64,000 bases of DNA from Oligoflexales bacterium (GTDB lineage Bacteria; Bdellovibrionota_B; Oligoflexia; Oligoflexales; RGVZ01): positions 248,001 through 312,000 of the forward strand of contig CANLUT010000001.1 in the NCBI GenBank assembly GCA_947494335.1, given 5' to 3'. The translations under genes and the position numbers were made by a program. Within the stretch, counting starts at the first letter, position 1. Every line of letters begins with the position of its first letter. Below the pieces are notes generated by a model that saw nothing but the letters and a program-made list of their open reading frames with translations, had not been told where the DNA came from and did no database searches. This document shows positions 1 to 64,000 of the stretch, piece after piece.

Positions 1-2
1 CC

Positions 3-812
3 TACTGTAAATGGACCATTGGGATTCTGTTTGTTGGTCTTTTTATTTACGTTCTGGTGTCTGATAGCGGCGAGGCTATTCCCCAGAGCGATGTGAAGGC
101 AATTCCGCTTTCTAATGAAATAAATTCGCTACAAATTGACGGCATTCCAGAAATGGTTGCATACGGCCGCGAGACTGATCCCATACAGAAAGTGGCCCCG
201 GCTAGCGGTATTCAAACAAAAGGGTCTGGAAAAATCGCAGGACCAAGGCTAGTTCGGCGAATGCTTAATCTTAGTGTACCTGACGGAGCAATGGCAGAAG
301 CCAATTTGGTTACAGGGGCACGATCGGGGCCGGTCAAGGCGGTGCTGTCGACTGAACTAAAAAGCCGTTTTGGAGAGCATCTTTTACCGGAGGATACCAC
401 GTTAATTGGTTCCGCACAGGCATCTGGTGATCGACTTCAAATTCGGTTTGTGAAAGCGATCTTGCCAGACGGGGACGTGGTCAAAGTATCGGCGGATGCT
501 CTGGATGGTGGGGACAAGACCCCAGGCATCAAAGGATCATTTGTGGCGCGTCAAGGGATGGTCTTAGCGGGAAGCATTGCCTTAAATGCGCTGTCTGGAG
601 TTGCAGATGGTCTTCAGGAAAACGAGGCCGTCGGCGTAGGAATCGCAAAGAAAGCCAATACCCGTAACGCTCTATTAAACGGCGCAAGTCGAGCGTCCCT
701 TGATCAAGCAAAAGAACTGACTCAAGACTTTCGTGAATCCAGCAAATCAATATCAGTCGCCTCAGGAACAAAAATTATTGTCTTTTTTGTTGATGACTCA
801 CAAGGGGGATAG
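3..812 (+). CDS. VirB10/TrbI/TraB-like conjugation protein, 5'-truncated by window edge
   Basis: The listed ORF (57..812) is open upstream to base 3 and encodes a TM segment WTIGILFVGLFIYVLV; C-terminal region LIGSAQASGDRLQIRFVKAILPDGDVVKVSADALD...PGIKGSF...GTKIIVFF resembles VirB10/TrbI C-terminal domains. Confidence 0.6.
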   Translation, partial: YCKWTIGILFVGLFIYVLVSDSGEAIPQSDVKAIPLSNEINSLQIDGIPEMVAYGRETDPIQKVAPASGIQTKGSGKIAGPRLVRRMLNLSVPDGAMAEANLVTGARSGPVKAVLSTELKSRFGEHLLPEDTTLIGSAQASGDRLQIRFVKAILPDGDVVKVSADALDGGDKTPGIKGSFVARQGMVLAGSIALNALSGVADGLQENEAVGVGIAKKANTRNALLNGASRASLDQAKELTQDFRESSKSISVASGTKIIVFFVDDSQGG

Positions 813-2252
813 ATGTCTAACTACTCTAAGGCGCACGAGGATGCGATCTCGCGGAACGCTAATGCCTTTATTGGGATGATGAAAGGCCTTTGTCAGCCAC
901 TGCGAATACTGTGGAGGTCGATTCGGTGTGGCGCTTTGCCAGTTTCACAATGCTTATTGGTAGGATCTTTGGCTCTGTTATTTGTTAGGTTCAAGTTAGA
1001 TGTCGCGATGTTCAAAAAACTTCACCTCATGATGTTTTACCCAACGAATGGTTGGTTTCGCATTGGGTATCTAACTGGAGTTGGTCTGTCGGGAGTGGCA
1101 GTCTGGACAATTTATGCCACTGGTATGCATAACGGGCTCAGGCGGCGTATCACCGAAGCATTAGAGACATCTGGCCTTAAGAATCGACTCGGTAATTGTC
1201 CACGCGTAGTTGGTGAGTGGCCTATTGATGAGACAATTCGGAAACTCAGGCTTACCAACGCCAGTTTGCCTTATGCTGACTTTGTTAGAGCAAGAAGTGG
1301 ACTTGAATCAGGTTTAAAAATCTACATCGATGAGATTCGCGAAATTCGAGAACAGGGTTTGATTGATATCATTTATGCCAAAACCCCGATTCCGTCATTG
1401 GTCGAGTGGGACAAGGAATGGATCAATAAATCGGGGCTGGTGGTCGGAGAGACTCGGTCGAAACTTATTAAGACTAATTTTACTGAAACTCCTCATCTAC
1501 TGGTTGCTGGTCAAACAGGTGGCGGTAAGTCGACATTCCTGCGCCAGATTATCACAGCCCAATATTTGAAAGACTCCGAATCCAATTTCACTTTAATAGA
1601 TCTCAAGGGTGGATTGGAGTTTCAAATGTTTCAGGATCTGGAGCGAATAAATGTGCTGCCTGATTTGAGATCAGCATCAATTGAACTGGCGAAGTTCTCC
1701 GTCACAGTTAAAACTAGAATGGCCCTACTTAAGCGGGAGAAGCACAAAGACCGTGACTCTTATTTGGCGCAGTGTCGGGCTAAAAAGTTAAAACCCGATT
1801 CGGCCATTACGTCTCGAATAATTATTGTCATTGATGAGGCTGCAGAAATGTTTCTTGCAGGAAGCCACTCTTCTGCAAGAGATATTCAAAAAGCGAGGGA
1901 AATCATAAGTCAAATTGCTAGACAGGGCCGAGCCGTAGGTATGCATCTGATTATTGCGACACAGCGTCCCGATAGCAAAGCCCTCGATCCCCAAGTGAAG
2001 GCAAATCTAACCGGTGTCTTATGCTTCCAAATGGCTAATGATGCCTCGAGTATGATCGTACTTGGCTGTGGGCGCGCTACTGATCTACCGCCGATTTCTG
2101 GTCGCGCACTTTGGAAATCGGGTTCACAGATGATCGAAGTCCAAGTTCCGTATATGGCTCCGGAGATTACTGAGGAGCTGCTTGCGACCTTTCATGTTTC
2201 GACTCAGTCTCAAAATAAGAAAATGGTTTCTGAGCTGGGAGATCTCATATGA
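813..2252 (+). CDS. FtsK/SpoIIIE-type DNA translocase of a mobile element
   Basis: N-terminal TM segments; Walker A LLVAGQTGGGKSTFLRQ; Walker B IIIVIDEAAEMFL; ARQGRAVGMHLIIATQRPD motif. Confidence 0.85.
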   Translation: MSNYSKAHEDAISRNANAFIGMMKGLCQPLRILWRSIRCGALPVSQCLLVGSLALLFVRFKLDVAMFKKLHLMMFYPTNGWFRIGYLTGVGLSGVAVWTIYATGMHNGLRRRITEALETSGLKNRLGNCPRVVGEWPIDETIRKLRLTNASLPYADFVRARSGLESGLKIYIDEIREIREQGLIDIIYAKTPIPSLVEWDKEWINKSGLVVGETRSKLIKTNFTETPHLLVAGQTGGGKSTFLRQIITAQYLKDSESNFTLIDLKGGLEFQMFQDLERINVLPDLRSASIELAKFSVTVKTRMALLKREKHKDRDSYLAQCRAKKLKPDSAITSRIIIVIDEAAEMFLAGSHSSARDIQKAREIISQIARQGRAVGMHLIIATQRPDSKALDPQVKANLTGVLCFQMANDASSMIVLGCGRATDLPPISGRALWKSGSQMIEVQVPYMAPEITEELLATFHVSTQSQNKKMVSELGDLI

Positions 2253-3034
2253 GAAGGAAATCAGGAATATGTCTAAATCCGGATAGGGACTACGATCTAT
2301 TGAAATTCATATGGCGCTGGAAGGTTGTCCCTACTGACATTTTACATAAGAGGTTTTTTAGAAGCAGCCTTTTGCGCACTTGTTACAACCGACTCGCAAT
2401 ACTTCGCAGCAGCGGCTATATCGACACCGTGGCTATAAAGGACGCTGCTTGCGTCGCTTGGACTCTGCGCCCCAAAGGATTCAAAAGTATCATAGAATTC
2501 TTGCCAGATGATTGTGACAAAGGCTTTAAATCTGAGTCGCCCAATCACGATGTAATGACATTAAAACTACATTTGGGTGATTATGTATCGGATCCATTAT
2601 ATGACGATCTGATGTTTACGGAACAAGAACTTAGGCGACTTAGTTCGGTACACTATCCAGGGTGGGTTCCCTATGATCTCAACCGTCGACCAGACGGGTA
2701 CATCAAAAGCGGAAGTGGACCTTCAGGAAAAGCGATTGCAATTGAAGTAGAAATTTCTCCAAAATCGGCATCTGAATATGAAACTTTGGGTATGGAATAT
2801 GCGCATTGCTCGCAAATAGAGCGGGTCATTTGGGCGGTGCCCTCTAAATATATCGCCCGCAATTTGAGCTCCATTTTTTCGCAACACAAATCCGATAGCG
2901 GCGCGTTTCATTCAATTGTCCTGCTTGATGACGTTGCTAAAAAGTCATGGGCCAGCCCCGTAATCAATGGTGCAAATCTTGGTTCGACTATACGTCATCT
3001 CCTATCTCCTAGATTGACTAGCCAAAAATCCTAG
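2249..3034 (+). CDS. Replication-relaxation family-like protein
   Basis: Overlaps the FtsK gene by 4 bp; N-terminal winged-helix-like pattern (YDLLKFIWRWKVVPTDILHKRFF...YNRLAILRSSGYI) followed by a nuclease-like EVEISPKSASEY segment. Confidence 0.5.
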   Translation: MRRKSGICLNPDRDYDLLKFIWRWKVVPTDILHKRFFRSSLLRTCYNRLAILRSSGYIDTVAIKDAACVAWTLRPKGFKSIIEFLPDDCDKGFKSESPNHDVMTLKLHLGDYVSDPLYDDLMFTEQELRRLSSVHYPGWVPYDLNRRPDGYIKSGSGPSGKAIAIEVEISPKSASEYETLGMEYAHCSQIERVIWAVPSKYIARNLSSIFSQHKSDSGAFHSIVLLDDVAKKSWASPVINGANLGSTIRHLLSPRLTSQKS

Positions 3035-3164
3035 TTGCGTGGACCCCTGCTCACAGTAGCCCATGTGAAGTCCATGTGTTGTACTGGTGCGGTGCTGGTT
3101 CCAGGGTCAAATTGATTAATCAATCTCAATTGATAGGACGCGCCCTATCGCATTCCGAGTTTTG

Positions 3165-3190
3165 ATGACCCCCATATAAAGGGGGTTTGA
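3165..3190 (+). terminator. Hairpin at end of the transfer-gene operon
   Basis: CCCCCatataaaGGGGGTTT. Confidence 0.45.
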
Positions 3191-3262
3191 CGGTCAGTCA
3201 AATAAATAGACTTAATTTTAGCGTAAATAATTTGATTTTGTGTGCTCTTAGGACGTTGGCAA

Positions 3263-3297
3263 AAGGCCACCCCTAAACTCTAGGGGTAGCCTTCTTC
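3263..3297. terminator. Bidirectional hairpin terminator candidate
   Basis: AGGCcACCCCTAaactcTAGGGGTaGCCTTCTT between converging genes. Confidence 0.6.
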
Positions 3298-3312
3298 ATT
3301 GGAGCGACCGAA

Positions 3313-3726
3313 TTAAAACGGAATGCCATCAAACGGATCTGGAAGCCCCGATTCCTTTTGTAGCATTGAAAGGAATGACGGCATCTCATTTAGTAATTTA
3401 ATCCGAACATGTCCTTTCGCCTCTATAAGCGGTCTCTGTTCTGAGATCTTCCACGAATCGCAGTAGTCCCTATAATACTGCTGTTCGTAAACCAGTCTCA
3501 TTCCTTGGTTCTGATATTCCATCCAGCAAATTAATTCTCGGACCGTGTCAGATGAGGTGCTTGTAATCATCCTAAGAGTCTTGGAAATTCCATTTTCTTT
3601 AAGATGACGTTCAATCGATTTGATATCGGATGAGGCGCGATCCAAAGTCGCTAGATTTTGAGCGAATTGTGCTTCGTTCTTAAAGAAAGATGCAAGCGCC
3701 TCATTGTTAATCAACATTTCTCCCAT
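3313..3726 (-). CDS. Hypothetical protein (element cargo)
   Basis: 137-aa ORF with its own intergenic space; RBS-like AGGAGG region upstream on the minus strand not verified. Confidence 0.5.
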   Translation of the reverse strand: MGEMLINNEALASFFKNEAQFAQNLATLDRASSDIKSIERHLKENGISKTLRMITSTSSDTVRELICWMEYQNQGMRLVYEQQYYRDYCDSWKISEQRPLIEAKGHVRIKLLNEMPSFLSMLQKESGLPDPFDGIPF

Positions 3727-3819
3727 AGTTTTTATGCTCCATAAATAAAAGGAGGTTTACTTGATGTAATACGGCATCAAGCAAAATCAAGTTAAAGATA
3801 ATTGAACGGTGATTAAAGG

Positions 3820-3949
3820 CCAATCAAGGCGGAAAATATTGCCATTCAAAGCAATTACGTCACTCAAGACCCAAAACATTGCCACTCAAAGCTATCAGTC
3901 ACTCAAGACCTAAAACATTGCCACTCAAGGCTCACTCACCATTCAAGGT
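3820..3949. repeat. Iteron-like array of [CT]CA[CTA]TCAA[AG][GA]C
   Basis: Seven motif copies at 3820, 3842, 3860, 3882, 3899, 3921, 3939 with alternating ~22/18 bp spacing, i.e. a ~40 bp higher-order repeat. Confidence 0.75.
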
Positions 3950-4102
3950 GACCTAAATTGACTCAGGTTTGCAGGTGATAATTTATTTTTAAATAGTTGT
4001 CAATTGCCTGAATGCGCATTTTTTGTGGGGCAGAATGCGTGAAATTTTAATTAACAGGTAGGTTTTCGCTTTGCATCGCATAAAACTTTTTAGGAGGATT
4101 AA

Positions 4103-4324
4103 ATGCAATTGAACCGTCTAATTATACTTACATTTTTTTTGAACCTCAGTAGTTGCGCTTCGCTAGATATGAGCAACGCAACTAAGCAAACGGCAGGACA
4201 GCCAAAACTGAGTCAGCCTAAATACAAGACCATATGGGTTCCCGACAAAATTGAAGGTGATCGTTACATTGAAGGCCACAGAGTTCATATAATTGAGGAG
4301 GCTGGTAGATGGTTGAGCGAATAG
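4103..4324 (+). CDS. Small predicted lipoprotein of the element
   Basis: Signal peptide with lipobox-like LSSC; AGGAGG RBS at 4092. Confidence 0.6.
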   Translation: MQLNRLIILTFFLNLSSCASLDMSNATKQTAGQPKLSQPKYKTIWVPDKIEGDRYIEGHRVHIIEEAGRWLSE

Positions 4325-4692
4325 ATTCTGAAAACCGACCTGTAAAATCAAAGCCACGTCACCCGGATCGGGTGGTTTTGAAACCGGATCATCTCAGTAA
4401 AATTCAAGGCTGGATCGCACAAGTTACAAGCAAACACCGAGGCGTGAAAATCACAAAGAATGACCTAGTTACATGGCTGATTGATTCTCAGCCGGATTTA
4501 TTGTCTGACGTAAATGAGTCTGATCTAGCGCGACGACACTATGATGAGGAGCGATTTCTTCGCGAGACCTTGGCAAATTTTAAGAAATTTAAGACTCAGG
4601 GTGTTCCATTTGATTGGCAAAAAGAGGTGCTTAGCAAAGCTCAGCAATTTGATAAAAAACAGCGTAAAAAAAGGCTTAAAATTGAAAAATAA
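4309..4692 (+). CDS. Hypothetical protein of the element
   Basis: 127-aa ORF overlapping the lipoprotein gene; charged, coiled-coil-like C-terminus. Confidence 0.6.
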   Translation: MVERIDSENRPVKSKPRHPDRVVLKPDHLSKIQGWIAQVTSKHRGVKITKNDLVTWLIDSQPDLLSDVNESDLARRHYDEERFLRETLANFKKFKTQGVPFDWQKEVLSKAQQFDKKQRKKRLKIEK

Positions 4693-4706
4693 ACGTCACT
4701 CAAAAG

Positions 4707-4988
4707 TTGAAAAAACATGAGGGGAATGATACTTTGAAACATGAAAGTTTGATTGGCGAATGCGCCAACCAATTGCTCTTTGACAACGATTCATTTCACG
4801 GTTGGATAGCCACAGCGCAAGCTGCGGCCTACTTAAAAATTTCCCCGAATGCATTGAGAATTATGGTGCATCGCGGAAAAGTCAAAACTCACAAGTTGGG
4901 GAGTAGGCTGAGGTTTCAACTTCAAGACTTGAGGGAGTGCCTCTCAAAGAAGGAGCTGTTACATGGCTATTCAAGTGGAAAAAAATAG
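4707..4988 (+). CDS. Excisionase-like helix-turn-helix protein
   Basis: WIATAQAAAYLKISPNALRIMVHRGKVKTHKLGSRLRFQLQDLRECL is a MerR/excisionase-type HTH; directly upstream of the integrase. Confidence 0.7.
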   Translation: MKKHEGNDTLKHESLIGECANQLLFDNDSFHGWIATAQAAAYLKISPNALRIMVHRGKVKTHKLGSRLRFQLQDLRECLSKKELLHGYSSGKK

Positions 4989-6060
4989 TGAGGGGAAAAA
5001 GACCTTTGTCGTCTACTGTGATGGTATCGATAGTCGGGGGCAGCGGATACAAATGCGTCGCCGCGGAGTCAAAACTGAAAAAGAGGCCCGTGCCGTTGAA
5101 TTTGAGCTTCGTCGACAAATTGCAAATCAAAAAGATCAAGTTCCAAGTTATACATGGAATGAGTGGTTTCAGATTTGTTTAGAGCGGATGAAGCTGGAAT
5201 ATAAACCCTCGACCATCATTGAGTACCTCGGAAAGCATACCAACTGGATTCAGCCAGTTATCGGTGAGAAGTTGCTTGATGAAGTAACGCCCCAAGATGT
5301 GCATGACATCGTCTATAGCAATAAGACAGATGTCACGTGGTATACTCGCCGAGGAACGCTAAGGCGCATTCATAGAATTTTCCAAATGGCGATCGATGAT
5401 GGGTTAGTCAAAAACAATCCGGCATCTAGAATCAGGGTGAAAGTTCCAGAGGCGCGTAAAGCCGTACTCAATCGAAATCAAATAGACAAACTTCTCTTAG
5501 AAGCCAAACGAGTCGGACATCGTTTTTATGATGTTTGGGTTTTGGCGGTCATGACGGGGATGCGGTCAGGTGAGCTTTATGAGTTGAAATGGACTGATAT
5601 CTGTTTTGATCAGAAAGTTATTTGGGTGCAAAGAGGTTGGACATCCAAAAATGGAGTTGGGACGACTAAGAGTTCACGGCATCGAGTAGTTCCGCTATCA
5701 GGAGAGCTTGATTTGTTCCTTAAGGAGTTAAGGCTCCGCGGGGAAGTTGCAGGTGGCTATGTCCTGCCGCGACTTAACGAATGGACCCGAGGCAACCAAG
5801 CACAAGTTTTACGAGACTTTTGTTTGGGCATAGGGATCACGCCTATCAAGTTTCACGACCTGAGAGCAACGTTCATAACCCAGATGCTCGCAAATGGGGT
5901 ATCTTTAGCTCATGTCATGGCTCTAGTGGGGCATGCAGAGATTAAGACAACCCAGGGGTATTTGAGGCTTGCAGGGTTGGAGCTGAAAGGTACTACCGAA
6001 TCACTTGGCATTAGCTTGCCAAGAGTAACGGAGGCAAAGGTCATAAAAATGCGAGGATAG
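4963..6060 (+). CDS. Tyrosine site-specific recombinase (integrase)
   Basis: TGMRSGELYELKW (Arg I), HDLRATFITQML (HxxR), LVGHAEIKTTQGYL (H...Y); N-terminal Arm/SAM-like region. Confidence 0.9.
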   Translation: MAIQVEKNSEGKKTFVVYCDGIDSRGQRIQMRRRGVKTEKEARAVEFELRRQIANQKDQVPSYTWNEWFQICLERMKLEYKPSTIIEYLGKHTNWIQPVIGEKLLDEVTPQDVHDIVYSNKTDVTWYTRRGTLRRIHRIFQMAIDDGLVKNNPASRIRVKVPEARKAVLNRNQIDKLLLEAKRVGHRFYDVWVLAVMTGMRSGELYELKWTDICFDQKVIWVQRGWTSKNGVGTTKSSRHRVVPLSGELDLFLKELRLRGEVAGGYVLPRLNEWTRGNQAQVLRDFCLGIGITPIKFHDLRATFITQMLANGVSLAHVMALVGHAEIKTTQGYLRLAGLELKGTTESLGISLPRVTEAKVIKMRG

Positions 6061-6065
6061 GTGCA

Positions 6066-6095
6066 GTAGGGAAGTCCCTACCAGTCCCTACCAGC
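6066..6095. repeat. Small direct/inverted repeat beside the integrase (att-site candidate)
   Basis: GTAGGGAAGTCCCTAC inverted repeat followed by tandem AGTCCCTACC AGTCCCTACC immediately after the int stop codon. Confidence 0.45.
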
Positions 6096-6172
6096 AGAAT
6101 TAGAGTTTCTTGTGATATTGAATGGTTGGGTCGTCTCACGACGATCCCGCCATTTTTCCTCAAGATAAAGTT

Positions 6173-6206
6173 AATCCTCAGCTTTCAAACTGAGGATTTT
6201 TTGTTT
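6173..6206. terminator. Rho-independent terminator
   Basis: ATCCTCAGctttcaaaCTGAGGATTTTTTG. Confidence 0.75.
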
Positions 6207-6234
6207 TCTGATGATGGGCGGAGACCAATATCAC

Positions 6235-6603
6235 TCAATCATCACTGATCCGTCGCATGTAGATTTCAAAGCGGCCGCGAATCTCATTCGGAGAAAAAAT
6301 GACCTTTTCTGGCATGTCTTCTGGCAGCGGAGGGCCTCCGGCAGAGATGTTTACTGAGGACGTGTCTTTGGCTAGGAGGTCTTGATCGGAGGGAGCAAAA
6401 CAAAGGCTTTCCATGGAGACACCAAGCTCTCGGGCGACGGCGTAGAGGTGCTCGATCTTTCTTGGCTGTACGCCTGACATCCAGTCACTTAAGACTTGTT
6501 TGGCCACACCAGTTTTACGCGACAGTTGCGCGGCGGTTAGACTGCGATCTTTGAGTAGTGTGGCTAAATTATGTCGAAGCCTGAAATTGACGTCTGTGGC
6601 CAT
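6235..6603 (-). CDS. XRE-family HTH regulator (tandem paralog A)
   Basis: FRLRHNLATLLKDRSLTAAQLSRKTGVAKQVLSDWMSGVQPRKIEHLYAVARELGVSMESLCF. Confidence 0.85.
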   Translation of the reverse strand: MATDVNFRLRHNLATLLKDRSLTAAQLSRKTGVAKQVLSDWMSGVQPRKIEHLYAVARELGVSMESLCFAPSDQDLLAKDTSSVNISAGGPPLPEDMPEKVIFSPNEIRGRFEIYMRRISDD

Positions 6604-6717
6604 TCGTAAATCTCCCCAAAACAAGAACAAACCACAAGATTCCGCTTTAAAGCGTGTTCTGATAAGTCGAGTCCGGCCAAACCTCGCAAAATCCGAAATT
6701 GCGGACAATCGCAAATC

Positions 6718-7059
6718 TCACTCATCACTGATTCGTCTGAGGTAGACTTCAAATCGTCCTCGAAGCTCGGGGATATCAATTCCCGACGCGCCGTTAGTGT
6801 TCGTGTGTGGTGGTGAAGATTTTTTACCTGCAAAGAGTTCACCGTCGCTTGTCGCAAAACAAAGAGTCTCCAGTGAGACCTCGAGTGTTTGCGCCACAAC
6901 ATAAAGTTGCTCAAGCTTGCGCGGTTGAACGCCTGCCATCCAGTCGCTTAGTACCTGCTTAGCCACGCCCGTTTTACGCGACAATTCAGCAGCAGTCATG
7001 CCGCGCTCGCGCAGAAGGGCTGCGAGGTTTTGTCTAAGGCGAAATTGCGATGTCTCCAT
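6718..7059 (-). CDS. XRE-family HTH regulator (tandem paralog B)
   Basis: FRLRQNLAALLRERGMTAAELSRKTGVAKQVLSDWMAGVQPRKLEQLYVVAQTLEVSLETLCF; C-terminal RGRFEVYLRRISDE matches paralog A. Confidence 0.85.
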   Translation of the reverse strand: METSQFRLRQNLAALLRERGMTAAELSRKTGVAKQVLSDWMAGVQPRKLEQLYVVAQTLEVSLETLCFATSDGELFAGKKSSPPHTNTNGASGIDIPELRGRFEVYLRRISDE

Positions 7060-7235
7060 AAGGCTTGTCCCCCAAGGGTTATACGTCTTTGTCTCGGGGT
7101 GCCTTATCGCAAATCGGCGTGACATCGGAGGTCACGGCAAACAGACTACTCGTCCGATAGTTCGGATTTCCCGTGGCATTTCGTTAAGTTTGCCCCGCTA
7201 AGGTCCGTATAGTGGAGGACTAGGGGAGGTCCTTA

Positions 7236-7580
7236 ATGGGTATCAAATGGCTTGTTTTATGCGTTTTGCTGCATGGCTGCAAAAAGCCACCTAAGGATGA
7301 TCGTCGCACGATGATCAGGGTCACAGGAGCTGCGGGCATTGAGTTTTCAGGCTCGATAGGCAGCGTTGGGACGTCATCATCGGTGAGTGGGGTGACCCCG
7401 CAAGATTTTGCGTTATCAAAAGAAGAGCCCATTGCAGGCGTTATTCAAAAGTCTACGTCCGGTGATCTGCGTGAGCTGGTCGTGGAGTGCTGGTTTGACA
7501 GTGAGGAGGCTTACGAGACTGCACGCACCACGACCGAGTATGGGATCGCGTCTGTCTCGTGCCGCCGCCCGACCCGCTAA
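7236..7580 (+). CDS. Hypothetical predicted lipoprotein
   Basis: Short signal-like N-terminus ending LLHGC. Confidence 0.5.
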   Translation: MGIKWLVLCVLLHGCKKPPKDDRRTMIRVTGAAGIEFSGSIGSVGTSSSVSGVTPQDFALSKEEPIAGVIQKSTSGDLRELVVECWFDSEEAYETARTTTEYGIASVSCRRPTR

Positions 7581-7740
7581 TTTAACGCCTTTTTGGGCTC
7601 CTGAGCCCTCAAATGAAGACGCGAATATCCTTGGTTTTTCGCCTAGGGGGCAAATCTTTCTAAAGCCTTCCTAAGCCTGGGCCGATCGCCTTTTTATGAG
7701 TGCCTATCGGCACTTGGCCTTGGGGTGCGGTGGAGTCTTC

Positions 7741-8781
7741 ATGTCTCGTGGTCGCAACAGTCAGTCGTCTCGTCAGATTGTCCTTCAGCAGATGCTGCAG
7801 GCCGCTGGTCGTCGTGGTCTGTCTCCGCGTGAGATCACAGAAAAGCTCAAAGACCGAGGTTATGAGGTTACGAAGCGAACGATTCACCGAGATCTCGAGG
7901 GACTTCAGGCCGCAGGTATTCCCGTATCCGAATCAGGATCCAAGTCCGATGACGGCGGTGTGCGGTGGACGATTGATGTGGGTCAGGGGACATCGGTGCG
8001 TTCTGGGCAGTCAGCCGTTCTCAAAATTTCACCGCGCCAGCTTGCTGGGCTTTATTTTGCCAAGGAGCAATTTAAGACGCTGGCGCGCAGTGAATTATTC
8101 ACAGGGCTAGATCATTTCTTTGAGCAGGTGAGTGATCTGATCGGTAGCCGTAACCGTGAACTCCTCGATGAATTTGCAAGAGACTTTTACGTCTCCCACG
8201 CCGACTCTGCCATTCTTGGCGCGACCTCAGACGTGGTCGAAACCATTCACGCAGCCATCATCGAAGGACACTGCATCAAGGCGCAGTACCAATCCGCAAA
8301 TTCCGGGACTGACCGCATCCGCGAGCTTGGGCCACATTATCTCTGCTACATGGACCGAGGCCTTTATCTGGTGGCTGAAGACCTGGAAGAGTCTAAAATT
8401 AAAAACTTCGCCGTCCCGCGCATCAAGTCCGCAGAGCTGATGGATAAGCCATATGAGGGACAAAAGACCTCGCCAGAGGCATTCTACAGTGAAAGCTTTG
8501 GTGCTTGGAGATCTGAGGGTGCAGTCCCTGTAGAGATCAAGGTCATCAAGTCTCGCGCCCCATTCGTCGCAGAGCGTCAGTGGCATCCCTCGCAGGAGAT
8601 CATCAAACATCGCGATGGCTCCATCACCCTAAAGCTTAAGGTCGGGCTTACTCCCACATTGGTGGGCTGGATTTTAAGCCTTGGTGACCACGCTGAAGTG
8701 ATCACCCCTCAACGCCTCAAAGACGACGTCTGCAAAGCAGCGCTTGCCGTCGCTGCACGCTACCGCAAGAAGGCGGGTTAA
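7741..8781 (+). CDS. HTH + WYL-domain transcriptional regulator
   Basis: GLSPREITEKLKDRGYEVTKRTIHRDLEGLQAAGIPV HTH; ELGPHYLCYMDRGLYLVAEDLEESKIKNFAVPRIKSAEL WYL-like core. Confidence 0.8.
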   Translation: MSRGRNSQSSRQIVLQQMLQAAGRRGLSPREITEKLKDRGYEVTKRTIHRDLEGLQAAGIPVSESGSKSDDGGVRWTIDVGQGTSVRSGQSAVLKISPRQLAGLYFAKEQFKTLARSELFTGLDHFFEQVSDLIGSRNRELLDEFARDFYVSHADSAILGATSDVVETIHAAIIEGHCIKAQYQSANSGTDRIRELGPHYLCYMDRGLYLVAEDLEESKIKNFAVPRIKSAELMDKPYEGQKTSPEAFYSESFGAWRSEGAVPVEIKVIKSRAPFVAERQWHPSQEIIKHRDGSITLKLKVGLTPTLVGWILSLGDHAEVITPQRLKDDVCKAALAVAARYRKKAG

Positions 8782-8815
8782 CTTGGTGCTGGATTCTGAT
8801 CTGGCTAAGATCCGG

Positions 8816-9037
8816 CTAAGATCCGGTCTTTTTCCATTTAAAACTGGGAGCTCTCTTGGTTTCCATACAGTCTTTTAGGTAGAGATTTATCAGTGTCTGA
8901 TAGGGAATACCCGTCTGATCAGCGAGCTTTTGAAAATAGGCTACGACATCTATATCTAGACGTATCGTTGTTCTTGATTTTAGCTGTTTGGAATAAGGGT
9001 TCTTTTTAGCTTTTGAAAAGTCGTATTGTTTTCTCAT
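8816..9037 (-). CDS. BrnA-like antitoxin (module 1)
   Basis: RTTIRLDIDVVAYFQKLADQTGIPYQTLINLYLKDC ribbon-helix-helix; overlaps the toxin by 4 bp. Confidence 0.8.
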   Translation of the reverse strand: MRKQYDFSKAKKNPYSKQLKSRTTIRLDIDVVAYFQKLADQTGIPYQTLINLYLKDCMETKRAPSFKWKKTGS

Positions 9038-9324
9038 GTGCTGTCACCTGTGTATTGTCTTGCCTCGAACTTCGTCGCTTTCCTTGCGGAGATGATGCGA
9101 ATGACTTCATCTTCTTGTCGATACGAGTGAACAACGACCAGTAATCGCATCCCGCTGCTCATTCCAAGTATAATGAACCGGTCTTCTTGGGCTGAATGAT
9201 CCGGATCTACGAGTAGCCGCGCACGGTCATCATAAAATACAGAACTGGCCTCGTGGAAAGACACACCATGCTTCGCCCGATTGCTTAGATCCTTTAGCTG
9301 ATCCCAGCGAAAGAAATCAGACAT
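9034..9324 (-). CDS. BrnT-like toxin (module 1)
   Basis: FRWDQLKDLSNRAKHGVSFHEASSVFYDD...EDRFIILGMSSGMRLLVVVHSYR...IRIISARKATKFEARQY. Confidence 0.88.
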   Translation of the reverse strand: MSDFFRWDQLKDLSNRAKHGVSFHEASSVFYDDRARLLVDPDHSAQEDRFIILGMSSGMRLLVVVHSYRQEDEVIRIISARKATKFEARQYTGDST

Positions 9325-9406
9325 ATTGTAACACCTCAAAATCAGACTGTACACACATTATATGTACATAAATAAATTATCTACCCATCGAATCTTCCTA
9401 GAGTTA

Positions 9407-10357
9407 CTAATGCCGAATCTCCACCAGCCCGGCGCGAATTCCAGCACGCTGATTGCAGGCGAAACAAAGTAGCCTCAAGTTCTCTGCGGTTGCCTGGCCT
9501 CCTCTGGCCACGGGAGTGATGTGATCATAGTTAATCTGTCGCCTCGTCCCGCAGCGAGTGCAGGCACCGCGGTCACGCTGCCACACAAAACTTTTAAGCT
9601 CCTGGGAGATATACCGAGGATTTCTGTGTGGTGGTGATGACTCCGGCGTCGGAGTAGGGGTTTCAGGGCAGACACTTTGACCGCCCCCAGCCATGGCTGC
9701 CTCTGATCGGCGTTTGCCAAACCGCTTAGCACGAAGGGCCTCGGCGCTCAGTTGTGCAAGCTTGGCGACAAGGTCTGCAAATCCTAAGGCTGCTCCCTCT
9801 GGTCCGAGTAGACTTCTGACCTCCTCAAGCTTTTGCCGAAGATCTTGATCCATCACAAATCTCACCTCAGACTTATCGTCAGCCAGTACCCGCTCGCGCT
9901 CTTTGGGTATGGCGACGTCTCCGCCCAGCTGAATGAGTTCACGCTGACCATCTCGTGCTGACTTGTTCTCAAGAAGACTGAGTACCTGCAGCTTTTGTTC
10001 TCTGGTGACCGTGGGTGCAGATCCCGCGCCAGCCAAGGTACTTTCGCGAAAGAAGCTCTGAGCCTGCGCGATATTGCTAAGACTCAATGCTCCCGATTCA
10101 ATCTTTTGCTCAATTTCAGGAATTTCTTTGATGAGGCGCATGGCCTGAATTCTTCGCCCAGCCTGCCCCTCGCTATACTGCAGATGCTTGACCGCATATT
10201 CAAACAAGCTAGCACACCCCAAGTCACTATAAAGCCTGCGCCGCTCAATCTCCCGCAGATGATGCAAAATCTTGGTGAGCGTAGTGCGCTCCATCTGAAC
10301 CAGATCCTTGGTCAAAGTAAGCAACTCATCATCGCGAAGATGTTTCAAATTCATCAT
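9407..10357 (-). CDS. HNH endonuclease family protein
   Basis: C-terminal HNH motif CTRCGTRRQINYDHITPVARGGQATAENLRLLCFACNQ; N-terminal DUF222-like helical region. Confidence 0.85.
   Translation of the reverse strand: MMNLKHLRDDELLTLTKDLVQMERTTLTKILHHLREIERRRLYSDLGCASLFEYAVKHLQYSEGQAGRRIQAMRLIKEIPEIEQKIESGALSLSNIAQAQSFFRESTLAGAGSAPTVTREQKLQVLSLLENKSARDGQRELIQLGGDVAIPKERERVLADDKSEVRFVMDQDLRQKLEEVRSLLGPEGAALGFADLVAKLAQLSAEALRAKRFGKRRSEAAMAGGGQSVCPETPTPTPESSPPHRNPRYISQELKSFVWQRDRGACTRCGTRRQINYDHITPVARGGQATAENLRLLCFACNQRAGIRAGLVEIRH
9640..9679 (-). repeat. Palindromic repeat family, copy 1 (inside the HNH CDS)
   Basis: ACTCCGGCGTCGGAGTaggggTTTCAGGGCAGACACTTT, reverse orientation of the shared unit. 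Confidence 0.75.
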
Positions 10358-10470
10358 GCAATCCTCCATTACAACTTCCTGGCAAAAGTATGGATGGATC
10401 AATGATGTCGCAAGCTACTTCTAACAATTACGATGAGTTGTCTGCGGTGGACGAATGGGCTTGGCAGAGA

Positions 10471-10517
10471 AAGTGTTTGCCCCGAAACCCTAACTCCGAC
10501 GTCGGAGTGGGGGTTTT
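10471..10517 (+). repeat. Palindromic repeat family, copy 2
   Basis: AAGTGTTTGCCCCGAAACCCTAACTCCGACGTCGGAGTGGGGGTTTTG. Confidence 0.8.
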
Positions 10518-10690
10518 GTTGTTAGTGGGTTTGGGTGGGTGAGGGGTGGGGTCCGTGGGCGCGGACTTTTTGAGGGGAGCCGGATTTGTTTAAGTTTAGG
10601 CGGAGGGATTGACGAGCTGGATAGTGTTGGAGCCGGGGTGAGCTTCAGATGGTTGTGGCCAAGGGGCCTTTTCAAGGAAAGGGGTTTTAC

Positions 10691-11384
10691 AATGAGTGGG
10701 TGGTCTGGCTTTAGGGTCGTCATGTTGGGTCTGGGTATGGTTACTCTCTATGGTTGTGGTCAGAGTGCCCAAAGTACTGGATCACCCGTGGGGGTGGGAT
10801 CGTCAGGCGGTGGTAGTATGTCTAAGGTGTTTTCGATCGTGATTGATTCGGATGCGGATCTGCCGGCGTGCGGTGATGCCAATAAGAAGCAGCTCGTTTA
10901 CGTCAACTCAACTAAAACGTTTAAGTCCTGTGAGACTAGCGGCTGGGTCGTGATCGATATGGGTGGCTACAAGATTGTGAGCAATAAGGCAATCAAGCCA
11001 TACGACACGGATCTTTGTACGATGTTTCCCACTATTGAGTCCTGCTATTTTAATGGCGGTCAGATTGTCAAATATTCCGATGGCTCTGTATTGATAACGA
11101 GTGGGTATTCCTACGATATGTTTGTTTCTGCGAGTGCCAACGGAGGCTCGCCAGAGTATGACCGACTGGCAAGTTCTATTACTGTAGTCGTAGCGCCCGA
11201 GATGCAAGTGATGTGGCAGCGACTAGATTGGAGTGTCTCTCGCGGTAGCGTTGCTTTTAGTGCGCTGTATTTAGTTTACAGTCGTCAGTCAGATTCAATC
11301 AAAATTGTCTTCGATAGTAACGATTCGGGCGAGTTGGATGCTACGGACGAGGTTGTTCACACAGCTGTAATCAGTGATTGGTGA
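10691..11384 (+). CDS. Hypothetical predicted lipoprotein
   Basis: Signal peptide ending VTLYGCG; alternative upstream start at 10539 lacks a signal peptide. Confidence 0.6.
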
Positions 11385-11425
11385 GATCGGCCTAGCCTAA
11401 TAAGCACAATGTCTATGAGTACATA

Positions 11426-11467
11426 TTGTCCGCCCTGAAACCCTCACTCCGACGTCGGAGTGGGGAG
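11426..11467 (+). repeat. Palindromic repeat family, copy 3
   Basis: TTGTCCGCCCTGAAACCCTCACTCCGACGTCGGAGTGGGGAG. Confidence 0.8.
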
Positions 11468-11618
11468 TGAAGCTATTTTGAATTTCGTCGTGTGTCCTCA
11501 AATTAGAAGCTAATTCGGGCAATTACAATCGCTTGTCTGTGGCGGTTGTTATTGTTTGGAGGGCATCTTTATTGGATGGGTTTTTTAAAATTTACAATGT
11601 ATATACAATAGGAATATA

Positions 11619-11906
11619 ATGCGGATGAGGTATGAATGGGATGCGGTCAAAAATAAGAGGAACTTTCGCAAGCATGGCATTTGGTTTGAGGAGGCTCAAA
11701 CGGTCTGGGCAGATCCGCACTCGATGGAGTATTTTGATCCAGAGAATAGTCATAACGAAGACCGCTATATTCGGATTGGACATTCGATAAAACTAAACTT
11801 GTTAGTCGTCGTGTTCTCTGAGTTTGAAGATCAAGAGAAAATTCGGATTATATCCGCAAGGATTGCCACCAGAAAGGAGTCAGGACAGTATGAAACGAGA
11901 ATATAA
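11619..11906 (+). CDS. BrnT-like toxin (module 2)
   Basis: MRYEWDAVKNKRNFRKHGIWFEEAQTVWADPHSMEYFDPENSHNEDRYIRIGHSIKLNLLVVVFSE...IRIISARIATRKE. Confidence 0.9.
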   Translation: MRMRYEWDAVKNKRNFRKHGIWFEEAQTVWADPHSMEYFDPENSHNEDRYIRIGHSIKLNLLVVVFSEFEDQEKIRIISARIATRKESGQYETRI

Positions 11907-12138
11907 TCTCAAGAAACTCAAAAAGCGTACCGTACCTGTTAAAGTGGATTCAGAGTCTATCAAAGTCCCAATTAGTATTCGTTTAGATGCGTCTGACCTC
12001 GCCATGCTAAAGACAGAAGCCGATAAAAAGGGTCTTCCCTATCAGACTTTGATTGGTAGTATTCTTCATCAATTTCTGAATGGTGAGCTGATTGATCGTA
12101 GCACCGTTCAAATCTTGAAAAAGTTCAAGGCATCCTGA
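11890..12138 (+). CDS. BrnA/CopG-like antitoxin (module 2)
   Basis: VPISIRLDASDLAMLKTEADKKGLPYQTLIGSILHQFLNGEL; start overlaps the toxin 3' end. Confidence 0.85.
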   Translation: MKREYNLKKLKKRTVPVKVDSESIKVPISIRLDASDLAMLKTEADKKGLPYQTLIGSILHQFLNGELIDRSTVQILKKFKAS

Positions 12139-12242
12139 GTGTGAATTACCTAATATCTTTCCTTGCAGTGTCAGGCCAAAATCCCTGATGTGGGCATTAC
12201 CCCGATTCAATCGCAGCCGGATAGTGCATTAAAATTAGATGA

Positions 12243-12289
12243 TTTGTCCGCCTTAAAACCCCCACTCCGACGTCGGAGTAGGGGTTTTG
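12243..12289 (+). repeat. Palindromic repeat family, copy 4
   Basis: TTTGTCCGCCTTAAAACCCCCACTCCGACGTCGGAGTAGGGGTTTT. Confidence 0.8.
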
Positions 12290-12425
12290 TGCTTTGGATT
12301 CAGATACGCTCGAAAATGTCCGGAGTCGAAAGCTAGCCTTTGTATGTAAATATATTTAGCTTGTCGCCGCCGTTCACCGGGTCTCGACCCAATTGCTAAA
12401 AGTATGAAAAAGGTATATTTTAGAT

Positions 12426-12726
12426 ATGGAATTTGAGTGGAATCCGTTGAAATCGTCCGCGAATGCGGAGTAAACATGGAGTGAGCTTTGAAGATGCGCT
12501 TGGCATGTGGACTGGGCGCGTGGTCGAAGTGGCAGAGATTGCAAAGACGATAGATGGCGAAACACGCGGTGCTACGTTGGGTCTAATTGCGGGCCACGTT
12601 TACACCGCAGTCTGGACCCTCAGAGGTGAGACGATTCGATTGATATCCGTGAGGAGAGCTCGTTATGGCGAAACCAAAGTCTACTTCGAAAAAGTCCGGC
12701 AAGAGGGTGGACGTGAAGACCTATAA
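12426..12726 (+). pseudogene. BrnT-like toxin (module 3), split by an apparent 1-nt frameshift
   Basis: ATG at 12426 gives MEFEWNPLKSSANAE* ; skipping one G near 12465 fuses MEFEWNPLKSSAN to RSKHGVSFEDALGMWTGRVVEVAE...IRLISVRRARYGE, restoring a BrnT-like protein. Confidence 0.75.
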
Positions 12727-12958
12727 ATCAGCTTCAGCTATGGACCGAGACCTCGAGGCGAGTGACTTAGGCGCGGTTTTCTCCGCGCATGGAGCCATAA
12801 AAGAGCCGCGCATTAAAAAGGTTAATTTGGATCTTCCTGAATGGTTACTGCGGGAGCTTGATAAGGAGGCGGCCCGAGCCGGGGTGTCTCGTCAGCCATT
12901 GATCAAGATCTGGCTGATTCAAAAGCTCGAAGAGGAGCGACGAAAGCGCACTGCGTAG
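12665..12958 (+). CDS. BrnA-like antitoxin (module 3)
   Basis: KKVNLDLPEWLLRELDKEAARAGVSRQPLIKIWLIQKLEE; overlaps the toxin 3' end. Confidence 0.8.
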   Translation: MAKPKSTSKKSGKRVDVKTYKSASAMDRDLEASDLGAVFSAHGAIKEPRIKKVNLDLPEWLLRELDKEAARAGVSRQPLIKIWLIQKLEEERRKRTA

Positions 12959-13017
12959 GTGATGGCGCTGCTCAGGCCGTGCGCAATTCGAATTACGTTA
13001 TGTGTCCCCAAATTAAC

Positions 13018-16000
13018 TTAGTAGGTGAATTCGAGAGGGATGGCACGGCCACGGGCGGAGCTGGCCGGGATGAGCAGGCCCACCCAAGATCCTGCCGACA
13101 TGGGTGAGAACGAGGCGGACGCCGTTGCAGAGTTAGCAGTGAAGTTTACGGCGCGTGAGATGCAGTTGGTGAGAGCGCCGGTGCTTGGGGTGTATTTGCA
13201 AACGAGAGCCGTCGCCTTTTCTACAGTCGAGATATTGGACGTGCGGGTGAAGGTCAGGATTTGCGTCCCCTTGCCGCCAGTGCCTCTTTTAATCGTAGCA
13301 AATTCAGTGGCTATGGTGGTTGCTGGGGTGCTTACGTGCCTTAGCCAGCGATAAATGGTCGGAGCCTTTTGAATATTGCCTGCGAGATCTTTACCGATCA
13401 TGCAGAGCGTGATGAATTCGTTGCCTGGCTTTGTGATTGTTGCGGTCAGTCTTGTACCTATATCAAACCAGCTGCCGTAGGTGACTCCTGACGTGCAGGT
13501 TGAATTCGCTGACTTCACAATTGCGAATTGGTAAGACTGTACGGCATCACCAGCTACTTGAAGGTTGATGGATGTTGCCGAGTTAGGCGATTGCGGTAAG
13601 CCCTGTGTAATCGAGGCGGTTGGGGGAACAGTGCGTTTAGTCCAGGTGTAGAATGTCGGTGAGGTCTGCTTATTCCCAGCCTTGTCTGTGAACAATGCGC
13701 AGAGTGTGTAGACGCCGTCAGCTGCAGGAAGGCTTGGACCAATGGATTCATAGTCAAGTCTTGGAGAAGACCAAGAAATATTTGACCCATTACAATCAGT
13801 ACCCGGAACGACCGCGTAAATATAGGTACCAGGCTCTCCGGCATTAACCTTAACGCTCAGGACCAAAGCATTGGAAACTTTTGCTGGGACTCCAGAGAAA
13901 CTGATGGGTAAGGCCACCGTATCTTGAACCCAGCTTAGGACTGTAGGCTCGACCTGTTCGTTACCTAGAGCGTCAATTCCCTTGACGCAAAGCGCTCGGG
14001 GCCCATCACCATCAGGAATCAGCTTTAGCCAAAAAGGATTATAGATTGAATAGATCGCGCTATATGTTTTGCAATCTTGAGCATTGGTTGCAGTCGCAAA
14101 GCGGTAGTTCACCACATCGGTGCCGCGAATATAAATCATCGAGTCGGTGCTCTTTGCAGTTTTCGGAGGCGAGCCGTTTATGACTGCTGTGGGTGGAGCT
14201 GTTCTGCGTTTCCACTCGAATTTTGCTGGGGTTGGTGACGGGTTTCCCGCACTATCAAATCCGTAGACACAAACAGAGTATGTTCCGTCTTTTTGGACAT
14301 TGACGACGTGCTCTGATGGCTGATTTGAACAATCGACATAGCCATCTGTGACGGGAGGACATGTAAGGCTGATTGGGCTTGTGACTTTTGCTTTGCAGCT
14401 CGCTAGGGTATCGCTGCTTTTCACAGTGAGTTTAAATGAGCTCAGGTTATTGATGGAGTCGGGTGTATCAACAAATGCAACATCAGGCCCTTCGAAATCG
14501 GCAATCCAACTGTAGGACTTTGGGGTTAACATTTCCACATTGCTGTTGGTTTTGCCAGATACGCAAATAATTTTTGTTGTTGTCCCCGTCGACATGGCTG
14601 GTGAAAGCGCGACCGTCGAGGTCTGTGCGATAGGAATCCACTCAGACCATGAAATATTGGAAAGTGGATTGACGCAGGCATTGTCGAGCGAATTACGAGT
14701 CGTCAGTTCGGTTAGGCCATACCGGTAAAATGTGGCGATGCTATCTGCTGCCGGTGCAGCTTTAAGTGTAAATGATTTAGTATTGCTGCGCCCTACGGGA
14801 AACCCGGATGCCTGAATCTGCGCCGATGCTGTGTCGTAGACCCAAACGTGGTTTATATAGACGGGGTTAGTGATAGCTGGAATTTTGGCCTTCACACAGA
14901 GTGACTGGCGACCGATCGTTGACCCTTGATCGATAATAAATGGGGTGCTGAGTGGTGTCTTGGGGTCTTGATTGTCGTAGATGACACTTGGGCAGGCGGC
15001 GGTTCCGTCTGTAAAGTGCTTGGCGGAATAAAGTGTTCCTTGCATGGCCGTAACCTTGACGGAAAGCTCTTTCGTCGAGGTAAAGTCTTCAGGCACGCCT
15101 TGGGCGGTGAGCATGGCGTCATTGACGATAAATTCAATATCATCGACCAGCCAACCTGACTCTTGCCACCAAGAGTTCGATGTTAGTTCAAAATAGACGG
15201 TGATCGTATCTCGGCCCCGGGCGCGCTGATCCCATGCGATTTGAGTCAAATCAATCGTTCTCTGTTTCCAATCCGAGTAGCCGGCGACTTCATCAATCAT
15301 GGTGTTAAATCCAAACTCTCCCAGAACATAAACCCTACCAAAATCCCCCGGACTGCCGTACCTCGCACCAAAATTGTCGATAGAGTAGCGAGTCCAGTAA
15401 CGAAGAGCCATACGCGTAAAGCCATCTGGAATTCTAAACTCCCGTAAGGTCATCCGCGATGTAGCATTGGCTGCATAGTTTGCGATAGCGTCACTGTAAA
15501 CCGTTCCCCGATCCGGATCATTTTCTGTTGTCCAGGCATTGGGCCATCCCATGGGAGACGATCCGTCATAAGTCTCCCTTGGCAGGAAATTTATACTTTT
15601 AAATTTTACCGACTCAGATAACGCGGACTGATTATCGCTCTCGTCGTAAGCTCTTACGGCGATCCAGCCAACAAATGTCAAAGGAATATCTTTGAGGACC
15701 ACTCTCACCATATTGTCAGTGGGCGATGTCGTGATTGATTCCACAGTGACTGGAGTGGCTTTAGCCCATAATTCATCACTCGTGATTTGCGAGGTAGAAA
15801 TCCGCATCTGATAGCGACTGGCTTTTCCCGTGCTACCGTTGTCAGTACTTTCGCGAAAGAAAATGTTAGCTCTGACCGTTCCGATTTTGAGCGTAGTTTT
15901 TTCGTCTGCAATGCCCCAATCACGATCGTGAAAGGTTAGACCTGCTGGCGTTGATGGTGGAATTACGTCCGGAGATATGCCGAAAGCATCTTGGAGGTTA

Positions 16001-17508
16001 ATCATACCACCAGTGCGGATGCGCTCGCCCTGAGTCGAGTCGGGCAGTGCGGTGACGCTTTGTAGCAAACGATTGCGAATTGTTTGTGGAGCTTCATTTG
16101 GAAAGTGGGATTTGATGAGAGCCAAGGCGCCTGCTACATGGGGAGCAGCCATTGAGGTGCCGCGTAGGCTTTCGTATTGATTACCTGGAACAGTGGATAA
16201 GATGCCTTCGCCGGGTGCCGCGACATCAACTGTTGTCTTACCCCAACATGAGAAGCTTGCTAGTGCTCCTGTTGAATTGATGGCGGCCACAGAGATGACA
16301 TTCGGAACATCATAGTTTGCAGGATACTGCGGAGTTGCGTCATTGTTGCTGGCAGAGTTACCAGCGGCAGCCACGAAATGGATTCCCGCAGAGTCTGCGC
16401 GCTGAATAGCCTGCAACATAAGATCACTATAGGGTCCGCCGCCCCAACTGTTATTGGTCGCGAAAAACTTCATTTTAGTCGCATATTCGACAGCCTCAAT
16501 CGCGTCGCTGACGTGGCCACTTCCTGAAGAGTCGAGGAACTTCAGTGGTACAAGTGACACCTGCCAGTTAACACCGACAACTCCCAAGTTATTGTTACCT
16601 GCGGCTCCAATGGTCCCGGCGACGTGTGTGCCGTGACGGTTATTGTCGGTTGCGTCGTTTGTTTCGTTGATAAAGTTCCATCCTCGCCAGTCGTCGATAT
16701 AACCATTGCCATCGTCGTCGATGCCGTTGGAGCGTTTTTCTTTGCCCTGGTTGTCAGTTCCGTCTTCCCCGGGGTTGACCCAGCAGTTTTCAGCCAGATC
16801 TGGATGTGTACAGTCGATGCCTGTATCGATGACACCTACAACCACATTGCGACTACCGGTGTTTGTGCCCCACACAGGCAGAACATTGATGTCGACTTTG
16901 GAATTGTTGTTTTTTAGTCCCCATAGTTCGGAGAATCTTGGGTCATTTGGGGCACTGAAAGCCTTGACCACATAATCTGGTTCTACCTGCGCCGTACGGT
17001 GGTCAGCGCTGAGGAACTCTAAGATCGCTGCCATATAGCGATCGTCAGTTGCTTCAGGGAACATGACACTAACTGCGTTGACTCCGGTAAGCTGTCTGCG
17101 AATTTTTCCGCCAGCAGCGCGTAGTGCTGCACCCTGATCTGTAGCACCTTGTTTTCCAGCCGTCTTAGCGATCATATCGAGTGGAGCGCGCATTTTCACG
17201 TTCAGCGCTTTCGGACGACGATCGCGACTCAATACGGCGCTAGGAGTGCTCAAACTAAATTGCTTGTCTGGGATGGATTTATATTGCGCCACTAACGCTA
17301 GGAATTGTTTGCGCAGCTGCTCGTCATTGGCATCGTTACTGAGCGGTCCTGGTTTCTCGATTGCGGCGGTGCCTTGTGATGCATTCGGACCATTGGTTTT
17401 CTTTAAGTTGGCTTTACACGCAGAGAGCGCAATCAACGTTGTGATTGCAAAGCACAACCATGCTGTCCGCTGCCCAGTAACTAGCTGCAATACTCTGTTT
17501 GCTCCCAT
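13018..17508 (-). CDS. S8 (subtilisin-like) serine protease lipoprotein with C-terminal Ig-like repeats
   Basis: Asp VVGVIDTGIDCTHPDL, His NRHGTHVAGTIGA, Ser GTSMAAPHVAGALALI; lipobox LIALSAC; three or more ~95-aa repeats. Confidence 0.92.
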   Translation of the reverse strand: MGANRVLQLVTGQRTAWLCFAITTLIALSACKANLKKTNGPNASQGTAAIEKPGPLSNDANDEQLRKQFLALVAQYKSIPDKQFSLSTPSAVLSRDRRPKALNVKMRAPLDMIAKTAGKQGATDQGAALRAAGGKIRRQLTGVNAVSVMFPEATDDRYMAAILEFLSADHRTAQVEPDYVVKAFSAPNDPRFSELWGLKNNNSKVDINVLPVWGTNTGSRNVVVGVIDTGIDCTHPDLAENCWVNPGEDGTDNQGKEKRSNGIDDDGNGYIDDWRGWNFINETNDATDNNRHGTHVAGTIGAAGNNNLGVVGVNWQVSLVPLKFLDSSGSGHVSDAIEAVEYATKMKFFATNNSWGGGPYSDLMLQAIQRADSAGIHFVAAAGNSASNNDATPQYPANYDVPNVISVAAINSTGALASFSCWGKTTVDVAAPGEGILSTVPGNQYESLRGTSMAAPHVAGALALIKSHFPNEAPQTIRNRLLQSVTALPDSTQGERIRTGGMINLQDAFGISPDVIPPSTPAGLTFHDRDWGIADEKTTLKIGTVRANIFFRESTDNGSTGKASRYQMRISTSQITSDELWAKATPVTVESITTSPTDNMVRVVLKDIPLTFVGWIAVRAYDESDNQSALSESVKFKSINFLPRETYDGSSPMGWPNAWTTENDPDRGTVYSDAIANYAANATSRMTLREFRIPDGFTRMALRYWTRYSIDNFGARYGSPGDFGRVYVLGEFGFNTMIDEVAGYSDWKQRTIDLTQIAWDQRARGRDTITVYFELTSNSWWQESGWLVDDIEFIVNDAMLTAQGVPEDFTSTKELSVKVTAMQGTLYSAKHFTDGTAACPSVIYDNQDPKTPLSTPFIIDQGSTIGRQSLCVKAKIPAITNPVYINHVWVYDTASAQIQASGFPVGRSNTKSFTLKAAPAADSIATFYRYGLTELTTRNSLDNACVNPLSNISWSEWIPIAQTSTVALSPAMSTGTTTKIICVSGKTNSNVEMLTPKSYSWIADFEGPDVAFVDTPDSINNLSSFKLTVKSSDTLASCKAKVTSPISLTCPPVTDGYVDCSNQPSEHVVNVQKDGTYSVCVYGFDSAGNPSPTPAKFEWKRRTAPPTAVINGSPPKTAKSTDSMIYIRGTDVVNYRFATATNAQDCKTYSAIYSIYNPFWLKLIPDGDGPRALCVKGIDALGNEQVEPTVLSWVQDTVALPISFSGVPAKVSNALVLSVKVNAGEPGTYIYAVVPGTDCNGSNISWSSPRLDYESIGPSLPAADGVYTLCALFTDKAGNKQTSPTFYTWTKRTVPPTASITQGLPQSPNSATSINLQVAGDAVQSYQFAIVKSANSTCTSGVTYGSWFDIGTRLTATITKPGNEFITLCMIGKDLAGNIQKAPTIYRWLRHVSTPATTIATEFATIKRGTGGKGTQILTFTRTSNISTVEKATALVCKYTPSTGALTNCISRAVNFTANSATASASFSPMSAGSWVGLLIPASSARGRAIPLEFTY

Positions 17509-17799
17509 CCAAACCCTCCGATGGTGGGTATCGGCAAACTTAGGCAAGATGTTGAAATAATTCAGAAACAGATCAAAAAAACTTAATGATTTCGGATGCT
17601 CAGGTTCATGGTGGTTGGGTCTCTGAAACCTCTGTTCCTGCAGGCCCCCCTGACTAGGTTCGTTTAATCGCGCCAATTCGGCGGTTTATATTGCGGAGAT
17701 GTACTCATAGACTTTGAATTATCTTCGCATCTCCTAACTGCCATGCTAAGCAGAGCGCCGAGATCGGTAAAGGACGGTCTCATCACGGGAGAGGTAATT

Positions 17800-18468
17800 A
17801 TGGAACGAGGCTTTCTCAAAGGTGTATTCATGCTGCGGATGGTAGTCGGGGTGTTTTTCCTGACAACAGTAGTATCTCGCGCAGCAACTGCTGGGACAGG
17901 TAACCCGAATATTGGATACTATCTTTCCATTTACTCGTATGATGATGGTGTTTTAAACGTCCCGCGAAACGCCCACACATTTGCGGGCTTTATTGCGTAT
18001 GATCACACGAACCAAACCGTGATCGAGCGCTTTTCGATTAGCTGGCTTCCAGCTGTAGGCACTGTATTCTTGTTTGGACCCATCGAACGCGGTCGTAACT
18101 ACACGGTTCCCGAAACATTTCAAATGGCCTGGAGACGTAAGCTCGATATTTTGCGGTTTGGCCCCCATGAGGTTGATCTGGATTTTTTTCAGCTGGCGAG
18201 AGGTCAATGGACTCGCCTCGAACAGGCGACTGTCGATGGCAGTATCCTGTATAAAGCAGTCGACGGAGACTTGCGGTATCGAAGGGAGTATCCAGTGATT
18301 AACTGTATGCACGCTGTTTCAGGAATTATTGGTGACTTGGAGATGGGGCGTCTTAGGGGGCGATCTGGTAGTTCAAGAATCGATGGATACTTTTCCAACT
18401 TTTATCTTGAGGCAGAAATTCCTGACGTAGTATTTAAATCATTCCTGGCGTATGAGCGGGGACTCTAA
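17800..18468 (+). CDS. Hypothetical secreted protein
   Basis: Signal peptide MLRMVVGVFFLTTVVSRAATA; GAGAGG RBS upstream of ATG. Confidence 0.65.
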   Translation: MERGFLKGVFMLRMVVGVFFLTTVVSRAATAGTGNPNIGYYLSIYSYDDGVLNVPRNAHTFAGFIAYDHTNQTVIERFSISWLPAVGTVFLFGPIERGRNYTVPETFQMAWRRKLDILRFGPHEVDLDFFQLARGQWTRLEQATVDGSILYKAVDGDLRYRREYPVINCMHAVSGIIGDLEMGRLRGRSGSSRIDGYFSNFYLEAEIPDVVFKSFLAYERGL

Positions 18469-18486
18469 TCGTTTTAAAAAGAAAAA

Positions 18487-18515
18487 AGCCACAGCCGCCT
18501 CCTGGTAGCTGTGGC
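18487..18515. terminator. Hairpin between converging genes
   Basis: GCCACAGCcgcctcctggtaGCTGTGGC. Confidence 0.5.
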
Positions 18516-18532
18516 CCATTCCACGAACTTAA

Positions 18533-19093
18533 TCAGTGACCATCTTCAGTTCTTGCATCCTTCAAGATCTGTGCACAACTTTCAGCGCTATACTTCTTTT
18601 TAAGATCTTTCTGAAGAGCAATAATCGTATCTAAACAGGTTTGTGCGTCCTGGTTAGCTAGATTAAAGTCGATCTTCTTGCGAACAACCAACTTGCCTTG
18701 TGCATCGACCATGTCGGTGCCGGCGCGGTGACGCTCCTGGATGACCTTGTCACGGCAAGGGGGAGCATTATCAGATATGTCAGCGTAGGTTTGACGCTTT
18801 TTGTTTATCGCGCGCTGGCAAGCAGCCCACGCAGCAACGTCGCCCTCGACAGTCGAGTGTTCGATTGCGTCGACTGTGATATTGTAGTTTTGTACGGCAG
18901 GACGGTCACTATACATGAACGCATTGCCTTCACTCTTGATGACTTTGTCGTCGCCAGTGGAGCCAGCAACATAGTCGACCTTAACTTCTTCCGCCTGACG
19001 AACCTTGTCTTTGTTGGTGCAGCCTTGGATGACCATAACTGCTACCGGGATCAAACCCAGAACAAACTTTGCATTCAATTTCTTACTAGTCAT
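18533..19093 (-). CDS. Hypothetical lipoprotein
   Basis: Signal peptide with lipobox VIQGC. Confidence 0.7.
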   Translation of the reverse strand: MTSKKLNAKFVLGLIPVAVMVIQGCTNKDKVRQAEEVKVDYVAGSTGDDKVIKSEGNAFMYSDRPAVQNYNITVDAIEHSTVEGDVAAWAACQRAINKKRQTYADISDNAPPCRDKVIQERHRAGTDMVDAQGKLVVRKKIDFNLANQDAQTCLDTIIALQKDLKKKYSAESCAQILKDARTEDGH

Positions 19094-19359
19094 GTGACCT
19101 CCTCAGTCTTCCTTGGTGGGAGCTATCGGAAGGGTTTGGTAAAGGTTTAGAACAAAAATGACAAACGCAGTGGTTTCAGCGGGTTAACCAATGCCTGCAG
19201 ACAAGACCTGCATTTTCGGGTCAGGGGGTGTTTAAGGCCCAGAGATTTCGAGAGAAGAAGGAAAAAGTCGCTAAACTTTAAAAACTTTCCGCCGAAACCT
19301 CCTAAGGACAAAAGCCACGGTTGGCTGACTCTGATCATGGATGACAAGGATGAATCTAA

Positions 19360-20649
19360 ATGAGCTTTTTCAAGAAGCTAAATGATATCGCCACAACGTG
19401 GGAGTTGCTTCTCATTGTAGCGATCTCATATACGCTTGTTGACGTTCCGTTAGAAGCAGCCTTCAATCATCCAGCGACGCTTTTTGAAATCGCACTTGAT
19501 ATTTTGATTGCTGGACTTTTCCTGATGGACGCTCTGCGGTTTAATCGGAAATTTTACTGGATACAATCGGCAGTCGTTGGACGGTTGCTGCAATTTGTAA
19601 TGTCTATACCTGTTGTCGCTCTTTTCAGTTTCTGGGCTGAAAGCGTCCCTGGATGGGTTTTGTATGTTCAATTAATTCGAGTGGCACTTTTGCCGAGTCT
19701 AATCGTATTAATGATAGAGCGCAGCAAGACTCATATTGTTCCAAAACGGTTCAAGCTTGTTAGCGCTGCGCTGGTAACCATTGTTTGTCTAAATATACTA
19801 GCTTGTATTTGGCTTGTGATTTATCCCGCAACAGAAGATTCATTAACTTCTTATAACAAAGCTATGTATTGGCTAGTTACAACGATTGCAACAGTGGGAT
19901 ACGGAGATATTACGCCAACCACGAACATCGGGCGTGTTTACACCATGGGAGTCATGGTTCTCGGGGCAACAATCTGGGGTATTTTGATCGCAAGTGCATC
20001 ACGCATGATGCTCGCAAGTGATCGCCGCAAAGAGCAAAAGAAAGAGCGTATTGATGCTCTGCATTCATTTTTCTCGCATTATGAGGTTCCTAAAGAGCTC
20101 CAGCGCGAGGTGGTGGGGTTCTTCCATCATCAATGGGCGCGTAAAGTAAGTGAAGACGAGCGGGCTATATTAAATGATCTTCCTCCGGCCTTGCAGCAAG
20201 AGTTGCACGTTTACATGAACCTAAAACCGATCAGTCGTGTGAATCTTTTCCGTGGAACCTCGCGCGCCTGCTTGTCAGATGTCGCTCAGCATTTAGAGCA
20301 GCTTTTTATCTCGCCTGGGCAAAAGATCATCGCTAAAGACGAGATCGGAGAGGATATGTACCTCATTGGACATGGTACCGTGAATGTGCATATCGGAGAT
20401 CAGTTCATTACGAGCTTGGGGCCGGGCGCATGTTTCGGTGAAATGGCCTTGATCGGGCATCCAAAGCGCGCCAGTGACGTTACTGCTGCAAGCTACTGTG
20501 ACATTTTTAAGTTGAGTAAAAAGCAATTTGACGAATTAATCGCAAATCACGCAGATCTTAGGGCTAACGTTGTCAGAATCGCAGCAGAGCGTCAGTCCAA
20601 ACTTAAAGACGACACGGCTTTTAATCGGCCGTTTGATAAGATCGGCTAA
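19360..20649 (+). CDS. Voltage-gated-like K+ channel with C-terminal cyclic nucleotide-binding domain
   Basis: Selectivity filter TTIATVGYGDITPTT; cNMP-like GEDMYLIGHGTVNVHIGDQFITSLGPGACFGEMALIGHPKRASDVTA. Confidence 0.9.
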   Translation: MSFFKKLNDIATTWELLLIVAISYTLVDVPLEAAFNHPATLFEIALDILIAGLFLMDALRFNRKFYWIQSAVVGRLLQFVMSIPVVALFSFWAESVPGWVLYVQLIRVALLPSLIVLMIERSKTHIVPKRFKLVSAALVTIVCLNILACIWLVIYPATEDSLTSYNKAMYWLVTTIATVGYGDITPTTNIGRVYTMGVMVLGATIWGILIASASRMMLASDRRKEQKKERIDALHSFFSHYEVPKELQREVVGFFHHQWARKVSEDERAILNDLPPALQQELHVYMNLKPISRVNLFRGTSRACLSDVAQHLEQLFISPGQKIIAKDEIGEDMYLIGHGTVNVHIGDQFITSLGPGACFGEMALIGHPKRASDVTAASYCDIFKLSKKQFDELIANHADLRANVVRIAAERQSKLKDDTAFNRPFDKIG

Positions 20650-21155
20650 ACGAGAAATTCATCAATTGGCTTTGGATCAATCTCGTTCATAGGAATACTG
20701 ATATATTCATTCGTCGCAGCGTCTCGTGCTGTAGCTCCAGCACGCTTCGCCTTAAGGCGGTTATTGACCGATCTTACACCCAAGATGCGGTCAGCGACTC
20801 GTTCAAGGAAAAATACGGCTGCTTTGCTTTGGACCTCACCCAAGAGTGTGACGATATTTTGCTGGCAGACGATTTTGACTCGATTCGTATCAAGAGGTGA
20901 AAGCATTATGAACCTCAGTTGCAGATCGCGGATGATTTCATTGTCTGGACGATCGAAGCCATGAGGGTTCACAGCTATCGCATTATATGCGTAACGCCTT
21001 TCCATGAAGAATGGTGGATAGAATGTTTCGTAGTAAGGGGCCATGATTTTAGTCGGTGAAATGCCCCGGTCACGATAAATCGCAACCGGGGCTTCAGCTA
21101 GGTCAAACTGGGATTGGGAGGAATTAGAAGCATCCCTGCTTGATCTCGTCGGCAA
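20646..21155 (-). CDS. BON-domain protein
   Basis: RDLQLRFIMLSPLDTNRVKIVCQQNIVTLLGEVQSKAAVFFLERVADRILGVRSVNNRLKAKR. Confidence 0.75.
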   Translation of the reverse strand: MPTRSSRDASNSSQSQFDLAEAPVAIYRDRGISPTKIMAPYYETFYPPFFMERRYAYNAIAVNPHGFDRPDNEIIRDLQLRFIMLSPLDTNRVKIVCQQNIVTLLGEVQSKAAVFFLERVADRILGVRSVNNRLKAKRAGATARDAATNEYISIPMNEIDPKPIDEFLV

Positions 21156-21378
21156 TGAGGGATTTCAGACGTTTGACGTTATCTTCGTCCTGCTTTTTGA
21201 CGTCAGACCAATACGCCTGGATCCTCTCTCGACCTTTGGCATTGGCAATGTGCTCGTCATAGTGCCATATGGCGTCCAGCCGGTGGCCAAGGTCTTGAAC
21301 CAGATCGTAATCATGATCCGCGCAGCCCGTCGAAGGACCGCAGGGTCCTGACGTTGTGTGTTTTTTTGATACAGTCAT
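21124..21378 (-). CDS. Small hypothetical protein in operon with the BON gene
   Basis: Overlaps BON gene; GGAGG RBS upstream of ATG 21378; preceded by a -24/-12 promoter. Confidence 0.65.
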   Translation of the reverse strand: MTVSKKHTTSGPCGPSTGCADHDYDLVQDLGHRLDAIWHYDEHIANAKGRERIQAYWSDVKKQDEDNVKRLKSLIADEIKQGCF

Positions 21379-21448
21379 ATTGAAATCCTCCAATGAAATT
21401 TTTTAAAAATAGCGCGCGCTCGTTGCTGCAAGCGTTCATTGATATGAC

Positions 21449-21465
21449 AGCAAGGTATGTGCCAC
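21449..21465 (-). promoter_or_regulatory. Predicted sigma54 (-24/-12) promoter
   Basis: Minus strand GTGGCACATACCTTGCT: GG-N10-GC, close to TGGCAC-N5-TTGCW; ~75 bp upstream of ATG 21378. Confidence 0.75.
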
Positions 21466-21641
21466 TGTATAAAGTTGCCATGTGCACTTGTTTAACTCCT
21501 GATTTGCATATTTTTTTCCTGGTCGATTTTCGCGCACGCTGAATCAATCGGAGCAAAATAAAAAATATCCCGCGCTGGACACGACCCCAATCTTTCGATA
21601 GATGGGTGTCGGGATTGAAAACACACACGAGGAGAAAATTT

Positions 21642-22703
21642 ATGATGCAGGTACCTACACCAACTGACGCACCCAAACCGACAAAGGAAGAATTTCGAAT
21701 CATCGGAGACTCAGAGACAATGCAAAATCTTCGCCGAAAGCTGAGGCGAGTCGCGGGGAGTAAGGCGGACACGGTTTTGGTTCATGGAGAAAGTGGTGCA
21801 GGTAAAGAGCTCGCAGCACGCGCGATTCATGAATGGAGTGATCGATCCAACGCGCCATTTGTTGAAATCAACTGTGCAAGTATTCCGGAGTCACTCCTCG
21901 AAAGTGAGTTGTTCGGATATGAGCGTGGGGCCTTCACAGATGCCAAAGAGAGGAAACTCGGTCTTTTTGAGGTTGCAGGTCATGGTACAGTGTTTTTGGA
22001 TGAAGTAGGGGAGATGCCAGCAAAGCTTCAAGCAAAACTTCTTCGCGTGATTGAGTATCGGCGATTCAAACGAGTTGGTGGAACGCGCGATATCGAGTTT
22101 CATGGTCGGATTGTTGCAGCAACGAATCGTCATCTTGATCAGGAGATAAATAATGGCGCTTTTCGTGCCGACTTATACTATCGATTGAATGTTGTACCCA
22201 TCATTGTCCCGCCCCTTCGTGAACGGAAGTCAGATGTGCCGCTCTTGGTTGAGTATCTGTTGGATAAGATTTCTTCTAGTTTAGGTGTAGATCGGCCGAC
22301 CCTGACACCCGATGCCATGCTTGATATGACCAAATATTCTTGGCCTGGTAATGTAAGAGAGCTGCGTAACACCTTGCAGCGCACCATCATTTTCCATCAG
22401 CCAAAGATCATTACGCCTGATGTGCTTGAAATCAACCCCGCCAGTCGTGCTGCAGTCACCGGGAGTGCTGCGACGACTAAGCTAACCCCGGCTCGTGACC
22501 AGCAAGCTCTACCCGCTGGGTCAGAGGATTTTGTATTGCCGCTTGGGGGGATTGATCTTGAAGATCTTGAAAAAAGTATGCTGATGCAAGCTCTCGAGCG
22601 GGCTCGATATAACCAAACCAAAGCTGCGCGGCTTCTCCACGTGACAAGACATACGCTTCGCTATCGCCTTGAAAAATTTGGTTTACTCACAGCGACCGTT
22701 TGA
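21642..22703 (+). CDS. Sigma54-interacting transcriptional activator (AAA+ plus Fis-type HTH, no receiver domain)
   Basis: Walker [44 protein letters not shown]-terminal [20 protein letters not shown]. Confidence 0.92.
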
Positions 22704-22726
22704 ATGATGTCTTAAGGGGGGTCATC

Positions 22727-23371
22727 ATGTATCGAGATAGAACAGATGCTGGTGAGCAGCTGGTGCAAGATTTGAGGGGCTATGCCCATTCAAAAGAGGC
22801 GGTTGTGTGGGGCTTGCCACGCGGCGGTGTTCCAGTGGCGCGTGCAATTGCTGCTGGCTTGGATCTTCCATTAGATGTTTTTGTTGTGAGAAAGATTGGG
22901 GTTCCATGGCATAAAGAGGTGGCTATGGGCGCGATTGCTGAAGGTGGGTTCAAACTTCTCAATCGCGATTATATCGATGAGATTGGCGTCAGCAACGAAG
23001 AGCTAGAGGACGCTCTGAGGACCGAAGTGACCGAGCTTAGACGCCGCGAGAAGATTTTTCGCAGAGGGCGTTTACGGGATACGGCTCACGATAAGGTTGT
23101 CATTCTAGTTGATGATGGACTGGCGACAGGGGCAACCATGAAGGTGGCGTTGGCGGCAATCCGCACGGAGCATCCGAAAAAAGTTGTCGTTGCTGTACCA
23201 GTATCACCACCTGATGCCGCCAAGGAGATTCAGTCTCTGGCCGATGATTTCATTTGTCCTAATGTCACCCCATACTTTTGGGGTGTTGGCGGGGCCTATG
23301 AGTCATTTCCGCAGCTGACGGATGAACAGGTGGTTTGGGCTCTCGACGAACGTCGCCCAGTCACGGTCTAA
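22727..23371 (+). CDS. Phosphoribosyltransferase family protein
   Basis: PRPP-binding motif VVILVDDGLATGATMKVAL; VVWGLPRGGVPVARAIA. Confidence 0.88.
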   Translation: MYRDRTDAGEQLVQDLRGYAHSKEAVVWGLPRGGVPVARAIAAGLDLPLDVFVVRKIGVPWHKEVAMGAIAEGGFKLLNRDYIDEIGVSNEELEDALRTEVTELRRREKIFRRGRLRDTAHDKVVILVDDGLATGATMKVALAAIRTEHPKKVVVAVPVSPPDAAKEIQSLADDFICPNVTPYFWGVGGAYESFPQLTDEQVVWALDERRPVTV

Positions 23372-23531
23372 GAAATTAGTGACACACAAAATGGTGCCAC
23401 CCCACAAAATGATGCCACCCCACTGATTCACATTTAAATTGGAAAATGCGAATACGTCGGGTGGCACAAAATAAATTGGGCTCTTGACGAACGTCGCCCA
23501 GTCACGGTCTAAGAAATTAAGGACACACGAC
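23335..23531. repeat. Direct duplication of the phosphoribosyltransferase 3' end, 141 bp apart
   Basis: TTGGGCTCT[CT]GACGAACGTCGCCCAGTCACGGTCTAAGAAATTA at 23335 and again at 23476. Confidence 0.9.
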
Positions 23532-23591
23532 AATACCCAAATTGTTGCTAAATTTAGCGACAATTTGGGTTTTGTCGTGTGTCCCCAATTT
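23514..23591. repeat. 78-bp near-perfect palindrome (REP/MITE-like)
   Basis: Arms of 38 bp with 4 mismatches around a 2-nt centre: AAATTAAGGACACACGACAATACCCAAATTGTTGCTAA AT TTAGCGACAATTTGGGTTTTGTCGTGTGTCCCCAATTT. Confidence 0.9.
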
Positions 23592-24600
23592 AAAAACGAG
23601 AAGAGGGTGGTGGTTTTATATAACGGCCGCAACCGCTACATTCAACCGCCACCCTTTCCCACATCCGCGCACGTTGGGATTTCCCCAGTACGCCGTTAGA
23701 GTCGGCTCTCCTACTGGTGAAGCGTTCCTATAGATCCCAGGCGATTAAGTCTCTTCCTCCACGTTCACGCCAAAGGTATAGTTTGCTTTCACCCATAGCA
23801 CTTTTCAAAGCTAGCTCTAAAAGTGCCGCCGTACAAATGAGGTCAATATAGAATATGGCCTCACTTTACTCCTGAGATCCTCGCATCCTGTTAGGGATAC
23901 TTAGCCGATCTCAACTGCCCCACTTTTGAACCCATCTCTTGTTTCGCTCAACCCCGTGAGGAGTCTTGCTTGTCTCGAGATCGTTGTGCTGACTCCAGGA
24001 AGTCATCAGCACATTCAAAACTGGATCCGCGCTTTTCCACACACCCCTTCTCAACATGTCATCCCAAACCATCCCATCAAAAAGACTAACGAGTGCTTCA
24101 GTTCGGTGCTTCCCCGTTAATGCTAGCCTTCGTCCTGTTGGCATGGACTCGGCTCTTTTTTTCAATACGGCCCTCGTCTGCGGAGGGCCGCATCTGGGAC
24201 TTAAGGTTCGCTTTCGCTATGACCTGCTAAGTCGCCCCTGCTCTAAAGTCAGATCTCTTCAGAGCTGTTTGTAGCCAGCTGCCATTGATGTGGTCACCCA
24301 TATCATTGGTGGCCTTAGCTACGGTAGTAACCGAACAATTCTACCGGCGGATCTTTCATCCGCGGGAGTGTCTGGTTAGCATCGCTGCTTCCCAACACAT
24401 AAATCAGTAATGCATGCGCCGTGCCAATCGTAGCTCTCCAGCGCAAAAGATAAAAATTCCAATCATTCCGGCCAAAATTCAAGGATGAGTATTATTATAT
24501 CGCAAGACTCGCACCTCAAATTCTCGTGCTTTCGGGCAATTTGCGCCGCTTGGTGCGATCATCTCAATTGGTCAGAGTGCGATTGAAACGCGACGTGAGT

Positions 24601-24616
24601 TGGCGTGTAAATTGCT
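24601..24616 (+). promoter_or_regulatory. Predicted sigma54 (-24/-12) promoter
   Basis: TGGCGTGTAAATTGCT: GG-N10-GC, 50 bp upstream of ATG 24666. Confidence 0.75.
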
Positions 24617-24665
24617 CTCAAATTTTAGGTTGATTTAAACGCTGCAACGTAAAAGGGGGTTGGGC

Positions 24666-25823
24666 ATGGAATCGCGGTATCAAAATATTCTGACAGAGTT
24701 GGCGGGCAAGCGCGGAGGTCCCTGCTTGTCAATGTATCTAACAACCGCTGTGGGTAAAAACGGTTGTGATGAGACCATCCTCAGATTTAAAAACCTCAAG
24801 CGAAAAGCATTAAAGTCCCTGAATAGGGGCTACGATGATTCCGTGGTACATCAGTTTACGGACCGGCTGGAGAGGATCGAACACGACACGGAATTCTGGA
24901 GCTATCAAACGGGTGGTCTCGCGGTATTTATGACTCCCACCTATGAAAGGCTGGAGAAGTTGCGACGCAAGGTTGAGGATGAGGTCGTTGTCGCCGATAG
25001 GTTTTATATAAAGCCTTTGATGTACCTGTTTCAGACTTTGGATCAGTTTCTCGTTCTCGCCGTATCTATGAATCATGTAAAGCTTTATGTTGGAGATCGT
25101 GATCGACTCGAGGCTGAGGCGATCGATGATTTAAATCTTGCTTACAATCAGTTCTGGGGCGAGCCAAACGTCGATCGCCGTATGGCTGCCATGTCAGTTG
25201 CAGGTCATTCTGGTCCAAATAGTAAGAGCCGGGCCTTATTCCACAATTACGATGATGTGCATGCTCGTAGAAAAATCGATCTAAGCCGATATTTTTCAGC
25301 TATTGATGATGTGGTCTGCAAAGCTTTATCCGCTGGTTCATCTCTCCCGGTGGTCTTGGCCGCACTTCCAGAGCATCAAGATCTTTACCGAGCTCATAGT
25401 CACATAAAGCACCTTTTACCGAAAGGTATACTCGGAAACCCGGATGTGATGAGTGTGGACGATCTCCGGAACAAAGCTTGGTCGATAATCAAACCTCATT
25501 ACGAATTTATTTGTCAGCAGTTGGTCTCAGAGTATTCGAGCGCGGCTGTCACGGGAAGAGCGTCCGATCAGTTACATCAGATAGCTAAGGCACTATCTCA
25601 AGGGCGTGTGGGTAAGCTTTTAATCGAAAAGAATCGCATTATACCCGGCAAATTTGTTGCAGATCCTGGAGTGGTATTATTCGCCGATATTAATAATCCT
25701 CACATCAATGACCTCCTCGATGATTTTGCAGATGTTGTCGAGCAAAACTCAGGAACAGTCACCGTTCTTGCCAAAGACAAGATGCCAACTGATACCGGTG
25801 TCGCCGCTATTTACCGGTATTAA
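24666..25823 (+). CDS. baeRF-like protein (bacterial archaeo-eukaryotic release-factor family)
   Basis: GPCLSMYLTT...FWSYQTGGLAVFMTP...DRFYIKPLMYLFQTLDQFLVLAVSMNHVKLYVGDRDRLEA...ALSQGRVGKLLIEKNRIIPG pattern. Confidence 0.65.
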   Translation: MESRYQNILTELAGKRGGPCLSMYLTTAVGKNGCDETILRFKNLKRKALKSLNRGYDDSVVHQFTDRLERIEHDTEFWSYQTGGLAVFMTPTYERLEKLRRKVEDEVVVADRFYIKPLMYLFQTLDQFLVLAVSMNHVKLYVGDRDRLEAEAIDDLNLAYNQFWGEPNVDRRMAAMSVAGHSGPNSKSRALFHNYDDVHARRKIDLSRYFSAIDDVVCKALSAGSSLPVVLAALPEHQDLYRAHSHIKHLLPKGILGNPDVMSVDDLRNKAWSIIKPHYEFICQQLVSEYSSAAVTGRASDQLHQIAKALSQGRVGKLLIEKNRIIPGKFVADPGVVLFADINNPHINDLLDDFADVVEQNSGTVTVLAKDKMPTDTGVAAIYRY

Positions 25824-25934
25824 TGGCTGGGTGACCTCTGTCAAGCTGCGCACATTTGTTACTTATGGGGCAAATGCTCAATGCATCAGTTTAAACAATT
25901 CAGAGCGTCGTCTACAGGTAAAGTATTTTGAGAC

Positions 25935-25951
25935 TTGGCGTCACAATTGCA
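25935..25951 (+). promoter_or_regulatory. Predicted sigma54 (-24/-12) promoter
   Basis: TTGGCGTCACAATTGCA: GG-N10-GC, ~60 bp upstream of the Hsp20 ATG. Confidence 0.75.
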
Positions 25952-26011
25952 TGGTAAAGCACCCGCTGGGCACTCGGTCCTCGGAATAACGTTAATGTAA
26001 GGAGAATTCTT

Positions 26012-26494
26012 ATGGCTCGTGAGACAACATCATTAATCGGTTCACCATTAATATCCCCCCGTACCCCCTTGTTGCGCGGCCGCGATCTGTTTCGTGACTA
26101 CTCGCGGATGATGGATAATTGGCTCAGGGGACCAACAATACTTGAGTCGATGGAGGAGGAGTTCGTATCGCCTCGAGTAGACGTCGTTGAAGATGAGAAG
26201 ACGGTCGAGGTGACTGCTGACATTCCTGGTATTGACGAAAAAGACATCAAAGTTGAGCTTCGCAATGGCACACTTTGGATCGAAGGTGAGCGCAAGGAAG
26301 AGAAAAAATCTGAAGGGCGCAATTTCTTCCGGTCAGAGCGCTCTTACGGTTCCTTTGAGCGCGGCATTGGTCTTCCCTGTGACGTCGAGAAGGGCAATAT
26401 CGAGGCTTCGTTTAAAAACGGCGTTCTTAGAGTTGTCCTTCCAAAAACCAAGGAGGCTCGCGAGGAGGTCACATCTATCAAGATTAAGCACTAA
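26012..26494 (+). CDS. Hsp20/alpha-crystallin family small heat-shock protein
   Basis: VEVTADIPGIDEKDIKVELRNGTLWIEGERKEEK...RSYGSFERGIGLPCDVEKGNIEASFKNGVLRVVLPK. Confidence 0.95.
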   Translation: MARETTSLIGSPLISPRTPLLRGRDLFRDYSRMMDNWLRGPTILESMEEEFVSPRVDVVEDEKTVEVTADIPGIDEKDIKVELRNGTLWIEGERKEEKKSEGRNFFRSERSYGSFERGIGLPCDVEKGNIEASFKNGVLRVVLPKTKEAREEVTSIKIKH

Positions 26495-26516
26495 GTAACG
26501 CTGAATGATATGACAG

Positions 26517-26563
26517 CTCGCCCCATGAACTCTATTGGTTTGGAATCAGGGGCGGGTTTTTTA
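26517..26563 (+). terminator. Rho-independent terminator after hsp20
   Basis: CGCCCC...GGGGCGGGTTTTTT. Confidence 0.6.
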
Positions 26564-26613
26564 CGTGTTGATTTAAATCTGGCGCGGATGGTCGTTGTCC
26601 ATGCCAAGACCCT

Positions 26614-29073
26614 CTAGCCTTTGGCAACGGCAATCACAGTCACACCATCGCCACCTTCGCCACCTGTTCCTGGTCTGAACGTTATGTTGTAAGGGCAATT
26701 ATTTTTGAGCATCTGACGAATAGATATCTTTAAGCGATCACTTCCATGTCCATGGATGATCACAATAAAGCTTTCGCCAGCCAGCATGCTCTTGTCGATG
26801 AAATTTAGTGTCTTTTCCACAGCTGAATCGGCATCGGTTCCCCTGACGTCGAGTGTATTTTTTGGTGTTTGAGGGACGAAGTCTGGAACCTCAGGTTTGC
26901 TGGCAGTTGCCAGATTTACGCGATGCTGTTTACCAGATGGCGCTGCAGGTTTATCGGCAGCTCTTGTTTTGCGGAGATCAAGAATACCGACTCGCACCTT
27001 AATAATGCCAATCGCGACCTCGATAGGATCATTCGCGCTGGCACCCAGTTTAGAGATCACTCCTTCTTTACGCACAGGTAGGACATAAACATTAAGGCCT
27101 TCACGTAAATCCTCTGGATTGACGGGTGTACCCGGAAGCTCTGCTTGTGCTCCTGCACCGGCCATTTTGGATACGCTTGATTCGATCTCGCGTAGTTTCG
27201 TTTCCGCTTCCCGTTTTTTGTCGTAGGCACTCTTGGGGTCGACATGGCCCGTTCGTATCTCTTTTACGGCGTTGCGTAGTTCTTTTGCTTTGTCTTCAAA
27301 CTCACTTCGAAGTGTGTCCACTTCCGTTTCAAGTTTTGCAGCCACGCTGCGGGTAGCCTTGGCGCGCTGCTGCTCTAGCAAGTTACACTCTTGCTCCCAG
27401 CGCGATTTGGCAGCTTGGGCTTCCAAAAGCTCACGATCCAACTGACGTTTAAGGTCTTCGGACTGACGTCGCGCTGATTGCAGAGCCGAGACGGCCTCGT
27501 CCAAAGCGGTGTGGCTGCTGCCACGTAGTTGTCGAGCCCGGTCAATAATTGGGGTTGGCAGTCCCATTTGCGTCGCTAGCTCAAGTCCATAGCTTTGGCC
27601 GGGAACATCCAAAATCAATCGGTATGTAGGACGATAGGTTGATTCTTCGTATTCCATCGACGCATTACGGTAGCGATGATCATCAATGGCCAGGCTCTTT
27701 AGCCCATCGAAGTGAGTGGTCGCAATCGTCGTGACCTGCTGCGCTGCTAGATGCTCAAGTACTGCACGGGCAATGGCTGCGCCTGTTTGCGGTTCAGTTC
27801 CAGTCGCGAGTTCATCAAGGAGTACGAGGTCGGTTTGAGATGCGCCTTCAATAATTGGTTTCAGTCCCAAGAGATGTCCGCTGAAGGTCGATAAATTTGC
27901 CGTTATATTTTGGGCATCTCCCATTTCGAGATGAAGATTTTCAAAAATAAACATTTTCGATTCAGGTTCAGCTGGAATCAGCAGGCCTGCACGCGCCATA
28001 AGATGAAGGAGGCCTGTCGTCTTAAGGACCACTGTTTTACCGCCGGCATTTGGACCAGAAACAACCAAGATTTTTTGCGGAGTCGTTTGATCACTCTTCA
28101 GGATAATTGTGTTGGGCTCTGCTGTTTTCCCTGAAGGTGTTTTTATTAAGGGATGACGAGCTTCGATTAACTCAAGACAAGGAGTTTCGGATAAATGGAC
28201 GGCTCCAGCGTCAATTTCGACAGCTAAAGCGGCCTCTGCTGTCATGCGGTCGAGTTCGATCAGTTCCTGATAATTAATTTTGAGAGGATCAAGTTCGCGA
28301 GCAACGTGTGCGCTTAGCTCGCGAAAGATACGGATGATTTCCAGCTTTTCGGCCAAATCAATATCGTGGAGCTCTTGATTCAGGTGAGAGATCGCAGTTG
28401 GTTCAAGAAATAGGGTCTGACCTGAGTCAGACGTGTCGACAATGCTTCCCTTAACTCGGCCGCGGCCATCAAGGCGGATCGGAATGACGTACTTCTCGTG
28501 ACGAACCGTATAAAAATCGTCTTGAAGATAGTCCTGGACGTTAAGGTCATGCATTAGCCGCGTGATGGTCTCTTCGATGCGCTTACGCAGCGCGGTTTTT
28601 GCAGCCCGAATAGCAGCAAGCTCTTCGGAAGCGGTATCAAGAAGTGATCCGTCACTGGCGACAGACATCTCAATTGTTTGCAGTAATTTCGGTAGCGGAT
28701 AAAGCAATCCGCGAATTCTCTGCAGGCTCGATGACTTAGGTGCAAATGAGTTTGCAAACGACAAAACGCGTTTGGTTGATAAAAGAATTTCGACCACCAT
28801 GCGCAGGTCTAGCCCTTCGAGTAGTTGACCCTTTTCAGTGGCTTTGAAGACCTGATGTGGCTTTTTTAATTCACCGACGGGAGCTTTGTAGCCTGAGCGT
28901 ACGATGTCGCGCAAACTTGTAACCGATTCCCATCGGGACTTAATGCTGTCTTTACTGCGGTTTGGTTTGAGACTATGGCAGTCTTCGCGGCCTTCATCAG
29001 TTTGCGCATGATACGCCAAGCGCCCTGTCAGCAAAGACCATTCTAGTTTGTCTAAAACTCTTTCAATTCGCAA
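26614..29073 (-). CDS. mutS2: MutS2 (MutS-type ATPase with Smr domain)
   Basis: VVSGPNAGGKTVVLKTTGLL; DLVLLDELATGTEPQTGAAIARAVLEHL; Smr LDVRGTDADSAVEKTLNFID...VIIHGHGSDRLK. Confidence 0.95.
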   Translation of the reverse strand: MRIERVLDKLEWSLLTGRLAYHAQTDEGREDCHSLKPNRSKDSIKSRWESVTSLRDIVRSGYKAPVGELKKPHQVFKATEKGQLLEGLDLRMVVEILLSTKRVLSFANSFAPKSSSLQRIRGLLYPLPKLLQTIEMSVASDGSLLDTASEELAAIRAAKTALRKRIEETITRLMHDLNVQDYLQDDFYTVRHEKYVIPIRLDGRGRVKGSIVDTSDSGQTLFLEPTAISHLNQELHDIDLAEKLEIIRIFRELSAHVARELDPLKINYQELIELDRMTAEAALAVEIDAGAVHLSETPCLELIEARHPLIKTPSGKTAEPNTIILKSDQTTPQKILVVSGPNAGGKTVVLKTTGLLHLMARAGLLIPAEPESKMFIFENLHLEMGDAQNITANLSTFSGHLLGLKPIIEGASQTDLVLLDELATGTEPQTGAAIARAVLEHLAAQQVTTIATTHFDGLKSLAIDDHRYRNASMEYEESTYRPTYRLILDVPGQSYGLELATQMGLPTPIIDRARQLRGSSHTALDEAVSALQSARRQSEDLKRQLDRELLEAQAAKSRWEQECNLLEQQRAKATRSVAAKLETEVDTLRSEFEDKAKELRNAVKEIRTGHVDPKSAYDKKREAETKLREIESSVSKMAGAGAQAELPGTPVNPEDLREGLNVYVLPVRKEGVISKLGASANDPIEVAIGIIKVRVGILDLRKTRAADKPAAPSGKQHRVNLATASKPEVPDFVPQTPKNTLDVRGTDADSAVEKTLNFIDKSMLAGESFIVIIHGHGSDRLKISIRQMLKNNCPYNITFRPGTGGEGGDGVTVIAVAKG

Positions 29074-29284
29074 AACTTAGGGGCTCCCGTTCTTCTATCG
29101 TGGGCCAATAGTTGTAGCACAGGGCTTTTAATTTTCCTTGGTACATTTTTGTTACTGTCCGATCGGCCAGCTGCAGTCTAACCCCTTGCAATGACTTGAG
29201 GGGGGTAATTTTGCTTGAAAAGCTTAAAATTATTTTATAAAAAGTATACATCAAAATCAGGCAATCACCATAGAGGAGGGGAAC

Positions 29285-30001
29285 ATGCTCCCGAGAACAG
29301 TCACGCAGATATTGTTTTGCCTATTTTTCGTCTTCGTTGCTTGTAGTGAGCAGCAAAAGCCGAACGCGATTCTCAAAGATGGAGAGTCCGGTGAGGTCAC
29401 AGCGGCGTCAGCAATGGCGCGACGTAATTTAATCACGATTTCATTTACCAAGTGGGGTGACGTGATCGCTGTGGATACTGGTATGGCAAGCGCCGAAGTA
29501 AAGGATGGTCGCTGTCGATTCTCTAAGCCGCTCAAGGCTGATGAATCGACCCAGTGGAATCCATTCCAGATTTATTGGGTTATCTTCGACAGTCAGGCCG
29601 ACGTAAGAAATGGTCGTGAGCTGAGTGGTGTCTTCGCTGAAGACGAGTCGCACAAGGCAGACGCCGTTACACGAGCCGACGGTGCGCGTCCTCACGGATT
29701 CAGCTATTTAACTGAACGCGCTGCTGGCTTCGTTAATCTGTCACCAGTAACGATGCATGACGATGACGCCATGCTGCAAACCGTCTTGGACGTTGCGGGC
29801 CACAAAGCCGCTATAAAGGGTTATGCAGAGATGGTCGACGGTGCCTGCAAGACCCGCACAGAGGCTTGCCGCGGTGGTACGGAATGTTTCGAGAACGGAA
29901 CATTTTCTCCATTGGGTAACATCCATGTCGTTCAAAACATGGTCGGTATGCCAAGAACTGTAGAGCAAGAGCCTACAAATCGTCTTGCGCACGGCAAATA
30001 A
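29285..30001 (+). CDS. Hypothetical lipoprotein
   Basis: Signal peptide with lipobox VFVACS; GGAGGGG RBS. Confidence 0.7.
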   Translation: MLPRTVTQILFCLFFVFVACSEQQKPNAILKDGESGEVTAASAMARRNLITISFTKWGDVIAVDTGMASAEVKDGRCRFSKPLKADESTQWNPFQIYWVIFDSQADVRNGRELSGVFAEDESHKADAVTRADGARPHGFSYLTERAAGFVNLSPVTMHDDDAMLQTVLDVAGHKAAIKGYAEMVDGACKTRTEACRGGTECFENGTFSPLGNIHVVQNMVGMPRTVEQEPTNRLAHGK

Positions 30002-30017
30002 GTCTCGACAATAGGCA

Positions 30018-30050
30018 AGACCCCATCAGATAACGATGGGGTCTTTTTTT
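30018..30050 (+). terminator. Rho-independent terminator
   Basis: GACCCCATCagataacGATGGGGTCTTTTTTT. Confidence 0.9.
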
Positions 30051-30066
30051 GTCTGGAGAAGAAATT

Positions 30067-30663
30067 TTGGATCCGAAAACTATCGCTGTTTATGACGCCG
30101 AAACCAGTTCATTCATCGCTGATTGGATGTCGAGCACGCCTGCGATGGTGCGCCAGCTCGTCCACAAATATTTTGTCGCACCAGCCAGGATTATCGATAT
30201 TGGGTCTGGCTCTGGGCGTGATGTGGATTGGTTGATGAAGCAGGGATTTGAGGTCGAGGGCGTGGATGCGTCACAAGGATTGATCGCGTCTGCCCAATCC
30301 CGTTATCCGCAAGCAACCTTCCGCTATGATGTTCTACCCGAATTGCCAAACACTAAAACCTCAACATTCGACTATGCGCTTTGCTCTGCTGTTTTGATGC
30401 ATTTGCCTCGGCAAGATGTTCAGGCTGCTGTGAAAAATATTCTTCGCGTGATTAAATCTGGTGGCAAGCTTCTTTGCAGTGTCCGTCCGTCGAGACAGGC
30501 CAGTGAGCGTGAGGGTGACGGGCGTCTATTCACTGAGTTGACGTTGGGCGAGCTCGCGCAGTTTTTTATAGATCACGGATGCGTCTTGCTTGATTCAATG
30601 GAATCGGCAGCCGAGGGCTCAGACCGTCTCTGGCGCACCATTATTGTTGAGAAGAGTTGTTAA
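30067..30663 (+). CDS. Class I SAM-dependent methyltransferase
   Basis: RIIDIGSGSGRDVDWLMKQGFEVEGVDAS; TTG start assumed after GGAG. Confidence 0.85.
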   Translation: MDPKTIAVYDAETSSFIADWMSSTPAMVRQLVHKYFVAPARIIDIGSGSGRDVDWLMKQGFEVEGVDASQGLIASAQSRYPQATFRYDVLPELPNTKTSTFDYALCSAVLMHLPRQDVQAAVKNILRVIKSGGKLLCSVRPSRQASEREGDGRLFTELTLGELAQFFIDHGCVLLDSMESAAEGSDRLWRTIIVEKSC

Positions 30664-30688
30664 TCAGCCAGGACAAATCCGTTGGCCT

Positions 30689-30943
30689 TCAGATGTCTTC
30701 GTAATTGTCTTCACTTGTACGTTCATCCGGATTGGAGTCTACAGGCTCTTTGGTGGGCAGTCGGTACTCGTCACTGGCCCAAGCGGCAAGATCGCCAGTT
30801 TTACAGTTCTCACTGCAGAATGGGCGAAATGCATTTAGCTCACTATAAATTGAAAGCTTCCCACAATTAGGACAACTGACCTTACGTATGCGTGGACTTG
30901 AGCGTCCACCAGGTTTTGTACCGCCGTGTTCGTGTTCACTCAT
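30689..30943 (-). CDS. yacG: YacG-like zinc ribbon (DNA gyrase inhibitor family)
   Basis: VSCPNCGKLSIYSELNAFRPFCSENCKTGDLAAWASDEYRLP. Confidence 0.85.
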   Translation of the reverse strand: MSEHEHGGTKPGGRSSPRIRKVSCPNCGKLSIYSELNAFRPFCSENCKTGDLAAWASDEYRLPTKEPVDSNPDERTSEDNYEDI

Positions 30944-31488
30944 TTCTTGTTCTCTCGCCGCCATTGTTCAGGAGATAGATAGTTCTTGAGTCCCCAAATT
31001 CCCGCTTTTCCAGATCTTGCCTTAGATTCTGCGTTCAAATATTTATCTTTGTCAATTCGTTTGGTTTTACCTTTGTAGGTTTCAGCCAGTCCAAGCTCGA
31101 GAAGTTTGATGTTGATGCACTCTTCGCCAACATAGATTTCAACGACCGGACGATTATATGGATCAAGGTCTACCTGGCGAATCTGTGTGTTTTTCTTCTT
31201 CACCACGAGATCACTTAGCGTATCACGCGACTGATGACCAAGTGGCTGTCCTTCGTTTTTTGGTTTGCGTGCGCTTTCCACCTCTGGGGCGTCAATCCCT
31301 GCCAGTCTCGCATTAAACCACAGGCCAGACTCTGTGACGACGCGGCAAGTGTCTCCGTCTCGACAGTGAGTGATTTCAGCAGGTGTTTTCTTATCGGGGT
31401 TGTCGTCTTTGTCAGACGCACGTAGTAAGCCGTTATAGATGATGGCGACCGTCATCATGATTATGATCGGAAGTGCGCGTATTGCCAT
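30940..31488 (-). CDS. Thermonuclease (SNase-like) family protein
   Basis: HCRDGDTCRVVTESGLWFNARLAGIDAPEVES...VDLDPYNRPVVEIYVG. Confidence 0.85.
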   Translation of the reverse strand: MAIRALPIIIMMTVAIIYNGLLRASDKDDNPDKKTPAEITHCRDGDTCRVVTESGLWFNARLAGIDAPEVESARKPKNEGQPLGHQSRDTLSDLVVKKKNTQIRQVDLDPYNRPVVEIYVGEECINIKLLELGLAETYKGKTKRIDKDKYLNAESKARSGKAGIWGLKNYLSPEQWRRENKK

Positions 31489-31587
31489 CTCTCGGTCCCC
31501 CTAGGTGATGTGGCGAGAGACTACGAAGAAAAAAATAATTTCTCAATTAACTTTAAAGGTGTGCTGTAGATGTCAGAGAAAGACAAA

Positions 31588-31624
31588 CTGCCACAATGCT
31601 GTCTAGTATTGTGGCAGTTCTTTT
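31588..31624. terminator. Strong hairpin terminator
   Basis: AACTGCCACAATgctgtctagtATTGTGGCAGTTCTTTTG. Confidence 0.85.
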
Positions 31625-31646
31625 GATGTTCAATAGTTACAAACTG

Positions 31647-32054
31647 TTAGTCTAAATCTAGAACTTTTGCGGGAATCGCTTTTTCAAAAGTGGTGATGAG
31701 GCTCATCCACTCGACCTGGTCATTTTCGTCGCTGTGGATGACGCGCACGCCGTAATGGAGATTTTGATTCTCTGAAAATTTACGAACTACTTTTCCAAAA
31801 CAAGCAATGCGGCGCGGTTGACCGCGGAGCGTGGTCGTGAATTCAATTTCAAGAAGCGTATTTTCTATAAAAGGTGGCGTTTGACGCGCATTCGCGCACT
31901 GGAGAAGCATGCCGCTGCGGGAAAGATTGGCAACAGGCAGGTCATAGACAAGCTTTGTCCCAAGAGTCTTTGCCGAAACTTTTAGTTCCTGTGGGGGCGT
32001 AAACCGCGTTGCAGGGGGATTTTTTTCGATGATGATCGTGTCTTTATCTGCCAT
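31647..32054 (-). CDS. PilZ-domain protein
   Basis: LPVANLSRSGMLLQC...IACFGKVVRKFSENQNLHYGVRVIH. Confidence 0.7.
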   Translation of the reverse strand: MADKDTIIIEKNPPATRFTPPQELKVSAKTLGTKLVYDLPVANLSRSGMLLQCANARQTPPFIENTLLEIEFTTTLRGQPRRIACFGKVVRKFSENQNLHYGVRVIHSDENDQVEWMSLITTFEKAIPAKVLDLD

Positions 32055-32141
32055 GGTTTTTTGTCTCCTATGAACAAAGATTCGGATGATTTACTGAACA
32101 TCTTGAAACGGCCTTGCGGCCAGAAACTGCAAGTACCCCAA

Positions 32142-32705
32142 TTAACTTCTAAAGGTTTTCATCGTTGTTGAAAACACAATGCCAGCCATCATGAGCTCCA
32201 CTTGATCTGAGACATTAGCAATGGCTTGGTTCGCTCGCCCCGTAACCATACGAAGAACTCGTAATGCGGCATCTTGAGGTGGCGGCGATGCGCCAAAGTC
32301 GCTTGAGACCATGATGATAGGGCCTAGGTCCTGATGGATGTGATGACAAAGTTCATCAGTGTCTCTGATGAGTATATTTGCCAGCTGCTCTTCATCATGT
32401 TTGCTGCTGCGCTTGGCGATTTCGTTGCCTATCCACTGGCTCACCGAGTCAATAATAATCAGGGACTGCGGGTGCTTTTTACGTGCCGAGAGGAAGCTGT
32501 TTGTTAGATCAAACGGGGTGTCTACAGTGGTCCATGTCTGTGGGCGCTGTGCTTTCAGGATTGCGATCCGCTCGCTGGTGCTGGGACTTGTGGGTAGAGC
32601 GGTGCCAAGCCAAATGACATCTTCGCTTGAAGAGGCCATCTGGTTCGCCCGTGCAGTTTTACCTGACCAGGAGCCGCCACTAATAAACAACAATTTAGCT
32701 TTCAT
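32142..32705 (-). CDS. CobU/CobP-type adenosylcobinamide kinase/guanylyltransferase
   Basis: FISGGSWSGKTARAN; IIIDSVSQWIGNEI; GRANQAIANVSDQVELMMAGI. Confidence 0.85.
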   Translation of the reverse strand: MKAKLLFISGGSWSGKTARANQMASSSEDVIWLGTALPTSPSTSERIAILKAQRPQTWTTVDTPFDLTNSFLSARKKHPQSLIIIDSVSQWIGNEIAKRSSKHDEEQLANILIRDTDELCHHIHQDLGPIIMVSSDFGASPPPQDAALRVLRMVTGRANQAIANVSDQVELMMAGIVFSTTMKTFRS

Positions 32706-32864
32706 GATAAAATTATAACCTAGTGACCCCCGGAGTAGAAATCTCCAGACCGCGCAAACTATGGTCGCTAAAAGTAATCGTTAATGGCTCGAAATCAATG
32801 AGCTTATTTTGTGAGCTCATTGGTTTACAGGTGGTGCCGAATGCTTCCAATAAGAGGTGAGTCG

Positions 32865-33383
32865 ATGAAAACCTTACTAAAAATTGTTGTCTTGACCCTA
32901 CTTCCTGCGGCGACCATTTTTGCTGGGACGCTGGAAGCGCAAAAAGACGGGGTCGAAGTTTATACGGCCGGTGACAAAAAATCGGCTGTAATCACCAAGC
33001 TTAAAAAAGGCGACATAATTTCGTCCTCTGAAAGAAAAGGCATGTTCTGGCAAGTCAAAACTAAAGACGGCAAAGCGGGCTTTGTCAGTGTTTTGGCTGT
33101 GCGCGCAAAAGCAGATGGGAACGCAAATCTGAATGACGCCATTCGTGAGGCTGTAAAGCAAGGGCGTGGGGCTGCCGCAGCTGATAGCGGCCGATCACGC
33201 AGCTCTGTGATGGGTGTTCGTGGTCTTGATGACACATCGGATACAGGAATGGCTGGAACGCTGAAGCCCAATATGATCGCTGTCTATGCCATGGAAGATT
33301 TGGATATTCCAGCATCAGCAGTGGATCAGCAAGCTGAGCTCGTAGTGAAGGAAGTTGAATCAAGGATGGCGAAGGTCAACTAA
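32865..33383 (+). CDS. SH3-like domain secreted protein
   Basis: Signal peptide; GVEVYTAGDKKSAVITKLKKGDIISSSERKGMFWQVKTKDGKAGFV. Confidence 0.75.
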   Translation: MKTLLKIVVLTLLPAATIFAGTLEAQKDGVEVYTAGDKKSAVITKLKKGDIISSSERKGMFWQVKTKDGKAGFVSVLAVRAKADGNANLNDAIREAVKQGRGAAAADSGRSRSSVMGVRGLDDTSDTGMAGTLKPNMIAVYAMEDLDIPASAVDQQAELVVKEVESRMAKVN

Positions 33384-33427
33384 AAACCAAGAAAAGATTT
33401 TTCTGATCTAATGTTAGGGGTGAGTCC

Positions 33428-34372
33428 ATGGAGCGGACATACGTAGTAGGGCTTTTAACTGCGACGATCATGTTGATGCAGAGTGCTTGTGTGAATAAGA
33501 AACCTGCAGACGACGAGCCACAGTTAAGCAAAGCGGAACAGCAACTCTTAGATGACTACAAGGCCGAGCTTGATGTCGGACGAAATATGGCCGGACGTCT
33601 CTTTGCATTCTACGGTGAATACGATGATGCAGGACTGACGGCCTACGTAAATCAAGTTGGTCGGTTTGTGGCCAAAAACGGCGATTATCCTGATCGTAGA
33701 TATATGTTTGGAATCCTCGATTCTGATTCAATAAATGCTTTCGCTTGCCCAGGTGGATATATCCTATTAACCAAGGGCGTCATTAAAAGTGCTGAAAACG
33801 AAGCTGAATTGGCTGCCATTCTGGGACATGAATCGGCTCATGTCGGTAAACAGCACATGTTCAAAACTTTGAAGACGATGAACAAAGAGCAGATGGATAA
33901 GGCAGAAGCCGAATTCAAGTCAAAAAAACGCCTCGACAAACACTCGCGTGCCCGTTCGCGTATTAGTTCGGACGAAAACGATGGACTAGCGACGATGGCC
34001 AAACTCATGATGACAGCAAGTGGCGCTGGCATTGGAATTCTCCAGGCTGCAAAAGCTGGAATGGGACTGCTTCTTGAAAAAGGCCTAGATAAAAATCTTG
34101 AGTTTGAAGCGGATAGAGAGGGCGTAAAGTACGCGATCCGTGCTGGTTATGAGCCGAAGGCCTTGGATCAATTCTTGGCCCGTCTTGCTGAACAGAAGAA
34201 AAAGTCAAAAGATAAATCTGTTATGGACGCCACGCATCCGTCAATCCCTGATCGCCGTAAAGAGATCGCAGATGTCCTCAATAAGATGAGTGCCAGTGAA
34301 ATTATCGGTGCAGTCGGCAAGGATCGCTTTGATGACGCCCGCAAAACATTGATGTCCAAGAAGAAAGGATGA
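33428..34372 (+). CDS. M48-family metalloprotease lipoprotein
   Basis: HExxH ILGHESAHVGKQHM; downstream FEADREGVKYAIRAGY. Confidence 0.92.
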   Translation: MERTYVVGLLTATIMLMQSACVNKKPADDEPQLSKAEQQLLDDYKAELDVGRNMAGRLFAFYGEYDDAGLTAYVNQVGRFVAKNGDYPDRRYMFGILDSDSINAFACPGGYILLTKGVIKSAENEAELAAILGHESAHVGKQHMFKTLKTMNKEQMDKAEAEFKSKKRLDKHSRARSRISSDENDGLATMAKLMMTASGAGIGILQAAKAGMGLLLEKGLDKNLEFEADREGVKYAIRAGYEPKALDQFLARLAEQKKKSKDKSVMDATHPSIPDRRKEIADVLNKMSASEIIGAVGKDRFDDARKTLMSKKKG

Positions 34373-35634
34373 TCTTCATGAAATACGGTTTTTTTGGAAT
34401 CGCTGGTTTGACGTCCTGTATCATGGCAACACAAGCGATAGCTGATCAAATGCACTACCGCAATATCATCATCGGGGAGCGCGCCCAGGGCCTTGCAGGG
34501 GCTTACGTTGGAGTGGCGGACGATGCATCTGGTGTGTACTACAATCCAGCCGGTTTGGCTTTTGCACAATCCAACGACATCTCCGGTTCTGCCAACGCGT
34601 TTTATGCCAAGAAAGCTGTCTATAAAAAGGCAATCCTAGGGAAAGAGGACTGGATTGAGGAGAGCGGCGGAACCTTTGCTCCGTTTTTCGGTGCTATGCA
34701 AAAGCTTGATAAATATGTTCCAGGTCTGGTGGGTGGCTTTGCTTATTTCACGACCGATACTGAATTGAAAGATCAGGAAAATATCATTCAAAATAAGTAT
34801 GACATCACCCGTTACCACCGCTCAGCTAATCAGCGTGCTGCGACCTATACTGCAGCAGGAGCGTTGGGTTACCGTGTGTCACCGACGCTTGGTCTTGGAT
34901 TGGGACTTGGTTATTTGAAGGCAGACGAGTTGCTGCAGATTTCGGAAAATTTGGTTTATACGAACTATTATCTTCTCCAGAGTACTCGTGAAAGCCTAGT
35001 AGCTCATGGGGTCGTCGCATCCTTTGGAGTGCAGTGGGCTCCGTCCTCTAAAGTGGCAGTGGGCTTCACAGCTAAAAGCGGGATGTATGCCTCACAAAAA
35101 CTCAATCAAGTTGTGGATAGACTTGAATTAAGTACTAAGGGTATTGATAGTGCTCCATGGGTTGTGCCGTCATCAAATCCGCTGGGATCTGTTCCGATGG
35201 AAATCCGCGGTGGCGTGGCTTGGTTTGCATCACCCAGGTATCTCTTGACGGCGGATTTTGATTGGCACGAGGCCATTGATGATATGAGCTCGCAAACCAA
35301 AAGTGTTTATAAGCGCGAGGCGGTTTTGAATTACGCGATCGGTTCTGAGTACTATGTGACGCCGTCTTTGCCTATACGTGCGGGATTTTTCACCAATTAT
35401 GACGCGACGCCAATGCCTAAGGCAGTGGATCGAGGCTACGGTCAGCCCGATCATATTGACTACATGGGAGCGACACTCTTCTTAGCACTGGCTCAGCCTA
35501 CGAGCCAGCTGTCTGCCGGTGCAGTTTTTCAACAAGGAACTGGTAAAGCAGAAAAGTCGAAGCCTCGTGGGGTGCTCCAGGACATTGAAGCGACTTCATA
35601 CACCTTGGCCTTTTCAGCGACGCATAGTTTCTGA
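34369..35634 (+). CDS. FadL/OmpP1-like outer membrane protein
   Basis: Signal peptide; GERAQGLAGAYVGVADDASGVYYNPAGLAFA; terminal aromatic SF. Confidence 0.8.
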   Translation: MIFMKYGFFGIAGLTSCIMATQAIADQMHYRNIIIGERAQGLAGAYVGVADDASGVYYNPAGLAFAQSNDISGSANAFYAKKAVYKKAILGKEDWIEESGGTFAPFFGAMQKLDKYVPGLVGGFAYFTTDTELKDQENIIQNKYDITRYHRSANQRAATYTAAGALGYRVSPTLGLGLGLGYLKADELLQISENLVYTNYYLLQSTRESLVAHGVVASFGVQWAPSSKVAVGFTAKSGMYASQKLNQVVDRLELSTKGIDSAPWVVPSSNPLGSVPMEIRGGVAWFASPRYLLTADFDWHEAIDDMSSQTKSVYKREAVLNYAIGSEYYVTPSLPIRAGFFTNYDATPMPKAVDRGYGQPDHIDYMGATLFLALAQPTSQLSAGAVFQQGTGKAEKSKPRGVLQDIEATSYTLAFSATHSF

Positions 35635-35678
35635 TATAGTCAGGGTGAGGGTGCTTAAATTTCAAGCACAGTGAGGTT

Positions 35679-35710
35679 TGCGGGGCTTTAGGCCCCGCAT
35701 GTATTTTTTG
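35679..35710 (+). terminator. Rho-independent terminator
   Basis: TGCGGGGCtttaGGCCCCGCATGTATTTTTT. Confidence 0.85.
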
Positions 35711-35740
35711 AGCGCAATTCAATTTTTCTAAGGAAATGTT

Positions 35741-36223
35741 ATGGCAGAGGAACTTATACCATTCACAAAAGATGGCTATCAGGCTCTTCAAGACGAGCTT
35801 CACCGCTTAAAGCAAGTTGATCGTCCCAAAGTTATTCAGGAGATCGCAGAAGCTAGATCCCACGGCGATTTGAGCGAAAATGCTGAGTATCACGCCGCCC
35901 GTGAGCGTCAGGGATTTATTGAAGGTCGCATCGCCGAGCTTGAGGGTAATCTAAGCCGTGCCAACATCATCGACTTTTCAGGTGATTCTGCTGCTAACTC
36001 CCAGGTGCGGTTTGGGGCCTTTGTAACGGTCCAGGATGAAGCAACCGGAGACAAAAAGACTTTCCGTGTGGTGGGAGACCTTGAGGCAGATATCCAGAAA
36101 AATAAAATTTCTGTCAGTTCACCAATTGCACGTGCACTACTCGGTAAGAAAATTGACGATATGATCGAAGTGAATGCACCCAAAGGTTCCGTTGAATACG
36201 TGATTACTGAAATTCGCTACTAA
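35741..36223 (+). CDS. greA: Transcription elongation factor GreA
   Basis: [48 protein letters not shown]. Confidence 0.96.
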
Positions 36224-36230
36224 TCAAACA

Positions 36231-37475
36231 CTAGACGAGTCGAGAGCCCCGGGCCCAAACAGCCTGGGGCTTTGTTCGTCCGAGGTCTGCAACAAATTCT
36301 TCACAGGTTTGAAGGGGCATCAGGAGAATGTCAGCATCACGGCCAGCGGTGAGCGCTCCTTTTGTAGTTTCAAGTCGAAGAGAGCGAGCAGGAACCCAGG
36401 TTACGGCTGCGACAGCCTCAGCCATGGTGAGCTTGCAGTGGAGGGCTCCCATGGTCATGACAAGACGTAGGTTATCCACGGGGCAGCTTCCAGGATTGTA
36501 GTCAGTTGCCAAGCCCACGGCGCATCCAGCTGCCTTGATGGGGCGACTGTCTGTGTAGGGAATGGACGTATACAGCGACGTGCCGGGAAGAAGAAGGGCG
36601 ACGACGCCAGCCTTAGCCATGGCCGCGATGCCTTCCTTCGATGCAAATTGCATGTGGTCAGCACTTAAGGCCTTGTAGTTGGCTGCGCAAAAGGCTGCAC
36701 CTGCATCGGAGAACTCATCAGCATGCAGTCTGATGGGGATACCAAGCTCCTTGGCCTTATCAAGGTAAGGACGGCAGTCTTCAACAGAGAAATATCCTTG
36801 TTCAATAAATGCATCTACGGCATCGGCTAGTCGCTCTGCCTTTACAACAGGAAGCAGGTCTTTCGCGCACTGCTCAGCCCACGCGCGGGCAGACGGTTGA
36901 TCCTTGGGGACGGCATGCAGTGCAAGACAGGTGGCGCTTGTCGTTTGTGCCGATTGTTCGGAGAATTTTTTGATGATGCGTAGGTGACGTAACTCTTCTG
37001 AAACCGTCAGTCCGTAGCCTGATTTCATCTCAATGGTTGTGACACCGTGTTGAGCAAAAGCTTGCATACGCTGTTTTAAAAGAGACTCCAGCTCTGTATC
37101 AGTGGCCTTGGCTGAGTTCATGACACTCGACTGAATGCCGCCACCTTTGGCCGCGATCTCTTGATATGTAGCGCCGTCAAGACGCATACAGAATTCGTCA
37201 GCTCGAATTCCAGCAAAGATGGGGTGCGTGTGCGCATCCACAAGTCCAGGAAGTGCAATGCAGTTTGATCCGTCTATTCTGACGTGTTTTAAAAATACTT
37301 CAGGCGGATCACCAGAGCCAACGTCAGTAATCCTGCCATGATCTACTGCAATCCATGCGTTCTTGATTCGGCCTAAATCAGCGGGCGAAATCTTCGTGTA
37401 TCGCGAGTCCTTTGCCAACGGTGCCAGGGTAATAGCTTCGCATAAATTTGTAATAATGAAAGATGAGCTTTGCAC
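36231..37475 (-). CDS. hutI: Imidazolonepropionase
   Basis: LPGLVDAHTHPIFAG; GGGIQSSVMNS; TTIEMKSGYGL; RLHADEFSDAGAAF; ATDYNPGSCP. Confidence 0.93.
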   Translation of the reverse strand: MQSSSFIITNLCEAITLAPLAKDSRYTKISPADLGRIKNAWIAVDHGRITDVGSGDPPEVFLKHVRIDGSNCIALPGLVDAHTHPIFAGIRADEFCMRLDGATYQEIAAKGGGIQSSVMNSAKATDTELESLLKQRMQAFAQHGVTTIEMKSGYGLTVSEELRHLRIIKKFSEQSAQTTSATCLALHAVPKDQPSARAWAEQCAKDLLPVVKAERLADAVDAFIEQGYFSVEDCRPYLDKAKELGIPIRLHADEFSDAGAAFCAANYKALSADHMQFASKEGIAAMAKAGVVALLLPGTSLYTSIPYTDSRPIKAAGCAVGLATDYNPGSCPVDNLRLVMTMGALHCKLTMAEAVAAVTWVPARSLRLETTKGALTAGRDADILLMPLQTCEEFVADLGRTKPQAVWARGSRLV

Positions 37476-38924
37476 TTACTCGTCTCCCGTAAACTTGATG
37501 CTCCAAACTGTGCCGTGAGGTGTATCACGAAGTTCGATTCCTCGGCTGGCCATATCATCACGAACACGATCTCCGCGAGCGAAGTCTTTTGCAGCGCGGG
37601 CCTCTTTGCGTTCAAGGATTGCGGCTTGAATCTCGCCTTCATTGATTCCAAGTGACGGCAGAAGTTTCAATTTGATGTTGTGAACTTCCGATGCTGCATC
37701 AGTTTTAAATAATCCCAAAACATGTCCTGTCTCGCGGAGGGCCGTTGCAATGCCTGCAATCTGCGCTTGTTTTTCGGGACTCTTCTTGGTGACCATAATT
37801 TCGCGAGCTTGCTTGAAAGATTTGTTGAGAGAGCTGATCGCAGCTACTGTGTTGAAATCATCAGACATGGCTGCGTGAAATGCATCCAGTGTCGTCTTGT
37901 CAGCGCTTGATTTTACACCTGCCGAATACTCATCCATTGCGACCAGGCCTTCATAGTAATACAGAAGTCTTTTGTGACATGTTTGGAAGAACGTCTGCGA
38001 AAAGTCGATATTTGAAGAGTAGTGGTTCATCAGAAATCCAAGGCGTAAAACCTCGGCTGGCCAATCCTGAAGAAACTTCTGAATGGAAATATGATTGCCA
38101 AGACTCTTGGACATTTTCTGGTGATCGATCGTCAGCAATCCTGAATGAATCCAAATGCTCGCATAAGGTGCGTCATTTGCAGACTCGGACTGCGCAATTT
38201 CGTTTTCGTGGTGCGGAAACACCAGATCACGTCCGCCGCCATGAATTTCAAAGCTTTTTCCGAGATGCTTACAGGACATGGCAGAGCATTCAATGTGCCA
38301 GCCTGGACGGCCCTGTCCCCAAGGACTTTGCCAAGATGCATCAGGAGTTGAATCGCGCTTCCATAGAGCGAAATCAAGATCGTCTTCTTTGTCGCCAGCA
38401 ACAAGATCGCGTGTTCCGGAACGCAATTCATCCGGTTTTCGGTTGGAAAGCTTTCCGTAATCAGACTTTTTACGGACGCGGTAATAAACATCTCCCGTTG
38501 ATGTTGCGTATGCGTAGCCTTTGCTGATGAGAGATTCGATCATGGCGATAATCTCTGGGATGTTTTCCGAAACCTTTGGCTCAAAATCTGCGGGCTGAAC
38601 GCCAATCGCTTGCATGTCGCGTTCGCTGCCGGCAATCATGTCAGCTGCAAGTTTCGCAGGACTCATGCCGCGCTCTTTTGCGCGATTAATAATTTTGTCA
38701 TCCACGTCGGTGTAATTGCGCACGTACGTGACTTTGTATCCGCAATAGCGAAGATATGCGCGAACGATGTCAAAGTAGATTGCCTGCATGGCGTGACCGA
38801 TATGACAATCATCGTAAACTGTGACGCCACAGGCGTAGATTCCCACATGATTCGAGGCTGGATTTAAAAGTTTCAGCGGTTCTTTTTTGCCAGACAGAGT
38901 GTTTGTCATCAAAATTTGGCGCAT
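37476..38924 (-). CDS. cysS: Cysteinyl-tRNA synthetase
   Basis: YACGVTVYDDCHIGHAM; PGWHIECSAMS; KMSKSLGN. Confidence 0.97.
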   Translation of the reverse strand: MRQILMTNTLSGKKEPLKLLNPASNHVGIYACGVTVYDDCHIGHAMQAIYFDIVRAYLRYCGYKVTYVRNYTDVDDKIINRAKERGMSPAKLAADMIAGSERDMQAIGVQPADFEPKVSENIPEIIAMIESLISKGYAYATSTGDVYYRVRKKSDYGKLSNRKPDELRSGTRDLVAGDKEDDLDFALWKRDSTPDASWQSPWGQGRPGWHIECSAMSCKHLGKSFEIHGGGRDLVFPHHENEIAQSESANDAPYASIWIHSGLLTIDHQKMSKSLGNHISIQKFLQDWPAEVLRLGFLMNHYSSNIDFSQTFFQTCHKRLLYYYEGLVAMDEYSAGVKSSADKTTLDAFHAAMSDDFNTVAAISSLNKSFKQAREIMVTKKSPEKQAQIAGIATALRETGHVLGLFKTDAASEVHNIKLKLLPSLGINEGEIQAAILERKEARAAKDFARGDRVRDDMASRGIELRDTPHGTVWSIKFTGDE

Positions 38925-39116
38925 GGAGTCTTACCTATTTGCGATGAAGGCACGGAAATAAAAGTCTCCTCACGATAATATGTAACCTGCTGAATGTGCA
39001 ATGAAAATAAGCGTAAATTGCAATAATGGGATGTTGGGGCCTTATACACTTTGACTAAAGTTTTTACGCAGCGGCCCGACACATGTGATGTGAGCACGAC
39101 ATCATCTGAGGGCATC

Positions 39117-39446
39117 ATGTCAAACGATCCAAAAAATGGAATCAACCTGGAAAACCTCTGGTTTTACTTTGATGCCATTGAGCGCGATTGCATGGACCTG
39201 GGCATGATGGACCAGAAGTCAACGCGCGTGCAGGCTCTCAAAGGAAAGCTACTTCGATTGCCGAAAGCTGAATTTGACGCCGCCATCAAAACCATCGAGC
39301 GCTTGGTCGATACCGGCGCAAATAGCCAAGAAGACAAGAAAAATCAAGAACAGCAGCGCAAGCGTGCAAGCCTTGATTTATTCGAAAAGACTGCCTCGGC
39401 TGGCGATACGAAAGCAGCTGTAGACTCTATTTCACGCGTTTCCTAA
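39117..39446 (+). CDS. Hypothetical protein
   Basis: ORF with coding-like composition; start at internal ATG. Confidence 0.6.
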   Translation: MSNDPKNGINLENLWFYFDAIERDCMDLGMMDQKSTRVQALKGKLLRLPKAEFDAAIKTIERLVDTGANSQEDKKNQEQQRKRASLDLFEKTASAGDTKAAVDSISRVS

Positions 39447-39527
39447 GCCTGTTTCAAGGCATTGCCAATCCTAAAATCTGTGCTAGGATCGACCTCAGAA
39501 CGTCTCTTTTTCAAATCGAGGTTTGTC

Positions 39528-39965
39528 ATGACACAACGCGACATTCGCATTCGTCCATTGTCTGAAGGTATTGGTCTTGGTGCATTGAAAACCCCCTCGC
39601 CGAAGATTCAGTTGACAGATATCGACACATCAGTGATGCGCCAAGCGCATGCTGCATACGCTCCGCACAGTGTTGAAACAGAGATTCGACAGCGACTTGC
39701 AACAAAGTGGTATGTGCATTCCGTTCGTTTTCTCGCATCGACTGGTATTGATATTTTTGTGGGTGTCATCAGTGCATTCATGATTGCTTGGGTCTCTGTT
39801 TTAGCTTGGACGGCCGGAGAATCAGGACAAATGGATGTGCTTGCATCACTCGCTATTGTGGTTGATTTTTTGACCGCTCAGTCAGTTTTTACTGTTGCAG
39901 CAGAAATTATTTTCATTGCATTTTCGTTACGTATCGTTCGATATTTTGTAGGGAGATTTGCGTAG
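39528..39965 (+). CDS. Hypothetical membrane protein
   Basis: Two hydrophobic segments; ATG at 39528. Confidence 0.6.
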   Translation: MTQRDIRIRPLSEGIGLGALKTPSPKIQLTDIDTSVMRQAHAAYAPHSVETEIRQRLATKWYVHSVRFLASTGIDIFVGVISAFMIAWVSVLAWTAGESGQMDVLASLAIVVDFLTAQSVFTVAAEIIFIAFSLRIVRYFVGRFA

Positions 39966-40287
39966 GGCACATTCATTTTTTGTCCTGAATTCTTCTTGAA
40001 AAAAATTACTTCGAACAGAAAGTCAGGCAATTCAGTCTGGCTTTTTTCTTTCAAAGCCTTTTTTTGCATAAAAAAAGTGTCGTCATGTCTTGTTACAAGT
40101 CTTGGCGAAATTCGTAACAAATTTTGTCATAAATGGAAAACATTGCGGGTTTTTTGAGTTTTTTCAGGACTCTAAGGCAAAATCTGAATTGGCGTGGTGC
40201 GGCCCTTGTGCCACAACGGGGGTACGGATTGATGTGCCTTGAAACCCGCATGAAATCGTTAATAGGCGATATTTGCCTGGCGGTTTC

Positions 40288-40317
40288 TTGACATAAAAAC
40301 CAGCTGCCAGATATATT
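40288..40317 (+). promoter_or_regulatory. sigma70-like promoter
   Basis: TTGACA-N18-TATATT upstream of the 40410 gene. Confidence 0.6.
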
Positions 40318-40409
40318 TAAAGTATACCAACGAGTTCAATTTAGTTACTTGATCCGCGTTCGCAGATTGTCAGGATCGGCGCACCTGTATCGCAAGGGGG
40401 AGAGAGGCC

Positions 40410-41294
40410 ATGAAGCGCTCTGAGACGGTAAAATTCCCGAATTCCATCCAGCTGTTCAAATTTTGCCAGAAGGTGATGATGCACCAACGCGGCAACAAGA
40501 AAGTTAACGATCAGGAGATCGGTAACATCCTTGAGTTCAATCCATCGGATTGCAGCCACTGGAAGCGCGGTGAGAAAAGTGTACGCAGTGTATTCGCACT
40601 TGCTAAACTGTCTGAGACTCTGAACGTTGAGGCTTCCCTGATTCATGACTTGGCATCGGGTGCAGCAGGTTTGGATGAGGCGTTTTTCGAGTACCTCGAA
40701 AGCAACTCGATCACTGCAACCATCACCAAAGCGCGTGACGTAGGTGAGGACGCTATGGTTGCTGCTCGTCAGCGCGTTGAGACATTTGTCGCTCAGCTTC
40801 ACTCCCAGAGCCAATTCACAACTGCTCCTCTTTACCTTCCTGAAGTTATTCGGTTCTTCTCGTTCGTACAAATGCAGCCGATCGAGATGATTGATCGCTT
40901 GAGCCGCGTGTTGAGAACAAAGCCAGGTCACTATGTGATCAACTATCGCAAAGGCGATCTTAAGGCTCAGACTCGTATGAGTGTGCTCAAAGATTTAGCT
41001 CGCATTATTTTTGAAGCTGAGCGTACTCGATTCCCTGAGTTGGGTGCTGTAAATGAGAAATTGGCTGCTTATGAGCAGTTGATTTTCGTTTCAACTCTGC
41101 TTGCTCCGCGCACAATGCTGCTCGACGAAATGGCGCGTCTCGACTCACGTCGTAACGTTGTCAGCGAGCTCTCAGCGCTGTTCTGGATTCCGAAGTCCCT
41201 TTTGACATTCCAACTACAGCAAGTCATCCGTCAAGCTCCGGCAACGTCGACTCTTGGTCAGACAAATGCCCGCTCTATGGAATTGGCAAGCTGA
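40410..41294 (+). CDS. HTH protein with possible degenerate ImmA/IrrE-like C-terminal region
   Basis: N-terminal DQEIGNILEFNPSDCSHWKRGEKSVRSVFALAKLSETLNV HTH; no HExxH found. Confidence 0.6.
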   Translation: MKRSETVKFPNSIQLFKFCQKVMMHQRGNKKVNDQEIGNILEFNPSDCSHWKRGEKSVRSVFALAKLSETLNVEASLIHDLASGAAGLDEAFFEYLESNSITATITKARDVGEDAMVAARQRVETFVAQLHSQSQFTTAPLYLPEVIRFFSFVQMQPIEMIDRLSRVLRTKPGHYVINYRKGDLKAQTRMSVLKDLARIIFEAERTRFPELGAVNEKLAAYEQLIFVSTLLAPRTMLLDEMARLDSRRNVVSELSALFWIPKSLLTFQLQQVIRQAPATSTLGQTNARSMELAS

Positions 41295-41334
41295 TTGTAT
41301 CCCTTAGAAGTTTCAGGTCCTCCGAAGTTTTGGC

Positions 41335-41367
41335 GCGCCGCACTTGTGACGGCGCGTTTTTTTTTCT
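41335..41367 (+). terminator. Rho-independent terminator
   Basis: CGCGCCgcacttgtgacGGCGCGTTTTTTTTT. Confidence 0.9.
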
Positions 41368-41416
41368 AATATCAGTCACATCAGATGTTCTCTTTTGAGA
41401 TGTGAAAGGTGGTTCT

Positions 41417-41788
41417 ATGTTCTTTGTAAATCGATTTTTGAAACCTGTTTATCTCATATCGTTGTTCTTGGTGGCTTCGTCCTGCGTGACGCAGGGGCGG
41501 GACTTTTACTCACAGCTTGATTGGGTCAAGAAGGGAAAAACTCGTCAGACTGACGTGAAGCTTTTGCTGGGCGATCCTCAGTTTGTTGGTTCCAGCGACG
41601 GAACCCCGGCGTGGACGTACGGCTACTATAAGTACCGCCTGTTTAGTCCAAGCTACACAAAAGAGGTGAAGTTTTACTGGAATGCAGATGCTACAGTTCA
41701 GACTTGGTCCTTCACTAGTAGCTTTCCCGATGACATAAAAGGTGTCAGTGCCGTCCCTGGCAAGCCGGCAGGCGATGTAACTCGCTGA
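41417..41788 (+). CDS. SmpA/BamE-like lipoprotein
   Basis: Lipobox VASSC; DWVKKGKTRQTDVKLLLGDPQFVGSSDGTPAWTYGYY. Confidence 0.6.
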   Translation: MFFVNRFLKPVYLISLFLVASSCVTQGRDFYSQLDWVKKGKTRQTDVKLLLGDPQFVGSSDGTPAWTYGYYKYRLFSPSYTKEVKFYWNADATVQTWSFTSSFPDDIKGVSAVPGKPAGDVTR

Positions 41789-41810
41789 TAATATTAAATT
41801 CTTTATTTTA

Positions 41811-41848
41811 AAGCCCCCGCCCAGATGGGTTGGGGGCTCTTTTATTTT
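41811..41848 (+). terminator. Rho-independent terminator
   Basis: AGCCCCCgcccagatgggttGGGGGCTCTTTTATTTT. Confidence 0.8.
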
Positions 41849-41980
41849 AAATCATTCTAATAAAATCTTGACTTATTCTAATAGAAATGGTTTAATAATG
41901 TCGAGTGGCCTCCCTGAAAGCGGAGGCTGTCATCTTGCTGAATGTCTGTTGAAGCTGGTTGTATGATGTGGAGGTTGTCA

Positions 41981-43021
41981 ATGTTTGCGAGAAACTCGAT
42001 TTGGGCTGTGGGTCTTGTTCCCCTGATCTTATCCCTAAATGCCTGTGGTGATTTAACCGGTGGTGGTGGCAGCAAAAAACGCGGCACGCCCCCCAGAATT
42101 CAAACCAATACAACCTCAATTCCAACGACGCAGGCTCCTGATAGCCCTGTTTGTGCCCCAAATCAAAAGTCGATTGGCGCCAACATTGCCTTTTTAGTTG
42201 ATAACTCTAGTTCAAACGCTGCAACCGACTGTCCAAGTGCAACAGTTGCGCGAAGTATAAATGGCGCAGACATGTATCGTTGCGGACAAGAGACGAACCG
42301 CGAAAAAGCGGTGCTCGCTGCTTTTGACCTGTTGGCTGATGTCTCTGCTCGAGATTCTTCGCCGATGGCTGCAAGTAACATGTCAATCGTAGCATTCCCT
42401 GCAGAGGGTAATGCTGTGCAGACTGTTAAAATTGCCACCAATGGTTGGGTGAGCAGTCGTCCAGCTGCCGAAAATCGCACTGGTATTCAAACAGCGATGC
42501 AGTTTGCTCGCGATCCATTTGGAGCAACTCCCTACGGTACGGCGATCGCCGCCGCTGCAGGTTTATTTAGTGCCAACTCCAACGACGGACGCACAAAGCT
42601 TGCGGTCCTTGTAACTGATGGAGAGCCAACTGATCGTGACCCAACGGAGGTTTCTGATCGCGCCAAAGCGCTAAGGGCTTCTGGGGTTGAAATAGTCACC
42701 ATTTTCGTTGGTAACTCGCAGACGCGCTCGCAGCGCCAAGCTGCCCATGCTCAGATGCTGCAAAGCTATGAGCAAAGAAGTCAACCAGGTCACTATTACA
42801 ATGCTCAACGCTACCAAACATTTGATGCCTATCTAGACGATATTTTGGGGCGTAATGGCCGAGTTCCCCTTGTGGACGCGGTTACAAGTCAGGTTGTTCC
42901 AACCTGTGTCGATTCTCAGGGTTCCGTCTGTCAGCGTTGGAAGGTTGAAATTGCGAATTCCAGCGAGTTACCGAACGCTGTGAAGCAAGTTCTACGTACC
43001 CGCGCCATTAAATGCCAATAA
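41981..43021 (+). CDS. VWA-domain lipoprotein
   Basis: Lipobox SLNAC; MIDAS-like VDNSSSN; LAVLVTDGEPTDRDP; GGAGG RBS before ATG 41981. Confidence 0.8.
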   Translation: MFARNSIWAVGLVPLILSLNACGDLTGGGGSKKRGTPPRIQTNTTSIPTTQAPDSPVCAPNQKSIGANIAFLVDNSSSNAATDCPSATVARSINGADMYRCGQETNREKAVLAAFDLLADVSARDSSPMAASNMSIVAFPAEGNAVQTVKIATNGWVSSRPAAENRTGIQTAMQFARDPFGATPYGTAIAAAAGLFSANSNDGRTKLAVLVTDGEPTDRDPTEVSDRAKALRASGVEIVTIFVGNSQTRSQRQAAHAQMLQSYEQRSQPGHYYNAQRYQTFDAYLDDILGRNGRVPLVDAVTSQVVPTCVDSQGSVCQRWKVEIANSSELPNAVKQVLRTRAIKCQ

Positions 43022-43077
43022 TTCGAACTTAGATTTTTATTAAGTCCCTCCACGGCTTAATGAAATACCAGCAAGAG

Positions 43078-43113
43078 CCACCTGCCCTCGATGGGGGCGG
43101 GTGGTAATTTTTT
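43078..43113 (+). terminator. Rho-independent terminator
   Basis: CCACCTGCCCTCgatgGGGGCGGGTGGTAATTTTTT. Confidence 0.8.
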
Positions 43114-43174
43114 GACCGAATGCGTAAAATATTCCTAGTCACAAGTTAATTTAAAGTGGTTGGAGAGATTTCTC

Positions 43175-44686
43175 ATGAGATCTTTTTGCGGTTTTATTGC
43201 CATCGGAGTTTTGCTCCCGTTCTTGGTGATGTGTAAGCCGTCAACCACTAAGCAGACCCTGGCGCCAGTCTTCACGAAGACGACTCCTGCCGATCCGATG
43301 GTCCAGTTTTATGCGTCGGGCCAAACAGAGATTCGTGCTAAAAGTAACTTCTATTACGCTCTCTTCAAACGAGACTACGATCTGAAGTTTGATGCAACCA
43401 AGAACACCGGGGAAGCTGCTACGGAGCGTATGCCCTATGTTGGAAGTTGGTATCCGCAAAATCGCGGTGGCACAAATGTTAGGATGCGCGGCAACAGCCC
43501 TCTTGAGAAGTATGATGCTGTTTTTAACAAGAGTTCAACAGCTAAAGCTGCTGATTGGGAACGTAAAAATCATACAGTTGGGGCCAGCGACGACTCTGCA
43601 GCATGGGCCGGTCATTGTAATGGTTTTTCTGCAGCCTCAAGCCGTCATCAAGAGCCTTCAAAACAAGTTGTTCGCGGCGATGTGACTTTTTATCCAGAAG
43701 ACATTAAGGCCTTGCTTGCTGAAGTCTACATGGGGGCTAAGTTTTATTTTTTGGGCGGAAATCGTTGCGGTCTAGTGAATGACGCACCATTGACCCCTCC
43801 TGGAAGTCGTCAGGACCCACTGACGATGGGTGCCTGTGATGACGTGAATCCAGGAACATTCCACGTAGCAGTGACAAACTGGATTGGCATTCAGAAATAC
43901 CCGCTGATTATGGATGAGTCGTCGAAGGAGCAGGTGTGGAATTATCCGCATTGGAAATATTCATTTGACAGCCGTACTGTGAGTCGGGCTGATGCAAACA
44001 GGATCATCACAGGCAGCAGTACGGATGAATATAAATTTAATCCTAATGCAAAACAGTTTCGAAGTGTTGCCATGACTATTTATCATACGAATGCGTTTGT
44101 CGAAGAGAGAATGACAAACACGGTAGCCACTGAGCAGCGTTATAAAGCGAAGGCTTATTACTACATTCTTGAGCTCAATGATGCAGGTGACATTATCGGA
44201 GGGGAGTGGGTCAGCACGAGTCAACGAGATCATCCTGACTTTATCTGGGTAGCGCTGGAACCAATGCCCGGAGACGGCACGCCTTACAGTGCTAACCCGA
44301 ATTTGGATGCAAAAGAGATTTTAAAATTATGGGCTGAATCCATTGGTGCAGACCCCAACAATCCTCCAACGGGACTAATGGAGCCCAAGCTCGCCACAGA
44401 GTGGGGGCGATTTCCAAAGTTTGATGTCCAGATTAACGGCGCAAACACTGGAGCCGCGTTCGCGGTTGATGATGCGATTGAAATCCTATTGAAGCGTAAA
44501 GAGGGTTTATCAGGGGCAACCGTTGAGGCTGTTCTTGACGGAAATCGTGTTCCCTTTGACCAAAGTATCGCTCCGCGAGCCAGCCTATCCAAAGTATCGG
44601 ATGGGCTTCACGTTCTGGAGATAAAATGGAAATCTGGTCCAATCACTGTCGATGAGCAACGAGTGCGGTTTCACGTCATTCGTTAA
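43175..44686 (+). CDS. Secreted protein resembling the transglutaminase-elicitor family
   Basis: Signal peptide; WAGHCNGFSAASSRHQEPSKQVVRGDVTFYPEDIKALLAEVY; later FHVAVTNWIG and DESSKEQVWNYPHW. Confidence 0.5.
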   Translation: MRSFCGFIAIGVLLPFLVMCKPSTTKQTLAPVFTKTTPADPMVQFYASGQTEIRAKSNFYYALFKRDYDLKFDATKNTGEAATERMPYVGSWYPQNRGGTNVRMRGNSPLEKYDAVFNKSSTAKAADWERKNHTVGASDDSAAWAGHCNGFSAASSRHQEPSKQVVRGDVTFYPEDIKALLAEVYMGAKFYFLGGNRCGLVNDAPLTPPGSRQDPLTMGACDDVNPGTFHVAVTNWIGIQKYPLIMDESSKEQVWNYPHWKYSFDSRTVSRADANRIITGSSTDEYKFNPNAKQFRSVAMTIYHTNAFVEERMTNTVATEQRYKAKAYYYILELNDAGDIIGGEWVSTSQRDHPDFIWVALEPMPGDGTPYSANPNLDAKEILKLWAESIGADPNNPPTGLMEPKLATEWGRFPKFDVQINGANTGAAFAVDDAIEILLKRKEGLSGATVEAVLDGNRVPFDQSIAPRASLSKVSDGLHVLEIKWKSGPITVDEQRVRFHVIR

Positions 44687-44732
44687 TCGCAAAGAGGTAC
44701 ACTCGGTAATTTTTGTTGCCGAGTTAAATTAC

Positions 44733-45209
44733 TTACAAAATAAACCTGACCCCTACTTGGACTGCCAGAAAAGATTCTACAAATGGTATCACTGTGCATG
44801 TGGGAGTTACGTCTGCATGAATGTGGACAGGAGCAGTCGGAAACTGAACCAGAACACCCAGAGGAATTCTAGCTCCAATCCCAGTCAACCTTCTGCCACG
44901 CTCTTCGTAGACGTCCCAATATCTTGTGCTGAATGCAAATCCACCGCCACCGACAAATGGTACCAAGTTGGGCGCTGAAGGAACTGCGCCCGGGAATGTA
45001 TACGCATAGTCCGCCGCCAGCAAGAGATCACGGCTGATCATTGCCTGGACAAAGTTTTGATCACTCAATTTGTGGTAGAGTGTGAGGCCGCCAAAGTCTC
45101 CCACTGAGATTCCAAATCCTGTGGTGCCGGGGGTGAAGTTCGAGCCGGCGATCGATGGAGTTGATACCCAAAGCGAGAGGCAAGTCACCAACGAACAAAG
45201 ATACCTCAT
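44733..45209 (-). CDS. Hypothetical small outer-membrane-like protein
   Basis: Signal peptide ending SIAG; beta-rich, C-terminal VGVRFIL. Confidence 0.6.
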   Translation of the reverse strand: MRYLCSLVTCLSLWVSTPSIAGSNFTPGTTGFGISVGDFGGLTLYHKLSDQNFVQAMISRDLLLAADYAYTFPGAVPSAPNLVPFVGGGGFAFSTRYWDVYEERGRRLTGIGARIPLGVLVQFPTAPVHIHADVTPTCTVIPFVESFLAVQVGVRFIL

Positions 45210-46003
45210 GGGAGTCTGATGTCCTTAAGGTTCTTCTCGTTGATTGCAATTTTGCTTTGACGGCGCAAGTCGTGGATCAAGTCTTCTTGAACCTTCTGTC
45301 TGTATTTCTTTGCAACCTCGGTTTTAACCGTTTCGTATTTAACAGGTTTGTCACCTTTGATGTCTGTCACTTTGATGATGTGCCAGCCGAAGTTTGTTTT
45401 CACGGGCTGAGGATGGATGGAGCCTTTTGGTAAGTTAAAAGCTACCGTTTCAAACTCCGACACCATACGACCATGCCCAAAAAACCCTAGATCTACAGAC
45501 TTGTCTTTAGAATATTTCTTGGCAATGGATTCGAAGTCCTTAGGAGATTTCTGAACCTCACTCAGGGCTTTGACAGCAGTCGCTTCGTCGTCACAAAGAA
45601 TATGCATGGCACGCACTTCTTTGGTGGAGAACAGGTCTTTGTTCTGGTCAAACCAGGCTCGAAGATCTTTGTCACTAGATTTTTTTTCTACGGCCCGGTC
45701 GACGTATTCTCCTGCCAGAAGCTGTGCGGTTACGTCGGCAAGACGCGCCTGGTAGGCGGGGTCTTTGTCAAAGCTCTCTGATTTTGCTTTGCGAGCCACA
45801 AGTTGGCTATTAATAACATGGTCAAGAAAGCGTTTACGCAGCTCTGGATTGGACGCGACCATCTCCCCTTGAGAGCCGAGCGCGCGCATGGCAGCCGTAA
45901 ATGACTCAGTCGTGATCACAATGTCATCAACCTTGGCTAGTTCTGCTGCAAATGTAGATCCGGACAGTAAAACGATCAGAAGAGAGATTAGTTTCTTTGT
46001 CAT
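45206..46003 (-). CDS. Parvulin-type peptidyl-prolyl cis-trans isomerase (PrsA/SurA-like)
   Basis: AMHILCDDEATAVKAL...FESIAKKYSKDKSVDLGFFGHGRMVSEFETVAFNLPKGSIHPQPVKTNFGWHIIKV. Confidence 0.92.
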   Translation of the reverse strand: MTKKLISLLIVLLSGSTFAAELAKVDDIVITTESFTAAMRALGSQGEMVASNPELRKRFLDHVINSQLVARKAKSESFDKDPAYQARLADVTAQLLAGEYVDRAVEKKSSDKDLRAWFDQNKDLFSTKEVRAMHILCDDEATAVKALSEVQKSPKDFESIAKKYSKDKSVDLGFFGHGRMVSEFETVAFNLPKGSIHPQPVKTNFGWHIIKVTDIKGDKPVKYETVKTEVAKKYRQKVQEDLIHDLRRQSKIAINEKNLKDIRLP

Positions 46004-48543
46004 CTTTGTTCCGCCTTAAATGTAGAGGTTAAATATCCTGTGAGGTTTTTGAATTCTCCCTCAACGTCCTGATCTGTCAGGGTCTTCTCAATCGATCTAA
46101 AGCTAAATGACCAAGCAACGCTTTTTTTGCCTTTGGCAATGTTTGCGCCCTGAAATACGTCAAAAATACGCCATTCGTGAAGGTGTCGCTTCTGTGGAAA
46201 CTTGGCAATAGCAGCATTCATCGCGTCATGACTCAAATCGGCATCAACAAGTAGTGCGAGATCTCTCGTGCTTGGAGGAAACTTATAGGACTCTGTTTGG
46301 ATCTTAGTACGTTTGCTGCTGGCATCTAGTACAGACTCGAGATCAAGCTCAAACACTAAAGGTGTTCGACTCAGTTCCAAGTCATACGCTAGGGCCACCT
46401 CGGGGTGAAGCTCTCCCATCCAACCAATGATCTGACCTTTTGCGAATAAATAGGCCGATGCGCCCGGATGTAAAAATGGAATCGCCTCCTTTTCCAGAGC
46501 ATGCACCTGAACATCAGTGACGCCAAATCCGCGCAGCCACGATAGTACGACTGACTTAAGATGGAAGAAGCTAGCGGCCTCCTCGGCAGAACCCCAGGTT
46601 TTAGGGGACCACGGTTGATCAATAATCCCGCCAATCCAATGTCTCTCTGTCGGGCGATGTTTCTCCTCGCGAGCGCGTAAACTCAAATGGCGTCCTTTGC
46701 GGTCCAAACTTTTGAAGATGCTGAACGCTGAACGATTGAGGGGCTTTGCGTGAAAGTCAAAGTAGCCGCGTCCAAGTTCAAAAAGTCGCGATCCCTTCAC
46801 CCCATGCCGATTATTGTTACTGATCGCTTTAATCAATGCGCAGGCTAAGGTGGTGTGCATCCATCGTTGGTCATCGGCAATCGGATTTGCCAGCTTCAGG
46901 GTCGGGACCAGCGGGTGACCCTCCGGTAAACGCATTTTCTTTGCGTCGTCATCAGACCAAAATGGAAAGCTGATTGTTTCGCGTAAGCCCCTGGCCGCCA
47001 TTTCTATTCTCGCGGACTCGATGAAGTCAACAAGTGAGTCTTCTGGTGTCGGCTGCAATGACATGCGTGGCAATTCGTAAGGAACTTTGTCGTAACCTTG
47101 GAGTCGGGCGATTTCTTCAATGAGGTCGCACTCGCGCTCAATATCAACGCGCCAAGTGGGGATGTCAAAAACCATACGGTCTTGAGCCTGATCTACGAGG
47201 TTAATTTCAAGACCCTCAAACATTTTCTTGATCTTGTCAGCCGTTAGATGAGGGCTAGCCAGAAAGCTTTTGGCCTCGCTGATGCGCAGTGCAATAAGCT
47301 TTGGTTGCGGTTTTGTTGGGAACTTGTCAACCAAATCTCCAGCAATTTCTGGCGTTGGGATATTTGCGCCGGCTACATTCAACTGTTCTACGCATGTTTG
47401 CAGTAACTCTGCAAAACGTCTGGCAACCGTATCGGCATTTTTGATGTCCACTCCGCGTTCGAATCGGTGAGACGCTTCGGAATGAATACCCAGACGACGT
47501 GCCGTTGCCCGAACGGAGTTTGGATCAAACCAAGCCACTTCCAGGATTAAACCAGTGGTGTCTTCTTTGATCTCGCTGTTAAGACCACCCATGATGCCGG
47601 CAAGGCCGATTGGACGCTCGGCATCACAGATCAGCACGTCTCCTGCCTTGAGTTTTCGTTCGTTATTATCGAGGGTAACGAAGGTTTCCCCTTCTTTGGC
47701 TTCGCGAATGACGAACTGTCGACCTGTCACGTTACGGTCGTCGTATGCGTGAACAGGGTGATTCAGCTCAAGCATTACGTAATTTGTAATATCGACCAAT
47801 AAGTTGATAGAACGCATGCCCACGGCTTCCACGCGTTGCTTTAACCATGCTGGTGATTTTACAGTGCGAACGTTTTTAATTGAGAGAGCTGCAAACCGTC
47901 CACAGCGGTCAGTTTTAATGTCGACTTTGATGTCTTTTGAGGATCCGCTTGGAGACTTGATCAATGCCGCAGGCTTTTTGAGCGGTTTCCCGAGCCTCGC
48001 GCTTAAGTCTCGCGCCACACCGATATGACCAAGACAGTCAGCGCGATTGGGTGTCACATTGAGGGTTAGAATGACATCATCAAGTCCCAGCGCTTTGATA
48101 ACAGGAGTGCCTGGTTTGTAATTTGTTTCAAGTTCGATGATGCCTTCGTGTCCGTCACTGAGCCCAAGCTCTTTGGCTGAACACATCATGCCAAAGCTTT
48201 CTTCGCCGCGAATTTTAGCGTCTTTGATTTTGAAGTCTCCGGGAAGTGTCGTCCCAACTAGAGCAACGCAAGCGTCAAGGCCGGCTCGTGCGTTGGGTGC
48301 GCCACAGACTATTTGCAAGAGCTCCGGTTTACCCACATCAACTTTACATACTTTCAGCGAGTCGGCGTTAGGGTGCTTTGCTGCCTCAACAATACGTCCA
48401 ACGACAACAGTGTCGCCAAACGCAGCGGACTTTTGAACGGCTTCAACTTCAAGACCGATGTCGGTCAGCGTGGATGAAATTTGCTCGACTGAGATTCCGT
48501 CGAGGCTGATGTAGTCTTTGAGCCAATTGAGCGAGATTTGCAT
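46000..48543 (-). CDS. pheT: Phenylalanyl-tRNA synthetase beta subunit
   Basis: NWLKDYI N-terminus; tRNA-binding VVGRIVEAAKHPNADSLKVCKVDVG; B3/B4 and FDX-ACB-like C-terminus. Confidence 0.97.
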   Translation of the reverse strand: MQISLNWLKDYISLDGISVEQISSTLTDIGLEVEAVQKSAAFGDTVVVGRIVEAAKHPNADSLKVCKVDVGKPELLQIVCGAPNARAGLDACVALVGTTLPGDFKIKDAKIRGEESFGMMCSAKELGLSDGHEGIIELETNYKPGTPVIKALGLDDVILTLNVTPNRADCLGHIGVARDLSARLGKPLKKPAALIKSPSGSSKDIKVDIKTDRCGRFAALSIKNVRTVKSPAWLKQRVEAVGMRSINLLVDITNYVMLELNHPVHAYDDRNVTGRQFVIREAKEGETFVTLDNNERKLKAGDVLICDAERPIGLAGIMGGLNSEIKEDTTGLILEVAWFDPNSVRATARRLGIHSEASHRFERGVDIKNADTVARRFAELLQTCVEQLNVAGANIPTPEIAGDLVDKFPTKPQPKLIALRISEAKSFLASPHLTADKIKKMFEGLEINLVDQAQDRMVFDIPTWRVDIERECDLIEEIARLQGYDKVPYELPRMSLQPTPEDSLVDFIESARIEMAARGLRETISFPFWSDDDAKKMRLPEGHPLVPTLKLANPIADDQRWMHTTLACALIKAISNNNRHGVKGSRLFELGRGYFDFHAKPLNRSAFSIFKSLDRKGRHLSLRAREEKHRPTERHWIGGIIDQPWSPKTWGSAEEAASFFHLKSVVLSWLRGFGVTDVQVHALEKEAIPFLHPGASAYLFAKGQIIGWMGELHPEVALAYDLELSRTPLVFELDLESVLDASSKRTKIQTESYKFPPSTRDLALLVDADLSHDAMNAAIAKFPQKRHLHEWRIFDVFQGANIAKGKKSVAWSFSFRSIEKTLTDQDVEGEFKNLTGYLTSTFKAEQR

Positions 48544-48575
48544 ATATGATCCTGAGACTGTCTACGGATTATTGT

Positions 48576-49631
48576 TTAGTTGCTGTGTACGGGGAAGTGT
48601 CCAAGAAACTCATAGTCGCCTTCGAATAGTTGGCGAAGATCCGGAAGCGCAAACCGATTCATCGCGATTCGGTCCATGCCAAAGCCAAAGGCAAATCCGG
48701 AGTAGCGACTGCTGTCGTAGCCCACTGCCTCAAACACATTGGGATGAATCATGCCGCAACCGCCGATTTCAATCCAACCTGTGTCTTTACAGGTTCGACA
48801 TCCTTTGCCCTTGCAGACGCCACACTCCACGTCGAACTCTGCGCCCGGTTCAACAAACGGGAAAAAACTGGGACGGAAACGTGTCTTTAGAGTTGAGCCA
48901 AAGATGGCTTTCAGGAATGTGTCTATGGTTCCTTTTAGATGAGCAAACGTTATGTTTTCATCCACAACAAAGCCTTCGATTTGGTGAAACATCGGCGTAT
49001 GGGTCATGTCGTTGTCGCAGCGGAAGACTCGGCCCGGGGCGATGACGCGAAGGGGCGGACGCTCATTGAGCATGGTGTGAATTTGAATATTCGATGTATG
49101 AGTCCGAAGTAGCATTTTTTCCGGAGCATCCACATAAAACGTATCTTGCATGTCTCTTGCTGGATGGTGATCTGGGATGTTTAGGGCCGAGAAGTTGAAG
49201 AAGTCGAAATCAATCTCTGGACCGTCAACCACTGTGAAGCCTAATGAGCGGAACACCTTGATCAACTGCTGACGTACGATGGAAACAGGATGCAGCGATC
49301 CCACCTGTTTCTGTTCGTCTACTGGTAGAGTTACATCCAGCGGTTCGCGGTTAATGATGGCTGCAAGTTCCCAGCTTCTTGCTTGAGATTTTAGCTCGTC
49401 AATCGAGCCTTCGATGAATTGCCTGATGAGATTGACGGCCTTTCCCGCCGCGGGCCTGTCTTCCTTGGAGACGTTTCTTAAGTCTTCCATAAGTGCTGTG
49501 ACTTTGCCTTTACGGCCGAGGTAGGAGACCCGTAATGCTTCTACCGCCTCGGGCTTGGCGTCGGATACCGCTTTTGCACGGTCGGTTTCGAACTCTTTTT
49601 TTATGATTTCAGATTTTTCTAAAAGGCTCAT
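48576..49631 (-). CDS. pheS: Phenylalanyl-tRNA synthetase alpha subunit
   Basis: LHPVSIVRQQLIKVFRSLGFTVVDGPEIDFDFFNF; GRVFRCDNDMTHTPMFHQIEGFVVD; FGFGMDRIAM. Confidence 0.97.
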   Translation of the reverse strand: MSLLEKSEIIKKEFETDRAKAVSDAKPEAVEALRVSYLGRKGKVTALMEDLRNVSKEDRPAAGKAVNLIRQFIEGSIDELKSQARSWELAAIINREPLDVTLPVDEQKQVGSLHPVSIVRQQLIKVFRSLGFTVVDGPEIDFDFFNFSALNIPDHHPARDMQDTFYVDAPEKMLLRTHTSNIQIHTMLNERPPLRVIAPGRVFRCDNDMTHTPMFHQIEGFVVDENITFAHLKGTIDTFLKAIFGSTLKTRFRPSFFPFVEPGAEFDVECGVCKGKGCRTCKDTGWIEIGGCGMIHPNVFEAVGYDSSRYSGFAFGFGMDRIAMNRFALPDLRQLFEGDYEFLGHFPVHSN

Positions 49632-49674
49632 GACGTTGGACCTTATCTCTTGAGCATGATTGTTTTCGTCAAAT

Positions 49675-50838
49675 TCATCCGACCAATGCTTTGTGGAGTC
49701 TCTTGATTCCCTCAGTAATCGTGTCTTCGTCTGTAGCATAACTCAGACGCAAAAATCCTGGTGCGCCAAATGCCTCACCCGGTGCCAAAGCTAGATGATG
49801 CTCCTGAAGCAGTCTTTCGCTAAAATTTAAGCTCGTGTCTCCGCCGCGCAGATTGTCGCGAATATCGACAAAAATATAGTACGCACCCTGCGGGAAAAAA
49901 TATTTTATGCCTCCCAGCGAGTCGAGAAGTTTGGTTGCCATGTCTCGCCGCTGACGTAATCTTGCTACGTCGTCTGCCATCAGAGGCTTTCCGTGTTTTA
50001 GCGCAACAACTGCAGCGTCTTCAATAAATCCTGGAATACATGTGGAGCTGTGACTTTGAAGGGACTTCACCATGTTGGCTACCTCCTGAGGCGCAGCGCA
50101 ATAGCCAACGCGCCAACCAGTCATCGCAAATGCTTTTGAAAGACCATTAACGAGAATAAATTTTGATTTTAGTTCAGGACAAACCTTGAGGAGGCTTTGA
50201 TGGGGATGATCAAAGCTCATGTACTCGTAGATCTCATCTGAAATCACCCACCAACCCTGCTTGGCTAAAAACCCACCGAGCTCCTTCATTTCGGATTCAG
50301 TCAAAATATAACCGGCTGGATTATTCGGTGAATTGAAGACAAAGGCTTTTGTCCTGGGTGATGAGTATTTTGCAATTTCCTCCGTTGACGGTATGCGACC
50401 ATGGGACGTTACTGGAATCATGACAGGAATACCGCCAGCAGCTCTAATTTGATCGGCATAACTGACCCAACATGGCGTCGTCAGAATGACTTCGTCACCG
50501 TCATTAAGCAAACTAAGGAAGGTGTGGAATAGGATTTCTTTGGCACCAGTCCCGACAACAATTTGAGATGTGTCGAAGGAGAGTCCGTTGTCTCGCTGAA
50601 GCTTGTCAACGATGGCCTGACGCAGTTCTGGGCTTCCCCCTGCCGGAGTATACTTGGTGCGTCCCGCTTTGAGACTCTCGATGGCCCGGTCGACGACAAC
50701 TTTGGGCGTTGGATAGTCAGGTTCTCCAACCGCAAAATTCAAAACTTTGTGCCCCTGTTTGGCCAACTGCACTGCCTTTGCATTGAGAGCAAGAGTCGGT
50801 GAAGGCTGCACGGACAAAATACGTCGCGAAAAGCTCAT
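49675..50838 (-). CDS. Class I/II aminotransferase (aspartate aminotransferase-like)
   Basis: NFAVGEPDYPTP; FVFNSPNNPAGYI; NGLSKAFAMTGWRVGYCAAP. Confidence 0.93.
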   Translation of the reverse strand: MSFSRRILSVQPSPTLALNAKAVQLAKQGHKVLNFAVGEPDYPTPKVVVDRAIESLKAGRTKYTPAGGSPELRQAIVDKLQRDNGLSFDTSQIVVGTGAKEILFHTFLSLLNDGDEVILTTPCWVSYADQIRAAGGIPVMIPVTSHGRIPSTEEIAKYSSPRTKAFVFNSPNNPAGYILTESEMKELGGFLAKQGWWVISDEIYEYMSFDHPHQSLLKVCPELKSKFILVNGLSKAFAMTGWRVGYCAAPQEVANMVKSLQSHSSTCIPGFIEDAAVVALKHGKPLMADDVARLRQRRDMATKLLDSLGGIKYFFPQGAYYIFVDIRDNLRGGDTSLNFSERLLQEHHLALAPGEAFGAPGFLRLSYATDEDTITEGIKRLHKALVG

Positions 50839-51174
50839 GGACATGGACCTCCGATGGCCTTGGAGTGTACCTGCCGAAGCCTTGAGGGGCAATGGCTAAA
50901 TGGTTAATATCTCAATTAAATTATAGGCATGTCTCGTTCTGTGCCTTGGTCCGGAGAGAGTGAAACTCGGGATCACAGGCCTTGATCTGTCAGAGTTATT
51001 GACAGGTCTGCCATGGTTTCAAACATCTTGAACATCTTTGGCAAAAAAATTCAATGATTTCAGTTGTTAGCAATATGACGAGTCTGGCATGGGTATTGCT
51101 CCGTAATCTCCATGACTCGGATAATTTTGGGACCTTATTGAATCCATAAATTCCGATCACTTAGGAGGAAGGAC

Positions 51175-52128
51175 ATGAAATTTACGCTGAATACGTTGAT
51201 GGTGGTTGTTTTGGCAGTTTCCCTGAATTCTTGCCGCAGCCGCGATCATAGAATGTCCAAACTCAAGGACGAATTGAGTGAGTCCATCGTAAATCCAGGT
51301 CGCCTCGGTGGTGCCATGGTATTTGGAGAAGTGAATTTAACGGGTAATCGCAATGTTGGCGGCGGATTACCGCGGTTGGTTGGCGGTCGCTCACATACAA
51401 AAACAGATCTTTATCTATCTCGTGAGCAGTTTGTGTTGTCTTACGATGGAGATGCGCGGATTCCCGTTTGGGCTGCATGGCAGGTTGTGAAGTCTGACCT
51501 GGGTGATGTTCTACGGCAGCCAGCGTTCCGAAGTGATCATATTTTAAATGCGTATTTGGAGGAAAAGGAGCGAGCCGACGGATTAAGTCCGGACGACTAC
51601 CGCAATACTTGTTTTGATCGTGGCCACCAAAGCCCTGCTGCCGACCGTTCGAACTCAGTGGAAGATAATGAAGCAACATTCCTCATGAGTAACATGGCTC
51701 CTCAAACAGGCTTTTTAAACCGCGGAATGTGGAAGAATCTCGAAGACTTCAGCCGTGAACTGGTTGAGACGCATAAATACAAGCTCCAGATATTTGCAGG
51801 CGGGATTTTGGAAGATGGTCGCGAAGGAATCGGTCCAAACAAGGATATTCAGGTCCCCACGTCGTTCTACAAGGTTATTGCCATCTACGAAGATCGCGAT
51901 GACAAAGCCCCGATCTCTTACATAGCGGTAATCATGCCAAACGTGACTGCAGGTGGTCTTGATCCACTGGCTAACAATGACAAACTATGCAAAGAGCAGA
52001 ACGGAAGCTTTGGCTTCAGTATCCGCAGTGACTGGCAATTCTACGTCAAAAACCTCAAACAGATTGAGGACGAGGCCGGGGTCCAGTTTCCAATGCTTCA
52101 GGGCATCAAGCCCTTCAAAGTCGATTAA
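51175..52128 (+). CDS. DNA/RNA non-specific endonuclease (NUC1 type), secreted/lipoprotein
   Basis: Signal peptide to NSC; CFDRGHQSPAADRSN...TFLMSNMAPQTGFLNRGMWKNLE. Confidence 0.9.
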   Translation: MKFTLNTLMVVVLAVSLNSCRSRDHRMSKLKDELSESIVNPGRLGGAMVFGEVNLTGNRNVGGGLPRLVGGRSHTKTDLYLSREQFVLSYDGDARIPVWAAWQVVKSDLGDVLRQPAFRSDHILNAYLEEKERADGLSPDDYRNTCFDRGHQSPAADRSNSVEDNEATFLMSNMAPQTGFLNRGMWKNLEDFSRELVETHKYKLQIFAGGILEDGREGIGPNKDIQVPTSFYKVIAIYEDRDDKAPISYIAVIMPNVTAGGLDPLANNDKLCKEQNGSFGFSIRSDWQFYVKNLKQIEDEAGVQFPMLQGIKPFKVD

Positions 52129-52145
52129 TCATTCCAGATAATTTG

Positions 52146-52328
52146 GTGCTCAGGGTGTCGCTTAACCAGGCCAGGAAAACCCACCACATAATAGGTGGGT
52201 GCCATCGACCGGAACTTCAGGCTTCCTCCTAACGCAGAGCGGGAGGCTTGCACACCGTCTCGGAAATCTGGCTCCCTGTTGTATAAGCATCGGTTCTCCG
52301 GCAAATAATTAGCCAACACCCCGAGCTA
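52146..52328 (-). ncRNA. ssrS: 6S RNA (SsrS)
   Basis: Minus strand closing stem GCTCgGGGTGT...ACACCCtGAGC; internal GAACCGATGCTTATACAACAGG...GACGGTGTGCAAGCC and GAAGCCTGAAG...CACCCACCtattatgtGGTGGGTTTTCC align by eye with E. coli 6S segments; promoter-like TTGATG...TATGCTAAAAT upstream. Confidence 0.75.
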
Positions 52329-52454
52329 AAGATAATTTTAGCATAGCTTCTCGCCGCATTCCATCAATGAAAATTCCTATTGTAGCCCCTTGTGACCGGG
52401 GTATAAGGGTAGGGTTGATGATTCCACTGGCCCAAAATAGGACAGACCCACGTC

Positions 52455-53333
52455 GTGGCAGACCCTGCTATATTTGTTGTTGCAACACCCATCGGTAATC
52501 TCGATGATCTAACTCCCCGCGGGTTGGCAACGCTGCGTCATGTGGACCTGATTGCCGCCGAAGACACAAGAAATACTCGTAAACTTCTGACCCACTTTAG
52601 CATCAATGGCAAAGAGTTGATCAGTTACCACGATCATATTGAGGCCTCTCGGAGCGAACAGCTTGTGAGTCGCATTAAAGCCCAGGGTCTTACGATGGCT
52701 CTGGTTTCTGATGCTGGTACCCCATGTGTAGCTGACCCTGGGTATCGTTTAATTCGTTTAGCTAAGCAAAATGGCATTAAGGTTCATCCTGTACCTGGCG
52801 CAAGTGCTCTAACCAGTCTGATTTCGGCAGCTGGGTTGCCCTCTGATCGTGTGATGTTTGTAGGATTTTTACCGACAAAGGATTCAGATCTCCGGCGAGA
52901 GATTCAAAGCTGGAAGGTTTCAAGGTCCTCGATAGTATTTTTTGAACCAACCAGAAGGCTTGAAGCATCGCTACGTGTCATCGCTGATATCTATCCTCAG
53001 GCGGAAGTCTCCATAGGTCGCGAACTGACCAAGCTTTATGAAGAAATTGAAACGATGCCCGTGTTGGCTGCCGTGGATTGGGTTCAGAATCATGCGATCT
53101 TGAAGGGCGAAGCCGTGGTCATGGTCTTCCTTGGCGAGCAAGCTGAGGATGTCTCAGGCGGAGATTCTGTGCTCGCGCACGTGAGCAATCACGCTCGGCG
53201 AGGATTTGCAGAGGGAAAAAGCTTAAAAGATTTGCTTAAAGAGTTTGGTGGGCTTGGCCTACAAAGAAGTGAACTTTATCAATTATTGCTCGAAATTAAG
53301 GAAACTGTCGACAACGAGGAGGAACGAACATGA
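52455..53333 (+). CDS. rsmI: 16S rRNA (cytidine-2'-O)-methyltransferase RsmI
   Basis: FVVATPIGNLDDLTPRGLATLRHVDLIAAEDTRNTRKLLTHF; VSDAGTPCVADPGYRLI; PVPGASALTSLISAAGLPSDR. Confidence 0.96.
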   Translation: MADPAIFVVATPIGNLDDLTPRGLATLRHVDLIAAEDTRNTRKLLTHFSINGKELISYHDHIEASRSEQLVSRIKAQGLTMALVSDAGTPCVADPGYRLIRLAKQNGIKVHPVPGASALTSLISAAGLPSDRVMFVGFLPTKDSDLRREIQSWKVSRSSIVFFEPTRRLEASLRVIADIYPQAEVSIGRELTKLYEEIETMPVLAAVDWVQNHAILKGEAVVMVFLGEQAEDVSGGDSVLAHVSNHARRGFAEGKSLKDLLKEFGGLGLQRSELYQLLLEIKETVDNEEERT

Positions 53334-53689
53334 AAGTGTGTCTATTGACGGTTGGGCTTATCGCAATGACAGGTGTGTGTCAGGCGGCAACATTTGAAAT
53401 GCAATCGCGAGATGGCTCGAATTTCACATTGGAAACTTCCGATGAAGTTGTCTCCATGAAGACCACTGAGTTTGATCTTTGTGGTGAAAACGTTGGTGCA
53501 GTCGCAAAAGTGAAGCTTTGGATGCCTGGTCACAATCACGGATCAACCCCGGTTCAGATGGGTGATGTTTCCGAGGGATGCAGACGCCTGACTCGAGTGA
53601 ATTTCTCGATGCCCGGTGATTGGGAAGTGCGGCTTGAGCTCAGTGGCGGAGATGCAGGGGCCTTTGAAGTTCCGGTTGAGCGTCAATAA
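53330..53689 (+). CDS. Secreted YtkA/FixH-like protein with MPGHNHG motif
   Basis: Signal peptide; KLWMPGHNHGSTPVQMGDVSEGCRRLTRVNFSMPGDWEVRLELSGGD; ATG overlaps the rsmI stop. Confidence 0.65.
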   Translation: MKVCLLTVGLIAMTGVCQAATFEMQSRDGSNFTLETSDEVVSMKTTEFDLCGENVGAVAKVKLWMPGHNHGSTPVQMGDVSEGCRRLTRVNFSMPGDWEVRLELSGGDAGAFEVPVERQ

Positions 53690-53718
53690 CTCAACTTCGT
53701 CTGAATGATAGGTGATTT

Positions 53719-54159
53719 ATGAAACTAATTGTCAGCGCTTTTTCGTTGCTGCTACTTCTGAGCTCTTGCGGGCAGGAAAAGTCGGAGCCACTCCCAGCAG
53801 CTCAGCAGGGTATGCAGTTAGCCACAAGTGCTTTATGGAAGGCCGAGCTAAACTGGAATCAGTCTCTGCGTTATAGCGACGAAGAGTTTTTGGAAATGCG
53901 GGGAACTATCGATTTCCGCGATGAAAACGGTGGATTTCCGAATCAGATTGAGGCCGTATCATTAGTTGCGGATATGCCACAGCATGGTCACGGAACGGGC
54001 AATATTCAGCCGCGCGTATTTCAATCAACGACTGACGCTGCGCGTTACCGATTTGAAAATCTCTATTTCACGATGACTGGGTCATGGCGTATTCGCGTCA
54101 TGGCAACAGTCAATGGTAAGGCCGATACGTGGGCGACCACGGTAGAGGTGGGAGATTAA
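53719..54159 (+). CDS. YtkA/FixH-like lipoprotein with MPQHGHG motif
   Basis: Lipobox LLSSC; LVADMPQHGHGTGNIQPRVF...YRFENLYFTMTGSWRIRVMATVNG. Confidence 0.65.
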   Translation: MKLIVSAFSLLLLLSSCGQEKSEPLPAAQQGMQLATSALWKAELNWNQSLRYSDEEFLEMRGTIDFRDENGGFPNQIEAVSLVADMPQHGHGTGNIQPRVFQSTTDAARYRFENLYFTMTGSWRIRVMATVNGKADTWATTVEVGD

Positions 54160-55046
54160 TGAAATTCCCATGTCACAAAATGTTACTGTTGTTAGCGCTT
54201 GCCTCTAGTGAACGCGTGCTAGCTTGTGCGTCTTGTGGGAGTGGCGGAGATGACCCGCTGATCCTTTATCCTTGGGAGCGGTGGAAGATTTATACGGGAT
54301 TTTCGCATACCAATGATTTTATCCCAATCGATATCAACGGAAGTCCAGGCGGCGAGTTTGGTCCTGAGACAAAAGATACGACCTTGGTCTCTGTGGGGCA
54401 CTCCTTTTCAAACAGATCGTTTGCAACCATCAGTGCACCCTACATCTTAAACAAACGAGGGTCATCTGAGGAGCGCGGTTGGGGTGATCCTATGCTGACA
54501 GTTCGCTACACAATTCTGCAGCAAGATATAACGGATGATTATATTCCTCAGGTGCAGGTCCTAGGTGCGGTTCGTTCTGGGCGCGCAACGAGTGTCTATG
54601 ACTACAAAAACCCTGCTCAGCTTGATGTGATGGGGTCCGGTGCAGCGGAGGGTCGCGCTGGTATTGATGTTTGGCACGGAATGTTCGACTGGAAGGCTGG
54701 CTTCGCGCAGACCGTGACGGCACCGCTCGAGAGTCGGAAAACTGATTTTGGCGACGTTAAAAATGGGACGTCCTTTCGCTCAACGATGACCATAGGCTAT
54801 GGTTGGGGAGATCGGGGCAAGATTTTAACGGGAGTGAACCGGGAGCAAACGACAAAAAAGCTGATCGACTCTCGATTCCAGGCAAACAGCGAAAAACTAA
54901 ACCATAGCGTATTTGTGACGGCTGATGCCAAGGTCGACCGTCAATCGCTACTAAGGTTGACAGTGGCACGTGCAGCGGCGTTTGGGCTGAACCAGAATAC
55001 GAGCCAGAATCAATCCGTTACTTTCGCAGTGATGAGATCATTTTAA
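54159..55046 (+). CDS. Outer-membrane beta-barrel-like protein with N-terminal CASCGSGGDDPL
   Basis: Start overlaps previous stop (TAATG); secreted CASC motif; alternating beta-strand pattern and C-terminal SF. Confidence 0.6.
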   Translation: MKFPCHKMLLLLALASSERVLACASCGSGGDDPLILYPWERWKIYTGFSHTNDFIPIDINGSPGGEFGPETKDTTLVSVGHSFSNRSFATISAPYILNKRGSSEERGWGDPMLTVRYTILQQDITDDYIPQVQVLGAVRSGRATSVYDYKNPAQLDVMGSGAAEGRAGIDVWHGMFDWKAGFAQTVTAPLESRKTDFGDVKNGTSFRSTMTIGYGWGDRGKILTGVNREQTTKKLIDSRFQANSEKLNHSVFVTADAKVDRQSLLRLTVARAAAFGLNQNTSQNQSVTFAVMRSF

Positions 55047-55406
55047 ATGACTAAGTTGATTTTAGTTTTCCTAGTAACGATTGTCGGCGCGACAGAAACT
55101 TTGGCCGTTGATGCGGCGGATTTTTATCACTGTCGCGAGATGAGCTATAAAGATTTTGCGAAGCAATCATCGCAATGGCGAGGTAAACAGGTCGTCGCCT
55201 TTGCTAGCTGGTGTTCATCGTGTAAATCCAATGTTTTGGATGCCAAAAAGAAACCAAATGAATTCATTCTTGTTGCAGCCTTTGATGATAGGGAGGCTGC
55301 AGAAAACGTTTTAAAAAAGTGGTCGATTCAGGCACCATGTTTCCTGGGCGAAGATCTGGTTGATGGTCTTGGCATTTCATCGCTACCTTGGTCCAAAAAA
55401 TTATAA
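55047..55406 (+). CDS. Thioredoxin-fold secreted protein
   Basis: VVAFASWCSSCKSNVLDAKK CxxC motif; ATG immediately follows previous stop. Confidence 0.75.
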   Translation: MTKLILVFLVTIVGATETLAVDAADFYHCREMSYKDFAKQSSQWRGKQVVAFASWCSSCKSNVLDAKKKPNEFILVAAFDDREAAENVLKKWSIQAPCFLGEDLVDGLGISSLPWSKKL

Positions 55407-55431
55407 AGCCAATTGAGACAGGGAATGTCCC

Positions 55432-56640
55432 ATGACCGAAACGCTCCATCACAAAATAGTCATTGTTGGGGGCGGTACGGGTGGCATTTGTGTGGCTGCA
55501 AGGCTAGCGAGGTCCGGACTGGGCAAAGACATCGCGATTATTGAACCTAGTGATAGCCATTACTACCAGCCGCTCTGGACGCTTGTTGCGGCTGGGGTTT
55601 TTGACATGAAGGCAAGCACCCGTCGAACCAAGGACTTCATTCCAAGGGGTGTTCACTGGTATCAGGATGCTGCGATTGCAATTTCTGCAGCCAACAAATC
55701 AGTAAGAACTCGGAATGGATCAACGATTACGTTTGACTGGCTGGTCTTGGCTCCCGGAGTCGAACTAGATTGGGATTCTATCAAGGGCGCTCGTGAGGCT
55801 CTGGCGACACCCAATGTCAGTTGTATTTATGACCGCGGTTATGTCGCAAAAACAGAGGGTATTCTGAAGCGTGTCAGTTCTGGAAAGCTTCTTTTCACGT
55901 TTCCACCGCCACCCGTCAAGTGTGCAGGAGCCCCTCAGAAGATTATGTATCTTGCTGATGAAATGCTGCGAAGGCGCGGAGTGCGAGAGCAATTTACTAT
56001 TGAGTACCGTTCAGCTTTAGCCGGGATCTTTGGCATCCCGGTGTTTGCCGATTTGTTGAATCGAATTGTCTCCCGTAAAAACATTAAGACATTTTTCAAT
56101 CAAAAATTGATTGAAGTTCGTGCTCGTGAAAGACAGGCCGTCTTTGTGGATGTTGCTGATAGTCAAAAGATGGAAATAATTAGTTACGAATACTTACATA
56201 TTGTCCCGTCCATGCGCCCCCCTGAGGTGATTCGTTCCAGTGATGTCAGTGTGGCTGAGGGAGCCGGCCGAGGTTGGATCGATGTAGATCCTTACTCTTT
56301 GCGGCATCAACGGTGGCCAAATGTTTTTGCATTGGGAGACGCCTGTAATGCCCCTAACGCCAAAACGGGTGCTGCAATCAGGAAGCAAGCACCGGTGTTA
56401 GTGGACCATCTGCTAAGAGCGATGTCAGGACAAGTCAGTGATAGGAAATATGATGGCTATGCATCATGTCCATTGGTCACAGGCTTTGGAAAAGTGGTTC
56501 TTGCGGAGTTTGGTTACGACGGTAAATTAATGCCGTCTTTTCCTTTGAATCCTGCCCGGGAAAGTCGGTTAATGTGGTGGCTTAAGACTCTGGTGTTGCC
56601 GCGTTTATATTGGTATTTAATGTTACGCGGACGTGCGTAA
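55432..56640 (+). CDS. Sulfide:quinone oxidoreductase-like FAD-dependent oxidoreductase
   Basis: IVIVGGGTGGICVAARLARSG; SHYYQPLWTLVAAGVFD; PPPPVKCAGAPQKIMYLADE; FALGDACNAPNAKTGAAIRKQAP. Confidence 0.85.
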   Translation: MTETLHHKIVIVGGGTGGICVAARLARSGLGKDIAIIEPSDSHYYQPLWTLVAAGVFDMKASTRRTKDFIPRGVHWYQDAAIAISAANKSVRTRNGSTITFDWLVLAPGVELDWDSIKGAREALATPNVSCIYDRGYVAKTEGILKRVSSGKLLFTFPPPPVKCAGAPQKIMYLADEMLRRRGVREQFTIEYRSALAGIFGIPVFADLLNRIVSRKNIKTFFNQKLIEVRARERQAVFVDVADSQKMEIISYEYLHIVPSMRPPEVIRSSDVSVAEGAGRGWIDVDPYSLRHQRWPNVFALGDACNAPNAKTGAAIRKQAPVLVDHLLRAMSGQVSDRKYDGYASCPLVTGFGKVVLAEFGYDGKLMPSFPLNPARESRLMWWLKTLVLPRLYWYLMLRGRA

Positions 56641-56657
56641 CGGAAAGGAATCGGTCT

Positions 56658-57212
56658 ATGAAAATCTTGAGGTTGAAATCTGTTTTGTTGGTTGTTTCAT
56701 TCTTATTGGGAGCCACAACCAGTGTGTTCGCTGCCGACTTGCTGGGAAATCCTGCGCCATTATTTGGCGCCAAGAACCAAGATGGTAAGGAGTTTAAACT
56801 CGAGTCCCGCAAGGGGCAGGGCTATACAGTTTTGTTCTTTTATCCGAAAGCTGGAACACCTGGTTGCACGAAGCAAGCTTGTGCGTTTCGGGACGCAATT
56901 AAGGTGATTCGTAAACAGGGCGCTGAGGTATATGGAATCAGCTCGGATGATGTTGGGCAGCAGAAGAAATTTCACGACGAACATAAAATGACGTTTGATC
57001 TAATTAGCGATGCTGACGGCAAAATCATTGAACTTTATAAGGTAAAGATGCCTGTCATTAATATGGCAAAGCGTCAAACATTTATTCTTGATGAGAATCT
57101 TACGATTAGAAAGCATTTCGAGGATGTCGACCCTTCTTTGGATGCGAAGAATGTCGCCGCAGCCATTGCCGACCTCAAAGAAGGCGGTAAAAATACTCCG
57201 TTAAAAAAATAA
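56658..57212 (+). CDS. Peroxiredoxin (BCP/AhpC-TSA type), secreted
   Basis: Signal peptide; FFYPKAGTPGCTKQACAFRD. Confidence 0.9.
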   Translation: MKILRLKSVLLVVSFLLGATTSVFAADLLGNPAPLFGAKNQDGKEFKLESRKGQGYTVLFFYPKAGTPGCTKQACAFRDAIKVIRKQGAEVYGISSDDVGQQKKFHDEHKMTFDLISDADGKIIELYKVKMPVINMAKRQTFILDENLTIRKHFEDVDPSLDAKNVAAAIADLKEGGKNTPLKK

Positions 57213-57274
57213 GATTTTTGAAATGGCTCTGCGTTTCAGGTAAAATCAAAAGATCTAAATCCCTTTGAGGTGCC

Positions 57275-57877
57275 ATGGAACGGATAGCCATTTATTACCG
57301 CGTCTCAACGGATAAACAAGATCTCGACAGCCAGAAGGTCGCTATTGACCGGTGGCTTGCTGACCTCCCGAAGAAGCCTAAAAGCGTTCACGTGATTCAG
57401 GATGAAGGTGTTTCTGGTAAACACGAGAATAGGCCCGGTTACCGTGAGCTTTTGGGGCTGGCAGTTCAGCGTAAAATTGACACGATCGTTGTTTACCGAC
57501 TCGATCGTCTAAGTCGTAATGCAACAGTAGCTATTAAAACTCTGCTGGAGCTGGATGAGTATGGTGTCGGATTTATTTCAGTCACCCAGCCGGTGTTGAA
57601 CCTTGGCCACGCAAATCCATTTCGTAGAACGATGTTAGCTGCATTCGCTGAGATTGCCGAAATCGAACGTGAAACGATTGTAGCGCGGGTGCGAAGTGGA
57701 TTAGAAGCGGCCAAACGACGCGGGGTTGTTCTGGGAGCGCCTGTTAAGGTCACGGACGATGTTGTATCAAAAGCTCGTGAGCTGCGAGCTGAGGGGCGCA
57801 GTTATAAGGAAATTGCTGAGGCACTGGATGTTTCGGTGGGGTCAATTCATAAAGCCCTGAAGTCTGAAGTGGTGTAG
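57275..57877 (+). CDS. Serine site-specific recombinase (resolvase/invertase type)
   Basis: IAIYYRVSTDKQDLDSQ; VYRLDRLSRN; AAFAEIERE-type region; C-terminal HTH SYKEIAEALDVSVGSIHKAL. Confidence 0.95.
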   Translation: MERIAIYYRVSTDKQDLDSQKVAIDRWLADLPKKPKSVHVIQDEGVSGKHENRPGYRELLGLAVQRKIDTIVVYRLDRLSRNATVAIKTLLELDEYGVGFISVTQPVLNLGHANPFRRTMLAAFAEIAEIERETIVARVRSGLEAAKRRGVVLGAPVKVTDDVVSKARELRAEGRSYKEIAEALDVSVGSIHKALKSEVV

Positions 57878-57911
57878 GATACATAAGCCGGTGAGTTGAA
57901 ATTTTAGAAAT

Positions 57912-57943
57912 AAAAAACCCAAGCTTGCGCTTGGGTTTTTATT
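57912..57943. terminator. Rho-independent terminator
   Basis: AAACCCAAGCttgcGCTTGGGTTTTTATTTT. Confidence 0.85.
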
Positions 57944-57965
57944 TTGAAAGACGGACAGCGATTTT

Positions 57966-58415
57966 TTACTTTTCTGTCTGGCGGCAAGTTAGTATGTCGG
58001 TGTAGCCATCGAGTTTTAACGTCATCTTATTTGATGTGCTAGCGACTGGTTCTACGGATCCAACAATCTTCTGCGTTTCAGGCTCGTAGAGCTCAAGCGT
58101 TTGGTTCTGAGAAAGCTTCAGCACAAACGTCTTTAGGGATTCTTGATAAACGTCGTTAAATATTTCTTGTCCAGTGCCAAGGTTAATCGCGTGTGTCGAG
58201 TATTCAGCGATATCTGCCTTTTTCATATCCGCTGCTAAAACAACGCGCGTCGCATGAACTCTTGCATGGGGATCAGCGGGAACATCGACCTCAGTATCGC
58301 AGGTTTTGACATCCTTCACGGGGATGTGCTTGAGGTTTGATGATGGGCTAGAAGAGCCACAAGCAGTCAGGGTAATCATGATGGGAAGAGCGAGCAATAA
58401 AGACGTTGTTTTCAT
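57966..58415 (-). CDS. Hypothetical lipoprotein
   Basis: Lipobox ITLTAC. Confidence 0.7.
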   Translation of the reverse strand: MKTTSLLLALPIMITLTACGSSSPSSNLKHIPVKDVKTCDTEVDVPADPHARVHATRVVLAADMKKADIAEYSTHAINLGTGQEIFNDVYQESLKTFVLKLSQNQTLELYEPETQKIVGSVEPVASTSNKMTLKLDGYTDILTCRQTEK

Positions 58416-58626
58416 GGGCCGGTTCCTTTCAAAAATTTATTAAATAGCCTTGAAAAGGCTGGCCGGCTTTTAAATGTTTTTAATTATAAAGTCAATAATT
58501 TCATTAGAAGAGACTGAGGCTCTGCTCATTCCTGCAATAAGACCCTGAAACAATTAATCACTTTGAGCAATCACCATCAAAAATCCTTGAGCTCGGAATA
58601 GGTGTGAGCTCTGGTATGTGAACTTA

Positions 58627-60807
58627 TTAAAGCCAAATATCAAGGGTTGCTATGAAGTTGCGTCCTGGTTCATTCACGCCTGAACCGAGGACTCGGTAGT
58701 CCTCATTGAGGATATTGTCCAACGCCAGAGTGATTCTAGTCTCCTTCGCGATCTTTGTTCCTGCTCGGAGGCTGTAAGTCTTATAGCCCGGGCTTCCGCC
58801 TGGGGGAATCCGCTGATCGTCCAGGCGATCGGAAGCTGAGAGTCTATCCTGGCGTCTAACGAGCGTATACAGACCCTCTACCCAATTTGAGCGTTCAGAC
58901 CACTCATAGCGTGTATTCAGGTTTAGAGTTGCAGGCATGGCGCGGCTCATTGGCTCTTTCTTCTTCTCTGCCAATGAGGTTGGGTAGGCTTCTAGTTCGC
59001 CCCACTGAAAGGTGTAGTTTCCACCGGCTACAATATTAGTTGAGAGGCGGTAGAAGCTATCGAGCTCAACTCCTTGGACATAACCTTTGCCAGCATTCTT
59101 CTTGGTGACGGTTCTGGATCCGTCAGCGTTGGTTTCCCCCGTTGGGGTGCGAATGATCATGTTTTCGATATTGGTTCTGAATAGCCAGATTTCAGACATC
59201 CAGCTGTTTGCGTTCCCGACTTTAGTCCCAACTTCATAGGAAAGATATCGTTCTGGCTTTAAGTTCGGTGCAGGAAGTTCCAGCTCACTGGATCTTGCGA
59301 AATCAAATCTTGTGAGATCAGATAGGTTTGGGGCGCGAAACCCTTGCGAGACCCCTGCAAAAAGTTTACCACCAATAGTGGGAGCGATATCGTAAGCACC
59401 TTTGATCGTGCCCACTGTTGCAGAGTAATCACGACTTAAAGTTGTTGCTGCCTTGGTTGCTGGATCTTCGTAACGATCGACTTTTGCTTTGTTTGAGTTT
59501 TGGCGAATGCCTGTGGTAAGTGCTAAGGAGTTTGTCACAGAATATTGATTTTGCAGATAAATGCCTAGACTTTCGTACGTTGAATTATCTCCGATTGGTC
59601 CTTGTATGGGCTTTGATTTAAATGAGCCGTCCTTGTTGTAGTTCAGTTTTTCTGAGTCAACCAGGTCTCGGTATGACTCGACGCCAAATGTCCAAAGTCC
59701 GGTCTCCCCGAAAGATTGCATTTGAACGGAGGCTCCTGGCGTGTGAACAACGAAGCCTTGTTCAGTTTTGGTGGAATTAGATGTGATGCGCGTTTCGGTC
59801 TCCGCTTGGCGCTGATAGGATAAAATCGTTTCCACATTAGTTAAAAAACCAGACTCAAAAGTGTGCTTGTGCTTCACATAGGCCAGCTCGGTTTCCTGGT
59901 CGAGGGAACGCTTGAGGTCTGAGCCCACTTTTGTACCGCGGAAACTCTTACCGAAGATGGTCGAGTGAGTTCTCCAGACGTCATCCTGGTTGCCTTTTCT
60001 CCAGACAAGTGCCACGTTATCTTTGGCGCCGATATTTCCCTGAGCTTTGAGGTCAAAGGCAAGTTCTTCATAACCAGTTTTTGGTTGTAAGCCAGTTTGC
60101 GCGCCAGCTCGGACATCACCAAATACCTTTTTTGTACCGCCAAGCGAGATGCCAAAGTCTTTGCCCGATCGACCGGTGACTTGAACGCGCTGGATGCGAC
60201 TTGAGTCTGCGCTTCCGTAACGATACAGCAGTCGGCCACTTACGGGATTTGCTTCGGCTTTCGCGAGTAGGTCCGGAGTGAGGGCGTTGATGGTGCCACC
60301 GATCGCGTCAGATCCGTACAAAACCGAGGATGGACCTTTGAGGACGTCCAGGCGATCAATGCTGAAGAGGTCAACTGTGTTCCAATACTGGTTTGGACCA
60401 TCGCGCATGACCGAGTTGTTGAATCGAACGCCGTCAATCAGCAGCAGATTGCGAAAGCCAGTGAAGCCGCGAATAAAAGGTGAGCCTTGGCCTTGCGAAG
60501 TCTTTTGCAGCAAGATTCCTGACTCTTGGCGGAGGGCGTCGGGGACAGTTGCAGATTGTCTTTTTGAGATCATCTCAGTCTGTGGGATAGTTTTAATACT
60601 CTGAGGGATCTTCTTTGCATCAAGAGGGCTTCTTGTCGCAGTAACCGAGAGTTCCAACACTTCATCTGGCTTGGCTTCAGATGGGGATAAACCAAATCCA
60701 CCGGTGACATCTGTCGGTATTTCAATTGTCGATTCTTGGGCCCAAGAGTTTGTAGCAGTTAAAATCGCACACAAGAAAAGATGAGAAGACCTCATGTCAC
60801 ACCCCAC
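58627..60807 (-). CDS. TonB-dependent outer membrane receptor
   Basis: Plug: TVPDALRQESGILLQKTSQGQGSPFIRGFTGFRNLLLIDGVRFNN...GPSSVLYGSDAIGGTIN; barrel and C-terminal LDIWL. Confidence 0.93.
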   Translation of the reverse strand: MGCDMRSSHLFLCAILTATNSWAQESTIEIPTDVTGGFGLSPSEAKPDEVLELSVTATRSPLDAKKIPQSIKTIPQTEMISKRQSATVPDALRQESGILLQKTSQGQGSPFIRGFTGFRNLLLIDGVRFNNSVMRDGPNQYWNTVDLFSIDRLDVLKGPSSVLYGSDAIGGTINALTPDLLAKAEANPVSGRLLYRYGSADSSRIQRVQVTGRSGKDFGISLGGTKKVFGDVRAGAQTGLQPKTGYEELAFDLKAQGNIGAKDNVALVWRKGNQDDVWRTHSTIFGKSFRGTKVGSDLKRSLDQETELAYVKHKHTFESGFLTNVETILSYQRQAETETRITSNSTKTEQGFVVHTPGASVQMQSFGETGLWTFGVESYRDLVDSEKLNYNKDGSFKSKPIQGPIGDNSTYESLGIYLQNQYSVTNSLALTTGIRQNSNKAKVDRYEDPATKAATTLSRDYSATVGTIKGAYDIAPTIGGKLFAGVSQGFRAPNLSDLTRFDFARSSELELPAPNLKPERYLSYEVGTKVGNANSWMSEIWLFRTNIENMIIRTPTGETNADGSRTVTKKNAGKGYVQGVELDSFYRLSTNIVAGGNYTFQWGELEAYPTSLAEKKKEPMSRAMPATLNLNTRYEWSERSNWVEGLYTLVRRQDRLSASDRLDDQRIPPGGSPGYKTYSLRAGTKIAKETRITLALDNILNEDYRVLGSGVNEPGRNFIATLDIWL

Positions 60808-60860
60808 GTCATCAAATGTTTAAATACTGACATGAATTATACAGGAGATGGTCTTGGTGT

Positions 60861-61649
60861 CTAACCTTTGATGATTTTTAAATGTAGGCGTTTCATGGTG
60901 GGGAAGTCGTCGAAATCAAGGGCTATTCCTGCGAGGAACTCACTTTCAGTCATTTTTTTTAAACGGATATCTTTAGCCATGCTGTTTTCATTGCCGCCCG
61001 TGGCTTGGACAAGGCTCCAGAGTTTTTCACGCATTTCATCATACGCGATGGGGCTTGAGACTCCTGGGAACAATTTTTGAGATAGGTCTAGAGCCTCCGT
61101 CAGAAGCATCTCGGCTTCATCCCTGTGGGCTTGCACATGACTATTGCTCGGCAGACGGTATACACCTCCTAAGGTATTAATGACCACGTTTAGAATCCAC
61201 TTCTGCCGAATCATTGGCCTGATATCATCATGCCAAGATGAGTTGGGAAATGCGCGAAGGAGGTCTAGTTCGGTTTTAGCAGGTTTATCTTTAAAGTTTC
61301 CCCACGGTCCCCACGCTGTGATTGTATCCTTGGAAAAAATCTTTAAAGCTCCACTCTCATCAATTGTGCTGCCAATGGTTGTCATACCGATCCTGACGGG
61401 TCGACCATTCAGATTCCGAGCCTGTCTTTCTACGATTGGCCATACGTAACCATTGCACATGACAACAAATGGTACTTCGACTGGCCAATGATTTGCTTGC
61501 TCTTCTAATGCAGCTTCGAGAGCAAACGCTTTGACGCAAAACAATACGGCACCCGGAGGTCTCTGATTGAGCGGTGCCACAAACGTTTCGAGTGCTCGTC
61601 CCAACGCGCCAAGACCAACAATGCCGAAAGGTGACGTTTGGTGAGTCAT
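60861..61649 (-). CDS. Ketopantoate reductase (PanE/ApbA) family protein
   Basis: GIVGLGALGRALE...VLFCVKAFALEAAL...QKWILNVVINTLGGVYRLP. Confidence 0.8.
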   Translation of the reverse strand: MTHQTSPFGIVGLGALGRALETFVAPLNQRPPGAVLFCVKAFALEAALEEQANHWPVEVPFVVMCNGYVWPIVERQARNLNGRPVRIGMTTIGSTIDESGALKIFSKDTITAWGPWGNFKDKPAKTELDLLRAFPNSSWHDDIRPMIRQKWILNVVINTLGGVYRLPSNSHVQAHRDEAEMLLTEALDLSQKLFPGVSSPIAYDEMREKLWSLVQATGGNENSMAKDIRLKKMTESEFLAGIALDFDDFPTMKRLHLKIIKG

Positions 61650-61658
61650 GCCCTGTGC

Positions 61659-62702
61659 CTATTGGTTCGTTTTTGTGGCCACGAGATTTAAGAGGGCTTT
61701 GTGGGGGTCTGCAAATTTTGCAAGGCCGTCGCGCATAAGATCCTCTTCAAGTCGGATCCAGTCGATTTTTGTTAATAGTTCGTCGACCACCTGCCGTGGA
61801 GGCAGGGTGTCGATTGTACGCGAGAAGGTTTCATTGCTTTTGGCGACGGCGTCATTGGTCTGGGGCGGATTAGTTTGAATGTCGCTGCCTGCCAACGCAG
61901 CCACGTATTTCCAGGGTTTGTCAGATGGGCTTTTGGTGCCGGTGCTAGCAAAAATGATTTCCTGTTTGAGTGGTGTCTTCTTTCCCGACCAGAAACTCTG
62001 ATTTTCTGCCCACAACAGTTTAGCGTTTAGTATGCCGGCCAGTCCTTGCGCATCATTCGTTAGACCAGAATATTTTGCAGCGGTGTAAACATCAATCCTC
62101 GAAACAAAAATGCTGTAGACGCTTTTAAAGGTGTCCAGGCTTTTACGTCTTTGGGCGCCTTTCCAGACGGCGTCCCTTGCTTGCTCGTATTGGCGTTTAG
62201 AAAATATCAGAGTTACGTTTAACGGGATCTCAGCGGCAGCAAGTTCCTCTAATGACGCTAATCCAGCGGGAGTAGCAGGAACTTTGATCATGCGATTCGG
62301 GTGGTTTTTAGACCAAGCTTTTCCTAGCTCCACATAACGCGCCGCGCGTTGTTCAACGGGCATGGTGTTCGATGTGTCCTCAAGGAGAGGATCAAGCTCA
62401 AAGCTAACGTATCCATCGTCTCCTTTTGTCGTGTCGAAGATGGGTCGAAAAACTTTTTCAGCGTCGGTGACAAGATAGTCGGTCATTAGCCAAGCGGCTG
62501 CTTCAGCTGGCTGGCCATCTTTTGCGAAGCTCATCAGCTTTGAATCAAAGCGACCTGTTTTAATCAGGTCCGCGATGATGATGGGATTACTGGTGGCACC
62601 CGTAGCACCCAAGGCAAAGTTAGAGGACACTAGCGTCGGATCGACGCTATCCAGCCAAAGACGAGTGCCGGACTTGATAAGAGATCGAATGCTTGCGCTC
62701 AT
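61659..62702 (-). CDS. Transaldolase family protein
   Basis: LWLDSVDPTLVSSNFALGATGATSNPIII; MIKVPATPAGLASLEELAAAEIPLNVTLIFSKRQYEQA. Confidence 0.88.
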   Translation of the reverse strand: MSASIRSLIKSGTRLWLDSVDPTLVSSNFALGATGATSNPIIIADLIKTGRFDSKLMSFAKDGQPAEAAAWLMTDYLVTDAEKVFRPIFDTTKGDDGYVSFELDPLLEDTSNTMPVEQRAARYVELGKAWSKNHPNRMIKVPATPAGLASLEELAAAEIPLNVTLIFSKRQYEQARDAVWKGAQRRKSLDTFKSVYSIFVSRIDVYTAAKYSGLTNDAQGLAGILNAKLLWAENQSFWSGKKTPLKQEIIFASTGTKSPSDKPWKYVAALAGSDIQTNPPQTNDAVAKSNETFSRTIDTLPPRQVVDELLTKIDWIRLEEDLMRDGLAKFADPHKALLNLVATKTNQ

Positions 62703-62743
62703 GTCATTAAACCCACAAAAAGAATGGTCAAATTCAAATACGC

Positions 62744-63022
62744 TTAATGCTTATGCATAGCACATCCGCTGCCGCATTGGTGCGGTTTTTCTTCTTGTCC
62801 ACCAAGAGGCCGATCTGATGGTCCGACGGGTGCTGTTTGACCGGATTTTGAGACAAATGGGCTAGGGCTCTTCACTACGGCTGCCACAGGGACAATTTGC
62901 TTGGACAAGCTACAGGAAGACTTTGAACAGCCGGGTCCTTGCTTTGGTGGTGATTCAGCCATTTTGTGCTGAATATCGAAGGTCTGGTCACAAGTTGAAC
63001 AACGGTAGCTGTAGATTGGCAT
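62744..63022 (-). CDS. FmdB-type zinc ribbon protein
   Basis: MPIYSYRCSTCDQTFDIQHKM. Confidence 0.8.
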   Translation of the reverse strand: MPIYSYRCSTCDQTFDIQHKMAESPPKQGPGCSKSSCSLSKQIVPVAAVVKSPSPFVSKSGQTAPVGPSDRPLGGQEEKPHQCGSGCAMHKH

Positions 63023-63172
63023 CGTGATTAATCCTTGGTGAAAACATTCGGAAATAAATCTATCATGAAGACTGTTAATAAGCAGCGAACGCGTTGACTT
63101 TCTCAGTCGTTACAGCTATTTCAGCCGTGCCTGTGGGTAGCTTGGCGCAAACTTCTTGTTAGGTGAGATACC

Positions 63173-64000
63173 ATGCGAGTCCTGGTCATTGGTTCTGGTG
63201 GTCGCGAGCATGCTTTGGCTTGGAAGCTTAGGCAATCACCCCTTTGCCAAGAGCTCTATGTTTGGCCTGGCAATATCTGTAGCCAGCGTGTGGGTAAGCG
63301 CCTAGATCTTCCAGAAAACGCAAATTATAAGCATTTAGCTGCGTCGGCTCTCGACGCTAAGATCGACTTGGTCGTCGTGGGCCCCGAGGGACCTTTATCG
63401 TCCGGGATCGCGGATATTTTAACAGCCCGAGGACTAAAGGTTTTTGGACCGACACAAAAGGCGGCCCAATTGGAAAGCTCCAAAGTCTTCGCTAAGCGCA
63501 TCATGATGGAGGCGGGGATCCCGACCGCCGCGTTCGAGGTGGCTACATCTAAAGACGAGTGTTACGACCGCGCGATGCAAATTTTAAATCGTGATGGCGG
63601 TGTGGTGTTGAAGGCGAGTGGACTTGCCAGCGGCAAGGGTGTTTTCGTCTGTCACAATGAAGATGACGTTAACAAAGGGCTCGACCGTTTGTTTGAACCA
63701 ACGATGAGGGCGGCATCAGAGCAAATCGTTGTTGAGGAAATGTTATTTGGGCGCGAGGTCAGCTTTTTTTGTTTCTTGGGTAAGGGTGGCGTTTCGCGTA
63801 TCGGCTTTGCAGTTGATCATAAGCGTCTTCGTGCCGGAGACAAGGGACCTAATACTGGTGGCATGGGTTGCTATACCCCAGTGCCATGGTTACCTGGAGA
63901 CGCAGCTGATCAGGTTGATTCTCTGATTGTGGAACCATTACTAAAGACTCTTTCGAAAAATGGAATTGAATACACGGGATGCCTTTATGTCGGACTTATG
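63173..64000 (+). CDS. purD: Phosphoribosylamine-glycine ligase, truncated at window end
   Basis: MRVLVIGSGGREHALAWKLRQSP; VVVGPEGPLSSGIAD; VLKASGLASGKGVFV; DHKRLRAGDKGPNTGGMGCYTP; absent from the ORF track because it has no stop in the window. Confidence 0.96.
   Translation, partial: MRVLVIGSGGREHALAWKLRQSPLCQELYVWPGNICSQRVGKRLDLPENANYKHLAASALDAKIDLVVVGPEGPLSSGIADILTARGLKVFGPTQKAAQLESSKVFAKRIMMEAGIPTAAFEVATSKDECYDRAMQILNRDGGVVLKASGLASGKGVFVCHNEDDVNKGLDRLFEPTMRAASEQIVVEEMLFGREVSFFCFLGKGGVSRIGFAVDHKRLRAGDKGPNTGGMGCYTPVPWLPGDAADQVDSLIVEPLLKTLSKNGIEYTGCLYVGLM

Follow-up and report, generated by a model that had tools for sequence, protein, structure and literature searches.

The window analysed here is a 64,000-nt stretch of DNA (C1:248001-312000) from the 3.3-Mb, eight-contig genome of an Oligoflexales bacterium; among public sequences it comes closest to metagenome assemblies of Oligoflexales type that bear the label Pseudobacteriovorax antillogorgiicola or Oligoflexales bacterium. 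Seven open reading frames, all confirmed and all on the + strand, occupy positions 52455-57212. The first, rsmI (52455..53333), encodes the housekeeping 16S rRNA (cytidine1402-2′-O)-methyltransferase (TIGR00096; 220 bits against a cut-off of 168) and heads the operon in this genus only. It is followed by genes for two YtkA-like proteins (YtkA1, 53330..53689; YtkA2, 53719..54159), an outer-membrane β-barrel (54159..55046), a short exported thioredoxin-fold protein (Trx, 55047..55406), an SQOR-like sulfide:quinone oxidoreductase (SQR, 55432..56640) and an exported PrxQ/BCP-like peroxiredoxin (Prx, 56658..57212). At two junctions the ATG of the downstream gene overlaps the stop codon of the gene before it (rsmI-ytkA1 at 53330, ytkA2-barrel at 54159), and the barrel and Trx genes abut with a 0-bp junction at 55047, while gaps of 25 and 17 bp separate Trx from SQR and SQR from Prx. 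When the reading frames and overlaps were re-read, the seven same-strand genes, their junctions and the translational coupling proposed in a first-pass annotation all matched its description. The best start for Prx is the ATG at 56658, which is preceded by AGGA; a TTG at 56610 gives merely the longest reading frame. Promoter-like sites occurred at chance level (8 versus 6.1 expected). Terminator-like sites numbered 13 against a shuffle mean of 6.1 and lay mostly within genes; on the + strand, the intergenic gaps from ytkA1 to Prx contained none.

By profile and alignment, YtkA1 and YtkA2 are members of the YtkA family (PF13115), the family of B. subtilis CtaK. YtkA1, an exported protein and putative copper chaperone, scored 26.5 bits, above the gathering cut-off of 25.9, and YtkA2 scored 23.8 bits, slightly under it. 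The His/Met motifs MPGHNHG of YtkA1 (53522..53542) and MPQHGHG of YtkA2 (53974..53994) are present as previously described, as are the CASC motif of the barrel and the CxxC motif of Trx. Two points of the earlier description required correction: the strictly kept histidine is the second of each YtkA motif, the first often being replaced by methionine, and YtkA2 is a predicted lipoprotein, with a lipobox (LSSC) and an invariant Cys17 as the lipid anchor. Alignment of relatives identified M65, H70, M94, W98 and the cysteine pair C51/C84 as invariant in YtkA1, and alignment of orthologues identified M86, H91, M119 and W123, in addition to Cys17, as invariant in YtkA2. M65/H70/M94 and M86/H91/M119, invariant in exported proteins, are putative copper ligands. 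The model of YtkA2 is a β-sandwich (pLDDT 87) for which the best PDB match is H. pylori CrdA with bound silver (9ll4; E 2.7e-4, 12% identity); a profile search of the PDB with YtkA2 gave no match. The YtkA1 profile also reached CrdA, weakly and at a level not significant alone (E 0.29), in an alignment that places MPGHNHG opposite MPEMPGM and M94 opposite the methionine of NLSMNGTW.

The outer-membrane protein of the window has no Pfam or NCBIfam match, no sequence relative of known function was found for it, and its assignment to a known Pfam or PDB-sequence family was rejected for lack of a sequence match. Its AF2 model (pLDDT 81, pTM 0.79) was matched by Foldseek to FapF (5o68, E 3e-13) and to a COG4313 channel (4rl8, E 2e-12), with a TM-score of about 0.7 at an identity of 11-15%, and the predicted fold makes the barrel a putative channel. 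PF13557, one of the Pfam families of FapF/COG4313 channels, was reached by one of 24 barrel family members (E 0.002), the window barrel remaining without a match. Directly after the predicted signal peptide, the mature protein begins with CASC (C23-C26; 54225..54236), in which C23 and C26 are invariant among relatives, and a cysteine at this position is kept nearly throughout the family, as CASC, CPCGCG, CCGGG or CHGGG. To our knowledge, neither FapF nor the COG4313 channels have a link to copper or other metals, and neither is known to have a Cys motif. In Trx, whose CSSC motif lies at 55212-55223, the invariant residues are W55, C56 and C59 (WCxxC), the cis-proline P114 and two further cysteines, C29 and C98. 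Profile searches with this protein reached ResA and PDI (E ~1e-6 to 1e-8), its single-sequence match being weak; the window protein ends five residues past the cis-proline and is shorter than a classical thioredoxin.

The two genes that close the operon encode enzymes of recognizable families. SQR matches human SQOR end to end (phmmer E 1.8e-107, residues 6-400), and both catalytic cysteines, on which the first-pass annotation had staked its sulfide reading, are kept in the window protein (C164 at 55921-55923, C346 at 56467-56469) and in its relatives. A full-length SQR is present in three of six congeneric genomes, beside the YtkA, barrel and Trx genes every time. Orthologues in other families, 48% identical in two genomes (G014 and G017), and a more distant one, 30% identical, in a third (G013), lie away from these genes, beside a sigma-54 regulator and, variously, a persulfide dioxygenase, a rhodanese or TauE; in the window genome persulfide dioxygenase, TauE and rhodanese genes lie together on a different contig from the block. 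Because both catalytic cysteines are kept and its relatives stand beside a persulfide dioxygenase, SQR is probably a genuine sulfide oxidase with a job of its own. Prx matches AhpC-TSA (PF00578, E 6.9e-35) and has a peroxidatic C70 in TPGC as well as C75, scoring under the PrxQ equivalog cut-off.

Conservation was examined in the 58 genomes of the window's phylum, of which 39 have a barrel homologue, and locus counts refer to 40 barrel loci with flanks, the window left out, with genes within 1.5 kb taken as neighbours. A YtkA-like gene neighbours the barrel in 34 of these loci, with two such genes in 12, and Trx does so in 27. Chance does not explain the block, since dozens of genomes share this order, with identities as low as about 25-35%. 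The other genes are far more restricted: rsmI adjoins in five of the 40 loci, all congeneric (L034-L037 and L039), SQR in two, with none outside the genus among the loci read, and Prx is near in the window genome and two others only (G035 and G036). As rsmI, SQR and Prx join only within the genus, the conserved unit, judged by gene order, is YtkA(s)-barrel-Trx (hereafter the core), and the remaining three are genus-level neighbours. The expectation that the block would extend beyond close strains therefore holds for the core, the seven-gene block being confined to the genus. Locus L095 led to a sister phylum, where 98 of 369 genomes have a barrel homologue, mostly distant. In all 39 of the loci read there YtkA adjoins the barrel, and in 31 an exported CPC-motif redoxin lies nearby, usually directly upstream, giving the form redoxin-YtkA-barrel. 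Three closer loci (L084, L089 and L095) carry an ECF sigma gene and a small membrane protein gene with YtkA1-YtkA2-barrel, and Trx where the contig extends far enough. A query of genome contigs with alignment A3 returned 21 loci, all from the same broad group, and no plasmid-borne copies were found.

Within the window no classical copper genes adjoin the core, and the block contains neither MNIO with DUF2063 nor MbnP with MbnH; MbnP was found nowhere in the window genome. In relatives, such genes recur beside the core. MbnP, scoring over its cut-off, adjoins it together with MbnH in five of 11 MbnP-bearing genomes, and MbnP and MbnH are accompanied by a two-component pair that scores highest with the NCBIfam models for ActS/PrrB/RegB and ActR/PrrA/RegA, though under the equivalog cut-offs. 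Other relatives have MNIO, DUF2063 and a cytochrome c, or a CopA-type ATPase, in this position, and one locus (L190) has SCO1, PCuAC and YtkA. A third YtkA-like gene of the window genome, like its counterpart in the congener G036, adjoins CoxB and a MauG/MbnH-like gene. These neighbour associations are independent and involve different families; they suggest one common theme, copper and respiration, which no single one of them proves. Co-occurrence with CuA oxidase was dropped as a test of delivery, since COX2 is near-universal in the phylum (54 of 58 genomes) and its co-occurrence is thus uninformative. The barrel is not detectable in 19 of the 58 genomes, most of which have COX2, so that the module is not essential for CuA assembly.

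From these data we propose, at about even confidence, that the core is a conserved envelope module for copper capture and delivery, probably feeding heme-copper oxidases, to which SQR and Prx were added within the genus. Copper, the metal that we infer, is well supported, being strongly suggested by family membership, by the similarity of the YtkA2 model to CrdA (E 2.7e-4, 12% identity) and by the neighbours in relatives. In B. subtilis, mutants in the YtkA protein CtaK resemble Sco mutants and recover when copper is supplied, the process affected being CuA assembly (PMC9145763; PMC13344008); TlpA reduces CoxB and Sco ahead of metallation (PMC9145763; PMC7558416); and CrdA is a Cu(I)-binding protein whose site is proposed to lie in a region rich in Met (PMC9182242). 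On the combined strength of this literature, a route can be proposed from the Cys tip of the barrel to YtkA and on to the oxidase, with Trx as reductant. With the barrel serving as a channel, Cu(I) would be caught at the outer membrane by its CxxC N-terminus on the periplasmic side. The YtkA proteins, binding Cu(I) by Met/His ligands (M...H...M), would relay it, chiefly to heme-copper oxidase at the CuA/CuB sites. Trx, or the CPC redoxin that takes its place in the sister phylum, would hold the cysteines that bind copper in the reduced state, the part that TlpA plays for Sco and CoxB. What the sequences show is the gene order with its conservation, the invariant residues, the predicted folds and the copper neighbours of relatives; the direction of transport, the partner proteins and every transfer step along this route are ones that we infer. 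Its broadest form, a tentative suggestion to which we give a clearly smaller chance than to the module itself, is that the barrels constitute an undescribed, TonB-independent family of outer-membrane copper channels, widespread in Bdellovibrionota and Oligoflexia-type bacteria, in which an N-terminal Cys cluster (CASC, CPCGCG, CCGGG) hands Cu(I) to YtkA, with a thioredoxin or redoxin of its own to keep it reduced.

The main rival draws on the same evidence and reverses the flow: in a copper or silver resistance system the core proteins would collect excess periplasmic Cu(I) and export it via the barrel, in the manner proposed for CrdA and PcoB-type proteins. The resemblance of YtkA2 to CrdA, a copper-resistance determinant, favours this reading, as do the bufferin-type MNIO with DUF2063 and the CopA-type ATPase that adjoin the core in some relatives, and several of these neighbours point to copper stress. 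Against it, neither an RND pump nor a multicopper oxidase was seen next to the core in the loci read, and respiration is what the RegB/RegA-type regulators, SCO1/PCuAC and CoxB among the neighbours indicate. We regard efflux as somewhat unlikely. Even if it were the true direction, YtkA-type chaperones would have in the barrel a new partner at the outer membrane.

Two further readings centre on sulfur or thiol chemistry. The first-pass annotation had joined all seven genes in a periplasmic pathway for sulfide or reactive sulfur and a metal such as copper. The envelope metal module, most likely for copper, stands, on the grounds of the CtaK family, the CrdA-like fold and the copper neighbours; a single integrated sulfur pathway, in which Trx, SQR and Prx would carry out the main chemistry with YtkA and the barrel as accessories, does not, and was rejected as the main reading since the distribution of SQR and Prx does not follow that of the core. 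Such a pathway would fit the intact C164 and C346 of SQR, its position 25 bp from Trx and the persulfide dioxygenase, TauE and rhodanese genes elsewhere in the window genome. The core is nevertheless widespread without SQR, and the SQR relatives in G014, G017 and G013 keep company with their own regulator and sulfur genes, which leaves this pathway improbable. Least probable of all is general envelope thiol-redox maintenance of the ResA/CcmG kind, in which the CxxC barrel would act as substrate in redox exchange, with no particular metal involved. The profile matches of Trx to ResA and PDI and the co-occurrence of barrel cysteines with Trx or redoxin are consistent with it, yet the most constant partner is a YtkA protein with Met/His ligands (34/40 and 39/39 loci), and the neighbours are copper genes, not cytochrome c maturation genes.

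Given the distribution of their genes, the oxidation of sulfide and the removal of peroxide are most readily understood as additions to the core made within the lineage. It is established chemistry that sulfide is both a ligand of copper and an inhibitor of heme-copper oxidase. Under the copper-delivery proposal, SQR might thus protect the route by removing sulfide before it can capture copper and disable the oxidase, and Prx by clearing peroxide, with which Cu(I) would react. The placement of SQR after a copper module may be functional or fortuitous.

The passage of copper across the outer membrane is poorly known in most Gram-negative bacteria. Porins, TonB-dependent receptors and chalkophores were the routes listed in a 2020 review (PMC7558416), and a receptor for the aa3 oxidase was identified only in 2025 (PMC12617631). 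A conserved, Cys-tipped barrel that almost always adjoins a CtaK-type chaperone is a concrete candidate for one missing component. No paper describing the barrel or the gene order was found in the open-access literature, nor any on copper trafficking in this predatory-type bacterial group, so the core, at least, appears to be undescribed as first supposed. Its parts have known counterparts. CtaK and the YtkA domain of YcnJ share with the proteins described here the Pfam family, the conserved His and Met and, in the case of YtkA2, the lipoprotein form. CtaK acts with Sco (PMC9145763; PMC13344008), whereas the operon here lacks Sco, often has two YtkA-like proteins and couples them to an outer-membrane barrel and a thioredoxin. 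CrdA, the best fold match of YtkA2 and a weak profile match of YtkA1, aligns in its Met motif and M-G-W region, but uses Met only, with no His or Cys (PMC9182242), and has the CrdB-CzcBA efflux system, not this barrel, as its partner. FapF and the COG4313 channel share the β-barrel fold at low identity. The MbnP/MbnH pair and the MNIO/bufferin clusters are separate systems; several relatives carry them next to the core, the window does not. SQR resembles human-type SQOR over its full length and in both catalytic cysteines; here it adjoins a copper-type module. The TlpA-Sco-PCuAC pathway of CuA assembly likewise combines a thioredoxin-fold reductant with periplasmic Met/His copper chaperones, the module described here differing in its chaperone family and in the addition of an outer-membrane component. 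What is new, then, is the joining of known chaperone and thioredoxin families to an uncharacterised barrel.

Two congeners of the window's organism, G036 and G038, each carry two versions of the core. Trx and SQR have been lost from the rsmI-linked core (locus L037 in G036, L039 in G038), and the His motif of its YtkA2 is gone, the sequences reading MPETGRGTG and VPELGQGTG. The second core (L053 and L060, listed with the former two loci) is of the CPCGCG type, has intact motifs and is divergently arranged. This looks like specialisation of paralogues. A second barrel gene was also found in genome G022 (L065, on contig C42), where it is in two pieces separated by about 2.5 kb; the two ORFs dividing it are perhaps a mobile element, and its unbroken counterpart lies at L052.

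In the window a serine resolvase gene (57275-57877, + strand) lies immediately 3′ of Prx, which it also adjoins in the congener G035, and it may be connected with the arrival of SQR and Prx at this locus. In several genomes of the sister phylum, a 697-aa protein of the PF10136 'site-specific recombinase' family is encoded divergently beside the redoxin-YtkA-barrel operon (L163, L161, L166 and L171), the family being established for L163 and assigned to the others from length and position only.

Elsewhere in the window's genome, a sulfane-sulfur cluster (L202, G000:C5:122000-138000, about 7456-10398) encodes a persulfide dioxygenase, TauE/SafE, a rhodanese and two membrane proteins judged YeeE/PmpAB-like by eye. 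A third YtkA-like gene (L074, G000:C1:210000-229000; with its neighbours, about 6173-9737) has as neighbours the gene of a CoxB bearing a cytochrome c domain and one for a diheme protein that is MauG/MbnH-like. In other genomes, at L084, L089 and L095, an ECF sigma factor gene and, after it, a gene for a small membrane protein lie immediately before ytkA1. This membrane protein contains FCPQ plus additional Cys and may act as the anti-sigma factor of that ECF sigma factor, sensing a metal or the redox state.
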